Virus record (IMG/VR): IMGVR_UViG_3300030118_002103
Coordinates: 1-37,875 of that record
Length of the DNA stretch: 37,875 bases
Strand: one strand, 5' to 3'
From: a virus
The translations under genes and the position numbers were made by a program. Under the pieces are notes generated by a model. The model was not told where the DNA came from. It saw only the letters and a list, made by a program, of their open reading frames with translations, and made no database searches. Shown piece by piece: positions 1 through 37,875 of this stretch; the first letter of the stretch is position 1, and every line of letters begins with the position of its first letter.

Positions 1-290
1 CTCGTATGAGAAGCCGTATGAACTTGCTTGGGATTAACCAACCAATTAATCAACCTAATTTTCTTCAGTCTATTGTTGGGGGATTTCAAACAGGACTTTC
101 TCTACAAAACCAGCTTAACAGATACAGATTTGATCAAGGAAGAGTGGCATCAAATCAAGCTCCTCCACAACCCGTTGGTCCGTTTAATCCTAACTATGGT
201 CCATTTGATGCGGACGGTAATTACATAGAAGAAATGGCTGATGAAAGGTTTGGTCTTAATCTAGAATCAAACAACAGTAATTTAAGTTAA
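1..290 (+). CDS. Internal virion protein, T7 gp14-like, 3' part of a gene split by the contig ends
   Basis: This is the C-terminal part of the gene that starts at 37391. Joined across the 98-bp overlap, the frame gives about 224 residues (T7 gp14 has 196). The first in-window methionine at base 6 is internal, because the same codons at 37781 lie in mid-gene. In T7, gp14 is ejected from the virion and forms the outer-membrane part of the DNA-translocation channel. The tail of this part is rich in Asn, Pro and Gly (for example NPNYGPFDADGN) and has no clear domain. The gene ends 4 bp before the gp15-like gene, so the two are probably translated together. Identity rests mainly on position before the gp15- and gp16-like genes and on the Ala/Gln-rich N-terminal half. 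Confidence 0.82.
   Translation, partial: RMRSRMNLLGINQPINQPNFLQSIVGGFQTGLSLQNQLNRYRFDQGRVASNQAPPQPVGPFNPNYGPFDADGNYIEEMADERFGLNLESNNSNLS
3..100. repeat. Terminal redundancy, left copy
   Basis: These 98 bases are identical to 37778-37875 at the other end of the window. Base 1 also matches 37776, while base 2 is T against G at 37777. The match lies inside one reading frame that continues across the junction. This is what a circular assembly leaves at its ends. It is not necessarily the physical terminal repeat of the virion DNA. Confidence 0.93.
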
Positions 291-294
291 ACAC

Positions 295-2541
295 ATGGCT
301 AAGAAACCAAGAACTCAAGTTGACTACAATCCAGGTCAAGCAAGCCTCCAAGGGGGCGTAGGGGCTTCAGAAGGAAACTACAGAGTAGCTGTAGCACCTA
401 CACCAAAGACTAATGCTGCCCTCCAGTTTGCTTCGTTTATTAATCAAGTTCCTAACGTAGCCGGTCAATACACCAATTACATCGAAGCTATTGGTCAAGA
501 AAAGTTGGCGATGATGACAGAGGATGAGCTTGAACAAGAGCTTGCAGGAGGCGACAAAAAAACTCTGAACATCCTTAAATACAACAAAGCATACAACTAT
601 GGGCTAGTTGAGAAAAACTTTAAAAGAAACATAGATACATATCAAAAGCGGTTTGATGACATGGCGGGAATGATAGAAAATTATGCTGACAATGATACTT
701 TTCTTGCTGCTATGGATGAAGAGGCGGCTGCTATTGGTTCAGAGTTTCTTGAAAAGACGGCGAACGAATACCAAAGAAAGGCAGGAGAGGCTTTGTTGTT
801 TAACGCTTTGCCTACTCTTAGGGCCAAATCATTGGAAAAGTATCAAGCTTTTAAACAGCAAGCTACAATAGAACAAGGAACAGCTGCTGCTCTTTCTTCT
901 ATTGCCCAAGAAACACAGTTAAGTCCTGTGGAAAATGTAAACAAAGTTTTTGGAGGCTTTAAATCGTTTCTTAACCAGTTTTCAGACATAGAACCTGCTC
1001 AGAAATCAAGACTGTTGGAGCAACTTACATACAACGCAGTTGCTATGTTTGAGGCTAGAGGACAAGAAAATGAAGCAGTTGCTTTTTTAGAAGCAGCAGG
1101 AGCCTACGAAATATACAAAGGAGCTAGGTTAGGTCAGATAGGCGACAACACAGTGCAGTTTGAAAGGCTTAGGCAGTCGTTGATTGAGGTAGAAACAGAA
1201 AAAACAGAAACAAACGCATCAATAAGAACAAGAGGTTCTGCAAATGCTAGAGCTTTATTCTTTTCTGCTTTAGATAATATACCTGAAGAGGAGTGGAAAA
1301 AGAAAGTTGCTGATTATGTGAAGTCAGTAGGTGTGTATGAAGCAGAAGATTGGGTTGAAGGACGAACTGAAGAAATAGCTCAAGCAGTGTTAAACGAAAA
1401 AACAAACACAGAAAAACTAAGAGCTTTGTCTTTGGCTATGTCTAGAATGACAGACTCTACAGAGAATCAAGACACTGTTGGGTTTATTAACGCAACTTCG
1501 TTTGAGTATGAGAAAGCCAGAAGAGAATGGACTTCTTCTACAAGTTTTTATGGTCCTGATTTAAACCAAGTAAGAGGACAAATGGACAGCGTTTTTCAGG
1601 AAAACCCTTTTATAAAAAAAGAAGACGTTGGCACTCTTACATTGGAAGACGGAAAAAGAGTAGAACCAACAAGCAAAGCATTTGGAGAAGTTTGGAATGA
1701 AATCACTAAAAACTACCCATACAGAAGCATTAAAGGTCTTGAAGAACGACAGGAAGATTTAGTTAAAGAGCTTATTGAAGAAAAACCGTTTGGCAACGCT
1801 CAAGCAAGGTTTGCTAGTGATTTAGGCGAGTTTATTACAGATCACGAAAGAAACATTAGAATCTTTAACAAGACAAAAGGACCAAACCAAGAAGACAATT
1901 TTAAAGCTGAGTTGTTAAAAGAAGCTACAGATTTTAGAGACGTTCTGCTTGAGAGACATAAGAGTAACAATACATTTCAACAAGATATTAAAACTCTTTT
2001 AAAGAGTGAAGCTCCTATGAGTCAAGAAGAGCAAAAAGAATTAAAACAACGAGTTCAAGCTGAAGCAGATAAAGAAGGGATTTTTGGGATTGGAAAAGGA
2101 AAAACTTTTGATTTTAAGAGTTTAAAATCTAATTTTAATGCCAGCAATAGAGAAGAAATTATTAAAGACAGAAATATTTTAAAACAAGAAATAGAAGGTG
2201 GAGTAGTAAAACAAGAAATAAAAACGAAAGCAGCAAGAGAAGCTTTGTTGTTTAGTTTACAAGAGTATGGAGTTCAAAGCGTAGAAGAGTTTGATTCATC
2301 AGTTTTTCAAAAAGCAAACTCAGGGACAAATGCTGTTTATTTAGTAGACGTTAAAATAGGACAAACTTTTTTAGATCAACTAGAAAATGCTGCTATTTAT
2401 GCAGAACATGTTGAAGGATTAGCGTTGCAAAAGCCTAGTGTGGTTAATGACGCTAAAAAAAGTTACGACCTTGTTGTTGATCGTCTTTTTGCTGACGAAT
2501 CTAGAGAAATAAATTTAATTTTAAAACTTTTAGAGAAGTAA
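295..2541 (+). CDS. Internal virion (core/ejection) protein, T7 gp15-like
   Basis: The product is 748 residues, almost exactly the length of T7 gp15 (747), and sits between gp14- and gp16-like genes as in T7. In T7, gp15 forms part of the internal core stacked on the portal, is ejected, and builds the periplasmic tube through which DNA enters the cell. The protein looks largely alpha-helical, rich in Glu, Lys, Gln and Ala, with no signal peptide and no membrane helix. The start follows the upstream stop by 4 bp and has no clear Shine-Dalgarno sequence. The coding strand is very A-rich and most arginines use AGA, as in the next gene. Function is inferred from length, order and composition, not from a catalytic motif. 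Confidence 0.82.
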   Translation: MAKKPRTQVDYNPGQASLQGGVGASEGNYRVAVAPTPKTNAALQFASFINQVPNVAGQYTNYIEAIGQEKLAMMTEDELEQELAGGDKKTLNILKYNKAYNYGLVEKNFKRNIDTYQKRFDDMAGMIENYADNDTFLAAMDEEAAAIGSEFLEKTANEYQRKAGEALLFNALPTLRAKSLEKYQAFKQQATIEQGTAAALSSIAQETQLSPVENVNKVFGGFKSFLNQFSDIEPAQKSRLLEQLTYNAVAMFEARGQENEAVAFLEAAGAYEIYKGARLGQIGDNTVQFERLRQSLIEVETEKTETNASIRTRGSANARALFFSALDNIPEEEWKKKVADYVKSVGVYEAEDWVEGRTEEIAQAVLNEKTNTEKLRALSLAMSRMTDSTENQDTVGFINATSFEYEKARREWTSSTSFYGPDLNQVRGQMDSVFQENPFIKKEDVGTLTLEDGKRVEPTSKAFGEVWNEITKNYPYRSIKGLEERQEDLVKELIEEKPFGNAQARFASDLGEFITDHERNIRIFNKTKGPNQEDNFKAELLKEATDFRDVLLERHKSNNTFQQDIKTLLKSEAPMSQEEQKELKQRVQAEADKEGIFGIGKGKTFDFKSLKSNFNASNREEIIKDRNILKQEIEGGVVKQEIKTKAAREALLFSLQEYGVQSVEEFDSSVFQKANSGTNAVYLVDVKIGQTFLDQLENAAIYAEHVEGLALQKPSVVNDAKKSYDLVVDRLFADESREINLILKLLEK

Positions 2542-2542
2542 T

Positions 2543-5500
2543 ATGCCTGAATTAACTTTAGAACAAATTAGGGAACAAAGAAGAAAACAAAGAGAAGAGG
2601 CAAAAAAAGAAGGAGATACACTGTTTGCTCCAAATACTTCTACTTCTGAAACTCCATTTGTTGCTCCGCAAGATCCTTACATTCCCCCTACAAGACCTGT
2701 AGAGTCTTCAATAGATGAGAGTAAAGAATACCTTCAACAATTTGCTTATGCAGAAACAGCGCAAGATGACACAGGAAGACGAGTAGAAGAAGGAGACATT
2801 ACTAATCAGTATATTGTTCCTACTGCTTTTCGAGTTGTAGGACCAGCAGCGTATCCTTGGGTGCATAAACACGCACAAGCAGGGGCCAGAGCACTTAAAA
2901 ACTTAAAAATGGCTCGAGATGCAAGAAGAGCTTTGCGTCTTAACCCAGTTGCTAAAACACCAACTCCTTTAGGTCTTGGTCTTTTTCTTACAGGTGAAGT
3001 TTTAATTGGTGGTGTTGGAAGCGAATATTTAGCTCAACGACATGAAAAAGCTTATGGCTATATTGACGAAATAAACCCCGGTCATTTGATTGCGGCTGGT
3101 ATGGTTAATTCGTTTACCTACAAAGGATTTACAAAACTTGGAGACATTCTTCCAAAACCTTTAAAACTATATCCTCCTGGTTCAAAGCTTAACGCCGCAG
3201 GTAAAGCGTTTAACACTTTAAAAAGAGTTGGGGGTTATTCTATTAGAGGAGGAACTATTGGGTCTGCTAGTGCTGCTATTGACGAAGCTTGGAAAGACCT
3301 GACAGACGATGAAAGACAGTTTTTGAAAGACTGGAACACTGATTACATCGGCAAATCTTTTGTTGCGGGAGCGGTTATGGACAACGCTTTTGCTCTAGGA
3401 GGTAAAGCAGCAACAAGAGTATTTAACACTAAGAATTTTAAGAAAGGAACAGCAATACTAAAAAGAGTAGCTAATAAAGCTCTTCTTACTGAGGAAGCTG
3501 CTATTGAAAAAGCTATAATTAAATTAAACAAAGACCTTCAGAGTTTAGAAAAAGAGTGGAGCGTTAGTGCAAGAGAAGGCTCTTTAGCTGGTCGTTCTAC
3601 AAAAGCAAGCGGCTCGCCAACATACAACGATTTCAGGCAAAAGTATCAGAGCTTAAAAGATGATTTATCGACGCTAAACGCTCACAAAAAAAACGTAGGT
3701 GATTTGCTAAGAGATAACGCTGAAAGACTTCAAGAGCTTGAAAGAATAACAGCAAAGCGCATTGAAGAACAAACATTGCAGTATTTTACAAGACAGCAGT
3801 TAAAAACACCGCAGTATAAGAACTATTTTGGGGAAGAAGTTTATGTAAATCCAAAAGGAGAAGTGCTGTTGTATGAAGCACCTAATTACAAAACAAAAAG
3901 CGGACAAATAGCTCTTACAACAAAAAGACCAAAAGTTGCTAATCCAAAAGAATACAGAATTTTACAAAAAGATTTAGGAAAAAATATAATAGATCAACCT
4001 CTTGATGGATCTGTTGTGTTTTCAACTTCTATTAAAAAATTAAAAAAGTATCAAGAAACAGCTAAAACAGCAGCAAACACAACAAGAGCACAAACTTCTT
4101 TATTAAAGGAAATAAAAGAGGGAGACACTACTTCTCCTGCCACGGCAAAAACACCAGAAGAGTTTGAACAACGTCTAAGAGGATCAAGAAAACTTTACAG
4201 TAAACAACTTGAAGATGACATTAAGTTCTTGGAAAGAAACACTCCTGAAGCTGCTGGAAACATAGCAGGGCAAGAAGCAGCAGTTTACTATAGGTTGTCA
4301 AAACACGTAGAAGACTTAGTTTACAACGCAAGACAACTAAGCGACTTAACTAGAAGCCCAAATGCTTTAAAGGATTTTGAGGATTATCTAGATGCTGTTG
4401 AGCGTTTAAGTAAAGCGGCTGGTAGAGCTGACTACCCACAAGGGACTAGAATGCTTGCCCGCAAACAAAGAACAAAACAAGAAGTAGAAGAATTTCAAGA
4501 ATCTGTAAAAGACAAAACAATATCTGAAACAAACATAGAAAGAGAAAAAGCTTTTAAAGAACTTAGAGAAGCTTTTGATGAGTTTAAACAGATTAAACAA
4601 ACAGCAAAAACAGAAGCCGCTGCTGATGCTGTAGAAGATTTAAGTAGATCAGCTATTAGTGCTCGCAAAAAGAAAGCAAAAGAAAACGAAAAAGCAGCTA
4701 AAAATGCGCTTAAAAAATTACATTTAAAACTGTGGAATACAGGACAGTCTTCTAAAAGCTGGGACTCTCAAGGTAATCAAAACATACTTGATGCTCTTCT
4801 TGCGGCTAGAACTTCAGGATTGCTTACATCTCCAGACACATTGCTACTTGGAACAGCAAGTTATGTTACTAACGGGTTACTTCTTAATCCTGTTAAACAA
4901 ACTGTGGGGAACGTAAGAGAAGCATTTGGAAAGGACCTTAAAGGCGCTGGGCTAGTTAAAAGAATATCTTACGCAACATCTAGCACTCCTTTTAATATAA
5001 CTAGAAACAATTATTTGTTACAAAACATGCTGGCGTTGTTCAAAGACATGCCATTGTGGTTAGAGAACTCAAAGCGTTCATTTCAAGAGGGAGGCTCTAG
5101 TCAAATATTTAGAAAGTATGGAAGGTGGGACGATAACAAAACAGGACCAGGTTTAACTAGACGAGAAGAAATATCGCTAAGAAGACTTCAAAGAGAAGAA
5201 GATGGTAAAGGAATTATTAGCAGAGCATCTGGGGCTGGTATGGATGAATTTGTTAATTTTTTTAGTCACATGGGGTCTTTACTGGGCGCTGCTGACGAAC
5301 CATTCTTTTATGCTCTTTATAAATCTGAACTAGCAGCAGAAGGGCAAAGACTTGCGATTAAAGCAGGAGCTACATCTAAAACTCAAATAAACGCTTACGT
5401 TAATAACTACGTTAAAAGAAACCTCAATACCGATGATATGGGGTTAATAAGAATTACTAACGCAGGAGACGGAAACAAAGCAGCCAATAGAGCTGGTAGA

Positions 5501-7114
5501 GCAATGGGGCGCAGTCCTGTTTATGGGCAAGAAAATGTTGATTACAGATATACTGTGATGGAGGAAGCAGGTATTTTTGGATCAAAAATTCTAAGCAGCT
5601 CGACAGGAAATAGAGTATTAGATTCTGCCGCAACAAGAGCTATAGCGAAGTTTATTTTTCCTGTGTTTAAAATACCAGTGAACCTCACAGGAAAATCTAT
5701 TGATCTTATGTTGTCTCCAGGCACGTTAGCCACAAAAGGAATTAGCAAACTAAAAGGAAGAGGCAATATAGAAAAAGAGTTTGGATTTTATTCAAAAGAC
5801 ATAAGTAAAGCTGAAAAACAAATTAAGAGTCTTGAAGAGTTACTTGATAAAAACAAAGGAGGTAGTCCTGCTGAAATAGAACAAATAAATTTGAATCTTA
5901 ACTCTGCTAAAAAAGATTTACAAAAATTTAATACTTTAAGAACGGAACAAACTAACGAACTCATTGGAAAAGCAGCTCTTGCAATGGGTCTTATGTATTT
6001 TGGAAAAAAACTTGCAGAAGAAGGTCTTATTACAGGAACTGGATTCTATTTAACTCCTGAACAAAAAAGAGAATTTGGGTTTCAATCTTACAGAATGGGA
6101 GACAATACATACGCTGAAGCCGGTGATTTTGTGCAACCAACTGGAAAAGGAGGAATGGACTTTAGATATTTAGATGCCGCAAAACTGGCAATAGCTATTG
6201 GAGCTGATTTTTATCAAAGAGGCAGGTTGATTGACGAAGGGATTCTTGAGAACAAAAGATTAGATAACACAGCTATTGGCTTTCTTAACTCATTTGGTTC
6301 TTTTAACTCTGAAGCACTTTTAGAGCTTCCAGTATTTAGCGGAATAAATGATCTAATGGATGTTGCTACTCAAAAAAATAATAACTACATAAGAAGACAA
6401 TTAAGCACTTTTGTATCACCAATAAAACCATCTGGTGTAAAGAAACTAGGACAAATCGGTGTTAATCAACCAACACCAGACATTTCAAAAGGAAGCGACA
6501 AAGACGCTATTCTTTCTTATGGAGGCGTTATTGATGCAGGAAACTACAAAAGAAACTGGCTAGGAGAGCCAATGCTTAAAGATGCTTTGGAAATACCTGG
6601 CTTGTTTATAAGAAGCTGGCCTAAAAAAGCTCCTCCTTTTACTGCCTTAGATAAAATAGCGTTAAATGATTCATTGCTTGGACAAGACGATTCAGTAATT
6701 AGAGGCGTTTCAGGTGTTGCAAGTATTAACAGAGCAAAGCTAGAAGATTTTTCTTATCAAGGTCTTACTCTTGATAACGCTTTTGATAACATAAGGGTAA
6801 ACTTAAAACTAAATAAAGCACCTTACAACGGAAAGAAACAAAGAGAATATTTAGAAGAACTTATTCAAACCAAAGAATGGCAAAGAAAATTTAACAACGG
6901 TCAATACACAATTAATCCCGAAGATGAAACAAGAACAACAAACGAGGGAATGGTTGAGATTCGTAAAGTTATTAACGACTACAAAAAAGAAACTGAAAAG
7001 CGTTTGTTAGAAAAAGAATATCCTGTAATTGACAACTTTACTGATGCAGACGGTTACAACATCTTTGGTTACATAGAGCTTCTTAAAGCAAAAAATAAAG
7101 CAAAAAGCAGATAA
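2543..7114 (+). CDS. Large internal virion protein, T7 gp16-like, without a visible transglycosylase domain
   Basis: The product is 1523 residues, about 200 longer than T7 gp16 (1318). It starts one base after the gp15-like stop. T7 gp16 is the largest ejected core protein and spans the inner membrane during DNA entry. T7 gp16 begins with a soluble lytic transglycosylase domain. Here residues 1-90 are charged and proline-rich, and I see neither the catalytic Glu-Ser context nor the GLMQ-type motif of that domain. A Gly/Ala-rich hydrophobic stretch is near residues 145-165. Long charged helical segments fill roughly 320-740. A coiled-coil-like block near 1090-1135 (KQIKSLEELLDKNKGG) precedes a hydrophobic helix (LIGKAALAMGLMYFGKKLA). 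A peptidoglycan-active domain could still be diverged beyond recognition or supplied by another virion protein. Identity rests on size and order. Confidence 0.8.
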   Translation: MPELTLEQIREQRRKQREEAKKEGDTLFAPNTSTSETPFVAPQDPYIPPTRPVESSIDESKEYLQQFAYAETAQDDTGRRVEEGDITNQYIVPTAFRVVGPAAYPWVHKHAQAGARALKNLKMARDARRALRLNPVAKTPTPLGLGLFLTGEVLIGGVGSEYLAQRHEKAYGYIDEINPGHLIAAGMVNSFTYKGFTKLGDILPKPLKLYPPGSKLNAAGKAFNTLKRVGGYSIRGGTIGSASAAIDEAWKDLTDDERQFLKDWNTDYIGKSFVAGAVMDNAFALGGKAATRVFNTKNFKKGTAILKRVANKALLTEEAAIEKAIIKLNKDLQSLEKEWSVSAREGSLAGRSTKASGSPTYNDFRQKYQSLKDDLSTLNAHKKNVGDLLRDNAERLQELERITAKRIEEQTLQYFTRQQLKTPQYKNYFGEEVYVNPKGEVLLYEAPNYKTKSGQIALTTKRPKVANPKEYRILQKDLGKNIIDQPLDGSVVFSTSIKKLKKYQETAKTAANTTRAQTSLLKEIKEGDTTSPATAKTPEEFEQRLRGSRKLYSKQLEDDIKFLERNTPEAAGNIAGQEAAVYYRLSKHVEDLVYNARQLSDLTRSPNALKDFEDYLDAVERLSKAAGRADYPQGTRMLARKQRTKQEVEEFQESVKDKTISETNIEREKAFKELREAFDEFKQIKQTAKTEAAADAVEDLSRSAISARKKKAKENEKAAKNALKKLHLKLWNTGQSSKSWDSQGNQNILDALLAARTSGLLTSPDTLLLGTASYVTNGLLLNPVKQTVGNVREAFGKDLKGAGLVKRISYATSSTPFNITRNNYLLQNMLALFKDMPLWLENSKRSFQEGGSSQIFRKYGRWDDNKTGPGLTRREEISLRRLQREEDGKGIISRASGAGMDEFVNFFSHMGSLLGAADEPFFYALYKSELAAEGQRLAIKAGATSKTQINAYVNNYVKRNLNTDDMGLIRITNAGDGNKAANRAGRAMGRSPVYGQENVDYRYTVMEEAGIFGSKILSSSTGNRVLDSAATRAIAKFIFPVFKIPVNLTGKSIDLMLSPGTLATKGISKLKGRGNIEKEFGFYSKDISKAEKQIKSLEELLDKNKGGSPAEIEQINLNLNSAKKDLQKFNTLRTEQTNELIGKAALAMGLMYFGKKLAEEGLITGTGFYLTPEQKREFGFQSYRMGDNTYAEAGDFVQPTGKGGMDFRYLDAAKLAIAIGADFYQRGRLIDEGILENKRLDNTAIGFLNSFGSFNSEALLELPVFSGINDLMDVATQKNNNYIRRQLSTFVSPIKPSGVKKLGQIGVNQPTPDISKGSDKDAILSYGGVIDAGNYKRNWLGEPMLKDALEIPGLFIRSWPKKAPPFTALDKIALNDSLLGQDDSVIRGVSGVASINRAKLEDFSYQGLTLDNAFDNIRVNLKLNKAPYNGKKQREYLEELIQTKEWQRKFNNGQYTINPEDETRTTNEGMVEIRKVINDYKKETEKRLLEKEYPVIDNFTDADGYNIFGYIELLKAKNKAKSR

Positions 7115-7148
7115 TCCCATCCCCCATTAACCCTTAGAGAACAATACA

Positions 7149-7997
7149 ATGGCTAACAGCTATCAAGAATACACATCTGGTCTTACAGGCACCAGCTTCA
7201 CAGGCTTTAATGTTAAATTCATAAGCCAAGGACACCTTAAAGTTGCTACGTCAACCAACAACGGTAGTAGTTTTACGACAGGATCCCTTACGGTAACAGT
7301 GAACGGAACTACGGCTACCCTTAGTGCCGCTCCAAGCACAGGCAGTGACGGAATTAACAAGATTAGAATCTTTAGAGAGACAGGGACTGATGAACTAGTG
7401 GACTTCCAAAGTGGCTCAAGGATTACCGAAAGTGACTTAGATACCTCATACCGTCACGCTGTCTATGCAGCACAAGAAGTATTAGAGAACGCCCCCGCTA
7501 AAACGCTATCACAACAAGGACCAGCAGGAGCAGATGGAGTAGGAATTACAAGCGTAGCTTCAAGTAAAGTAGGATCCAACACAACAATTACAGTTAAACT
7601 CAGTGACAACACCGATTCTTCTTTTGTTATCTCAGATGGAACAGACGGCTCGCCAGGAACTAACAGTAGTTTTTCTAAGTTTTTTCAAAGCTCTGAAACA
7701 GCAATACCAGCATCTCAAACTAAAGTAGAGCTAGACCACAGCTTGGCAGAAGTTCCTAAGTATTTTCAATGGGTTTTAAGATGTAAAAGCGCAGAGAACG
7801 GATACGCAGTAGGAGACGAAATAGATTTGTCAGCTCAAGGACATTCAGCAGGTAGACTTGGCTTGTATGCAAACGCAACAAAATGTTTCTTTGTTTATGA
7901 TACAAAACTTACCCTTCCAGAAGCAGACGCTAGTAACACTTGGGATGTAACTAACGCAGACACAAACTGGAAGTTAATTTGCAGAGCTTTTGCCTAA
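7149..7997 (+). CDS. Short tail fibre protein with T7 gp17 N-terminal attachment domain
   Basis: The product is 282 residues. The first 115 or so match the T7 gp17 N-terminal domain pattern that docks fibres on the tail: IRIFRETGTDELVDFQSGSR, then SDLDTSYRHAVYAAQEVLEN. A collagen-like GPAGADG and a second Gly-rich turn region (DGTDGSPGTN) follow. A C-terminal beta-rich module of about 110 residues comes last (KYFQWVLRCKSAENGYAVGDEID). T7 gp17 has 553 residues, so this fibre lacks the long shaft and probably serves as a short fibre or adaptor. The 1388-residue LamG protein encoded at 25142 may provide the main host contact. It begins 34 bp after the gp16-like gene; the leader contains TTAGAGAAC but no strong ribosome binding site. 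Confidence 0.9.
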   Translation: MANSYQEYTSGLTGTSFTGFNVKFISQGHLKVATSTNNGSSFTTGSLTVTVNGTTATLSAAPSTGSDGINKIRIFRETGTDELVDFQSGSRITESDLDTSYRHAVYAAQEVLENAPAKTLSQQGPAGADGVGITSVASSKVGSNTTITVKLSDNTDSSFVISDGTDGSPGTNSSFSKFFQSSETAIPASQTKVELDHSLAEVPKYFQWVLRCKSAENGYAVGDEIDLSAQGHSAGRLGLYANATKCFFVYDTKLTLPEADASNTWDVTNADTNWKLICRAFA

Positions 7998-8005
7998 TAA
8001 ATCCA

Positions 8006-8161
8006 ATGAACTCACCACACATCCCATCTGCTGTGGGAATCACAGGGTTACTAGGAACAATCACCCTTAGTGACATCAACACCATTGTTGCCATAGCGGT
8101 GGGCGTTGCGACTCTGTTTTATTTAGGCGTAAAGATATTTAAAGAACTCAAAAAAGAATGA
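8006..8161 (+). CDS. Small one-helix membrane protein, holin-like
   Basis: The product has 51 residues with one strong transmembrane segment at about residues 23-42 (INTIVAIAVGVATLFYLGVK) and a lysine-rich C-terminus. I chose the ATG at 8006 rather than the upstream ATG at 7979, because the upstream one would overlap the fibre gene by 19 bp and add a non-hydrophobic extension. Its stop overlaps the start of the small terminase gene (ATGA at 8158), so the two are translationally coupled. In T7 this place between gp17 and gp18 is held by the holin gp17.5, which also is a small membrane protein. Holin function is therefore inferred from position, size and topology. Confidence 0.65.
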   Translation: MNSPHIPSAVGITGLLGTITLSDINTIVAIAVGVATLFYLGVKIFKELKKE

Positions 8162-8388
8162 GCAAACCGACACAAGACAAGCTTCAGCAACTCCAGGATA
8201 TACTCATCGATGAATTCATACTGAGAATACAAAGCGGTGAAGCAGCTCCAGCAGACCTCAGTGCAGCCCGTCAGCTCCTCAAAGACAACGGCATCAGTGC
8301 TATGGCTTCTGCTGAGAGTCCCCTAGAAGAGTTGTGTAAGATTCTTCCATTTAACGAAGATGGCGTAGATAAAGTGGTGGGCGAATAA
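8158..8388 (+). CDS. terS: Terminase small subunit, T7 gp18-like
   Basis: The product has 76 residues (T7 gp18 has 89) and lies between the holin-like gene and the large terminase, as in T7. It would recognise concatemeric phage DNA and guide the large subunit to it. The N-terminal half looks helical (DKLQQLQDILIDEFILRIQS). It is followed by the SAARQLLKDNGISA segment, which is the conserved pattern in small terminases of this group. The start overlaps the upstream stop by 4 bp (ATGA). The gene ends 17 bp before the large terminase start. The assignment rests on order and the SAARQLLKDNGI motif. Confidence 0.85.
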   Translation: MSKPTQDKLQQLQDILIDEFILRIQSGEAAPADLSAARQLLKDNGISAMASAESPLEELCKILPFNEDGVDKVVGE

Positions 8389-8405
8389 CAAAACCCCATA
8401 GACCT

Positions 8406-10076
8406 TTGGACCTACCTGACGAAATCAAGGACTTCCGAAACTTTCTATTCCTAGTCTGGAAACAACTAAACCTCCCACAACCAACACCTATCCAATATGA
8501 AATCGCAGACTACATGCAGCACGGACCAAAACGAGCTGTCATCCAAGGATTTCGAGGAGTTGGTAAGTCTTGGATTTGCAGTGCTTTCGTCGTTCACCAG
8601 TTGCTCCTCGATCCCAGCAAGAACATTCTTGTTGTCAGTGCTTCTAAAACTAGAGCAGATGATTTCAGCACATTCACACTTAGACTCATCCACGAAGCTC
8701 CATTTCTCCAACATCTTGCTCCCGGAGATAAACAACGGTTCTCCAAAATCTCCTTTGACGTTGGACCAGCTCCAGCAAGTCATGCCCCCTCCGTCAAGTC
8801 CCTCGGAATTACTTCTCAACTGACAGGATCCCGTGCTGACATAATCGTTGCTGATGACGTAGAGGTTCCAAATAACTCAGCAACACAAATGATGCGAGAC
8901 AAGCTCTCTGAGCAAGTCAAAGAGTTCGACGCTATCATCAAGCCAGACAAGGAATCCAAAATACTCTTTCTAGGAACCCCACAGTGCGAGGACACAGTTT
9001 ACAGGTCACTACAAGAACGAGGCTACGATACAAAAATCTGGCCCGCTCAATACATCACACAAAGCAAAAACAACCTGACTTACAACGACAACGTAAGTCA
9101 ACTGTGTGTAAGCACAGAAAAAGAAAACAAATCTACTGAACCTCTAAGGTTTTCTGACATAGACCTAGCTGACCGAAAGGTTTCCTACGGGTCTGCTGGG
9201 TTTGCCCTCCAGTTCATGCTGGATTCCAAGCTGTCAGACGTAGAGAAGTATCCACTGAAGATAAACGATCTTCTTGTGATGAGTTTAGACAACGATCTGG
9301 CTCCAGAAAAGGTTGTGTGGGCAAACGATCCGTCCCTGGAGTGGGATTCAACGGTTCCCAACGTAGGGATGACCGGAGATCGCTTCCACAGACCCTTTAA
9401 AGTTCTTGGAGATCACATACCTTACACCGGCAGTGTAATGAGTATTGACCCAGCAGGACGAGGAAAAGACGAAACAGGCTTTGCGGTCTGTAAGATGCTC
9501 AACGGATTCCTATACGTTCCTGCTGCTGGAGGACTACAAGGAGGATACAGTGAAGAAACACTCAAGTATCTCTGTGTGTTGGCAAAAGAACACAATGTAA
9601 ATACAATCATTGTGGAGAGTAACTTTGGTGATGGTATGTTTGTGGAGCTAATAAAGCCCATACTTACAAAGGTTCACCCTTGTACAATCGAAGAGGTCCG
9701 TCACAGCACCCAGAAAGAACGAAGGATCATAGATACCCTGGAACCCGTAATGGCAGGACACAAGCTTGTCATAGACCCAGAGGTCATCAAAAGCGACTTT
9801 AGAACAGCTCAGGAATACTCACAGGAATCATCTTTAAAATACCAGCTAATCTACCAACTAAGCAGACTTACAAGAGACAGAGGGGCTATTACACACGATG
9901 ACAGACTGGATGCCCTCAGTATCGCTATTGCCTACTGGACAGAACAAATGGCACAAGATGCCTCCCAAAAGATGGATGACAGAAAAGAAGAATTACTTCG
10001 AGACGAGCTACAGAAGTTCCAAGATAGCTTCCATAAGGCCCGAGGATCCTCTGTGAGAGGTCCTAACTGGCTCTGA
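8406..10076 (+). CDS. terL: Terminase large subunit, T7 gp19-like DNA-packaging ATPase/nuclease
   Basis: The product is 556 residues (T7 gp19 has 586). Walker A is GFRGVGKSW with Lys54, followed by the T7-type segments SFDVGPAPASHAPSVKS and GITSQLTGSRADIIVADDVE (Walker B acidic pair). The nuclease half has SIDPAGRGKDETGFAV with Asp348, then VESNFGDGMF and a C-terminal THDDRLDALS acidic motif. It cuts concatemers and pumps DNA into the prohead through the portal. No in-frame ATG or GTG lies between the upstream stop at 8370 and the conserved N-terminus, so a TTG at 8406 is the most likely start. That could keep its expression low compared with the small subunit. All key residues are present. 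Confidence 0.96.
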   Translation: MDLPDEIKDFRNFLFLVWKQLNLPQPTPIQYEIADYMQHGPKRAVIQGFRGVGKSWICSAFVVHQLLLDPSKNILVVSASKTRADDFSTFTLRLIHEAPFLQHLAPGDKQRFSKISFDVGPAPASHAPSVKSLGITSQLTGSRADIIVADDVEVPNNSATQMMRDKLSEQVKEFDAIIKPDKESKILFLGTPQCEDTVYRSLQERGYDTKIWPAQYITQSKNNLTYNDNVSQLCVSTEKENKSTEPLRFSDIDLADRKVSYGSAGFALQFMLDSKLSDVEKYPLKINDLLVMSLDNDLAPEKVVWANDPSLEWDSTVPNVGMTGDRFHRPFKVLGDHIPYTGSVMSIDPAGRGKDETGFAVCKMLNGFLYVPAAGGLQGGYSEETLKYLCVLAKEHNVNTIIVESNFGDGMFVELIKPILTKVHPCTIEEVRHSTQKERRIIDTLEPVMAGHKLVIDPEVIKSDFRTAQEYSQESSLKYQLIYQLSRLTRDRGAITHDDRLDALSIAIAYWTEQMAQDASQKMDDRKEELLRDELQKFQDSFHKARGSSVRGPNWL

Positions 10077-10131
10077 GGGTCAGCACACTAGAACACACCT
10101 AAACCCTTTCAGAATCTAAATACGGCTCATT

Positions 10132-10449
10132 ATGGCAAAACAACCAAAATACAGACCCCTAGAGGTGCTTATTGGAGGACATAGGTTTGCCATCGAATAC
10201 AAACAGATGGAAGACTATGGAGTCCTACACTTTGAAAAGAGAACAATCTCCATCAGAAAGAACCTCAGTGAAGAAGACACTTTAGACACTATTCTCCATG
10301 AGGTTGTTCATGCTTGTTTTGCCCTCAGTGGTATTGGCTACTTGCTTGATAATGACAACCTAGAGGAAGCACTAGTCAGAGCTGTGGAGAACTTGGTTGT
10401 TCCTACATTCAAAAAAGAACACACTTCTTACCTTAAACAAAAAGAGTAA
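10132..10449 (+). CDS. Small HExxH protein, putative zinc metallopeptidase-like
   Basis: The product has 105 residues with HEVVH at residues 56-60 inside a hydrophobic helix (TILHEVVHACFALSG). A downstream glutamate pair at 78-79 (NLEEALVRAVENLV) could give the third zinc ligand. This is the HExxH...E arrangement of gluzincin-like minimal metallopeptidases such as ImmA/IrrE or SprT-like domains. The protein is only about the size of a catalytic core, with no DNA-binding or signal segment. It is the last gene before the 292-bp control region and follows the large terminase by 55 bp. ImmA-type proteases cleave phage-type repressors in other elements. That role is a speculation here, and a virion or host-takeover protease is equally possible. 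No substrate can be read from the sequence. Confidence 0.7.
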   Translation: MAKQPKYRPLEVLIGGHRFAIEYKQMEDYGVLHFEKRTISIRKNLSEEDTLDTILHEVVHACFALSGIGYLLDNDNLEEALVRAVENLVVPTFKKEHTSYLKQKE

Positions 10450-10506
10450 AAATAAAATTACATTTACCTGTTGCCATATACGGTGCCGCCGATAAGGCCC
10501 CCTATA

Positions 10507-10520
10507 AGTACACTATTAGT
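10507..10520 (+). promoter_or_regulatory. Candidate phage RNA polymerase promoter core, copy 1
   Basis: The 14-mer AGTACACTATTAGT occurs here and again at 10693-10706. Its CACTATTAG centre resembles the CACTATAG core of T7-type promoters, with one extra T. Exact repetition in non-coding DNA next to a likely transcription start zone supports a regulatory role. The polymerase of this phage has diverged from T7, so its true promoter is unknown. Confidence 0.35.
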
Positions 10521-10555
10521 TATCCAAGGGTCAAATCTTAATCATCCTGACCGTT

Positions 10556-10597
10556 TGTGTAACAGAGAACAAATTGCATGTGTAATAGAGAACAAAT
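10556..10597 (+). repeat. Pair of 19-bp direct repeats, 23-bp period
   Basis: TGTGTAACAGAGAACAAAT (10556-10574) is repeated as TGTGTAATAGAGAACAAAT (10579-10597), 18 of 19 identical. The 23-bp spacing is about two helical turns, which puts both copies on the same face of DNA. Possible roles are protein-binding iterons, an operator pair, or integrase arm sites. Confidence 0.85.
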
Positions 10598-10686
10598 AAA
10601 GAAATAAAAATAACAAAGAAAAGAAAAGGAGGGATGTTTGTTTTTGTTTGTTAATATTATTCTATCTATGGATACAAACATAGGTA

Positions 10687-10706
10687 ACTATTAGTACACT
10701 ATTAGT
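10687..10706 (+). promoter_or_regulatory. Candidate phage RNA polymerase promoter core, copy 2, with an 11-bp tandem half-repeat
   Basis: ACTATTAGT is present at 10687-10695 and again at 10698-10706, an 11-bp period. The second of these completes the same 14-mer found at 10507-10520. It lies 36-55 bp before the start of the gene at 10742, a natural place for a promoter or operator. The T7-like CACTAT core is the reason for the promoter reading; an operator is the alternative. Confidence 0.35.
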
Positions 10707-10741
10707 AAGGACATACATCAAAACATATTTCCTACTTAAAT

Positions 10742-11014
10742 ATGGCTATTGAAAGATCAGGAGAAAAGTTCTCTGGATACAACAAACCAAAGAGAACTCC
10801 AGGACACAAAACTAAGTCACATGCTGTCTTAGCTAAATCAGGATCCACAATAAAACTCATTAGGTTTGGACAAAAGGGTGTCAGTGGTGCAGGTAAAAAC
10901 CCAAAGACCCCAAAGGACAAAGCCAGAAGAAAAAGCTTCAAGGCTCGTCATGCAGCCAACATAGCCAAAGGAAAACTCTCAGCAGCCTATTGGGCAAACA
11001 AAGTAAAATGGTAA
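10742..11014 (+). CDS. Small basic protein of marine-phage type, function unknown
   Basis: The product has 90 residues and is strongly basic (many Lys and Arg). The C-terminal half carries IKLIRFGQKGVSGAG followed by KARHAANIAKGKLSAAYWAN. I recognise this pattern from cyanophage and pelagiphage small proteins, possibly the family called DUF6321; I could not check the name. The charge suggests nucleic-acid or virion contact, but no function is established. It follows the candidate promoter repeats by 36 bp. The next gene, also small and basic, starts 16 bp downstream, so the two form one unit ending at the stem-loop at 11241. The start has an AT-rich leader and no Shine-Dalgarno sequence. Confidence 0.78.
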   Translation: MAIERSGEKFSGYNKPKRTPGHKTKSHAVLAKSGSTIKLIRFGQKGVSGAGKNPKTPKDKARRKSFKARHAANIAKGKLSAAYWANKVKW

Positions 11015-11030
11015 CAACAACTAAATACAT

Positions 11031-11192
11031 ATGAGCCTCTACGAGAACATCAACAAGCGCCGCAAGCTAGGCATTAGTAGATCCAAAAAGAACTCCACCA
11101 TAAGCGATAAAGCATACGCAAATATGAAGGCTGGATTTCCTAAGAAGAAAAAGAAAGCTGCTAAAAAGAAGACAGCTAAAAAGAAATACTAA
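11031..11192 (+). CDS. 53-residue Lys-rich protein of marine-phage type
   Basis: An ATG at 11031 opens a frame encoding MSLYENINKRRKLGISRSKK, then NSTISDKAYANMKAGF, then a tail of lysine and alanine repeats (PKKKKKAAKKKTAKKKY). The first 36 residues match from memory a very small conserved protein seen in many marine phages, with the same order of NINKR, SRSK, AYANMK and GF. The tail resembles histone H1-type basic tails and probably binds DNA or RNA. It is shorter than the usual 60-residue cut-off and is easily missed. It lies 16 bp after the basic 90-aa gene and is followed by the stem-loop at 11241. Function is unknown. Confidence 0.75.
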   Translation: MSLYENINKRRKLGISRSKKNSTISDKAYANMKAGFPKKKKKAAKKKTAKKKY

Positions 11193-11240
11193 ACTAGGGT
11201 TGACCAATAAAGTTTTGCTGCTAAACAGCACTCATACAAC

Positions 11241-11313
11241 GGGTTCCCTAAGTCCCTTCATTGCAGGTTTTCTTTGTTTTTCCCTGTTTTGAAAACTTAG
11301 GGAACCCCTTTTT
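11241..11313 (+). terminator. Long stem-loop with T-run, likely terminator
   Basis: GGGTTCCCTAAG (11241-11252) pairs perfectly with CTTAGGGAACCC (11296-11307), 12 bp, and is followed by CTTTTT. The 43-nt loop is T-rich and contains a smaller CAGG/CCTG pairing. Its position after two co-directed small genes and 7 bp before a lipoprotein start fits a terminator. The long loop makes it atypical. Confidence 0.65.
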
Positions 11314-11319
11314 AACTCC

Positions 11320-11511
11320 ATGAAACAAAAACTAACAATGCTCGCAATGGGATCACTTCTTGTGTCCTCTTGCTCAACCCTGGATCTTGGTGGCTCTTTT
11401 CCAGTGCCCCTCACAGATCCACCAAAAGACATCGCTGTAGAACTAGAAGTGCGCCCTATGCCTCCTAAGCTAAACGCTGGGATTGACTTGGTGCCTTCCA
11501 AGAAGGACTAA
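11320..11511 (+). CDS. Small lipoprotein, possible superinfection-exclusion or o-spanin-like protein
   Basis: The product has 63 residues. Residues 1-17 form a lipoprotein signal: MKQK, a hydrophobic core, then LVSS before Cys18, a good lipobox. The mature part of about 46 residues is proline-rich (FPVPLTDPPKD, RPMPPK) without a membrane helix, so it should sit on a membrane by its lipid anchor. Proline-rich short lipoproteins are typical of Rz1-type outer-membrane spanins, but no partner Rz gene is next to it. Phage lipoproteins can also block superinfection. The gene is bracketed by stem-loops at 11241-11307 and 11524-11594, a moron-like cassette. A TTGACC -35-like element at 11200 has no good -10, so I cannot assign a promoter. 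Confidence 0.72.
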   Translation: MKQKLTMLAMGSLLVSSCSTLDLGGSFPVPLTDPPKDIAVELEVRPMPPKLNAGIDLVPSKKD

Positions 11512-11523
11512 GAGGTCTTTTAC

Positions 11524-11594
11524 AAAGGATACCAGTAGTCTCTTCTTTATGTGTGAACAGGCAACTTCCTATAGGAGAGCTACTGGTGTCCTTT
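11524..11594 (+). terminator. Long stem-loop after the lipoprotein gene
   Basis: AAAGGATACCAGTAG (11524-11538) pairs with CTACTGGTGTCCTTT (11580-11594) over 15 positions, with one G-T pair. After a one-base bulge, CTCT/AGAG pairing extends the stem inward. It begins 12 bp after the lipoprotein stop and ends in CCTTTTG, so a terminator is likely. A processing or mRNA-protecting structure is the alternative. Confidence 0.6.
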
Positions 11595-11645
11595 TGAAGT
11601 TTGGTATAAAAATCTGAAGGGGTATACGTATATAGCGGCGAGCCA

Positions 11646-11662
11646 GAATCCCCCCGCGCACC
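11646..11662 (+). other. Candidate attachment-site core (tRNA 3'-end-like)
   Basis: GAATCCCCCCGCGCACC has the order expected for the end of a tRNA gene: the last T-loop bases GAAT, a five-base T-stem CCCCC, then a seven-base acceptor strand CGCGCAC and one more base. Tyrosine integrases of T7-like marine phages often use tRNA 3' ends. Against this, it is 3.3 kb from the integrase gene, the upstream bases do not continue the T-loop, and CCA is not encoded. Weak call. Confidence 0.2.
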
Positions 11663-11910
11663 CTCCCAGAACGCATTTTGCAAGCGGATTGTCATTCAAT
11701 TGGCATCCCCTCCCCTTCAAAGCTCGACAGGCTAGGCTTCACCGTAGGACAATAGATGCTAGGAGGTCGATTGTGGGTGGTTCTCTTGCCAGGTTTAGCC
11801 TCGCCTAAGTTTTTTAGGTAAGGGCATGTCTTTTTCTCTCTCCTTGCGTTTTTGATTTTTTTTCATTTTGTGCTTGCGCTTTGGTTCCACTTGGTCATCT
11901 TGGCGGCGTA

Positions 11911-12270
11911 ATGAAAACAAAGAACACCACCACAGAAGCACTTTTCGATTCCATTCTTTCCTCTTCTTTGTGTCGCATAGACGGCCCAAAGATCGACCTG
12001 CTGGAAACCATCCGAGACCTTTGCGATTCTATTTGCGATGAAGAGGAGACCGATTGGAACCTTGGAGAGTTTCAAGAGTTTGACTTAGCTTCATTCCTTG
12101 TGGGTGCCTACTGGTCCCTCACAGAGTGGCACGGAGGGCAAGAAACCGAAACATACGCAACGCTTTGTTCTATTGGAGAAGTATTCTCTCCCGGTATGAC
12201 AAGCGGACCAGAGGGAGACAGTGAACAATCCGCTTTTGATCTTGTAAGCGCCTATATTTCTGACAAGTAA
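11911..12270 (+). CDS. Early acidic protein of unknown function
   Basis: The product has 119 residues from the ATG at 11911. An in-frame TTG at 11881 would add ten residues without a better leader. It is the first gene of the early operon. It is acidic with many Asp and Glu (CDEEETDWNLGEFQEF), moderately aromatic (YWSLTEWHGGQE), and has no membrane helix or signal. Small acidic early proteins of phages often act by binding and blocking host factors, but no motif supports a particular target. Its first seven codons (MKTKNTT) match those of the next gene (MKTKNNTTT), perhaps a duplicated translation start. I do not recognise the family. Confidence 0.72.
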   Translation: MKTKNTTTEALFDSILSSSLCRIDGPKIDLLETIRDLCDSICDEEETDWNLGEFQEFDLASFLVGAYWSLTEWHGGQETETYATLCSIGEVFSPGMTSGPEGDSEQSAFDLVSAYISDK

Positions 12271-12281
12271 CCAACCACATC

Positions 12282-12298
12282 AAACAAAGAACCAATGA
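12282..12298 (+). repeat. Repeated translation leader, copy 1
   Basis: AAACAAAGAACCAATGA occurs here over the start codon of the gene at 12295, and is identical at 12914-12930 over the start at 12927. Looser versions precede the starts at 12577 and 13418. It contains no Shine-Dalgarno sequence, so it may be an A/C-rich leader used instead. Confidence 0.7.
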
Positions 12299-12492
12299 AA
12301 ACAAAGAACAACACCACCACCAGTCGATCCTTCAAAATTACCGTTGAAGTTGCCGCTTGTCCTTTTCTCACAACCGATGAGGACACAACCGAAACCCTCA
12401 AGAATCACTTCGAGGAGGCTCTGAGCTATTGCGACAAGTTACACCAAACAAGCAAGGTTCTCTTTCAGGAAGGCAAAACGGTTTACAAGTGA
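12295..12492 (+). CDS. Early small protein of unknown function
   Basis: The product has 65 residues, starting in the repeated leader AAACAAAGAACCAATG. The first residues MKTKNNTTT repeat those of the preceding gene. The middle (FKITVEVAACPFLTTDEDTTETLKNHFEEAL) suggests a beta strand, then a helix, and the C-terminus is mixed-charge. No membrane helix, metal-binding or DNA-binding motif is visible. It lies 24 bp after the previous gene in a run of tandem small early genes. Of unknown function; it could modulate a host protein, as small T7 early products do, but nothing in the sequence shows this. Confidence 0.65.
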   Translation: MKTKNNTTTSRSFKITVEVAACPFLTTDEDTTETLKNHFEEALSYCDKLHQTSKVLFQEGKTVYK

Positions 12493-12576
12493 TCTCTCCC
12501 GTCTCTTTATTGGTTCAGGCCAGTAGGGAGCGGGGAGCGATTAAATGACTCCGACCAAAAACAAAGAACAAAGAAA

Positions 12577-12888
12577 ATGCAACTAGTTACCACACTATCA
12601 ACAGCTCAAGCGGCCGATATTCTCTTACAAGATGATTTTGCCAACTGGACTCGACCGGGGGCCTATGCCCTTTGTGAACACCTTGAAGAAATAGCAGAAG
12701 CCACAGATGAGCCTGTAAAAATTCACCCTGTAGATATTCGCTGTGATTATTCAGAGTATGGATCAGCAGCGGAAGCGGTGGATCAATACACCGGGGGCGC
12801 TAGTGGGATTCTTGATCCTCTGGCATGGCTCCAAGAGAGAACAACTGTGATTGTATTTGATGGAGGAGTGATCATTCAAGACTTCTGA
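12577..12888 (+). CDS. Conserved phage protein of unknown function (TVIxFDGGxIxQDF family)
   Basis: The product has 103 residues. The pattern of a helical N-terminus, a DEPVKIHPVDIRCDYSEYGS segment and an ending of LQERTTVIVFDGGVIIQDF is one I know from many unrelated phage genomes, always unannotated. No catalytic residues are known to me. The compact alpha/beta pattern and the conserved C-terminal strand pair (TVIVFDGG, VIIQDF) suggest a small folded regulator. It lies 84 bp after its neighbour. The intervening DNA contains CTCCC and GGGAG blocks that may pair, and an A-rich leader (AAACAAAGAACAAAGAAA). Spread across diverse phages suggests a host-interaction role, which is inference only. 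Confidence 0.75.
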   Translation: MQLVTTLSTAQAADILLQDDFANWTRPGAYALCEHLEEIAEATDEPVKIHPVDIRCDYSEYGSAAEAVDQYTGGASGILDPLAWLQERTTVIVFDGGVIIQDF

Positions 12889-12913
12889 AGATTGCAAAGA
12901 GAACAAACAAAAC

Positions 12914-12930
12914 AAACAAAGAACCAATGA
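12914..12930 (+). repeat. Repeated translation leader, copy 2
   Basis: Identical over 17 bases to 12282-12298, again ending on a start codon. Such reuse in one operon suggests either duplicated gene starts or a favoured initiation context. Confidence 0.7.
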
Positions 12931-13238
12931 AAATTACCATTTCAGTTCAGTATCAGGGCAAACCGATGTTTGAGAGCTTTGAGGTTCCACCATCAGAGAA
13001 CGAAAGAACTTTACCCCCGACTTGGAGGCAACACCGCAAGGCTATGCGTCTTGTCAATGCGTTGAACGCAAGCGGAGCCAATGCTGATTTTCTCATGGTT
13101 CCAGAGTCGGCTGCTGAATTGCAGCGGATAGTTTCCAAGGGGCGCATGATGGCAAAAAGGGTTTGGCATTTTGCAGACATCAAACCTTCGAAAGCTAAAT
13201 CACAGGCCATCAGACAATGGCGGGAACTTGTTGCCTAA
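12927..13238 (+). CDS. Early basic protein of unknown function
   Basis: The product has 103 residues, net basic. It starts with a beta-like stretch (MKITISVQYQGKPMFESFEV), continues with PPTWRQHRKAMRLVNALNAS and ends in a Lys/Arg helix (KPSKAKSQAIRQWREL). The basic helices could bind nucleic acid, but I see no recognisable helix-turn-helix geometry. It starts inside copy 2 of the repeated leader. It is followed after 3 bp by a 59-aa gene, so translation is likely coupled. I do not recognise the family. This is one of the few early proteins basic enough to be considered as a candidate DNA-binding regulator. Confidence 0.7.
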   Translation: MKITISVQYQGKPMFESFEVPPSENERTLPPTWRQHRKAMRLVNALNASGANADFLMVPESAAELQRIVSKGRMMAKRVWHFADIKPSKAKSQAIRQWRELVA

Positions 13239-13241
13239 CCC

Positions 13242-13421
13242 ATGCCAAGCGGACCACCCATTGATGTCTCGCAGTATCTTCCCTGGATCAAGAGGAACGC
13301 AAAGATTCTTCTTGCCCACCAGCTTCTTGATTTCATAGAAGCCAACGCCGGAAGCAAGAGAGCCACAAAGAAAGCGGTTCGTGAACTACGGGAACTCCTA
13401 TTGAAACAAAAAGAACAATGA
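13242..13421 (+). CDS. 59-residue early protein, helical, basic
   Basis: An ATG at 13242, 3 bp after the preceding stop, opens a frame of 59 residues: MPSGPPIDVSQYLPWIKRNA, then KILLAHQLLDFIEANAG, then SKRATKKAVRELRELLLKQK. Its TGA overlaps the next start (ATGA at 13418), which argues strongly that it is real. The sequence predicts two or three amphipathic helices, the last strongly basic, which could bind DNA or form a small coiled coil. It is just below common length cut-offs and easily missed. I do not recognise a family. A small helical DNA-binding role, for example an excisionase-like or repressor-like protein, is possible but unproven. Confidence 0.7.
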   Translation: MPSGPPIDVSQYLPWIKRNAKILLAHQLLDFIEANAGSKRATKKAVRELRELLLKQKEQ

Positions 13422-13657
13422 TAAATGCAGCAATCAACGGAGCAATCGCTCTTGTCAAATCCAACATCTTTGAAGGCAAGGATATTACCATCATTAAAGA
13501 CTACAATGATGGCATGGTGGCAGTTCTCAACAACACTGGATCGTGCGTAGCTGTCATGGCTTATGATGAGGAAGATGACTACTTCTATAATACCTCCGGG
13601 TGGGTAAAGGTAGCAGATCACGAGGCCATCAAGCTTGCGGATTCACTCTACGGATAA
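13418..13657 (+). CDS. Early small protein of unknown function
   Basis: The product has 79 residues. The first part (MINAAINGAIALVKSNIFEG) is mildly hydrophobic but interrupted by polar residues, and is not a clear membrane helix. The rest alternates strands and acidic turns (DITIIKDYNDGMVAVLNN, YDEEDDYFYNTSGWVKVADH), suggesting a small beta-rich fold. It overlaps the previous gene by 4 bp (ATGA) and ends directly against the next ATG, so it belongs to a tightly packed translational chain. Family not recognised. Confidence 0.68.
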   Translation: MINAAINGAIALVKSNIFEGKDITIIKDYNDGMVAVLNNTGSCVAVMAYDEEDDYFYNTSGWVKVADHEAIKLADSLYG

Positions 13658-13879
13658 ATGAGCAAAGGACGAGGACATGCGGGAGGACAGAGCAACTTCC
13701 ACAAAACCAAAGACCGCGAAAAAACGAGCTATTACCATGATGTGTATTACGGGCTCAGTTCCACAGTCAACGCGGCATGCGACGAATTCTTTAAGTCTCG
13801 CAACATGGATCGCCCTAAATACAACGGGGTTCCTAGACCGAGCCAAACCAAAGACACAAACAAAGACAAAAAACGATGA
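13658..13879 (+). CDS. Early small basic protein of unknown function
   Basis: The product has 73 residues, rich in Lys, Arg, Ser and Asn, without hydrophobic segments. Its ATG at 13658 follows the upstream TAA with no gap, and its own TGA overlaps the next start (ATGA at 13876). The N-terminus (MSKGRGHAGGQSNFHKTKDR) and C-terminus (QTKDTNKDKKR) look disordered, with a short ordered middle (YYHDVYYGLSSTVNAACDEF). A longer alternative frame over the same DNA (13677-13943) is unlikely because it breaks the junction pattern. No function can be assigned. Confidence 0.62.
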   Translation: MSKGRGHAGGQSNFHKTKDREKTSYYHDVYYGLSSTVNAACDEFFKSRNMDRPKYNGVPRPSQTKDTNKDKKR

Positions 13880-14070
13880 ACATCTCTCTCGTTCTCCTGC
13901 TTTTTGGGCTCCTTGTGCTTGCTTGTCTCATGTTGAGCAGTGATCTAGGCGACACCGACGGCAAGACACCGCTAGGCCTTCTTTTTTTGGCAATCCTCCG
14001 GGGCTTTCTTGTGGTTTGTGCGGTGGTTGCCGCTTGGACTGTTACCGCTCTTATGTTCTCCCTTAATTAA
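13876..14070 (+). CDS. Two-helix membrane protein, putative holin near the endolysin
   Basis: The product has 64 residues with two hydrophobic segments, about residues 3-21 (ISLVLLLFGLLVLACLMLS) and about 34-62 with one internal Arg (LLFLAILRGFLVVCAVVAAW). A short acidic turn (DLGDTDGKTP) lies between. Small size, two membrane spans and nearness to the amidase gene at 14286 fit a class II-type holin, which would let the endolysin out of the cytoplasm. A single 68-aa gene separates them. It overlaps the upstream gene by 4 bp. The charged C-terminal tail usual in holins is missing (it ends FSLN). A superinfection-exclusion or other inner-membrane protein is the main alternative. Confidence 0.65.
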   Translation: MNISLVLLLFGLLVLACLMLSSDLGDTDGKTPLGLLFLAILRGFLVVCAVVAAWTVTALMFSLN

Positions 14071-14082
14071 CTAAAACAAACG

Positions 14083-14289
14083 ATGAAAAACAAAAATACA
14101 GTCTGGGCGGTCATGTGTCCTGCGTGGGGCACCGTGATTAGCCTGTATGAAACCAGACAACTTGCTGACGTTGCGGCTTCCGTAATGAGCAGCGAAACGG
14201 ACACTCCCCACGAAACCAAGGAGTTTGAAGTGATAGGTGAATCAGTGGCACCTATTGACAATCAACTTGAACTGGACCTTGACATATGA
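14083..14289 (+). CDS. Small protein of unknown function between holin-like and amidase genes
   Basis: The product has 68 residues. It begins after the leader AAAACAAACGATG. The first half is mixed (MKNKNTVWAVMCPAWGTVIS) and continues with a helical segment (LYETRQLADVAASVMSSETD). The C-terminus is acidic (DNQLELDLDI). Its TGA overlaps the amidase ATG (ATGA at 14286), so it is translationally coupled to the endolysin. No membrane helix or catalytic motif is apparent. It might be a lysis regulator because of its place, but that is guesswork. Confidence 0.65.
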   Translation: MKNKNTVWAVMCPAWGTVISLYETRQLADVAASVMSSETDTPHETKEFEVIGESVAPIDNQLELDLDI

Positions 14290-14969
14290 AGAGCACAACA
14301 GAGACCATCACTGATTTAAACAGAGCTATTCGGCTTTTAGAGCAAACAAGGGACTCCCTGCTTCCGCCCCCAGTTGCTAAACCCAAAAACCTGAATGGGA
14401 GGCGGGTAGCTATTTGCGTTGGACATAGCAGGGCGGGAGACTTCGGAGCTACGGCACCGGGGGGAGTAACGGAATACGCATGGAACAAACCGATAGCGCA
14501 CACAATGAAGGCAAACTTGACCGCTTTGGGTGCTGAAGTCTTGGTTCTTGATAAGTATGGCTACCTGACCGACCTCTCATACTCACAAGCAATGGACTTC
14601 GTTGCGAATCAGGTAAAAGACTTTGAGGCTGAGGTGGTGGTTGAGTTGCATTTTAACAGTGCATCAGACCGCTCTGTAAGGGGCTTCGAGACACTCATAA
14701 CAGGAAGCCAACGGGGAACCATTCTTGGGAACTGCTTGCAGGACGCAATGGCTGAACTATTCCCCGGAGAACCGAACAGGGGTGTGAAAGTTCGCACAAG
14801 AAACCAGAGGGGCAGTGCGTTCCTATTTAAATGTGCTCCACCAGCAGCAATCCTTGAGCCTCTTTTTGCTAGTAATTTACGCTCTTGGGACACCTACAAG
14901 AACCGGCGGGATGACATAGCGCACGCCTATACGATGGGACTCATCAGTTATCTTGAGCAGGTATCATAA
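14286..14969 (+). CDS. Endolysin, N-acetylmuramoyl-L-alanine amidase (Amidase_3 type)
   Basis: The product has 227 residues. It would cut the amide bond between N-acetylmuramate and the stem peptide, releasing progeny. Zinc ligands of the Amidase_3 fold are visible: His47 in AICVGHSRAG, Glu63 in GVTEYAWNK, His122 in VELHFNS, and the catalytic Glu191 in AILEPLFASN. Residues 1-37 are a helical leader without a signal peptide, so export should need a holin. In T7 the amidase (gp3.5) belongs to a different family, lies among the replication genes, and also inhibits T7 RNA polymerase. This one lies in the early region just ahead of the integrase, so it is a non-homologous replacement and the polymerase-inhibitor role should not be assumed. 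Confidence 0.92.
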   Translation: MKSTTETITDLNRAIRLLEQTRDSLLPPPVAKPKNLNGRRVAICVGHSRAGDFGATAPGGVTEYAWNKPIAHTMKANLTALGAEVLVLDKYGYLTDLSYSQAMDFVANQVKDFEAEVVVELHFNSASDRSVRGFETLITGSQRGTILGNCLQDAMAELFPGEPNRGVKVRTRNQRGSAFLFKCAPPAAILEPLFASNLRSWDTYKNRRDDIAHAYTMGLISYLEQVS

Positions 14970-14985
14970 CTAACTTTCTTTTTCT

Positions 14986-16023
14986 ATGCCAACAAGATCA
15001 AATAAAAACAAGTGGATGGCTGATCTTATGCTTGATCGCATACGCTATCGAAAGCAGTTTGATACAGCGGAGGAGGCACAAGCGTTTGAAGCAGAACTCC
15101 GCAAGCGCAACAAGCTAGGGGAGCCGATTGCTGCATTGGTAGAAACAAAGGACAGCAGTCCAACGGCCACCTTTGGTGAGATGTCAGACAAGACGTTCAC
15201 TAGATACTGGGCCAACAGTAAGAACGAAGAGCAATGTATCAGTAACATGAAGATCCTGGAGAAGTTCTTTGGATCGGAGACGCCTATAAAGGACATTACA
15301 GTTCACCGAATAGATGACTTCATAGGTCACCTCCAGTCACTCAACAGGGCACCAGCTACTATCAATCAGAAGCTTGCCACCTTGTCCAAGATCATCCGGT
15401 TTGCTCACGAAAGGGGCTACTTAAAAAACAAGCCAAAGATTGAGCGAGTCACCCAGCCAAGCAACGAACGTCTGGTGTTCTTTGACTACGATCTAGAAGC
15501 GGACATCCTTGGGTATCTATCAGACAACGAGCCAGCGTTTTTTGATTGGTTTGTGTTTGCCATAGACACTGGCATACGCCCCGGAGAGATCCAAGCGTTG
15601 ACCAAGAAGTGTTTCCGAAGGGATCCAGTGCTTGGCCCGGTGGTGGATGTAAGAGAAGTAAAGAACACCTCGGGCACTTCAGAGCAGCGAACGATTCCAC
15701 TGACAGACAGAGCAGTAAGTGCTGTGAGGAGACAGATGCGAGACACTGATTATCCATTTGGAACGTGGACAAGTGACGCACGCCGGATTGTTTGGGACAA
15801 GGTAAGGGAAAACGTAGATATGGATTCTGAATTGGTTCCTTATTGCTGCCGCCACACCACCGCCACCCGCTTGGTGCAACAGGGGGTCAACCTCAAAGCG
15901 GTTCAGAGATGGATGGGTCACAAGACGTTAGAAATGACACTCAAGTATGTGAAGCTAGTCCCCCAGGATCTTATCTTTGGAAAGAACGCTTTGGAGAAAC
16001 CACAGCACGAACGAGTAGCATGA
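14986..16023 (+). CDS. int: Tyrosine site-specific recombinase, phage integrase
   Basis: The product has 345 residues. A SAM-like core-binding domain spans about 62-150 (TFGEMSDKTFTRYWAN to APATINQKLATLSKIIRFAH), followed by the catalytic domain. Catalytic residues visible are Arg198 (DTGIRPGEIQAL), Lys226 (VREVKNTSG), Arg289 in CCRHTTATRL, His312 (WMGHKTLEM) and the nucleophile Tyr321 (TLKYV). The usual His of the HxxR box is Tyr286 here, a known variant. It would insert the phage genome at a host attB. It lies between the amidase and a coiled-coil gene and upstream of the RNA polymerase, the usual place in integrating T7-like marine phages. It is apparently intact. Confidence 0.96.
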   Translation: MPTRSNKNKWMADLMLDRIRYRKQFDTAEEAQAFEAELRKRNKLGEPIAALVETKDSSPTATFGEMSDKTFTRYWANSKNEEQCISNMKILEKFFGSETPIKDITVHRIDDFIGHLQSLNRAPATINQKLATLSKIIRFAHERGYLKNKPKIERVTQPSNERLVFFDYDLEADILGYLSDNEPAFFDWFVFAIDTGIRPGEIQALTKKCFRRDPVLGPVVDVREVKNTSGTSEQRTIPLTDRAVSAVRRQMRDTDYPFGTWTSDARRIVWDKVRENVDMDSELVPYCCRHTTATRLVQQGVNLKAVQRWMGHKTLEMTLKYVKLVPQDLIFGKNALEKPQHERVA

Positions 16024-16199
16024 CCGAAGAAGAAAAAGAATATCTTGAGTCGCAAATTCCGGTCCTGCGAAACCAGATGGCTGATTGCTCGAACCGCATT
16101 GAAATCCTGAAGGCAAAACGAGCAGACATTCACAAGCGCCTTAAAGGGTTTCGGGCGAGTCTTGAACGGGACAAAATGGATAAGGTGAGTGACTGGTAG
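16020..16199 (+). CDS. Small coiled-coil protein downstream of integrase
   Basis: The product has 59 residues and starts at an ATG overlapping the integrase stop (ATGA at 16020). It is almost entirely helical and highly charged with a heptad-like pattern (EEEKEYLESQIPVLRNQMAD, CSNRIEILKAKRADIHKRLK). The open frame extends upstream to 15843, but that stretch overlaps integrase codons and is not expected to be translated. An excisionase or other recombination partner would fit its position, but it is too short and too coiled-coil-like to recognise a winged-helix fold. It is the last gene before the stem-loop at 16242. Confidence 0.65.
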   Translation: MTEEEKEYLESQIPVLRNQMADCSNRIEILKAKRADIHKRLKGFRASLERDKMDKVSDW

Positions 16200-16312
16200 C
16201 ATAACTAAATATTTCATGGTGTAGTGTGTGTGTGTAAACTGGCGGGGAGAATCGATGGGTAAACCTGTTTGATTCTCCCCGCTTCTTTTCTAATTAAAAA
16301 AAAATAACAACG
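16200..16312. promoter_or_regulatory. Leader region of the RNA polymerase gene
   Basis: This 113-bp gap holds a short TG repeat (16223-16235), a strong stem-loop (16242-16282) and an A-rich leader (about 16292-16312) before the polymerase ATG. Only about 30 bp separate the stem-loop from the start codon. Polymerase mRNA must therefore either pass through the stem-loop or start upstream of it. The leader has no Shine-Dalgarno sequence. Confidence 0.5.
16242..16290 (+). terminator. Perfect 12-bp stem-loop followed by a T-rich tract, upstream of the RNA polymerase gene
   Basis: GCGGGGAGAATC (16242-16253) pairs perfectly with GATTCTCCCCGC (16271-16282); the loop is 17 nt and TTCTTTTC follows. 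It has the composition of an intrinsic terminator with a slightly broken T-tract. It would end the integrase operon or attenuate read-through into the phage polymerase. T7 has RNase III processing hairpins between early genes, the other possible reading. Confidence 0.75.
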
Positions 16313-18742
16313 ATGGAAGTCCCTCTTACTCAAGAAGAACTAAACGAAGACATGACGATGATCGGGGTAGGCCGATACAGGTTACACACAGAGCAAGCAA
16401 AGAACAGGGAGGGCGAAGGAGATACTAAGTATGGACAGAGATTGATGCGAGCAGCTCTTCCAAAGTTTGCCAAGGGGATTGAAGACATGATTAACGGTTG
16501 GAATCACGCCAACAAAGCAAGATGGCAGCATGACCTGATGGGTATGAAGCCAGAGGTAATTGGTTTTATTGCCTTGAGGAGTTGTCTTGATCGCATCACG
16601 GCCAGAAAAACCATGAACAGCTTGGCTTGTTTTGTTGGGGCTCGAATTGAGGATCAGGTGAGGTGTGACTTCCTTGTTAAGCACTCAGAGAAGGGGGAGG
16701 GGATTATCCTTGGTGCAAAGAGACGCAAGAAAGCTGGCGTGAATCACATTCGGACACACGTAAGGAGGTCCATGATGCACGAAGCAGACAAGGGACTGAT
16801 GGAGGCCTTTGATGCGTGGACACAGAGAGACAGGGCAAACTGTGGAGCTTGGCTTGTTGAGTTGCTGAGGGATTGCACGGGACTGATCGAATACGTTTAC
16901 ATCCAACAGAAGGCAGGACGCAAGAGGGCTACTCGATTTGTAGTGGCTACACAAACGACCCTTGACTGGGTGGAGAACTTCAACACAGACAGAGAGTTAC
17001 TTGAGCCTTTCTGGCTTCCAACAGCAGAAACACCAAGAGAGTGGGAGAACATATGGGATGGTGGGTATGACACAGCAGGAACAACGCTACCCAAGCTGCC
17101 CTTTATAAAGACAAGAAACATGGAGCACCTACGGGAAGCGCCATCGGTCATTGGAGAGCCAATGGAGGCTTGCAATTTGATTCAGCAGACACCGTGGAGG
17201 GTGAACAGTGAGGTATTGGATGTCACAAGTTGGGCTTGGGAAAACTCCCTTGAGATCACAGGCTTTCCATCGAGGGAGGATGAGACGCTACCACCATTTT
17301 CAAAAGCGATTCATGAAGACAAAGAGGCACTGACAAGGTGGAAGATGATGGCTGCCGGTGTCTACAAAAGAAACGCATCTACGAAATCAAGACGGCTACT
17401 TGTGGGCAAGGTGCTCTACTTAGCTGACAAGATGAGGGCCACCAGGTTCTTCTATCCAAGCAACTGTGACTTTAGAGGTAGGGTCTACAATATCCCTAGT
17501 TTTCTGGGCATACAGGGTCCTGACATGTGCCGTGGGCTTTTGAGGTTCTCCCGTGGAGAAAAGGTAAAAACAAACGAAGCCTACAGGTGGCTTGCTATTC
17601 ACGGGGCGAACACATGGGGAAACGACAAGGTTACTTTGGACAAGCGAGTGGAGTGGGCAAACGACTTCGCAAAGGATGCACAAAAGATAGCAGCTAACCC
17701 AAAGAAAGAACTCCTTTGGACTGAGGCAGACAAACCATTTCAGTTCCTTGCTTGGTGTTTTGAGTGGGCCAAGCTGACATCAACAGGAAAGCTTGAGACA
17801 TTTCTTCCTGTGTCTATGGATGCGAGCAACAACGGCTTGCAGATTCTTTCTATGCTGATTCGTGACCCGTATGGGATGAGCGCAACCAATGTGCTTCCCA
17901 CAGAGACACCAGCAGACATCTACAAGGTGGTAGCAGAGAGGGTAGAGGGGTATCTCAGAAAGGATGCCAGTGAAGGACGATTGTTTTCCAAGGAGTGGCT
18001 CCAGTTTGGAATTACTAGGTCAACATGCAAGCGTCCTGTGATGTGTTACAGCTATGGGCTTACTAGCTACAGCAACAGGGCCTACGTTGTGGAGTGGTTT
18101 GAGGATGAGATCCACGACAGAAAAAGAACGAGTCCATTTGATCCCCGGGAAAAGATTATGGCAACAAACTATCTTGCAACACTTGTTTGGAAGGGGATCG
18201 AGGAGGTTCTTGAGAAACCAAAAGAAGTTATGCAGTGGTTTCAGAAGTGCTCTAGGTTAATCAGCGACAAGCAACGCCCTTTATTTTGGAATAGCCCAAG
18301 TGGATTCCCTGTGGTTCAAGACTACAAGCAGCTTCACAGCAAACGAGTGAAGACATGGGTGTCAGGCGAGGCAACTTGGATTCGCTTTAACGAAGAGAGT
18401 GACAAGATATGCAGGAGGAAACAAGCCAACGGAGTGAGTCCTAACTTTGTTCATGCTCTTGATGCTGCTGCTCTCCACAAGACTGTAGTGAGGGCCAACC
18501 GGGAGGCAGGGATTTACGATTTTGCAATGGTGCATGACAGCTATGGAACCCATGCAACAAAGTGTGCTGACCTATCAAGAATACTTAGGGATGTCTTCGT
18601 AAATATGTTTGAGGTTGACTTACTATCTGACTGGTCTAAACAACTGTCTGTTCAGCATCCTGACATCTCATTTCCATCTCCACCTGAGTTTGGGGCGGCT
18701 AAAATAACAAAGATCCATGACTCAACATACTTCTTCAGCTAG
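16313..18742 (+). CDS. Single-subunit DNA-directed RNA polymerase, T7 gp1-like
   Basis: The product has 809 residues (T7 has 883). Catalytic residues align with T7: Asp503 in SMDASNNGLQ (T7 Asp537), Lys573 in TCKRPVMCYSYG (Lys631), Tyr581 (Tyr639) and Asp742 in MVHDSYG (Asp812). GVSPNFVHALDAAALHKTVV is the T7-type fingers motif, and the protein ends in FFS like the aromatic foot of T7 (FAFA). It transcribes the middle and late genes from phage promoters, independent of host polymerase. It follows the stem-loop at 16242, and its A-rich leader lacks a Shine-Dalgarno sequence. It is shorter than T7 mainly in the N-terminal half, where the promoter-contacting domain lies, so its promoter sequence need not resemble that of T7. 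Confidence 0.97.
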   Translation: MEVPLTQEELNEDMTMIGVGRYRLHTEQAKNREGEGDTKYGQRLMRAALPKFAKGIEDMINGWNHANKARWQHDLMGMKPEVIGFIALRSCLDRITARKTMNSLACFVGARIEDQVRCDFLVKHSEKGEGIILGAKRRKKAGVNHIRTHVRRSMMHEADKGLMEAFDAWTQRDRANCGAWLVELLRDCTGLIEYVYIQQKAGRKRATRFVVATQTTLDWVENFNTDRELLEPFWLPTAETPREWENIWDGGYDTAGTTLPKLPFIKTRNMEHLREAPSVIGEPMEACNLIQQTPWRVNSEVLDVTSWAWENSLEITGFPSREDETLPPFSKAIHEDKEALTRWKMMAAGVYKRNASTKSRRLLVGKVLYLADKMRATRFFYPSNCDFRGRVYNIPSFLGIQGPDMCRGLLRFSRGEKVKTNEAYRWLAIHGANTWGNDKVTLDKRVEWANDFAKDAQKIAANPKKELLWTEADKPFQFLAWCFEWAKLTSTGKLETFLPVSMDASNNGLQILSMLIRDPYGMSATNVLPTETPADIYKVVAERVEGYLRKDASEGRLFSKEWLQFGITRSTCKRPVMCYSYGLTSYSNRAYVVEWFEDEIHDRKRTSPFDPREKIMATNYLATLVWKGIEEVLEKPKEVMQWFQKCSRLISDKQRPLFWNSPSGFPVVQDYKQLHSKRVKTWVSGEATWIRFNEESDKICRRKQANGVSPNFVHALDAAALHKTVVRANREAGIYDFAMVHDSYGTHATKCADLSRILRDVFVNMFEVDLLSDWSKQLSVQHPDISFPSPPEFGAAKITKIHDSTYFFS

Positions 18743-18747
18743 TAATA

Positions 18748-18990
18748 ATGGGGACAATAGATAACCAGACAAATGAACTTATTGAAGGTTGGCAGAAGTT
18801 AGCACAAGCAGCAGTAAATTTCGGGTTACTTAAAAAGGCCCACGATGACGGAGAAAACAAAGACCCACAGGCATTTGATTTCAGTGAGAAAGAATTAGTA
18901 ACCAGCGCAAGAGTGTTTGCAATGCTTTGCGATGTTTACATTACAGACAAACCAAAAAACAACGAAAGGAAAGATAACGATGGCAAATAA
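18748..18990 (+). CDS. Small protein between RNA polymerase and ssDNA-binding protein
   Basis: The product has 80 residues and starts 5 bp after the RNA polymerase stop. The sequence is helical in the first half (NELIEGWQKLAQAAVNFGLL) and has a conserved-looking ending (SARVFAMLCDVYITDKPKNN). The last 11 bases overlap the ssDNA-binding protein start. Its site corresponds to the region of T7 genes 1.1-2, which encode small modulators including the gp2 inhibitor of host RNA polymerase. It does not resemble gp2, and I know no function for it. Confidence 0.7.
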   Translation: MGTIDNQTNELIEGWQKLAQAAVNFGLLKKAHDDGENKDPQAFDFSEKELVTSARVFAMLCDVYITDKPKNNERKDNDGK

Positions 18991-19591
18991 AATAATGACC
19001 ACCCCAGCAGGTAGAGCTTTTTGGCCCCGCCTGACAGAACCTGACACTGCATTTAATAGTGCTGGTGTTTATCACGCAAAGATTCACGTAAGTGAAAACG
19101 ACTTTAAAGTCTTCGATGCTGAACTAAGAAAAATTTATAAGGCATACCATGCCAACGTAGAAAAAGAGACGGGCAAACCGCATGGCGAAGCCGATGGATA
19201 CCCTTGCATTATTACAAAGGAAGGTGACTTCCAGATATATGCAAAGCAGGTAGCAAAGAAGCTGACTGACAAAGGACTACTTGAGTTCTCTGTTGCGTTA
19301 GTTGATTCAAAGGGAAAAAAGATTAGCGACAAACCCAACGTGGGCAATGGTTCGATCTTAAAACTATCCGTTGAGCCTTTTTGCTGGTCTATGAATCTTA
19401 AAGGATCTGGGCTAGTCACTGGTATTTCTCTTCGACTGAGGGCAGCACAAATCATTGAGCTGAAGGAATTCGGCGGGGGTGGTAGTGACTTTGGATTTGG
19501 TGATGAAGGTGACGGCTATGTGAGCGAAACCTTTGAGACAGAGTTTGAGAACGAGGAAGAAAACAACAAGCAAACCGGCATACCGTTCTAA
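18980..19591 (+). CDS. ssDNA-binding protein, T7 gp2.5-like
   Basis: The product has 203 residues (T7 gp2.5 has 232). The start at 18980 is chosen because GAAAGGAAAG lies just upstream and the N-terminus (MANKIMTTPAGRAFWPRLTE) then fits the family; an ATG at 18917 in the same frame overlaps the upstream gene. The C-terminal 35 residues are very acidic and end in phenylalanine (ENEEENNKQTGIPF), the signature of gp2.5, whose tail binds the DNA polymerase and helicase. It coats single-stranded DNA at the fork and coordinates both strands. The end of the gene overlaps the endonuclease I start by 59 bp. Confidence 0.9.
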   Translation: MANKIMTTPAGRAFWPRLTEPDTAFNSAGVYHAKIHVSENDFKVFDAELRKIYKAYHANVEKETGKPHGEADGYPCIITKEGDFQIYAKQVAKKLTDKGLLEFSVALVDSKGKKISDKPNVGNGSILKLSVEPFCWSMNLKGSGLVTGISLRLRAAQIIELKEFGGGGSDFGFGDEGDGYVSETFETEFENEEENNKQTGIPF

Positions 19592-19925
19592 GTTTGAAAA
19601 GAGGATTGCCTCGGCTCTTTCGGGAGCCGGGGTGTCTTTTTCATACGAGGACATGCGGTTGAAATACACGAAGGTCTGTCATTACACGCCTGACTTTATC
19701 TTGTGCAACGGGGTTATTTTGGAGGTAAAAGGCTTCTGGAAACCATCGGACAGAACAAAGCACCTGATGGTTCGACGGGACAATCCTGGATTGGATATTC
19801 GGTTTGTATTTCAACGAGCAAAAAACACATTGAGTAAAAAAAGCAAAACCACATATGGGGACTGGTGTGACAAGCATGGGTTCATGTGGTGCGAAAGAGA
19901 GATACCTATATCGTGGCTACCATAG
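19533..19925 (+). CDS. Endonuclease I (Holliday-junction resolvase), T7 gp3-like
   Basis: The product has 130 residues (T7 gp3 has 149). The PD-(D/E)xK active site is complete: Glu22, Asp54 in YTPDF, Glu64 and Lys66 in VILEVKGFW, matching T7 Glu20, Asp55, Glu65 and Lys67. Further shared pieces are KHLMVRRDNPGLDIRFVFQ and TYGDWCDKHG. It resolves branched DNA before packaging and helps degrade host DNA. The start overlaps the ssDNA-binding protein gene by 59 bp; no later ATG keeps Glu22, so the overlap is probably real. The T7 C-terminal basic tail is missing. Confidence 0.93.
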   Translation: MRQSLRTRKKTTSKPAYRSKFEKRIASALSGAGVSFSYEDMRLKYTKVCHYTPDFILCNGVILEVKGFWKPSDRTKHLMVRRDNPGLDIRFVFQRAKNTLSKKSKTTYGDWCDKHGFMWCEREIPISWLP

Positions 19926-21544
19926 AAGCTGCTTTAACTCACCAACCCTGCGAAGAGTGTGGGAGTAGTGATGGCAGAACAATAAACATTGATGGTTCTT
20001 CTAAGTGTTACGTTTGTGACAAGTGGACACCGGCAGCAAGTCCATACAGACCAGAGGGTTCTTTTACTTCTAAGCCAAAACAAACAAATGTATTTATCAC
20101 AGGCGAGTATCAAGCGTTGCCTCAAAGGAAACTGCATGAGGAAACCTGTAAGAAGTTTGGCTACCAAGTAGGGGAACTAGGAGGACAGCTATGTCATATA
20201 GCTAATTACTACAACCTAGATGGTAAGCAGATAGCCCAGAAGTATAGATTTGAGGGCAAGAAGTTCAGGTGTAGCGGTAATCCTGATCATTTTTTTGGGC
20301 AGCAGCTTTGGCCCAATGGAGGAAACAAGCTGATCATTACTGAGGGAGAAATAGATTGCCTGAGTGTGAGTCAGGTAAACGGTAACAAGTGGCCCGTTGT
20401 TTCTCTTGGGTTGGGGGCTAACTCAGCAGCTTCAGTTATTAAAAAACAAATGGATTGGCTTTCTCGATTCAAGGAAGTGATCTTGATGTTTGACGAGGAC
20501 GAAGCGGGACGCAAGGCAGCAAAGGAAGTGGCTCATTTGTTACCTGCTGGTCGGGGTAAGATTGCTAGGCTCCCTATGAAGGATCCTTCAGAGTTACTTC
20601 TTGCCGGTAGAGGCGAGGAGATAACGCAAGCAATGTGGGAAGCAAAGGTGTGGAGGCCTGATGACATTGTTGCTGGGAGTGAGCTTCTTGAAAGACTGAC
20701 TAACCCAAAGACATACGAGTCTACACCTTATCCATTCTTTGGTCTTAACCAGTTGACCAGAGGTTTACGCAAAGGGGAGATAGTTACCTTTTGTGCTGGG
20801 AGTGGTATTGGGAAGAGCCAGGTTTGTAAGGTAATCGCCCACCACTTGCTTACTACTACTGAAAAGAAAGTTGGTTACATTGCTCTTGAAGAGTCTATCG
20901 AAAGGACTGGCTTGTCTCTTGTGGGAATCGAGATGCAACAACAACTTCATTTACAAGAGCAGTTCAAGGTAACCGATGAGTTTTATGATGCCTTCAAGTC
21001 AACTGTAGGTAGTGACAGGTTGTTTCTTTACGACCACTTCGGAAGTCTCGATAGCGACAACTTGCTTTCTCACATTCGTTTTCTTGCTCTTGCTTTGGAC
21101 ACTGAAGTTGTTGTGTTGGATCACTTGTCAATCGTGGTAAGTGGCATGGGGGATGGGGACGAAAGACGGATGATTGATAACACCATGACAAAACTTAGGT
21201 CACTGGTAGAAGAAACAAACATAGCTCTCATCCTTGTGAGTCATCTCAAGCGTCCTGAAGGAAGGGGCCATGAGGAAGGAGCAACAACATCACTAGCTCA
21301 ACTTCGTGGATCTGCTGGTATTGCCCAGCTAAGTGACATGGTGATTGGCCTAGAGAGAAACCAGCAGGACGCAGAAGAAAGAAACAAAACACAACTGAGA
21401 GTTCTAAAAAACAGATTTAGTGGACAAACGGGCATTGCTTGTTCTCTTGATTTTGACATTGAGACTGGCTTGCTTACTGAAGATATAGCGAATGAATTCA
21501 ACAACGAGACTACGACTGAAAACAATGAAGACAGCATTTTTTGA
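19886..21544 (+). CDS. DNA primase-helicase, T7 gp4-like
   Basis: The product has 552 residues (T7 gp4 has 566). An N-terminal zinc-binding domain has Cys22, Cys25, Cys41 and Cys44 (PCEECGSSDG, KCYVCDKW). TOPRIM primase motifs follow: Glu153 in ITEGEID and Asp203-Asp205 in MFDEDEAGR. The helicase has Walker A SGIGKSQ with Lys310 and Walker B VVVLDHLS with Asp412. It unwinds the fork and makes RNA primers. Two GTG codons (19886 and 19913) are possible starts and no ATG is suitable; 19913 would leave only a 13-bp overlap with endonuclease I and is a real alternative. The gene is otherwise intact. Confidence 0.95.
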   Translation: MVRKRDTYIVATIEAALTHQPCEECGSSDGRTINIDGSSKCYVCDKWTPAASPYRPEGSFTSKPKQTNVFITGEYQALPQRKLHEETCKKFGYQVGELGGQLCHIANYYNLDGKQIAQKYRFEGKKFRCSGNPDHFFGQQLWPNGGNKLIITEGEIDCLSVSQVNGNKWPVVSLGLGANSAASVIKKQMDWLSRFKEVILMFDEDEAGRKAAKEVAHLLPAGRGKIARLPMKDPSELLLAGRGEEITQAMWEAKVWRPDDIVAGSELLERLTNPKTYESTPYPFFGLNQLTRGLRKGEIVTFCAGSGIGKSQVCKVIAHHLLTTTEKKVGYIALEESIERTGLSLVGIEMQQQLHLQEQFKVTDEFYDAFKSTVGSDRLFLYDHFGSLDSDNLLSHIRFLALALDTEVVVLDHLSIVVSGMGDGDERRMIDNTMTKLRSLVEETNIALILVSHLKRPEGRGHEEGATTSLAQLRGSAGIAQLSDMVIGLERNQQDAEERNKTQLRVLKNRFSGQTGIACSLDFDIETGLLTEDIANEFNNETTTENNEDSIF

Positions 21545-23318
21545 CATAGAGACACAAGCAATAGACAACTGGGATACGTTGGAGGACTTAAATACTCTTC
21601 ACTGTATGGTTGTTATTGACTACGAAGAGAAGGTTCACAGGTTCCAAGCAGATAATATTAAGGATGGTTTGGCTTTACTGAGTGAACATGACTACGTGAT
21701 TGGGCACAACGCCATTAACTTTGATGGTCCTGCTTTGAAGCATTTGTATGGATGGACTCATCACTCAATCTACGACACAAAGATTCTTGCTCAGTTGTCC
21801 TACCCAGACCTCAAGACAGACGATTACAAGAGACAAGAGTTCCCAAAGAAGTTGATTGGTAGTCATTCTCTCAAGGCATGGGGTGTTCGCATTGGAATAC
21901 ACAAAAGCGAGCATGGAGAGACAGAGGACTGGAGCGAGTGGAGCCAAGAGATGGAAGACTACTGTGTCCAAGATGTAAAGGTGACTGCCTCTTTGTTTCA
22001 CTATCTTGTTGAGCAAAAGAAATACTCACACCAAGCCCTTATGCTTGAGACATCGTTTGCCAAAGCAATGAGGAAGCAAACAGAGAATGGGTTTCCGTTT
22101 GATAAAGAGAAAGCAGAGGATCTTACAAAGAAGCTGATGGTTCGGCGCACTGAGATCGAGCAAGAACTACAAGAAGTCTTTGGTCCCACAGTCACAGAGA
22201 TGAAGTCATGCTGGTGGGTTGCAGGAGGCAAACAATACCCAAGCAAAAAGGCTGCTGTTAATGACGGGCACAAAGCAAAGGACGTAGAGCGAGGCCCAAA
22301 GAAAACAAAGGAGATTCCTTTTAACCCAGCATCCAGGGATCAGATAGCAGAGCGTCTTATGTCGGCGGGGTGGGATCCACAGGAATACGATGGCAAGCGC
22401 CCAGCAATCAACGAGGCAGTTCTTAGAGAGATAGACACACCTCAGTCACTTAAACTTCTCGAATACTTGTTGGTCAGTAAGAGGCTTGGTCAGGTTGCTG
22501 AAGGAAATCAAGCGTGGCTCAAGTTGGAGCACAAAGGGAGACTACATGGGTCAGTCAATACCTTGGGAACTGTGAGTGGTAGGTGTAGTCATCACCATCC
22601 AAACATGGCTCAAGTTCCAGCAGTGAGAGCAGAGTATGGAGAACAATGTAGGTCTTTGTTTACAGCCCCTAAAAACAAGGTTCTTGTAGGTGCTGATGCT
22701 TCTGGGTTGGAGCTAAGGTGTCTTGCTCACTATATGTATCAGTGGGACAAAGGGCAGTATGCAAAGGAGATCCTTGAAGGGGACATCCATACAGCAAACC
22801 AAAAGGCTGCGGGCCTTGAAAATAGGGACCAAGCGAAGACTTTTATATACGCCTTCCTATATGGTGCAGGAGACAAGAAGATTGGTGAGATTGTTGGTGG
22901 GTCTACTAAAGAGGGCAAACAACTAAAGGCATCATTTATGTCAAAGATTCCTGCAATCAAATCGCTTACCTCTGCTGTTCACCAACAAGTGCAGAAACAT
23001 GGTTACTTGTTTGGGCTTGATGGCAGGACTCTTCCTTGCCGTTCGATGCACAGCTCACTGAACTTGTTGCTTCAATCGGCTGGTGCTGTGGTTATGAAGC
23101 AAGCACTTGTGGAGTTTGAGATGGATAACAAAGACATCCGTTACGAAATACACGCCAATGTCCACGATGAGGTTCAGTTTTCTTGCGACAAGAAAGAAGC
23201 AGATGCTCTTGGTTACTCGTTTGTCAGCGCAATCATCAAGGCAGGAAAAATACTTAACTTCAAATGCCCTTTGGATGGCGAATACAAAGTAGGAGCTAAC
23301 TGGGCAGAAACTCACTAA
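21525..23318 (+). CDS. DNA polymerase, family A, T7 gp5-like
   Basis: The product has 597 residues from the ATG at 21525 (MKTAFFDIET); an in-frame ATG at 21492 would add 11 non-conserved residues within the helicase gene. The 3'-5' exonuclease motifs are intact: Asp7 and Glu9, then GHNAINFDGPAL, then YCVQDVKVTA. Polymerase motif A is GADASGLELR with Asp391. Motif B lies in ENRDQAKTFIYAFLYGAG, and motif C is HDEVQ with Asp548. It replicates the phage genome. It is about 100 residues shorter than T7 gp5. Part of that difference may be the thioredoxin-binding loop of T7, so processivity may not depend on thioredoxin. It overlaps the helicase gene by 20 bp. Confidence 0.96.
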   Translation: MKTAFFDIETQAIDNWDTLEDLNTLHCMVVIDYEEKVHRFQADNIKDGLALLSEHDYVIGHNAINFDGPALKHLYGWTHHSIYDTKILAQLSYPDLKTDDYKRQEFPKKLIGSHSLKAWGVRIGIHKSEHGETEDWSEWSQEMEDYCVQDVKVTASLFHYLVEQKKYSHQALMLETSFAKAMRKQTENGFPFDKEKAEDLTKKLMVRRTEIEQELQEVFGPTVTEMKSCWWVAGGKQYPSKKAAVNDGHKAKDVERGPKKTKEIPFNPASRDQIAERLMSAGWDPQEYDGKRPAINEAVLREIDTPQSLKLLEYLLVSKRLGQVAEGNQAWLKLEHKGRLHGSVNTLGTVSGRCSHHHPNMAQVPAVRAEYGEQCRSLFTAPKNKVLVGADASGLELRCLAHYMYQWDKGQYAKEILEGDIHTANQKAAGLENRDQAKTFIYAFLYGAGDKKIGEIVGGSTKEGKQLKASFMSKIPAIKSLTSAVHQQVQKHGYLFGLDGRTLPCRSMHSSLNLLLQSAGAVVMKQALVEFEMDNKDIRYEIHANVHDEVQFSCDKKEADALGYSFVSAIIKAGKILNFKCPLDGEYKVGANWAETH

Positions 23319-23323
23319 CTAAT

Positions 23324-24052
23324 ATGAAACAAGCATTGATAGATGGAGACATGATTCTTTACAGGGCAGCGTTTGCTGCTGAGGTGGAGACTAAATGGGA
23401 TGATGACATCTTTACTCTTCACACTGACTTCAATCAAGCCAAGGCAGAGGCAAGCCAGCTAATTGAAACTATCCTTGAGAAACTAGAAACTACTGAGATA
23501 ATAACTATTTTTTCAGACAAAAAGAATTTTAGGCATGAGTTGTTCCCAGAATACAAGGCGAACAGAAAGGACAAAAGAAGCCCTCTTGGTATCAATGACA
23601 TTAGAGAGTGGATGATGGAAACTTTTAATGGGGACAAGTGGGACAACCTGGAAGCTGACGATGTTATTGGAATCCTTGCCACAGGAGACAGGGAGAACAC
23701 CATTGCAGTAAGCGGGGACAAGGACTTTGGGACTCTCCCTTGCACTTGGTATAACTTCTTGAAGGATGAGACAAAGGACACTACATACGAGGAAGCCGAT
23801 AGGTTCCACCTTGTTCAAGCAATGGCTGGTGACTCTACTGATGGCTACGCTGGGGTGCCGGGAGTGGGCCTAATTACAGCAAAAAAGCTGCTAGACAAGA
23901 ACGGAGAGTCATGGGAAACCGTGGTCAATGCTTATGAATCCAAGGGACTTACAGAGGATGATGCTTTGCTGACTGCTAGGCTCGCACGAATTCTTAGACA
24001 CAACGAATACAACAAAGAAACAAAGGAGATAAAGCTATGGGAACCCCAGTAA
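23324..24052 (+). CDS. 5'-3' exonuclease, T7 gp6-like (FEN family)
   Basis: The product has 242 residues (T7 gp6 has 300). Metal-binding motifs of the FEN family are in order: DGDM near residue 7, ELFPEYKANRKDKRSP, EADDVIG and SGDKDFGTL. The helix-3-turn-helix DNA clamp is GDSTDGYAGVPGVGLITAKK. It removes RNA primers and degrades host DNA to nucleotides for phage synthesis. It begins 5 bp after the DNA polymerase stop and overlaps the next gene by 16 bp. It is complete, with only the C-terminus shorter than in T7. Confidence 0.93.
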   Translation: MKQALIDGDMILYRAAFAAEVETKWDDDIFTLHTDFNQAKAEASQLIETILEKLETTEIITIFSDKKNFRHELFPEYKANRKDKRSPLGINDIREWMMETFNGDKWDNLEADDVIGILATGDRENTIAVSGDKDFGTLPCTWYNFLKDETKDTTYEEADRFHLVQAMAGDSTDGYAGVPGVGLITAKKLLDKNGESWETVVNAYESKGLTEDDALLTARLARILRHNEYNKETKEIKLWEPQ

Positions 24053-24393
24053 GACACCTTCCAGACTCAGGAGAACGCAGTAACTTTGATAGCGGTGCTG
24101 TGAGGGACGCTATGACTGGCAAGGGAATTCCTTCTTTGCTTCCTATAGCTGCCCTACGTGCTGCATCAAAAAGATTTGAGGATGGAGCTATAAAATATGG
24201 GAGGTCAAACTGGGAAAAGGGAATCCCCCTAAGTCGTTATGTTGACAGCATTTACAGACATTTGTGGGCTTTTATAGAAGAAGACGAAGAGGAAGATCAT
24301 CTTGGAGCTGTAGTGTGGAATGCTATGTGCCTTTTACAAACAAAGGAGTGGATCAATAACGATAAACTTCCGGTAGAACTTAACGACCTCTAG
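24037..24393 (+). CDS. Predicted dATP/dGTP diphosphohydrolase-like protein (MazG/MazZ-related)
   Basis: The product has 118 residues. Motifs, in order, are GAVRD (20-24), LLPIAAL (34-40), GAIKYG (50-55), NWEKGIPLSRYVDS (58-71), RHLWAF, and DHLGAVVWNAMCLL (87-100). I recognise these from the phage family annotated as dATP/dGTP diphosphohydrolase, N-terminal domain. Family members such as MazZ hydrolyse dGTP or dATP to the monophosphate and pyrophosphate. Its likely job is to adjust the dNTP pool beside the replication genes. There is no PurZ-like gene, so a diaminopurine genome is not suggested. AAGGAG at 24023-24028 supports the start at 24037. Substrate choice cannot be read from the sequence. 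Confidence 0.75.
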   Translation: MGTPVRHLPDSGERSNFDSGAVRDAMTGKGIPSLLPIAALRAASKRFEDGAIKYGRSNWEKGIPLSRYVDSIYRHLWAFIEEDEEEDHLGAVVWNAMCLLQTKEWINNDKLPVELNDL

Positions 24394-24399
24394 CCATAT

Positions 24400-24588
24400 A
24401 TGATAACGAAAAATAAAGACTTCCCCACTGTATCTAAAGTTTTCCTTGAGGCACTACAAGAAAGGTTCCCTCAAAAAGACTTTGATATATCTACCAGCCT
24501 CCGGGAACTAGACTATCATTTTGGCCAAAGGTCTGTGATTAAGTTTCTGGAGTCTGCCTTCCAAGAACAGAACGAGAATATTCTTTAA
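24400..24588 (+). CDS. Small conserved marine-phage protein of unknown function
   Basis: The product has 62 residues. The pattern is a helical N-terminus (SKVFLEALQERFPQKDFDIS), then LRELDYHFGQRSVIKFLESA and an acidic end. A small protein with the FPxK...GQRSVIxFL arrangement precedes the head genes in many T7-like marine phages, from memory. It lies 6 bp after the diphosphohydrolase gene and 5 bp before the poly-proline gene. No catalytic residues or membrane helix are visible. The role is unknown. Confidence 0.72.
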   Translation: MITKNKDFPTVSKVFLEALQERFPQKDFDISTSLRELDYHFGQRSVIKFLESAFQEQNENIL

Positions 24589-24593
24589 ATATC

Positions 24594-24797
24594 ATGTGCA
24601 TGTCCAGACCAAAGGTGGTTCAAGCAGACCCGCCTCCACCACCACCCCCTCCACCTACGGAAGTGGCAGTTCAAAAAAAGCCTAAAAAGAAACAAGCAAA
24701 ACGCCGTGGCTCTGGTATTAGCAGTCTTATTATTAGGAGGCCCACTGTAAATACAGGCAGCACTAGCGGGGGGTCTGGATCTAATATGAATTACTAA
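24594..24797 (+). CDS. Proline-rich small protein, possibly T7 gp7.3-like virion protein
   Basis: The product has 67 residues. It starts MCMSRPKVVQADP, then a run of nine prolines, then a Lys-rich linker, and ends with GSGISSLIIRRPTVNTGSTS and a Gly/Ser/Asn tail. T7 gp7.3, a tail/assembly protein, ends with a similar basic linker, SL.I.R segment and Gly-rich tail. Its position upstream of the portal gene also agrees, although four other genes intervene here. Short proteins with long poly-proline tracts near the head genes are common in marine podophages. Poly-proline translation stalls and needs EF-P. Assignment to gp7.3 is tentative; the reading frame itself is convincing. Confidence 0.65.
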   Translation: MCMSRPKVVQADPPPPPPPPPTEVAVQKKPKKKQAKRRGSGISSLIIRRPTVNTGSTSGGSGSNMNY

Positions 24798-24818
24798 AAC
24801 AGGAAAGAACTATAAATC

Positions 24819-25133
24819 ATGCAATATGGAATATCACAAACGGTGACTGGAAGCACAGGAACAGTAGATCTTAAATGGCACGGAGGCACAGGTTTGTTTT
24901 CGGTTATAGCCAATAATACTTTTGCAGCTACAAAAATAGAGCTGCAACACGATGTTAGTGCTTCGGGTAGTGATGCTAAATTTTTAAGTCTTGGTGTAGA
25001 CGCTGAGTTTACAGATGAAGACCAGGTTGTTTTCACCACAGCAGCTAATTCGCTACGAGTCAAAATTTCAGGTGGATCTTCAGAAACTTATCAAATTCTA
25101 GTAAAGCCAGTAAACGAGCGTAGTGCTTACTAA
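24819..25133 (+). CDS. Small beta-rich protein, possible virion decoration or fibre-associated protein
   Basis: The product has 104 residues with alternating strands and small polar residues (ISQTVTGSTGTVDLKWHGGT, FTTAANSLRVKISGGSSETY), no signal and no charged core. The composition is typical of virion surface or fibre-associated proteins. It lies between the poly-proline gene and the giant LamG adhesin, 8 bp from the latter, which suggests a structural role with it. A glycan-binding or adaptor function is possible, but I do not recognise the family. Confidence 0.68.
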   Translation: MQYGISQTVTGSTGTVDLKWHGGTGLFSVIANNTFAATKIELQHDVSASGSDAKFLSLGVDAEFTDEDQVVFTTAANSLRVKISGGSSETYQILVKPVNERSAY

Positions 25134-25141
25134 TTAATTAA

Positions 25142-28100
25142 ATGTCTCTTACCCGCAAACTTACCAGACCTCTTACAAGACCACTTGTTATTGCTTCAAG
25201 TGAAAATGTTGTTGAGAGCGACAATGTTGTTAAATCTGGCAGCTATAAAAGCTTTACGCCAACCTTCATTGCCGACAAGTCGATGCTGTTTGACGGGACC
25301 GATGACGTTATAACATCAAACGCTGACAATACCTTGGCCACCAAGACCTATTCGTTTTGGATGAAGTCAAGCCACACAACGCATGACGCTCAACAAATGG
25401 TTTTTAGTCACGGCAACGCCAACCGCGGCGCACTTGCTTTTAATTGGTCGTCGGGGCGCATCCTTCTTCTTTTAGATTGGACGTATTATCGGTATTGGCA
25501 GAATTCGCCCTTCCAAGATGACGGACTTTGGCATCACTGGCTGTGTTTTCTGGACCATACGGACATTACTAAGGCGCGATTATTTTGCGATGGAGTAGAA
25601 CAAGAAGTAGAAAGCACTACCACTGCCAGTAGCCCGCAAGCGTATACTACAGGAATAAAAATCGGAGCCGGGGACGCAAGATTTTTTGAGGGCTCTCTAG
25701 ATGAGTTTGCAATTTTTGATGGAGACCAAACAGCACTAGTAGACGCTTTATATAACAACGGACAACCAAATGACCTTAGCGGTTACTCTACGCTCGACCA
25801 CTGGTATCGAATGGGGGAAGGCAAGCTGGGGACTAATAGTGACGGGGACGAGAACCTGCTGTTTGACCAGAGCACAAATGGTGGACTGGGCAGTGAGCTG
25901 GTAAAGACTGACCCGTTTGTCTCGGGAAGTTGGAGCGGCTACTCCGGGAATAATGTCACCTTCCCAAACACGACCACAGTTCGCATAGAGCGCCCAACCT
26001 CTGGCGGCAGCAGTCAAGGTGCGGCAGCGGATTTAAACACAAGCATTTTGCAAAGCACTCCAGCAGCAGGAACAACCCTCAAAATTTCTTTTGACCTGAA
26101 CACGGACGATTCCGACATCTTCGCCCAACTATACAATGGCTCCGCTTATACCAACACCACAGCGGGCAGCGGAAGCAAAACGGTCTTTTTGACAATGACG
26201 GGAACCGGATTCATCCGCTTTGGCGGGTTAGATGCCGACAAGTTTGTAGAGCTGACCAATTTTACTGTCAAAGAGGTCCAGAACGTGGGCACCATCAGTG
26301 GCGCAGCGATTCAAGCGGACGGCGGCACGGAGCTGGTTACTAATGGGACGTTTGATACGGACTCTAACTGGACTACCGGTTCTGGCTTCACAATATCAGG
26401 AGGAAAAGCCACGCGAGTTATTGGGCAAAATAGCGACCTTAGCCAGACCCTTAGCGCACCATTAGTTACTGGGGCACAGTATAAGATTTCTTTCAATGCC
26501 GAGGACACTTCAGGAAATACAACTTTTGCAGTACGGTTAAAAACTCCGGGTGAAGTTGAGAGTTCGTTTGAAACACGGGGCGCTGACAATGAAATTTTTC
26601 TGACGGCTTCAAATGCTCACACTGTTATAGATATAAGACCCGGCGGTTCTGCCACTGGTGGAGCTATAGACAACATCTCCGTCAAAGAGGTCACCGAAAG
26701 CGTCCCCAAGCAGGTCCAGAATCTGCCCAGCGGAGCGAGCAAGAAGAGCCTGTCTTTTGATGGGACAGATGATTTCGCAAAAATTCCTTATCAACTTCCT
26801 GCAACCACGTTTACTGTTAGCCAGTGGATAAAAGTTAACGAGGACAGCTCTTCAAGTACGGCGGTTTATATTTGGGATGCAAGAGACCTTACGTATTCGG
26901 TAGCCAACATTTTCTTGCCCGTAAAAGTCTCTACCACAGAATACAAGTTGCGTTGGTGGAATTCAGGACAGTACCGCATAGACGATTCGACCACTTACCC
27001 GATTGGTCTCTGGCAGCACGTTGTTTTAGTAAAAGACGGCAGCACTGGCACTATGTATGTCGATGGAGAGCGCCTAGCTTCCGCAACTACATTCAGCAAC
27101 CCTACCAACACCCCAGAGATAACTGTGGCTCGGCGCTACCATGCCCCGTTAAATTTTGGAGAGGTAGACATAGACGAGCTAGCTATCTGGGACACCGCAC
27201 TGGATGGGGACTCCGTGAAGGCCCTATACAACGCAGGGTTGCCCACGCCTGTTACCACAAATACTGGGGCCTACGACATCTACAAGGACAACCTCCAGGC
27301 GTATTACAAGATGGGGGACGCATCGGACCCTGCGGCAGACGGGGAACAGAATCTTTTATTTGACCAGAGCACGAATGGTGGAGTCGGAAGTGAGCTAATT
27401 AGTAACACAGATTTCTCGACTGCCTCTGGTTGGAATCTTGACAGCAACGCGAGTATTAGTGGCGGCAAGTTAGTCTTAACCGGCTCAAGCGGGATCAGTT
27501 ACGTTACGTTGGACCTAGATGACGGACACGCTTACGAGGTCAGCTTTACTGTTGAAAACCTTACGTCAGGAACCGTTAAGCCATACCTAAATGGCACCAA
27601 TGGAACGGTGCGGAGTGCTAACGGCACCTACACCGAAATTGTTCTCGCAGGTTCCGCCAACACGATTGTCGGCGTTAACCCATCAGGCACGATGGAGATA
27701 GATAATTTCTCCTTGAAGAAGATTCAGAACGCGGGCACCATCACCGGAGCCACTATCCAGACAGAGGCACCCAAGGCTATCTATGCGCTTGCTCCAGTTG
27801 ACAACAAGTTCTCACTAAACTTTGACGGGACGAATGACCACTTGGTGACCCAGGTGGACGCAACAGCTCAACCAAACAACGAGTCGAGATATTATAGCTT
27901 TTGGGCAAAGGCCTCAAATACTGGTGCTTCAGCAAGAATGCCAATCTTCTCTCACGGAAATGGAACAACCGGCGCATTCTTTTTCCACTTTTCTTCAAGT
28001 CAACCCAAGTTGTTCATGGCAACTAATGTCAGTCAAAATTGGGTTGATAACTCGGCTCAAGACGATGGTGAATGGCATCATTGGACGGTTAAAATAAAAT

Positions 28101-29308
28101 ACAATGACATAACCGGATGCGAGCTTTGGTGTGATGGAGTGAAGCAAACAAAAGGAACCACTACTAATTCCGGCAGTATGAACACTTACAGTTCAGGAAT
28201 TACTTTGGGGTCAACTTTAGCTTCTGGGCATTACTTTAATGGAAGCATCGACGAATTCTCCATCCATGAGGACCTAGATGATGAAGCCATTCGTGCGCTC
28301 TTCAACAGAGGACGCCCCATAGACATTTCTAGAAATCACGGCGCATACGATTTGAGTGACAAGGCGCTGCACTGGTGGCGCATGGGAGACGCACCGGGAG
28401 GTCAGATAGGGCACAGCGGGGATGTGTTGTTTCAGGGTTTTAGTGAAGAAGGAAGCGAGCTAATTATCAACGGTGACTTTTCTTCTGGAGATTCAGACTG
28501 GACCAAGGGGACCGGGTGGAGCATTGCTAATGGAGTTGCTAGCTGCGATGGAAGCAACAGTAGCCAGAGCACAATAAAGACGGAATTAGTAGTCCCGAAT
28601 GGTCAAAACAATGTGCTCTACGGTAAGACCTTTCAGCTCCAGTTTGACATACTGAACTATAGCGCGGGCACGTTAGCTGCTACCTTAGAGGGAACGGGTG
28701 GGCTTGAACTTCAAGGTCTTAACTCTAATGGCAGCTATACCGCGTTTTGCACCACGACAAGCACCAATCCGCGTCTAAATTTCAATGCCAGCGCAGGATT
28801 CATTGGCTCAATCGACAACGTGTCTCTTAAGCAAGTTCGTGGTCAATACATCGGGCCAGATCTGATTACTAACGGTGACTACGAGACGGGAGACCTGACA
28901 GGGTGGACAGTAGACAATGCCGGCGGGCAAACAGTAGAGGTTGCAAAGAATAGCTTAGGCTCTAACGCGCTGCATATTGTGAGTGATGGCACATTTGCCC
29001 AGGCGACTCAGACAATCACTTCATTAGCCGCCGGAACAGTTGCGCAACTTAGCTTTGATTATGAAAATTTACGGGTCGGCGGCCCGCAAGCAGTCGTTAA
29101 TGGAGTTATTTCCAGTGTCACTTTTGCTCCGGGTTCGGGAAGATATACACAATATTTTGTCTCAGACGGCAGTGACACTATTGCGATCAAAAGAAATGGG
29201 GCGCCCGAATTTTTCGTAGACAACGTCAGCGTCCGCGAGATCGGAGGCGCAGCAGTCATGACCAATATGGACCCAAATACAGACCTTCAAACAGATACCC
29301 CTTATTAA
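25142..29308 (+). CDS. Giant LamG-repeat adhesin / tail fibre-like protein
   Basis: The product has 1388 residues. Three LamG-type (concanavalin-like) modules start near residues 49, 537 and 891, each with a FDGT(D/N)D opening and an ending like VDIDELAIWDTALDGDSVKA. Between and after them are jelly-roll-like modules that begin GSELI.NGDFS or GPDLITNGDYETGDLTGWTV and end with a D(N/D)(V/I)S(V/L)K(E/K/Q) strand. The chain ends VMTNMDPNTDLQTDTPY. Such architecture binds sugars, so this should be a receptor-binding or surface-adhesion virion protein. It lies between replication and portal genes, far from the gp17-like fibre. The Arg-rich N-terminus (RKLTRPLTRPL) has no gp17 attachment domain, so how it joins the virion is unknown. 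Internal DNA repeats and a less A-rich composition than the gp15/gp16 genes suggest module duplication and transfer. Confidence 0.88.
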   Translation: MSLTRKLTRPLTRPLVIASSENVVESDNVVKSGSYKSFTPTFIADKSMLFDGTDDVITSNADNTLATKTYSFWMKSSHTTHDAQQMVFSHGNANRGALAFNWSSGRILLLLDWTYYRYWQNSPFQDDGLWHHWLCFLDHTDITKARLFCDGVEQEVESTTTASSPQAYTTGIKIGAGDARFFEGSLDEFAIFDGDQTALVDALYNNGQPNDLSGYSTLDHWYRMGEGKLGTNSDGDENLLFDQSTNGGLGSELVKTDPFVSGSWSGYSGNNVTFPNTTTVRIERPTSGGSSQGAAADLNTSILQSTPAAGTTLKISFDLNTDDSDIFAQLYNGSAYTNTTAGSGSKTVFLTMTGTGFIRFGGLDADKFVELTNFTVKEVQNVGTISGAAIQADGGTELVTNGTFDTDSNWTTGSGFTISGGKATRVIGQNSDLSQTLSAPLVTGAQYKISFNAEDTSGNTTFAVRLKTPGEVESSFETRGADNEIFLTASNAHTVIDIRPGGSATGGAIDNISVKEVTESVPKQVQNLPSGASKKSLSFDGTDDFAKIPYQLPATTFTVSQWIKVNEDSSSSTAVYIWDARDLTYSVANIFLPVKVSTTEYKLRWWNSGQYRIDDSTTYPIGLWQHVVLVKDGSTGTMYVDGERLASATTFSNPTNTPEITVARRYHAPLNFGEVDIDELAIWDTALDGDSVKALYNAGLPTPVTTNTGAYDIYKDNLQAYYKMGDASDPAADGEQNLLFDQSTNGGVGSELISNTDFSTASGWNLDSNASISGGKLVLTGSSGISYVTLDLDDGHAYEVSFTVENLTSGTVKPYLNGTNGTVRSANGTYTEIVLAGSANTIVGVNPSGTMEIDNFSLKKIQNAGTITGATIQTEAPKAIYALAPVDNKFSLNFDGTNDHLVTQVDATAQPNNESRYYSFWAKASNTGASARMPIFSHGNGTTGAFFFHFSSSQPKLFMATNVSQNWVDNSAQDDGEWHHWTVKIKYNDITGCELWCDGVKQTKGTTTNSGSMNTYSSGITLGSTLASGHYFNGSIDEFSIHEDLDDEAIRALFNRGRPIDISRNHGAYDLSDKALHWWRMGDAPGGQIGHSGDVLFQGFSEEGSELIINGDFSSGDSDWTKGTGWSIANGVASCDGSNSSQSTIKTELVVPNGQNNVLYGKTFQLQFDILNYSAGTLAATLEGTGGLELQGLNSNGSYTAFCTTTSTNPRLNFNASAGFIGSIDNVSLKQVRGQYIGPDLITNGDYETGDLTGWTVDNAGGQTVEVAKNSLGSNALHIVSDGTFAQATQTITSLAAGTVAQLSFDYENLRVGGPQAVVNGVISSVTFAPGSGRYTQYFVSDGSDTIAIKRNGAPEFFVDNVSVREIGGAAVMTNMDPNTDLQTDTPY
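25862..25900 (+). repeat. Internal direct repeat of the adhesin gene, copy 1
   Basis: This copy encodes LFDQSTNGGLGSEL. It matches 27359-27397 with a few mismatches; the first 24 bases have one difference. Both copies sit at the boundary between a LamG module and a jelly-roll-like module. High DNA identity suggests recent module duplication or gene conversion. Confidence 0.8.
27359..27397 (+). repeat. Internal direct repeat of the adhesin gene, copy 2
   Basis: Second copy of the 25862-25900 repeat (encodes FDQSTNGGVGSEL). A further pair, CAGAACGTGGGCACCATCAG near 26279 and CAGAACGCGGGCACCATCAC near 27724, marks the other side of the modules. Confidence 0.8.
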
Positions 29309-29313
29309 TAACC

Positions 29314-29637
29314 ATGAGCAATTACGCTAATAGAAAATGGGTTATAATGACCCTTGCAGACATTGACGCCGGTGACATTACCGAAGAGCAGGTGGTCATC
29401 GACGAAGAGACCGGAGAAGAGACTACGGAGCAAGTGGTTGTCGGTAATATCTATATCGACAATGCTATTGAAAGCTCCAAGGCTACCCTCCGACTATCGG
29501 TAGATGGAACTAAGACCATCCTCAAGTGGGATAACGAGACACCAGAGCCATTTGCAGGAATGTCTACGTTTTCCCATCAGGAAATCCTTGAAGAGCTTTC
29601 TGGTGCCGATTGGACCTCTCAGGAAGACACTCCATAA
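29314..29637 (+). CDS. Small acidic protein following the adhesin, function unknown
   Basis: The product has 107 residues, starting 5 bp after the adhesin stop. The first part is acidic with an internal duplication-like pattern (ITEEQVVIDEETGEETTEQV). The second half (ATLRLSVDGTKTILKWDNET and FSHQEILEELSGADWTSQE) resembles, from memory, a small protein that often follows LamG fibres in marine phages. It could be a fibre chaperone, adaptor or accessory virion protein. There is no signal or membrane helix. The tight link to the adhesin is the main clue to its job. Confidence 0.65.
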   Translation: MSNYANRKWVIMTLADIDAGDITEEQVVIDEETGEETTEQVVVGNIYIDNAIESSKATLRLSVDGTKTILKWDNETPEPFAGMSTFSHQEILEELSGADWTSQEDTP

Positions 29638-29650
29638 TAATTAATAACCA

Positions 29651-31207
29651 ATGCACACAGGAACCGCTAAAAGCCTATATACCTCTCTTGAAGGGAGCAG
29701 GGAGCAATACCTGGACAGGGCAAGACAAGCTTCAAAGCTGACACTTCCCTACATTATGCCAGATGCTGGCTTTGGCGCATCCTCAAGATTGGACACACCG
29801 TTTCAGGGTGTTGGGGCTAGAGGAGTAAATAACCTCGCCTCAAAATTACTGTTAGCACTCCTACCACCCAACGCCCCTTTCTTCAGGCTAAACGTAGATA
29901 CTTACGGATTGCAGCAAGAAGGAGCACCAGAGGAGGTAATCAGTCAAGTTGAGCAAGCTCTTCAGAAAGTTGAAGAGGCAACAATGGATGAGATCAGCAG
30001 GGAAACCTACAGGACTGGTCTGCACGAAGCACTAAAGCATCTCATTGTTACAGGAAACTCCCTTGTGTATCTTCCAGATTCTGGAGGTATGCGTGTGTTT
30101 CATTTGGATCGTTATGTGGTTCAAAGGGACTCAATGGGCAATGTTATCTACATAGCGACAAAGGAAAGCATGAGCTACGCAGCTCTCGATGACAACATGA
30201 AGGCTGTTGTTGATGTAGATGCAAAAGATCCTATGGCAGAGGTAGACCTATATACTGCTGTCTGTCGCAAAGAAAACAAATGGCATGTCTTCCAAGACAT
30301 CAATGGCAATCCCGTCGAAGGTTCTGAAGGAAATTACCCACTAGATCAAAACCCCTTTATACCTTTGCGGTTCAGCAGAATTGATGGAGAAGACTACGGC
30401 AGAGGATACGTTGAGGAATACCTCGGGGACCTCCAATCTCTTGAAAGTCTTACAAGAGCGATTGTTGAGGGCTCGGCTGCTGCCGCAAAGGTTTTATTTC
30501 TTGTGAATCCAAACGGAACTACAAGAGCCAGGACGTTGGCTGAAAGTCCTAACGGGACCATTACTCAAGGTAATGCAGCGGACGTTTCTGTTCTCCAACT
30601 AAACAAGTTTAACGATTTCAGGGTGGCTCAAGAGACTATTGCTGCCATCAAAGATCGCCTCGGGCACAGCTTCTTGCTTACCAGTGGTGTTGTAAGGAAT
30701 GCAGAGAGGGTTACAGCAGAAGAGATAAGGATGCTTAGTATGGAACTTGAGAGTTCTCTTGGTGGTCTTTACTCACTTCTATCTACTGAACTTCAGCTTC
30801 CACTTGTGAACAGATTGCTTGCCAGCCTGACAAAGAAAAAGAGGCTACCCAAACTACCAAAGGACATTGCCACTCCTGTGATTATTACTGGTGTTGAAGC
30901 ACTAGGCAGAGGTAACGACCTCCAGAAACTTGACTTGTTCCTTGCTGGGGCAGCTCAAGTAGTAGGACCACAAGCTGTTTCTCAGTATGTCAATGTAGGT
31001 GAATACTTCAATAGAAGAGCCACCGCATTAGGTATCAAGACAGCAGCTTTAATCAAATCACAACAAGAACTCCAAATGGAGATGCAGATGGCGCAACAAG
31101 CCCAGCAAGAGCAAATGCTTGCAAAGATGGGACCAGCGGCTATCAAAGCAGTATCTGACAACACAATAGAAGAGCAGAGAAACCAACAACAACAACCTGA
31201 GGAATAA
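29651..31207 (+). CDS. Portal (head-tail connector) protein, T7 gp8-like
   Basis: The product has 518 residues (T7 gp8 has 536). Recognisable T7-type pieces are an N-terminal SREQYLDRARQASKLTLPYI, GARGVNNLASKLLLALLPPN, VTGNSLVYLPDSGGMRVFHL, and HSFLLTSGVVRNAERVTAEE. Downstream lies a helical crown region, and the C-terminus is Gln-rich. Twelve copies form the ring through which DNA enters the head and to which tail and core attach. It is followed 5 bp later by the scaffold gene, the standard T7 order. The leader TTAATAACCAATG lacks a Shine-Dalgarno sequence. Confidence 0.94.
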   Translation: MHTGTAKSLYTSLEGSREQYLDRARQASKLTLPYIMPDAGFGASSRLDTPFQGVGARGVNNLASKLLLALLPPNAPFFRLNVDTYGLQQEGAPEEVISQVEQALQKVEEATMDEISRETYRTGLHEALKHLIVTGNSLVYLPDSGGMRVFHLDRYVVQRDSMGNVIYIATKESMSYAALDDNMKAVVDVDAKDPMAEVDLYTAVCRKENKWHVFQDINGNPVEGSEGNYPLDQNPFIPLRFSRIDGEDYGRGYVEEYLGDLQSLESLTRAIVEGSAAAAKVLFLVNPNGTTRARTLAESPNGTITQGNAADVSVLQLNKFNDFRVAQETIAAIKDRLGHSFLLTSGVVRNAERVTAEEIRMLSMELESSLGGLYSLLSTELQLPLVNRLLASLTKKKRLPKLPKDIATPVIITGVEALGRGNDLQKLDLFLAGAAQVVGPQAVSQYVNVGEYFNRRATALGIKTAALIKSQQELQMEMQMAQQAQQEQMLAKMGPAAIKAVSDNTIEEQRNQQQQPEE

Positions 31208-31212
31208 AAGAC

Positions 31213-31974
31213 ATGGCTGAAGCTAATAGAGTGGTAATTAACGAACCCACTGAAAACGAAGAGATCACACTGGAGCAGCAAGCAGAGATGCAAGAAGAAG
31301 CCGTTGCTGCCAGCGAAGAACAACCAGCTACTGAGGAGCGTCCTGAGTGGCTCGATGAGAAGTTTAATTCACCAGAGGATCTAGCTAAGGCATACAACGA
31401 GCTACAAAAAAAATTGTCTGAGCCAAAGGAAGAGACAGAAGAGGTAGCTAGCGAGGAGACACCATCAGACAACATTGACAGCTCTGGTGCAGTGGGTAAG
31501 GCAACTCTTGAGTTTGAAGAAAAAGGAGAGCTGAGTGAGGAAACCTTTGCAGAGCTAGAGAAAGCAGGGCTGCCAAAGGAATACGTTGAGTCATACATTG
31601 CAGGACAACAGGCACTAGTAGAGCGTAATGCTTTGGATCTCTATAACTCTATTGGTGGAGAAGAAGAGTATGATGGAATGATCCAGTGGGCAGGAGAATC
31701 ACTGTCAGAACAAGAAGTAGAAACATTTAATGAGCTTGTTGTTAATGGAACGCCAGAGCAACAAAGGTTGGCAATCAAAGGACTTCACGCTCAATACAGA
31801 GGAGCAACTGGTTCTGGTCCAGTTCTCAAGCAGGGAACTACAAGTGGTAACTCTGTGAAACCGTTTAGCTCTACAAAGGAACTTCAAAGAGCTATGAGTG
31901 ATAGGCGTTATGCAGAAGTTCCATCGTATCGTGAGGAAGTCGAAAGAAGGCTTTCTGTATCCAACATCCTATAA
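31213..31974 (+). CDS. Capsid assembly scaffolding protein, T7 gp9-like
   Basis: The product has 253 residues. It is strongly acidic (Glu-rich N-terminal third) with the EERPEWLDEKFNSPEDLAKA motif found in scaffold proteins of this phage group. A helical middle (ESYIAGQQALVERNALDLYN) and a basic C-terminus (SYREEVERRLSVSNIL) expected to bind the capsid protein follow. It guides prohead assembly around the portal and leaves before DNA packaging. Its place directly between portal and capsid genes supports the identity. The lysis-like genes at 31983-32441 separate it from the capsid gene, unlike T7. Confidence 0.92.
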   Translation: MAEANRVVINEPTENEEITLEQQAEMQEEAVAASEEQPATEERPEWLDEKFNSPEDLAKAYNELQKKLSEPKEETEEVASEETPSDNIDSSGAVGKATLEFEEKGELSEETFAELEKAGLPKEYVESYIAGQQALVERNALDLYNSIGGEEEYDGMIQWAGESLSEQEVETFNELVVNGTPEQQRLAIKGLHAQYRGATGSGPVLKQGTTSGNSVKPFSSTKELQRAMSDRRYAEVPSYREEVERRLSVSNIL

Positions 31975-31982
31975 TTACTGAC

Positions 31983-32177
31983 ATGAACTTTATTAATTAC
32001 ATTATTGAAAACAAAGAGGAAATCATTGCTGTTGCCAGCTCTGTGGTTGCTCTGGCTTCTCTTGTCGCAGCTCTTACGCCTACCCCCAAGGATGACTCTT
32101 GGGTTGGTAAAGCATACAAGATTGTTGACTGGCTGGCGCTTAACGTAGGTAAAGCCAAAGACAAACCAGCAGAGTGA
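31983..32177 (+). CDS. One-helix membrane protein, holin-like
   Basis: The product has 64 residues: an acidic/polar N-terminus, one transmembrane segment at about 13-31 (EIIAVASSVVALASLVAALT), then TPTPKDDSWVGKAYKIVDWL and a Lys-rich tail. The TPTPKDDxxVGKxYKxxDWLALNxGKAK pattern is one I know from many marine and alphaproteobacterial phages, usually unnamed and next to small spanin-like genes. The stop overlaps the next GTG start (GTGA), and a lipoprotein gene is nested downstream. Together these suggest a lysis cluster inside the head operon, with this protein as holin or antiholin. Confidence 0.7.
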   Translation: MNFINYIIENKEEIIAVASSVVALASLVAALTPTPKDDSWVGKAYKIVDWLALNVGKAKDKPAE

Positions 32178-32386
32178 TTTCTTCTATTGTTAAGTTACTA
32201 ATTGCTTTTCCAAAACTTGCTGACCTGTTTTTTAAGGTCCAAGAGTCTTATGTTAAAAAGACTAAACTGGAGCGTCATAAGCGTAACCACGATCTTATTG
32301 ATGGCTGGGTGCGCGGCACCGATGAAACCGACAAGGATACCAGAGTTCATCGAAAAGCTCCAAGTCCACGATTTTTCAGAGAGTGA
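32174..32386 (+). CDS. Small protein hosting a nested lipoprotein gene; possible i-spanin-like
   Basis: The product has 70 residues, starting at a GTG that overlaps the previous stop by 4 bp (GTGA). Residues 2-24 are moderately hydrophobic (ISSIVKLLIAFPKLADLFFK); the rest is charged (YVKKTKLERHKRNHDLIDGW) with a basic end. Most of its length is overlapped in the +1 frame by a lipoprotein gene (32250-32441). That is the geometry of Rz/Rz1 spanin pairs, in which the outer-membrane lipoprotein lies inside the inner-membrane partner. The hydrophobic segment is weaker than a normal Rz anchor and the periplasmic coiled coil is very short, so the spanin role is tentative. Confidence 0.6.
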   Translation: MISSIVKLLIAFPKLADLFFKVQESYVKKTKLERHKRNHDLIDGWVRGTDETDKDTRVHRKAPSPRFFRE

Positions 32387-32441
32387 AAGAAACACCATTA
32401 AGGAAATTCTTCATTACGTGAACGACTTGGAACACGAATAA
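32250..32441 (+). CDS. Nested lipoprotein, probable o-spanin (Rz1-like)
   Basis: The product has 63 residues. It begins with a basic n-region (MLKRLN), a hydrophobic core and the lipobox LLMAGC with Cys21 as lipidation site. The mature part (AAPMKPTRIPEFIEKLQVHD) starts with prolines and is otherwise charged. It is encoded in the +1 frame relative to the gene at 32174 and runs 55 bp past its end. I chose the ATG at 32250 over 32202 because it gives a normal signal peptide. Rz1-like proteins span the periplasm with their inner-membrane partner and fuse the membranes at lysis. The lipoprotein call is firm; the spanin role is inferred from the nesting. Confidence 0.75.
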   Translation: MLKRLNWSVISVTTILLMAGCAAPMKPTRIPEFIEKLQVHDFSESERNTIKEILHYVNDLEHE

Positions 32442-32578
32442 ATATTTCGTCTAATAAAGCTTAATCGCTAGTAGACCTATGCCCACTGAGGTGGATAACA
32501 CAGGACGAACAAGATAAAGCCCAAGGACACCAACCAAACCAAACTAACAACTAAACCAAATCGAAAGGCTAATATATT
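32442..32578. promoter_or_regulatory. Leader of the major capsid gene
   Basis: A 137-bp gap without a credible gene separates the lysis-like cluster from the capsid gene. It contains a short hairpin CCAC/GTGG near 32482-32493, then A/C-rich sequence, and AAAGG about 11 bases before the ATG. A strong phage promoter and an mRNA-stabilising structure are expected before a capsid gene, but I find no copy of the 14-mer seen at 10507 and 10693. Confidence 0.35.
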
Positions 32579-33646
32579 ATGGCTACTAACATCCCCTCGA
32601 TTCCCGGTGTAGCTGGAAACCCTGGTGCAAGGGCGACCACTGCAAACGGAGACAATGCGTTGTTCTTGAAGGTGTTTGCAGGTGAAATCCTGACGGCATT
32701 CAACGAGAGCAACATTATGAAAGACCTGACTATGGTTCGCTCCATTAGTTCAGGTAAATCGGCAAGCTTCCCAGTAACAGGGACTGCATCGGCTAAATAC
32801 CATCAGCCCGGTGAGTCGCTTATTACTGACAGTTACTTGTCACAAATCGCTCACAACGAGAAGCAAATCTTCATTGATAACCTTCTTGTGTCTTCCACTA
32901 TGATTGCTGAGATTGACGAGCTTCGTAACCATTACGATCTTCGTTCTATTTATTCCGCAGAGCTTGGTAAGGCGCTTGCTAAGGAGTGCGATATCAACAT
33001 CATTAAGACGTTTATTGCTGCTGCTAGAGAAGACAACTCAGCATCCGCTAATAAACCTATGGGTTCTGGAACTGAGATTACTGGTGCAAACCTGACAACC
33101 GTATCTGCTCTTATTGACAAGCTGTATGAAGTAGCGGAAACGCTGGACGGAAAAGATGTTCCTTCTGAGGACCGCTTTGCTGTTATGGCTCCGCAAGAGT
33201 ATTACAAGCTGCTTACTGCGGACAACGTAGCAATTAACAAGGATACTTCTAATGCTGGTAACGCTGATGTTGCCAAAGGAACTATTGTTGAAGTTGCTGG
33301 TCTTCGTCTCTACAAGAGCAACCACTTGAAAACTGTTGTAAACCTTGGAGACCTTGACACGGCTTCTGGTTCGGGAACTGCTAACACCGCTTTTGGTGTT
33401 AACAACGACCCGTTTGGCTCTGCGAGTGACAACGGCTATAATACCAACTTTAGCGGTATTACTGGATCTAACGGCAACGGCTTTATTGCTGGTCACGGAT
33501 CGGCTGTAGGAACCGTTAAGCTCTTGGATCTTGCTACCGAAAGTGAGTATCAGATTGAGCGTCAAGCTACCCTCTTTGCAGCCAAGTATGCAATGGGTCA
33601 CGGTGTGCTTCGTCCGGAGTGTGCTGTTCTAGTTTCGACTAGCTAA
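32579..33646 (+). CDS. Major capsid protein, T7 gp10-like
   Basis: The product has 355 residues (T7 gp10A has 345). It opens with an arm rich in small residues (GVAGNPGARATTANGDNALF). HK97-fold pieces follow: FAGEILTAFNESNIMKDLTM, GKSASFPVTGTASAKYHQPG and ISIDNLL-type segment IFIDNLLVSSTMIAEIDELR. The C-terminal part includes a longer Gly/Asn/Ser-rich insert near residues 255-300 and ends VLRPECAVLVSTS. It forms the icosahedral shell. A 137-bp leader and a strong terminator flank it, which fits high, separately tuned expression as for T7 gene 10. No frameshift site for a 10B-type form is evident. Confidence 0.96.
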   Translation: MATNIPSIPGVAGNPGARATTANGDNALFLKVFAGEILTAFNESNIMKDLTMVRSISSGKSASFPVTGTASAKYHQPGESLITDSYLSQIAHNEKQIFIDNLLVSSTMIAEIDELRNHYDLRSIYSAELGKALAKECDINIIKTFIAAAREDNSASANKPMGSGTEITGANLTTVSALIDKLYEVAETLDGKDVPSEDRFAVMAPQEYYKLLTADNVAINKDTSNAGNADVAKGTIVEVAGLRLYKSNHLKTVVNLGDLDTASGSGTANTAFGVNNDPFGSASDNGYNTNFSGITGSNGNGFIAGHGSAVGTVKLLDLATESEYQIERQATLFAAKYAMGHGVLRPECAVLVSTS

Positions 33647-33663
33647 CCTAACTAACTAAACTT

Positions 33664-33707
33664 GGAGGCCCCCATAGGTTCAATCCCTGTGGGGGCTTCC
33701 CCTTTTT
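33664..33707 (+). terminator. Intrinsic terminator after the major capsid gene
   Basis: GGAGGCCCCCATAGG (33664-33678) pairs with CCTGTGGGGGCTTCC (33686-33700) over 15 positions with two G-T pairs. The loop is 7 nt, and CCTTTTT follows. It is the counterpart of T7 T-phi, which lies just after gene 10 and lowers transcription of the tail genes. Confidence 0.9.
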
Positions 33708-33720
33708 CTATTTTAAATTT

Positions 33721-34311
33721 ATGGCAACTCTCACAACTCCACTAGAGGCAGTCAACAGTATGCTAGGTCACATTGGAGAAGCTCCAGTGAATAGCATTGC
33801 AGACACCTCTACCCTCCCTGTTTCAGCTTCTACAGCTTTGTCAGTATTGGATGAAGTTAGTCGAGAGGTGCAAACCATGGGGTGGCATTTCAATACCACA
33901 AACAAATTTACTCTTACGCCCCAGCCTGATAATACAATTCAGCTTCCTGCAAACACACTGCACGTAGACGCAACTGACGGCTCAAAGGATGTCGTTCAGC
34001 GGGGCCTAAAACTTTACGACCGTAAAAACAATACAAACGAATTTTCTGGTTCTCTTGATGTAACGATTACGTTTCTGCTGGACTGGGATGATCTGCACGA
34101 ACAAGCACGTAGATATATCACACTCAGAGCATCAAGAATCTTTCAGACGCGCATGATGGGATCAAGAGAGCTAGAAGCTTTGATTGCCAGAGACGAATTT
34201 ATTGCTAAGTCACTGCTTGAAGAAGTAGATTCTAGGGGAAGTGACAGGACAATATTTGACAACTACGATGTCTACACAGGCATTGGTATTAATCGTAACT
34301 ACGACATTTAA
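33721..34311 (+). CDS. Tail tubular protein A (tail adaptor), T7 gp11-like
   Basis: The product has 196 residues, exactly the length of T7 gp11. Family pieces are EAVNSMLGHIGEAPVNSIAD near the N-terminus, VSREVQTMGWHFNTTNKFTL, and near the end DLHEQARRYITLRASRIFQT. Twelve copies attach below the portal and carry the fibres and the tail nozzle. It starts 14 bp after the T-tract of the capsid terminator and 6 bp before the gp12-like gene. It is clearly intact. Confidence 0.95.
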   Translation: MATLTTPLEAVNSMLGHIGEAPVNSIADTSTLPVSASTALSVLDEVSREVQTMGWHFNTTNKFTLTPQPDNTIQLPANTLHVDATDGSKDVVQRGLKLYDRKNNTNEFSGSLDVTITFLLDWDDLHEQARRYITLRASRIFQTRMMGSRELEALIARDEFIAKSLLEEVDSRGSDRTIFDNYDVYTGIGINRNYDI

Positions 34312-34317
34312 TAAAAT

Positions 34318-36912
34318 ATGCCGCTCATCAACACTTCTGTTCCTAACCTAATTCAAGGGGTTAGCCAGCAGCCTGATACACTCAAGTATGATGGTCAGTG
34401 CAAGGAGCAGATAAACGCTTACTCTTCTGTATCTGATGGACTGAAGAAGCGTCCAAATGCGAACCTTGTTAAGTATGACGCAACTGAAGTTGGTGAAAAC
34501 GCTTTTGTTCACACGATTAACAGGAGTGAGTCTGAGAAGTATTTGATGGTTATTACTCCATCTACGTTGACTGTTCACAACTTGCTTACTGATGGTGTTA
34601 TAAAATACAACGATGGCAACACAGCTCCTATAGCTTTAAATCCTGCTTATTCTTATTTAGCAACGAGCAATCCAAGAGAAAACCTCAAAGCTATTACTGT
34701 TGGGGACAACACCTGGATTGTAAACAAGACGGTTACTACTCAGATGAGCCAAGTGGCTTCAGATATATCTGATGACGTAAATGAGAACGAGGCTTTGATC
34801 TTTGTTAAGCAAGCGGGGTATGACAAGAAGTATGAAGTGTCTGTTCTTGGAACTAATGAAGATGTAACTACTACAGATTCCGGGGAGGGAGGTGTAGGAG
34901 GAAATCCTACTCCTAGCCATTTAGATCACGATACAAATTTAAAAGTAGATTCAGGAGTTATTGCTAGTAGGTTGTCTGCTAAATTAAACGACATACCAAA
35001 CATCACAGCTACAGTAGAAGGATCTACAATCAAACTTGTTAAGTCCACTACAGCAGACTTTAACATTAAAACAAAAGACGGCTTCGCAGACAAAGGACTT
35101 GGTGTGGTCTACAAAGAAGTAGCGGACATCACTGACCTACCTGTCGTAGCTCCACATGGGTTTCGTGTAAAGGTTCGTGGGGACGCAGAGCTTGATGAAG
35201 ACGATTACTATTTAAATTTTAGGACTAACGAGATTCTTAACAATGGAGAGATGGGGCGTGGAGGCTGGGTTGAGGATGTAGGCTTTAGAGTCCCTAGAGC
35301 ATTTGATGCTACTACGATGCCCTACAAGTTGGTGTCTCAAGGCTTAAACAGCTTTTTTCTTGGTCATATTGGATGGAGCGGAAGACAAGCTGGTGATCTT
35401 ACGTCAAACCCCAATCCATCTTTTATAGGAAGCACTATTAGCAATCTTTTCTTTTACAAAAACAGACTTGGATTTTTGTCTAATGATAAGGTTGTTATGA
35501 GCGAAGCAGGTCAGTATTTTAATTTGTTTAGAACTACAGTGACCAATTTGTTGGACTCTGCTCCGATTGACATTGGAGTAGCTACTACAAACGTAACTAA
35601 CCTAGAGTCAGCAATAGCGTTTCAAGAAAACCTTATTTTGTTCAGTAACAGGGGACAGTTTGTTCTCAAAGGGGGCGACCTATTAACGCCCTCTACAGTA
35701 GCTGTAAACCCAATTACTAACTACGATCAAACCGAAGGAGTAAATCCAATTTCTCTTGGTTCTTATATTTACTTTCCGTTTACCCGTGGCAACTACTCAG
35801 GACTCAGAGAGTTTGCTGTGAGTGCTACTGGTGACACCTACACGGCTGAAGAAGTCACAAATCACATTCCAAGTTATATCCCAAAGAATGTCATTGATGT
35901 TGCTGGGTCATCTACTGAGGATGTTATTGCAGTTCTTAGCAGTGAAACAAAAGACACCTTGTATATCTACAAGTATTTCTGGAGTGGTAACCAAAAGATC
36001 CTTAGTGCGTGGAGTAAGTTTACTTTGCAAGGGTGTGAGATCAGAGGAATTGACTTTATTGACTCAACTCTTTACATCACAACCGACAGGTATTTTGGGA
36101 CTAACTACCAAGTTCTTAGCGGTGGTGAGTATGGAAGTGGTGCTTTAGTTTCTTCATCTGGCAAGGACTTTATGATCCTTAGCATGACCTTTACTTCTGG
36201 TCTTCCTGACGAAGAGAACCTTAGTGACGGATCAAACCTAGGCTTTATGACTCACCTTGATTTTAGGGTGACTAAAAAAATTAGGGCCAATCAAACACAA
36301 CTTACAGCAGTAGATGACGCTACTGATACACACCTAGATTACTTCCCGCTAGAGTCCACAGATTTTAACGGAGACAGTTTTAACCCTACAGGAGCACGGC
36401 TCAAAGTAATCGACAGGGCTACTGGTGTATCTATTCCATTTACAAGAAGTAAAGTCACATTCAATGGTGTAGATTACATTACCAACTCAAATCAGCTTGT
36501 CTTTGAACAACAAGCAGCAGACAGAGACGTATTTGTAGGTGTCGAGTATGACATGCAATATACGTTCTCTGAGCAGATTTTTAAGGTGGCATCTGGTAAA
36601 GGCAAATCAGCCACCGGATACACGAAGAATAAAATAAAGAATGGAAATGTGTTCTTTGATGACTCAGCCTTCTTTCAAGTAAAGGTGACACCAGAAAGAC
36701 GCTCAACGTATACAAACGAGTTTACAACACAAGTTGTTGATGACTCTGATGTAGACAGCATTAATCTTGATTCAGGGATATTTAGTTTCCCTGTGTTTAC
36801 CAAACCAGAGAACACAACCATAACCATCGAGAACGGAACACCATACCCAAGCACACTTCAAGGAGCTGAGTTTGAGTCGTTTGTTCATTCTCGATCCAAC
36901 AGGTATGGATAA
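34318..36912 (+). CDS. Tail tubular protein B (tail nozzle), T7 gp12-like
   Basis: The product has 864 residues (T7 gp12 has 794). Family signatures are the N-terminus SVPNLIQGVSQQPDTLKYDG, QINAYSSVSDGLKKRPNANL, and further on FFYKNRLGFLSNDKVVMSEA and GNYSGLREFAVSATGDTYTA. Six copies form the nozzle of the tail through which DNA and core proteins leave. A segment with Gly/Asp/Thr-rich sequence near residues 180-210 is likely an inserted loop and accounts for part of the extra length. The stop overlaps the gp13-like start by 8 bp. Confidence 0.96.
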   Translation: MPLINTSVPNLIQGVSQQPDTLKYDGQCKEQINAYSSVSDGLKKRPNANLVKYDATEVGENAFVHTINRSESEKYLMVITPSTLTVHNLLTDGVIKYNDGNTAPIALNPAYSYLATSNPRENLKAITVGDNTWIVNKTVTTQMSQVASDISDDVNENEALIFVKQAGYDKKYEVSVLGTNEDVTTTDSGEGGVGGNPTPSHLDHDTNLKVDSGVIASRLSAKLNDIPNITATVEGSTIKLVKSTTADFNIKTKDGFADKGLGVVYKEVADITDLPVVAPHGFRVKVRGDAELDEDDYYLNFRTNEILNNGEMGRGGWVEDVGFRVPRAFDATTMPYKLVSQGLNSFFLGHIGWSGRQAGDLTSNPNPSFIGSTISNLFFYKNRLGFLSNDKVVMSEAGQYFNLFRTTVTNLLDSAPIDIGVATTNVTNLESAIAFQENLILFSNRGQFVLKGGDLLTPSTVAVNPITNYDQTEGVNPISLGSYIYFPFTRGNYSGLREFAVSATGDTYTAEEVTNHIPSYIPKNVIDVAGSSTEDVIAVLSSETKDTLYIYKYFWSGNQKILSAWSKFTLQGCEIRGIDFIDSTLYITTDRYFGTNYQVLSGGEYGSGALVSSSGKDFMILSMTFTSGLPDEENLSDGSNLGFMTHLDFRVTKKIRANQTQLTAVDDATDTHLDYFPLESTDFNGDSFNPTGARLKVIDRATGVSIPFTRSKVTFNGVDYITNSNQLVFEQQAADRDVFVGVEYDMQYTFSEQIFKVASGKGKSATGYTKNKIKNGNVFFDDSAFFQVKVTPERRSTYTNEFTTQVVDDSDVDSINLDSGIFSFPVFTKPENTTITIENGTPYPSTLQGAEFESFVHSRSNRYG

Positions 36913-37387
36913 CTCTGTCCTGCATCATTACAAAACAGCTAAAATATGTAGGGCTGAAGAGGCCCACGTAGACCCAATAGTCCAAGATATGAGGGCTATG
37001 GATGCGCTAGAAGTAAAATGTGTTGGGTCTACACCCAAGGATGCGCTTCTCGCGGGCTTAAATAACGACTTATACACGTTCTCAGTGCTCGACCTAGAGG
37101 ACAATCCACTAGCCATGTTTGGCTCAGGAGGCATTAAGGGAGGCCCTGGATACGTCTGGTTACTCGCTTCTGACCGCTTTAAGTTAGCCAGAAAAGAGTT
37201 CGTAAGAGTCTCTAGGCTTTGGGTCAATACAATTATCAAACCATTTACCTTCTGCGGTAACGTAGTTCACAAGGACAACGAGCAAGCAATTCGCTGGCTC
37301 AAGTTCTGTGGGGCTACATTCATTAAAGAACTTCAAATAGACAACCAACCCTTCTACGAGTTTGTCATCATCAACAAATCAATATAG
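36905..37387 (+). CDS. T7 gp13-like protein (GNAT-fold), internal virion protein A
   Basis: The product has 160 residues from the ATG at 36905; an upstream ATG at 36872 would overlap the gp12-like gene by 41 bp. The C-terminal half aligns with T7 gp13 (138 residues): SDRFKLARKEFVRVSRLWVN, then GNVVHKDNEQAIRWLKFCGA and a final beta strand (FYEFVIIN). This is the GNAT-like layout in which a short helix after the HxxN-type turn precedes RWLKxxGA. T7 gp13 is needed for correct internal virion protein incorporation and has no proven enzyme activity. It lies directly after gp12 and 3 bp before the gp14-like gene. Confidence 0.82.
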   Translation: MDNSVLHHYKTAKICRAEEAHVDPIVQDMRAMDALEVKCVGSTPKDALLAGLNNDLYTFSVLDLEDNPLAMFGSGGIKGGPGYVWLLASDRFKLARKEFVRVSRLWVNTIIKPFTFCGNVVHKDNEQAIRWLKFCGATFIKELQIDNQPFYEFVIINKSI

Positions 37388-37390
37388 ATC

Positions 37391-37875
37391 ATGTGTGCGC
37401 CAATCGGTTTAATCGCGGGAATTGCTTCTGCTGGGGCGTCCTTTATAGGGCAGCGCCAAGCGGCATCAGCACAGGAAAGAGCACAAGCAAGAGCCACGGA
37501 GCTTGAACAAGCCAGACTTAGGGATCAATTAGGATCTGCAAGACTGCAACAGGCACAAGCAAATATAGCGTCAGCGCAAAGGATTAGATCAGCAAGCCTT
37601 CAGGCAGAGCAAGCTAGAGCAAGAGCTACAGTAGCCGCTGGTGAAGCAGGAGTTACTGGGCTTAGTGTTAATGCTCTTGTTGATGACATGACAAGAAGGG
37701 AAGCACAGTTCAGGTTCTATGAGAACCAAAGGCAAGACATGAGCAACACAAATCTAGCTCTGTCTATGGAGGATGCGCGTATGAGAAGCCGTATGAACTT
37801 GCTTGGGATTAACCAACCAATTAATCAACCTAATTTTCTTCAGTCTATTGTTGGGGGATTTCAAACAGGACTTTC
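37391..37875 (+). CDS. Internal virion protein, T7 gp14-like, 5' part (continues at base 1)
   Basis: The reading frame starts at 37391 (MCAPIGLIAGIASAGASFIG) and runs off the window end; it continues in frame through base 290 after joining the 98-bp overlap. The N-terminal 17 or so residues are hydrophobic and Gly/Ala-rich. A long Ala/Gln/Arg-rich helical segment follows (ERAQARATELEQARLRDQLG and beyond), then VAAGEAGVTGLSVNALVDDM, a pattern typical of gp14-type proteins. This segment inserts in the host outer membrane in T7. The joined product is about 224 residues. Confidence 0.86.
   Translation, partial: MCAPIGLIAGIASAGASFIGQRQAASAQERAQARATELEQARLRDQLGSARLQQAQANIASAQRIRSASLQAEQARARATVAAGEAGVTGLSVNALVDDMTRREAQFRFYENQRQDMSNTNLALSMEDARMRSRMNLLGINQPINQPNFLQSIVGGFQTGL
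37778..37875. repeat. Terminal redundancy, right copy
   Basis: Identical to bases 3-100; see the left copy. The coordinate offset is 37775, which gives the unique circular length. Confidence 0.93.

Follow-up and report, generated by a model that had tools for sequence, protein, structure and literature searches.

We lean towards the reading that the 1388-aa LamG/jelly-roll adhesin of a marine T7-like autographivirus forms the fibre of a spike on the virion, functioning in the manner of the RcGTA head spike (Rhodobacter capsulatus; base pentamer Rcc01079 and fibre Rcc01080; PDB 6tb9), seated on a base encoded by the gene directly upstream, b104. The stretch of DNA analysed (the window) comprises 37,875 nucleotides of IMG/VR virus record IMGVR_UViG_3300030118_002103, and the closest named phage is the uncultured phage MedDCM-OCT-S45-C18 (Ayaqvirus, portal identity 66%; S45-C18 below). 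The RcGTA head spike is the closest known system, to which the window is linked through its sister phages.

The adhesin gene and its slot

The adhesin is encoded by a single ORF with an ATG start (25142..29308, + strand), as a sequence-only reading of the window had proposed, and full-length homologues in other contigs together with a dN/dS of ~0.3 vs one relative indicate that it is a real gene. Pfam Laminin_G_3 matches three stretches of the protein, the best at residues 540-692 (E 5e-38), and its score of 131 bits against a curated cut-off of 27.6 makes the adhesin a LamG protein; Laminin_G_2 also matches, and phmmer returned a match to a concanavalin-like S-layer protein. The modules are arranged in the order L-J-J-L-J-L-J-J, i.e., LamG domain 1 (25277..25756), jelly-roll-like modules J1 (residues ~249-380; 25886..26281) and J2 (~394-521; 26321..26704), LamG domain 2 (540-692; 26759..27217), J3 (~748-864; 27383..27733), LamG domain 3 (27812..28276), J4 (~1104-1235; 28451..28846) and J5 (~1237-1369; 28850..29248), all on the + strand, the bounds of LamG domains 1 and 3 being approximate and set by motif. 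The earlier count of three LamG domains stands; the jelly-roll-like modules are five, not three, are related to one another, measure ~120-135 aa each and are located between and after the LamG domains, so that the alternation first described is not strict. The CBM/jelly-roll label of these five comes from weak matches (CBM_4_9, best E 0.035), and a PDB profile search with them returned no match. When named-phage proteins were searched with the LamG protein, a single weak match was detected.

The gene lies between replication and portal genes, again as first read, within a series of closely spaced co-directional genes (24400-31207, gaps of 5-22 bp) that begins after exonuclease and dGTPase-like genes. 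The slot is opened by a conserved 62-aa gene (24400..24588, +; phrog_4970, E 1.5e-10) whose order is kept across relatives, followed by the gene of a 67-aa proline-rich protein starting MCMS.PK (24594..24797, +), a candidate gp6.7-like virion core protein on the basis of position, N-terminus and a weak phrog_831 match (E 6e-4); the right-hand border is the portal gene (29651..31207, +; phrog_449, E 5e-180). Since gp6.7 and gp7.3 of T7 belong to the virion (PMC11784390), the slot between the gp6.7-like gene and the portal gene is virion-gene territory. Among relatives found by their portal this slot is fixed, with the gp6.7-like gene as constant upstream neighbour, and it houses a large adhesin, or two of them, and in most cases 1-2 small genes beside the portal gene. 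The LamG gene lies near portal and gp6.7-like genes, not capsid genes, a position that speaks against a head spike. A scan for short promoters and terminators gave matches at or below chance level.

Anchor peptide, proposed base gene and the link to RcGTA

The RcGTA fibres dock via an N-terminal leucine repeat on a pentameric jelly-roll base. The window adhesin starts with an anchor peptide, MSLTRKLTRPLTRPL (25142..25186, +), with Leu at positions 3, 7, 11 and 15, a spacing of 4 as compared with 2 in RcGTA (Ile/Leu at 2, 4, 6, 8, 10). Hydrophobic residues occupy 3/7/11/15 in 11/11 representatives, which were chosen by the LTR pattern, leaving position 15 as the independent part of this agreement. 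In the window's species group the first ~45 adhesin residues are constant (75-90% identity) and the LamG domain just behind them is replaceable; in other phages the anchor peptide is fused to different bodies. A PDB search with the N-terminal 45-49 residues found no match.

Directly upstream of the adhesin gene, b104 (24819..25133, +) encodes a 104-aa protein, the proposed spike base, for which AF2 predicts a jelly-roll-type beta-sandwich of eight strands (pLDDT 73). Foldseek matches in the PDB were weak and non-specific (best E 3.6e-3, TM ~0.5) and included nucleoplasmin and virus protrusions, with weak matches also to ~100-aa phage proteins. Sequence searches of the PDB gave no match for b104 or for the other small-base family, and no relation of b104 to the RcGTA base (Rcc01079) was detected, which counts against the head-spike model. 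Profile comparison did connect b104 with proteins of S45-C18 and L207 (96% and 99%, respectively). The b104 family and the anchor are coupled: 28 distinct b104-family genes have a next gene that can be read, which opens with an LTxxLT start every time, and, conversely, a DNA-pattern search of 2.9 million viral contigs located a b104-family gene directly upstream of 30 of the 33 LTRxLTRxLTR starts, the remaining three being two that are not credible genes and one (L262) in a different phage.

The same anchor and base carry LamG bodies in the window, L081 and L192, and GTA_spike_fiber bodies in L224, L235, L241 and S45-C18 (P0001). The latter match NF048003 ('phage head spike fiber') with E values of 2e-56, 2e-41, 1e-36 and 3e-42, respectively, and the L224 body matches the RcGTA head-spike fibre Rcc01080 itself (E 2e-16). 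L259 and L243 hint that this anchor may also carry a third type of body (AFSLRKL...), which lies at a contig end in both. In other phages LamG bodies start with MGLGLGLGL (L026/L036), MHLGLGN or MLALANKLSL, each preceded by a gene of ~86-105 aa, and the GTA-spike bodies of L063 and L072 start with MQIGLGLSI and MSIGLGIGV. Each anchor type (LTRx or LGLG) is therefore found with each body type (LamG or GTA_spike), the four pairings being represented by the window, L224, L026/L036 and L063/L072, each with a small gene upstream, and from their existence we argue that the LTRx and LGLG peptides do the same job. Profile comparison detected no sequence relation between b104 and the small genes that precede LamG genes in unrelated phages, so the latter are proposed as bases by position only.

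The window resembles RcGTA in that a small gene, whose product is here a candidate jelly-roll by AF2 prediction, adjoins the gene of the proposed fibre, and in that this protein has a leucine-repeat N-terminus and a body that probably binds sugar, the sister-phage bodies being homologous to Rcc01080. It differs in belonging to a T7-like phage, in a base that is not detectably homologous, in an extra cognate partner gene, and in a LamG body in place of the GTA_spike_fiber body. NF048003 is absent from the window adhesin, so that the link runs through sister phages, a further point against the head-spike model; we accordingly describe the fibre as working like a head spike and do not file it as an NF048003 member.

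The partner gene and cassette exchange

Downstream of the adhesin gene lies s107 (29314..29637, +), encoding a 107-aa protein. The 58 family members seen are nearly all directly beside a LamG gene (Laminin_G_3 was found in 19 of 21 sampled neighbours), and the adjacency holds in unrelated phages such as Synechococcus phage S-SKS1 and Flavobacterium phage immuto; in immuto two LamG proteins, encoded two and three genes upstream of the s107 homologue, are annotated as 'structural protein'. The s107 gene is under strong purifying selection (dN/dS ~0.1). Its AF2 model is fair (pLDDT 84) with no meaningful fold match by Foldseek in the PDB, Pfam gave no match, and the PHROG search gave only phrog_10018 at E 0.015; in these searches no likeness to known chaperones was found in sequence or fold. 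As a small, adjacent and body-specific gene, s107 is most simply read as the folding partner of the LamG body, probably a fibre chaperone analogous to V22 gp26/gp27 (PMC7289586), and like Tfa, gp38 and V22 gp27-like chaperones it is located directly downstream of, and is specific to, its adhesin. Two types of slot cassette were never mixed in our set: LamG with s107 (16/16 slots), and an 'AYSLR' body with a different small family of 76-85 aa. S45-C18 has a third arrangement.

Between the window and L081, dS rises from 0.30 in the portal gene to 0.93 in s107 and 1.68 in the LamG gene; in this pair, genes that precede the slot already show 0.5-0.9, which leaves LamG itself as the clearest contrast. 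The window LamG DNA is 78% identical over 1159 bp to that of the unrelated phage L161, and 85% over 618 bp to that of the unrelated L002. A conserved block (29238..29637, +; 75-89% DNA identity to other phages) spans the adhesin C-terminus (GGAAVMTNM...DTPY) and s107, and in unrelated phages it stops exactly at the s107 stop codon. L161 is a 61-kb phage with no head, portal or RNA polymerase gene in common with the window; apart from LamG (55% protein identity) and s107 (85%), they share an amidase, a small peptidase-like gene and a weak match in DNA polymerase, and nothing else. These DNA matches, together with the block end at the s107 stop, establish at the sequence level that the LamG and s107 cassette moves between T7-like and unrelated phages (75-85% DNA identity). 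The C-terminal MTNM...DTPY motif was considered as a sorting tag and dropped; a more likely reading makes it the last strand of the LamG linker, included in the block that is exchanged.

There is precedent in the Alteromonas phages A5 and V22, distantly related marine phages between which an adhesin and its downstream partner, a fibre and its chaperone, have been exchanged (PMC10579305, PMC7289586). In A5 and V22 the adhesin is a trimeric beta-helical tail fibre whose chaperone is of the DUF4376 type, and neither LamG nor a base gene is involved. In the metaviromic islands of marine phages (PMC3909814), too, host-recognition genes (carbohydrate-binding, lectin-like) diverge and their neighbours stay alike; the islands were described as recruitment gaps, with no anatomy of anchor, base and partner. 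A search of the open-access literature found no LamG fibres of this layout, which does not in itself prove novelty.

Probable placement on the particle and implications

The ordinary tail fibre of the phage is very short, as had been noticed at the outset: the 282-aa ORF at 7149..7997 (+) carries the Phage_T7_tail N-terminal domain at residues 2-148 (E 3e-10), found in that ORF only. The sequence-only reading was right that the LamG protein lacks this gp17 attachment domain; in calling its route to the particle unknown it overlooked the leucine-repeat N-terminus, the upstream base gene and the downstream partner. An autographivirus with a short gp17 invites the main rival explanation, in which the adhesin is a second receptor-binding protein (RBP) on the tail, its short N-terminal peptide docking either on the gp17-like fibre or on a tail adaptor, a part that b104 would then play, much like the RBPs of SP6, K1-5 and KP34-type phages. 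RBPs of Autographiviridae without a gp17 anchor are indeed attached to an adaptor or to the first RBP by 7- or 11-residue N-terminal peptides (PMC6872550), and a sister-phage body matches phrog_5939, whose 'tail' label also counts against a head spike. Those RBPs, however, are depolymerase tailspikes on a tail adaptor, and their peptide is not coupled to a jelly-roll base gene; among the proteins scanned, in a search that was not exhaustive, no adaptor like T4gp10 or gp37 was detected, b104 resembles the small jelly-roll class, and the sister bodies match the RcGTA head-spike fibre, not a tail protein of known location. We consider a tail-borne adhesin unlikely, if still deserving of attention.

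The family evidence favours instead a small base protein like that of the RcGTA head spike, which makes a capsid site likelier than a tail site and makes it unlikely that the adhesin N-terminus needs gp11/gp12. In the head-spike model, b104 would form an oligomeric jelly-roll base, probably a pentamer on the capsid vertices, and the leucine repeat formed by the ~15-20 N-terminal residues of the adhesin would plug into hydrophobic pockets of this base. The LamG and jelly-roll modules would extend away from the particle and make the first contact by binding surface sugars; the short gp17-like fibre and the nozzle would commit the particle afterwards. The s107 protein would help the LamG body fold, probably at its C-terminus, and body and partner would be exchanged together as one cassette, with unrelated phages as well, anchor and base staying with the phage type.

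Host recognition by the adhesin, as originally suggested, is well supported indirectly by the hypervariable slot, the carbohydrate-binding folds, the allele exchange and the cognate partner gene. The RcGTA head-spike and tail fibres bind the capsule, and gene transfer can proceed without the head spikes (PMC10218006). This last fact, and the general binding of sugars by LamG and CBM-like folds, would also suit a virion adhesin directed at an environmental glycan, a particle or another organism, in the manner of mucus adherence, and not at a host receptor; a cassette common to unrelated phages and the strong allelic divergence fit adaptation to host-surface variants, and we regard an environmental target as improbable. 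A host-expressed surface adhesin or lysogenic-conversion factor outside the virion is the least credible account, since, plausible as lysogeny is made by the integrase gene (14986-16023; phrog_1, E 3e-49), the adhesin has no signal peptide apparent by eye, its gene is co-directional with the portal gene and no + strand terminator was found to separate the two, adhesins occupy the slot in all sister phages examined, and 84,980 bacterial and archaeal genomes gave one s107 match, on a virus-like contig (weak evidence from a narrow pattern).

On this reading, an adhesin otherwise annotated as hypothetical becomes part of a defined three-gene device of base, fibre and partner with a short transferable anchor peptide, open to direct tests of virion attachment, of adsorption that begins at the capsid and of the route by which host range is exchanged. 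Hidden head-spike fibres in uncultured phages can also be sought by a signature, a small jelly-roll gene with a leucine-repeat start (LTRx or LGLG) in the next gene. If true, the head-spike reading would account both for the arrival of the adhesin on the particle and for changes in host range. More tentatively, and short of an even chance in our estimation, marine integrase-bearing T7-like phages may carry interchangeable head spikes, with a constant base and anchor and several unrelated bodies, each with its own folding partner, that are swapped even with unrelated phages of the same waters, so that host range would be set largely from the capsid and not from the tail.

Closure of the contig and the integrase

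The two ends of the window overlap by 100 bases (1-100 versus 37776-37875), 99 of which are identical, so that the contig closes into a circle of about 37.8 kb; it is probably a complete genome. The joint of the circularised window is crossed by a gp14-like gene. A tyrosine integrase is encoded at 14986-16023, within this T7-like phage.

Leucine-repeat starts in other phages

In the 42.5-kb phage L262, in which a portal match to the window is absent, the gene at 778-1047 starts with LTRx units (MSLTRDLTRDLTRPLTRDLT; leucines at positions 3, 7, 11, 15 and 19), and b104, the predicted beta-sandwich gene proposed as the spike base, is absent upstream of it. The viral contigs L026 (4312-11511) and L036 (1171-8451) each encode a LamG adhesin that begins with the RcGTA-style MGLGLGLGL and is about 2,400 aa long; a GroEL-like gene is also present in L026.

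Small partner genes and a second large gene

The s107-family gene of the 316-kb phage L177 (7944-8189), which has no adjoining LamG gene, is the clear exception to the s107-LamG pairing. Behind the GTA-spike-type fibre, a second large gene is found in L073 (AP013544, 16619-19312), L224, L235, L238 and L241, with a product of the MALNLSTLT...SATSGDVL type that is 844-1256 aa long where complete; the version in uncultured phage MedDCM-OCT-S45-C18 gives a BspA-type LRR_5 match. One or two more small partner genes accompany this second large gene.
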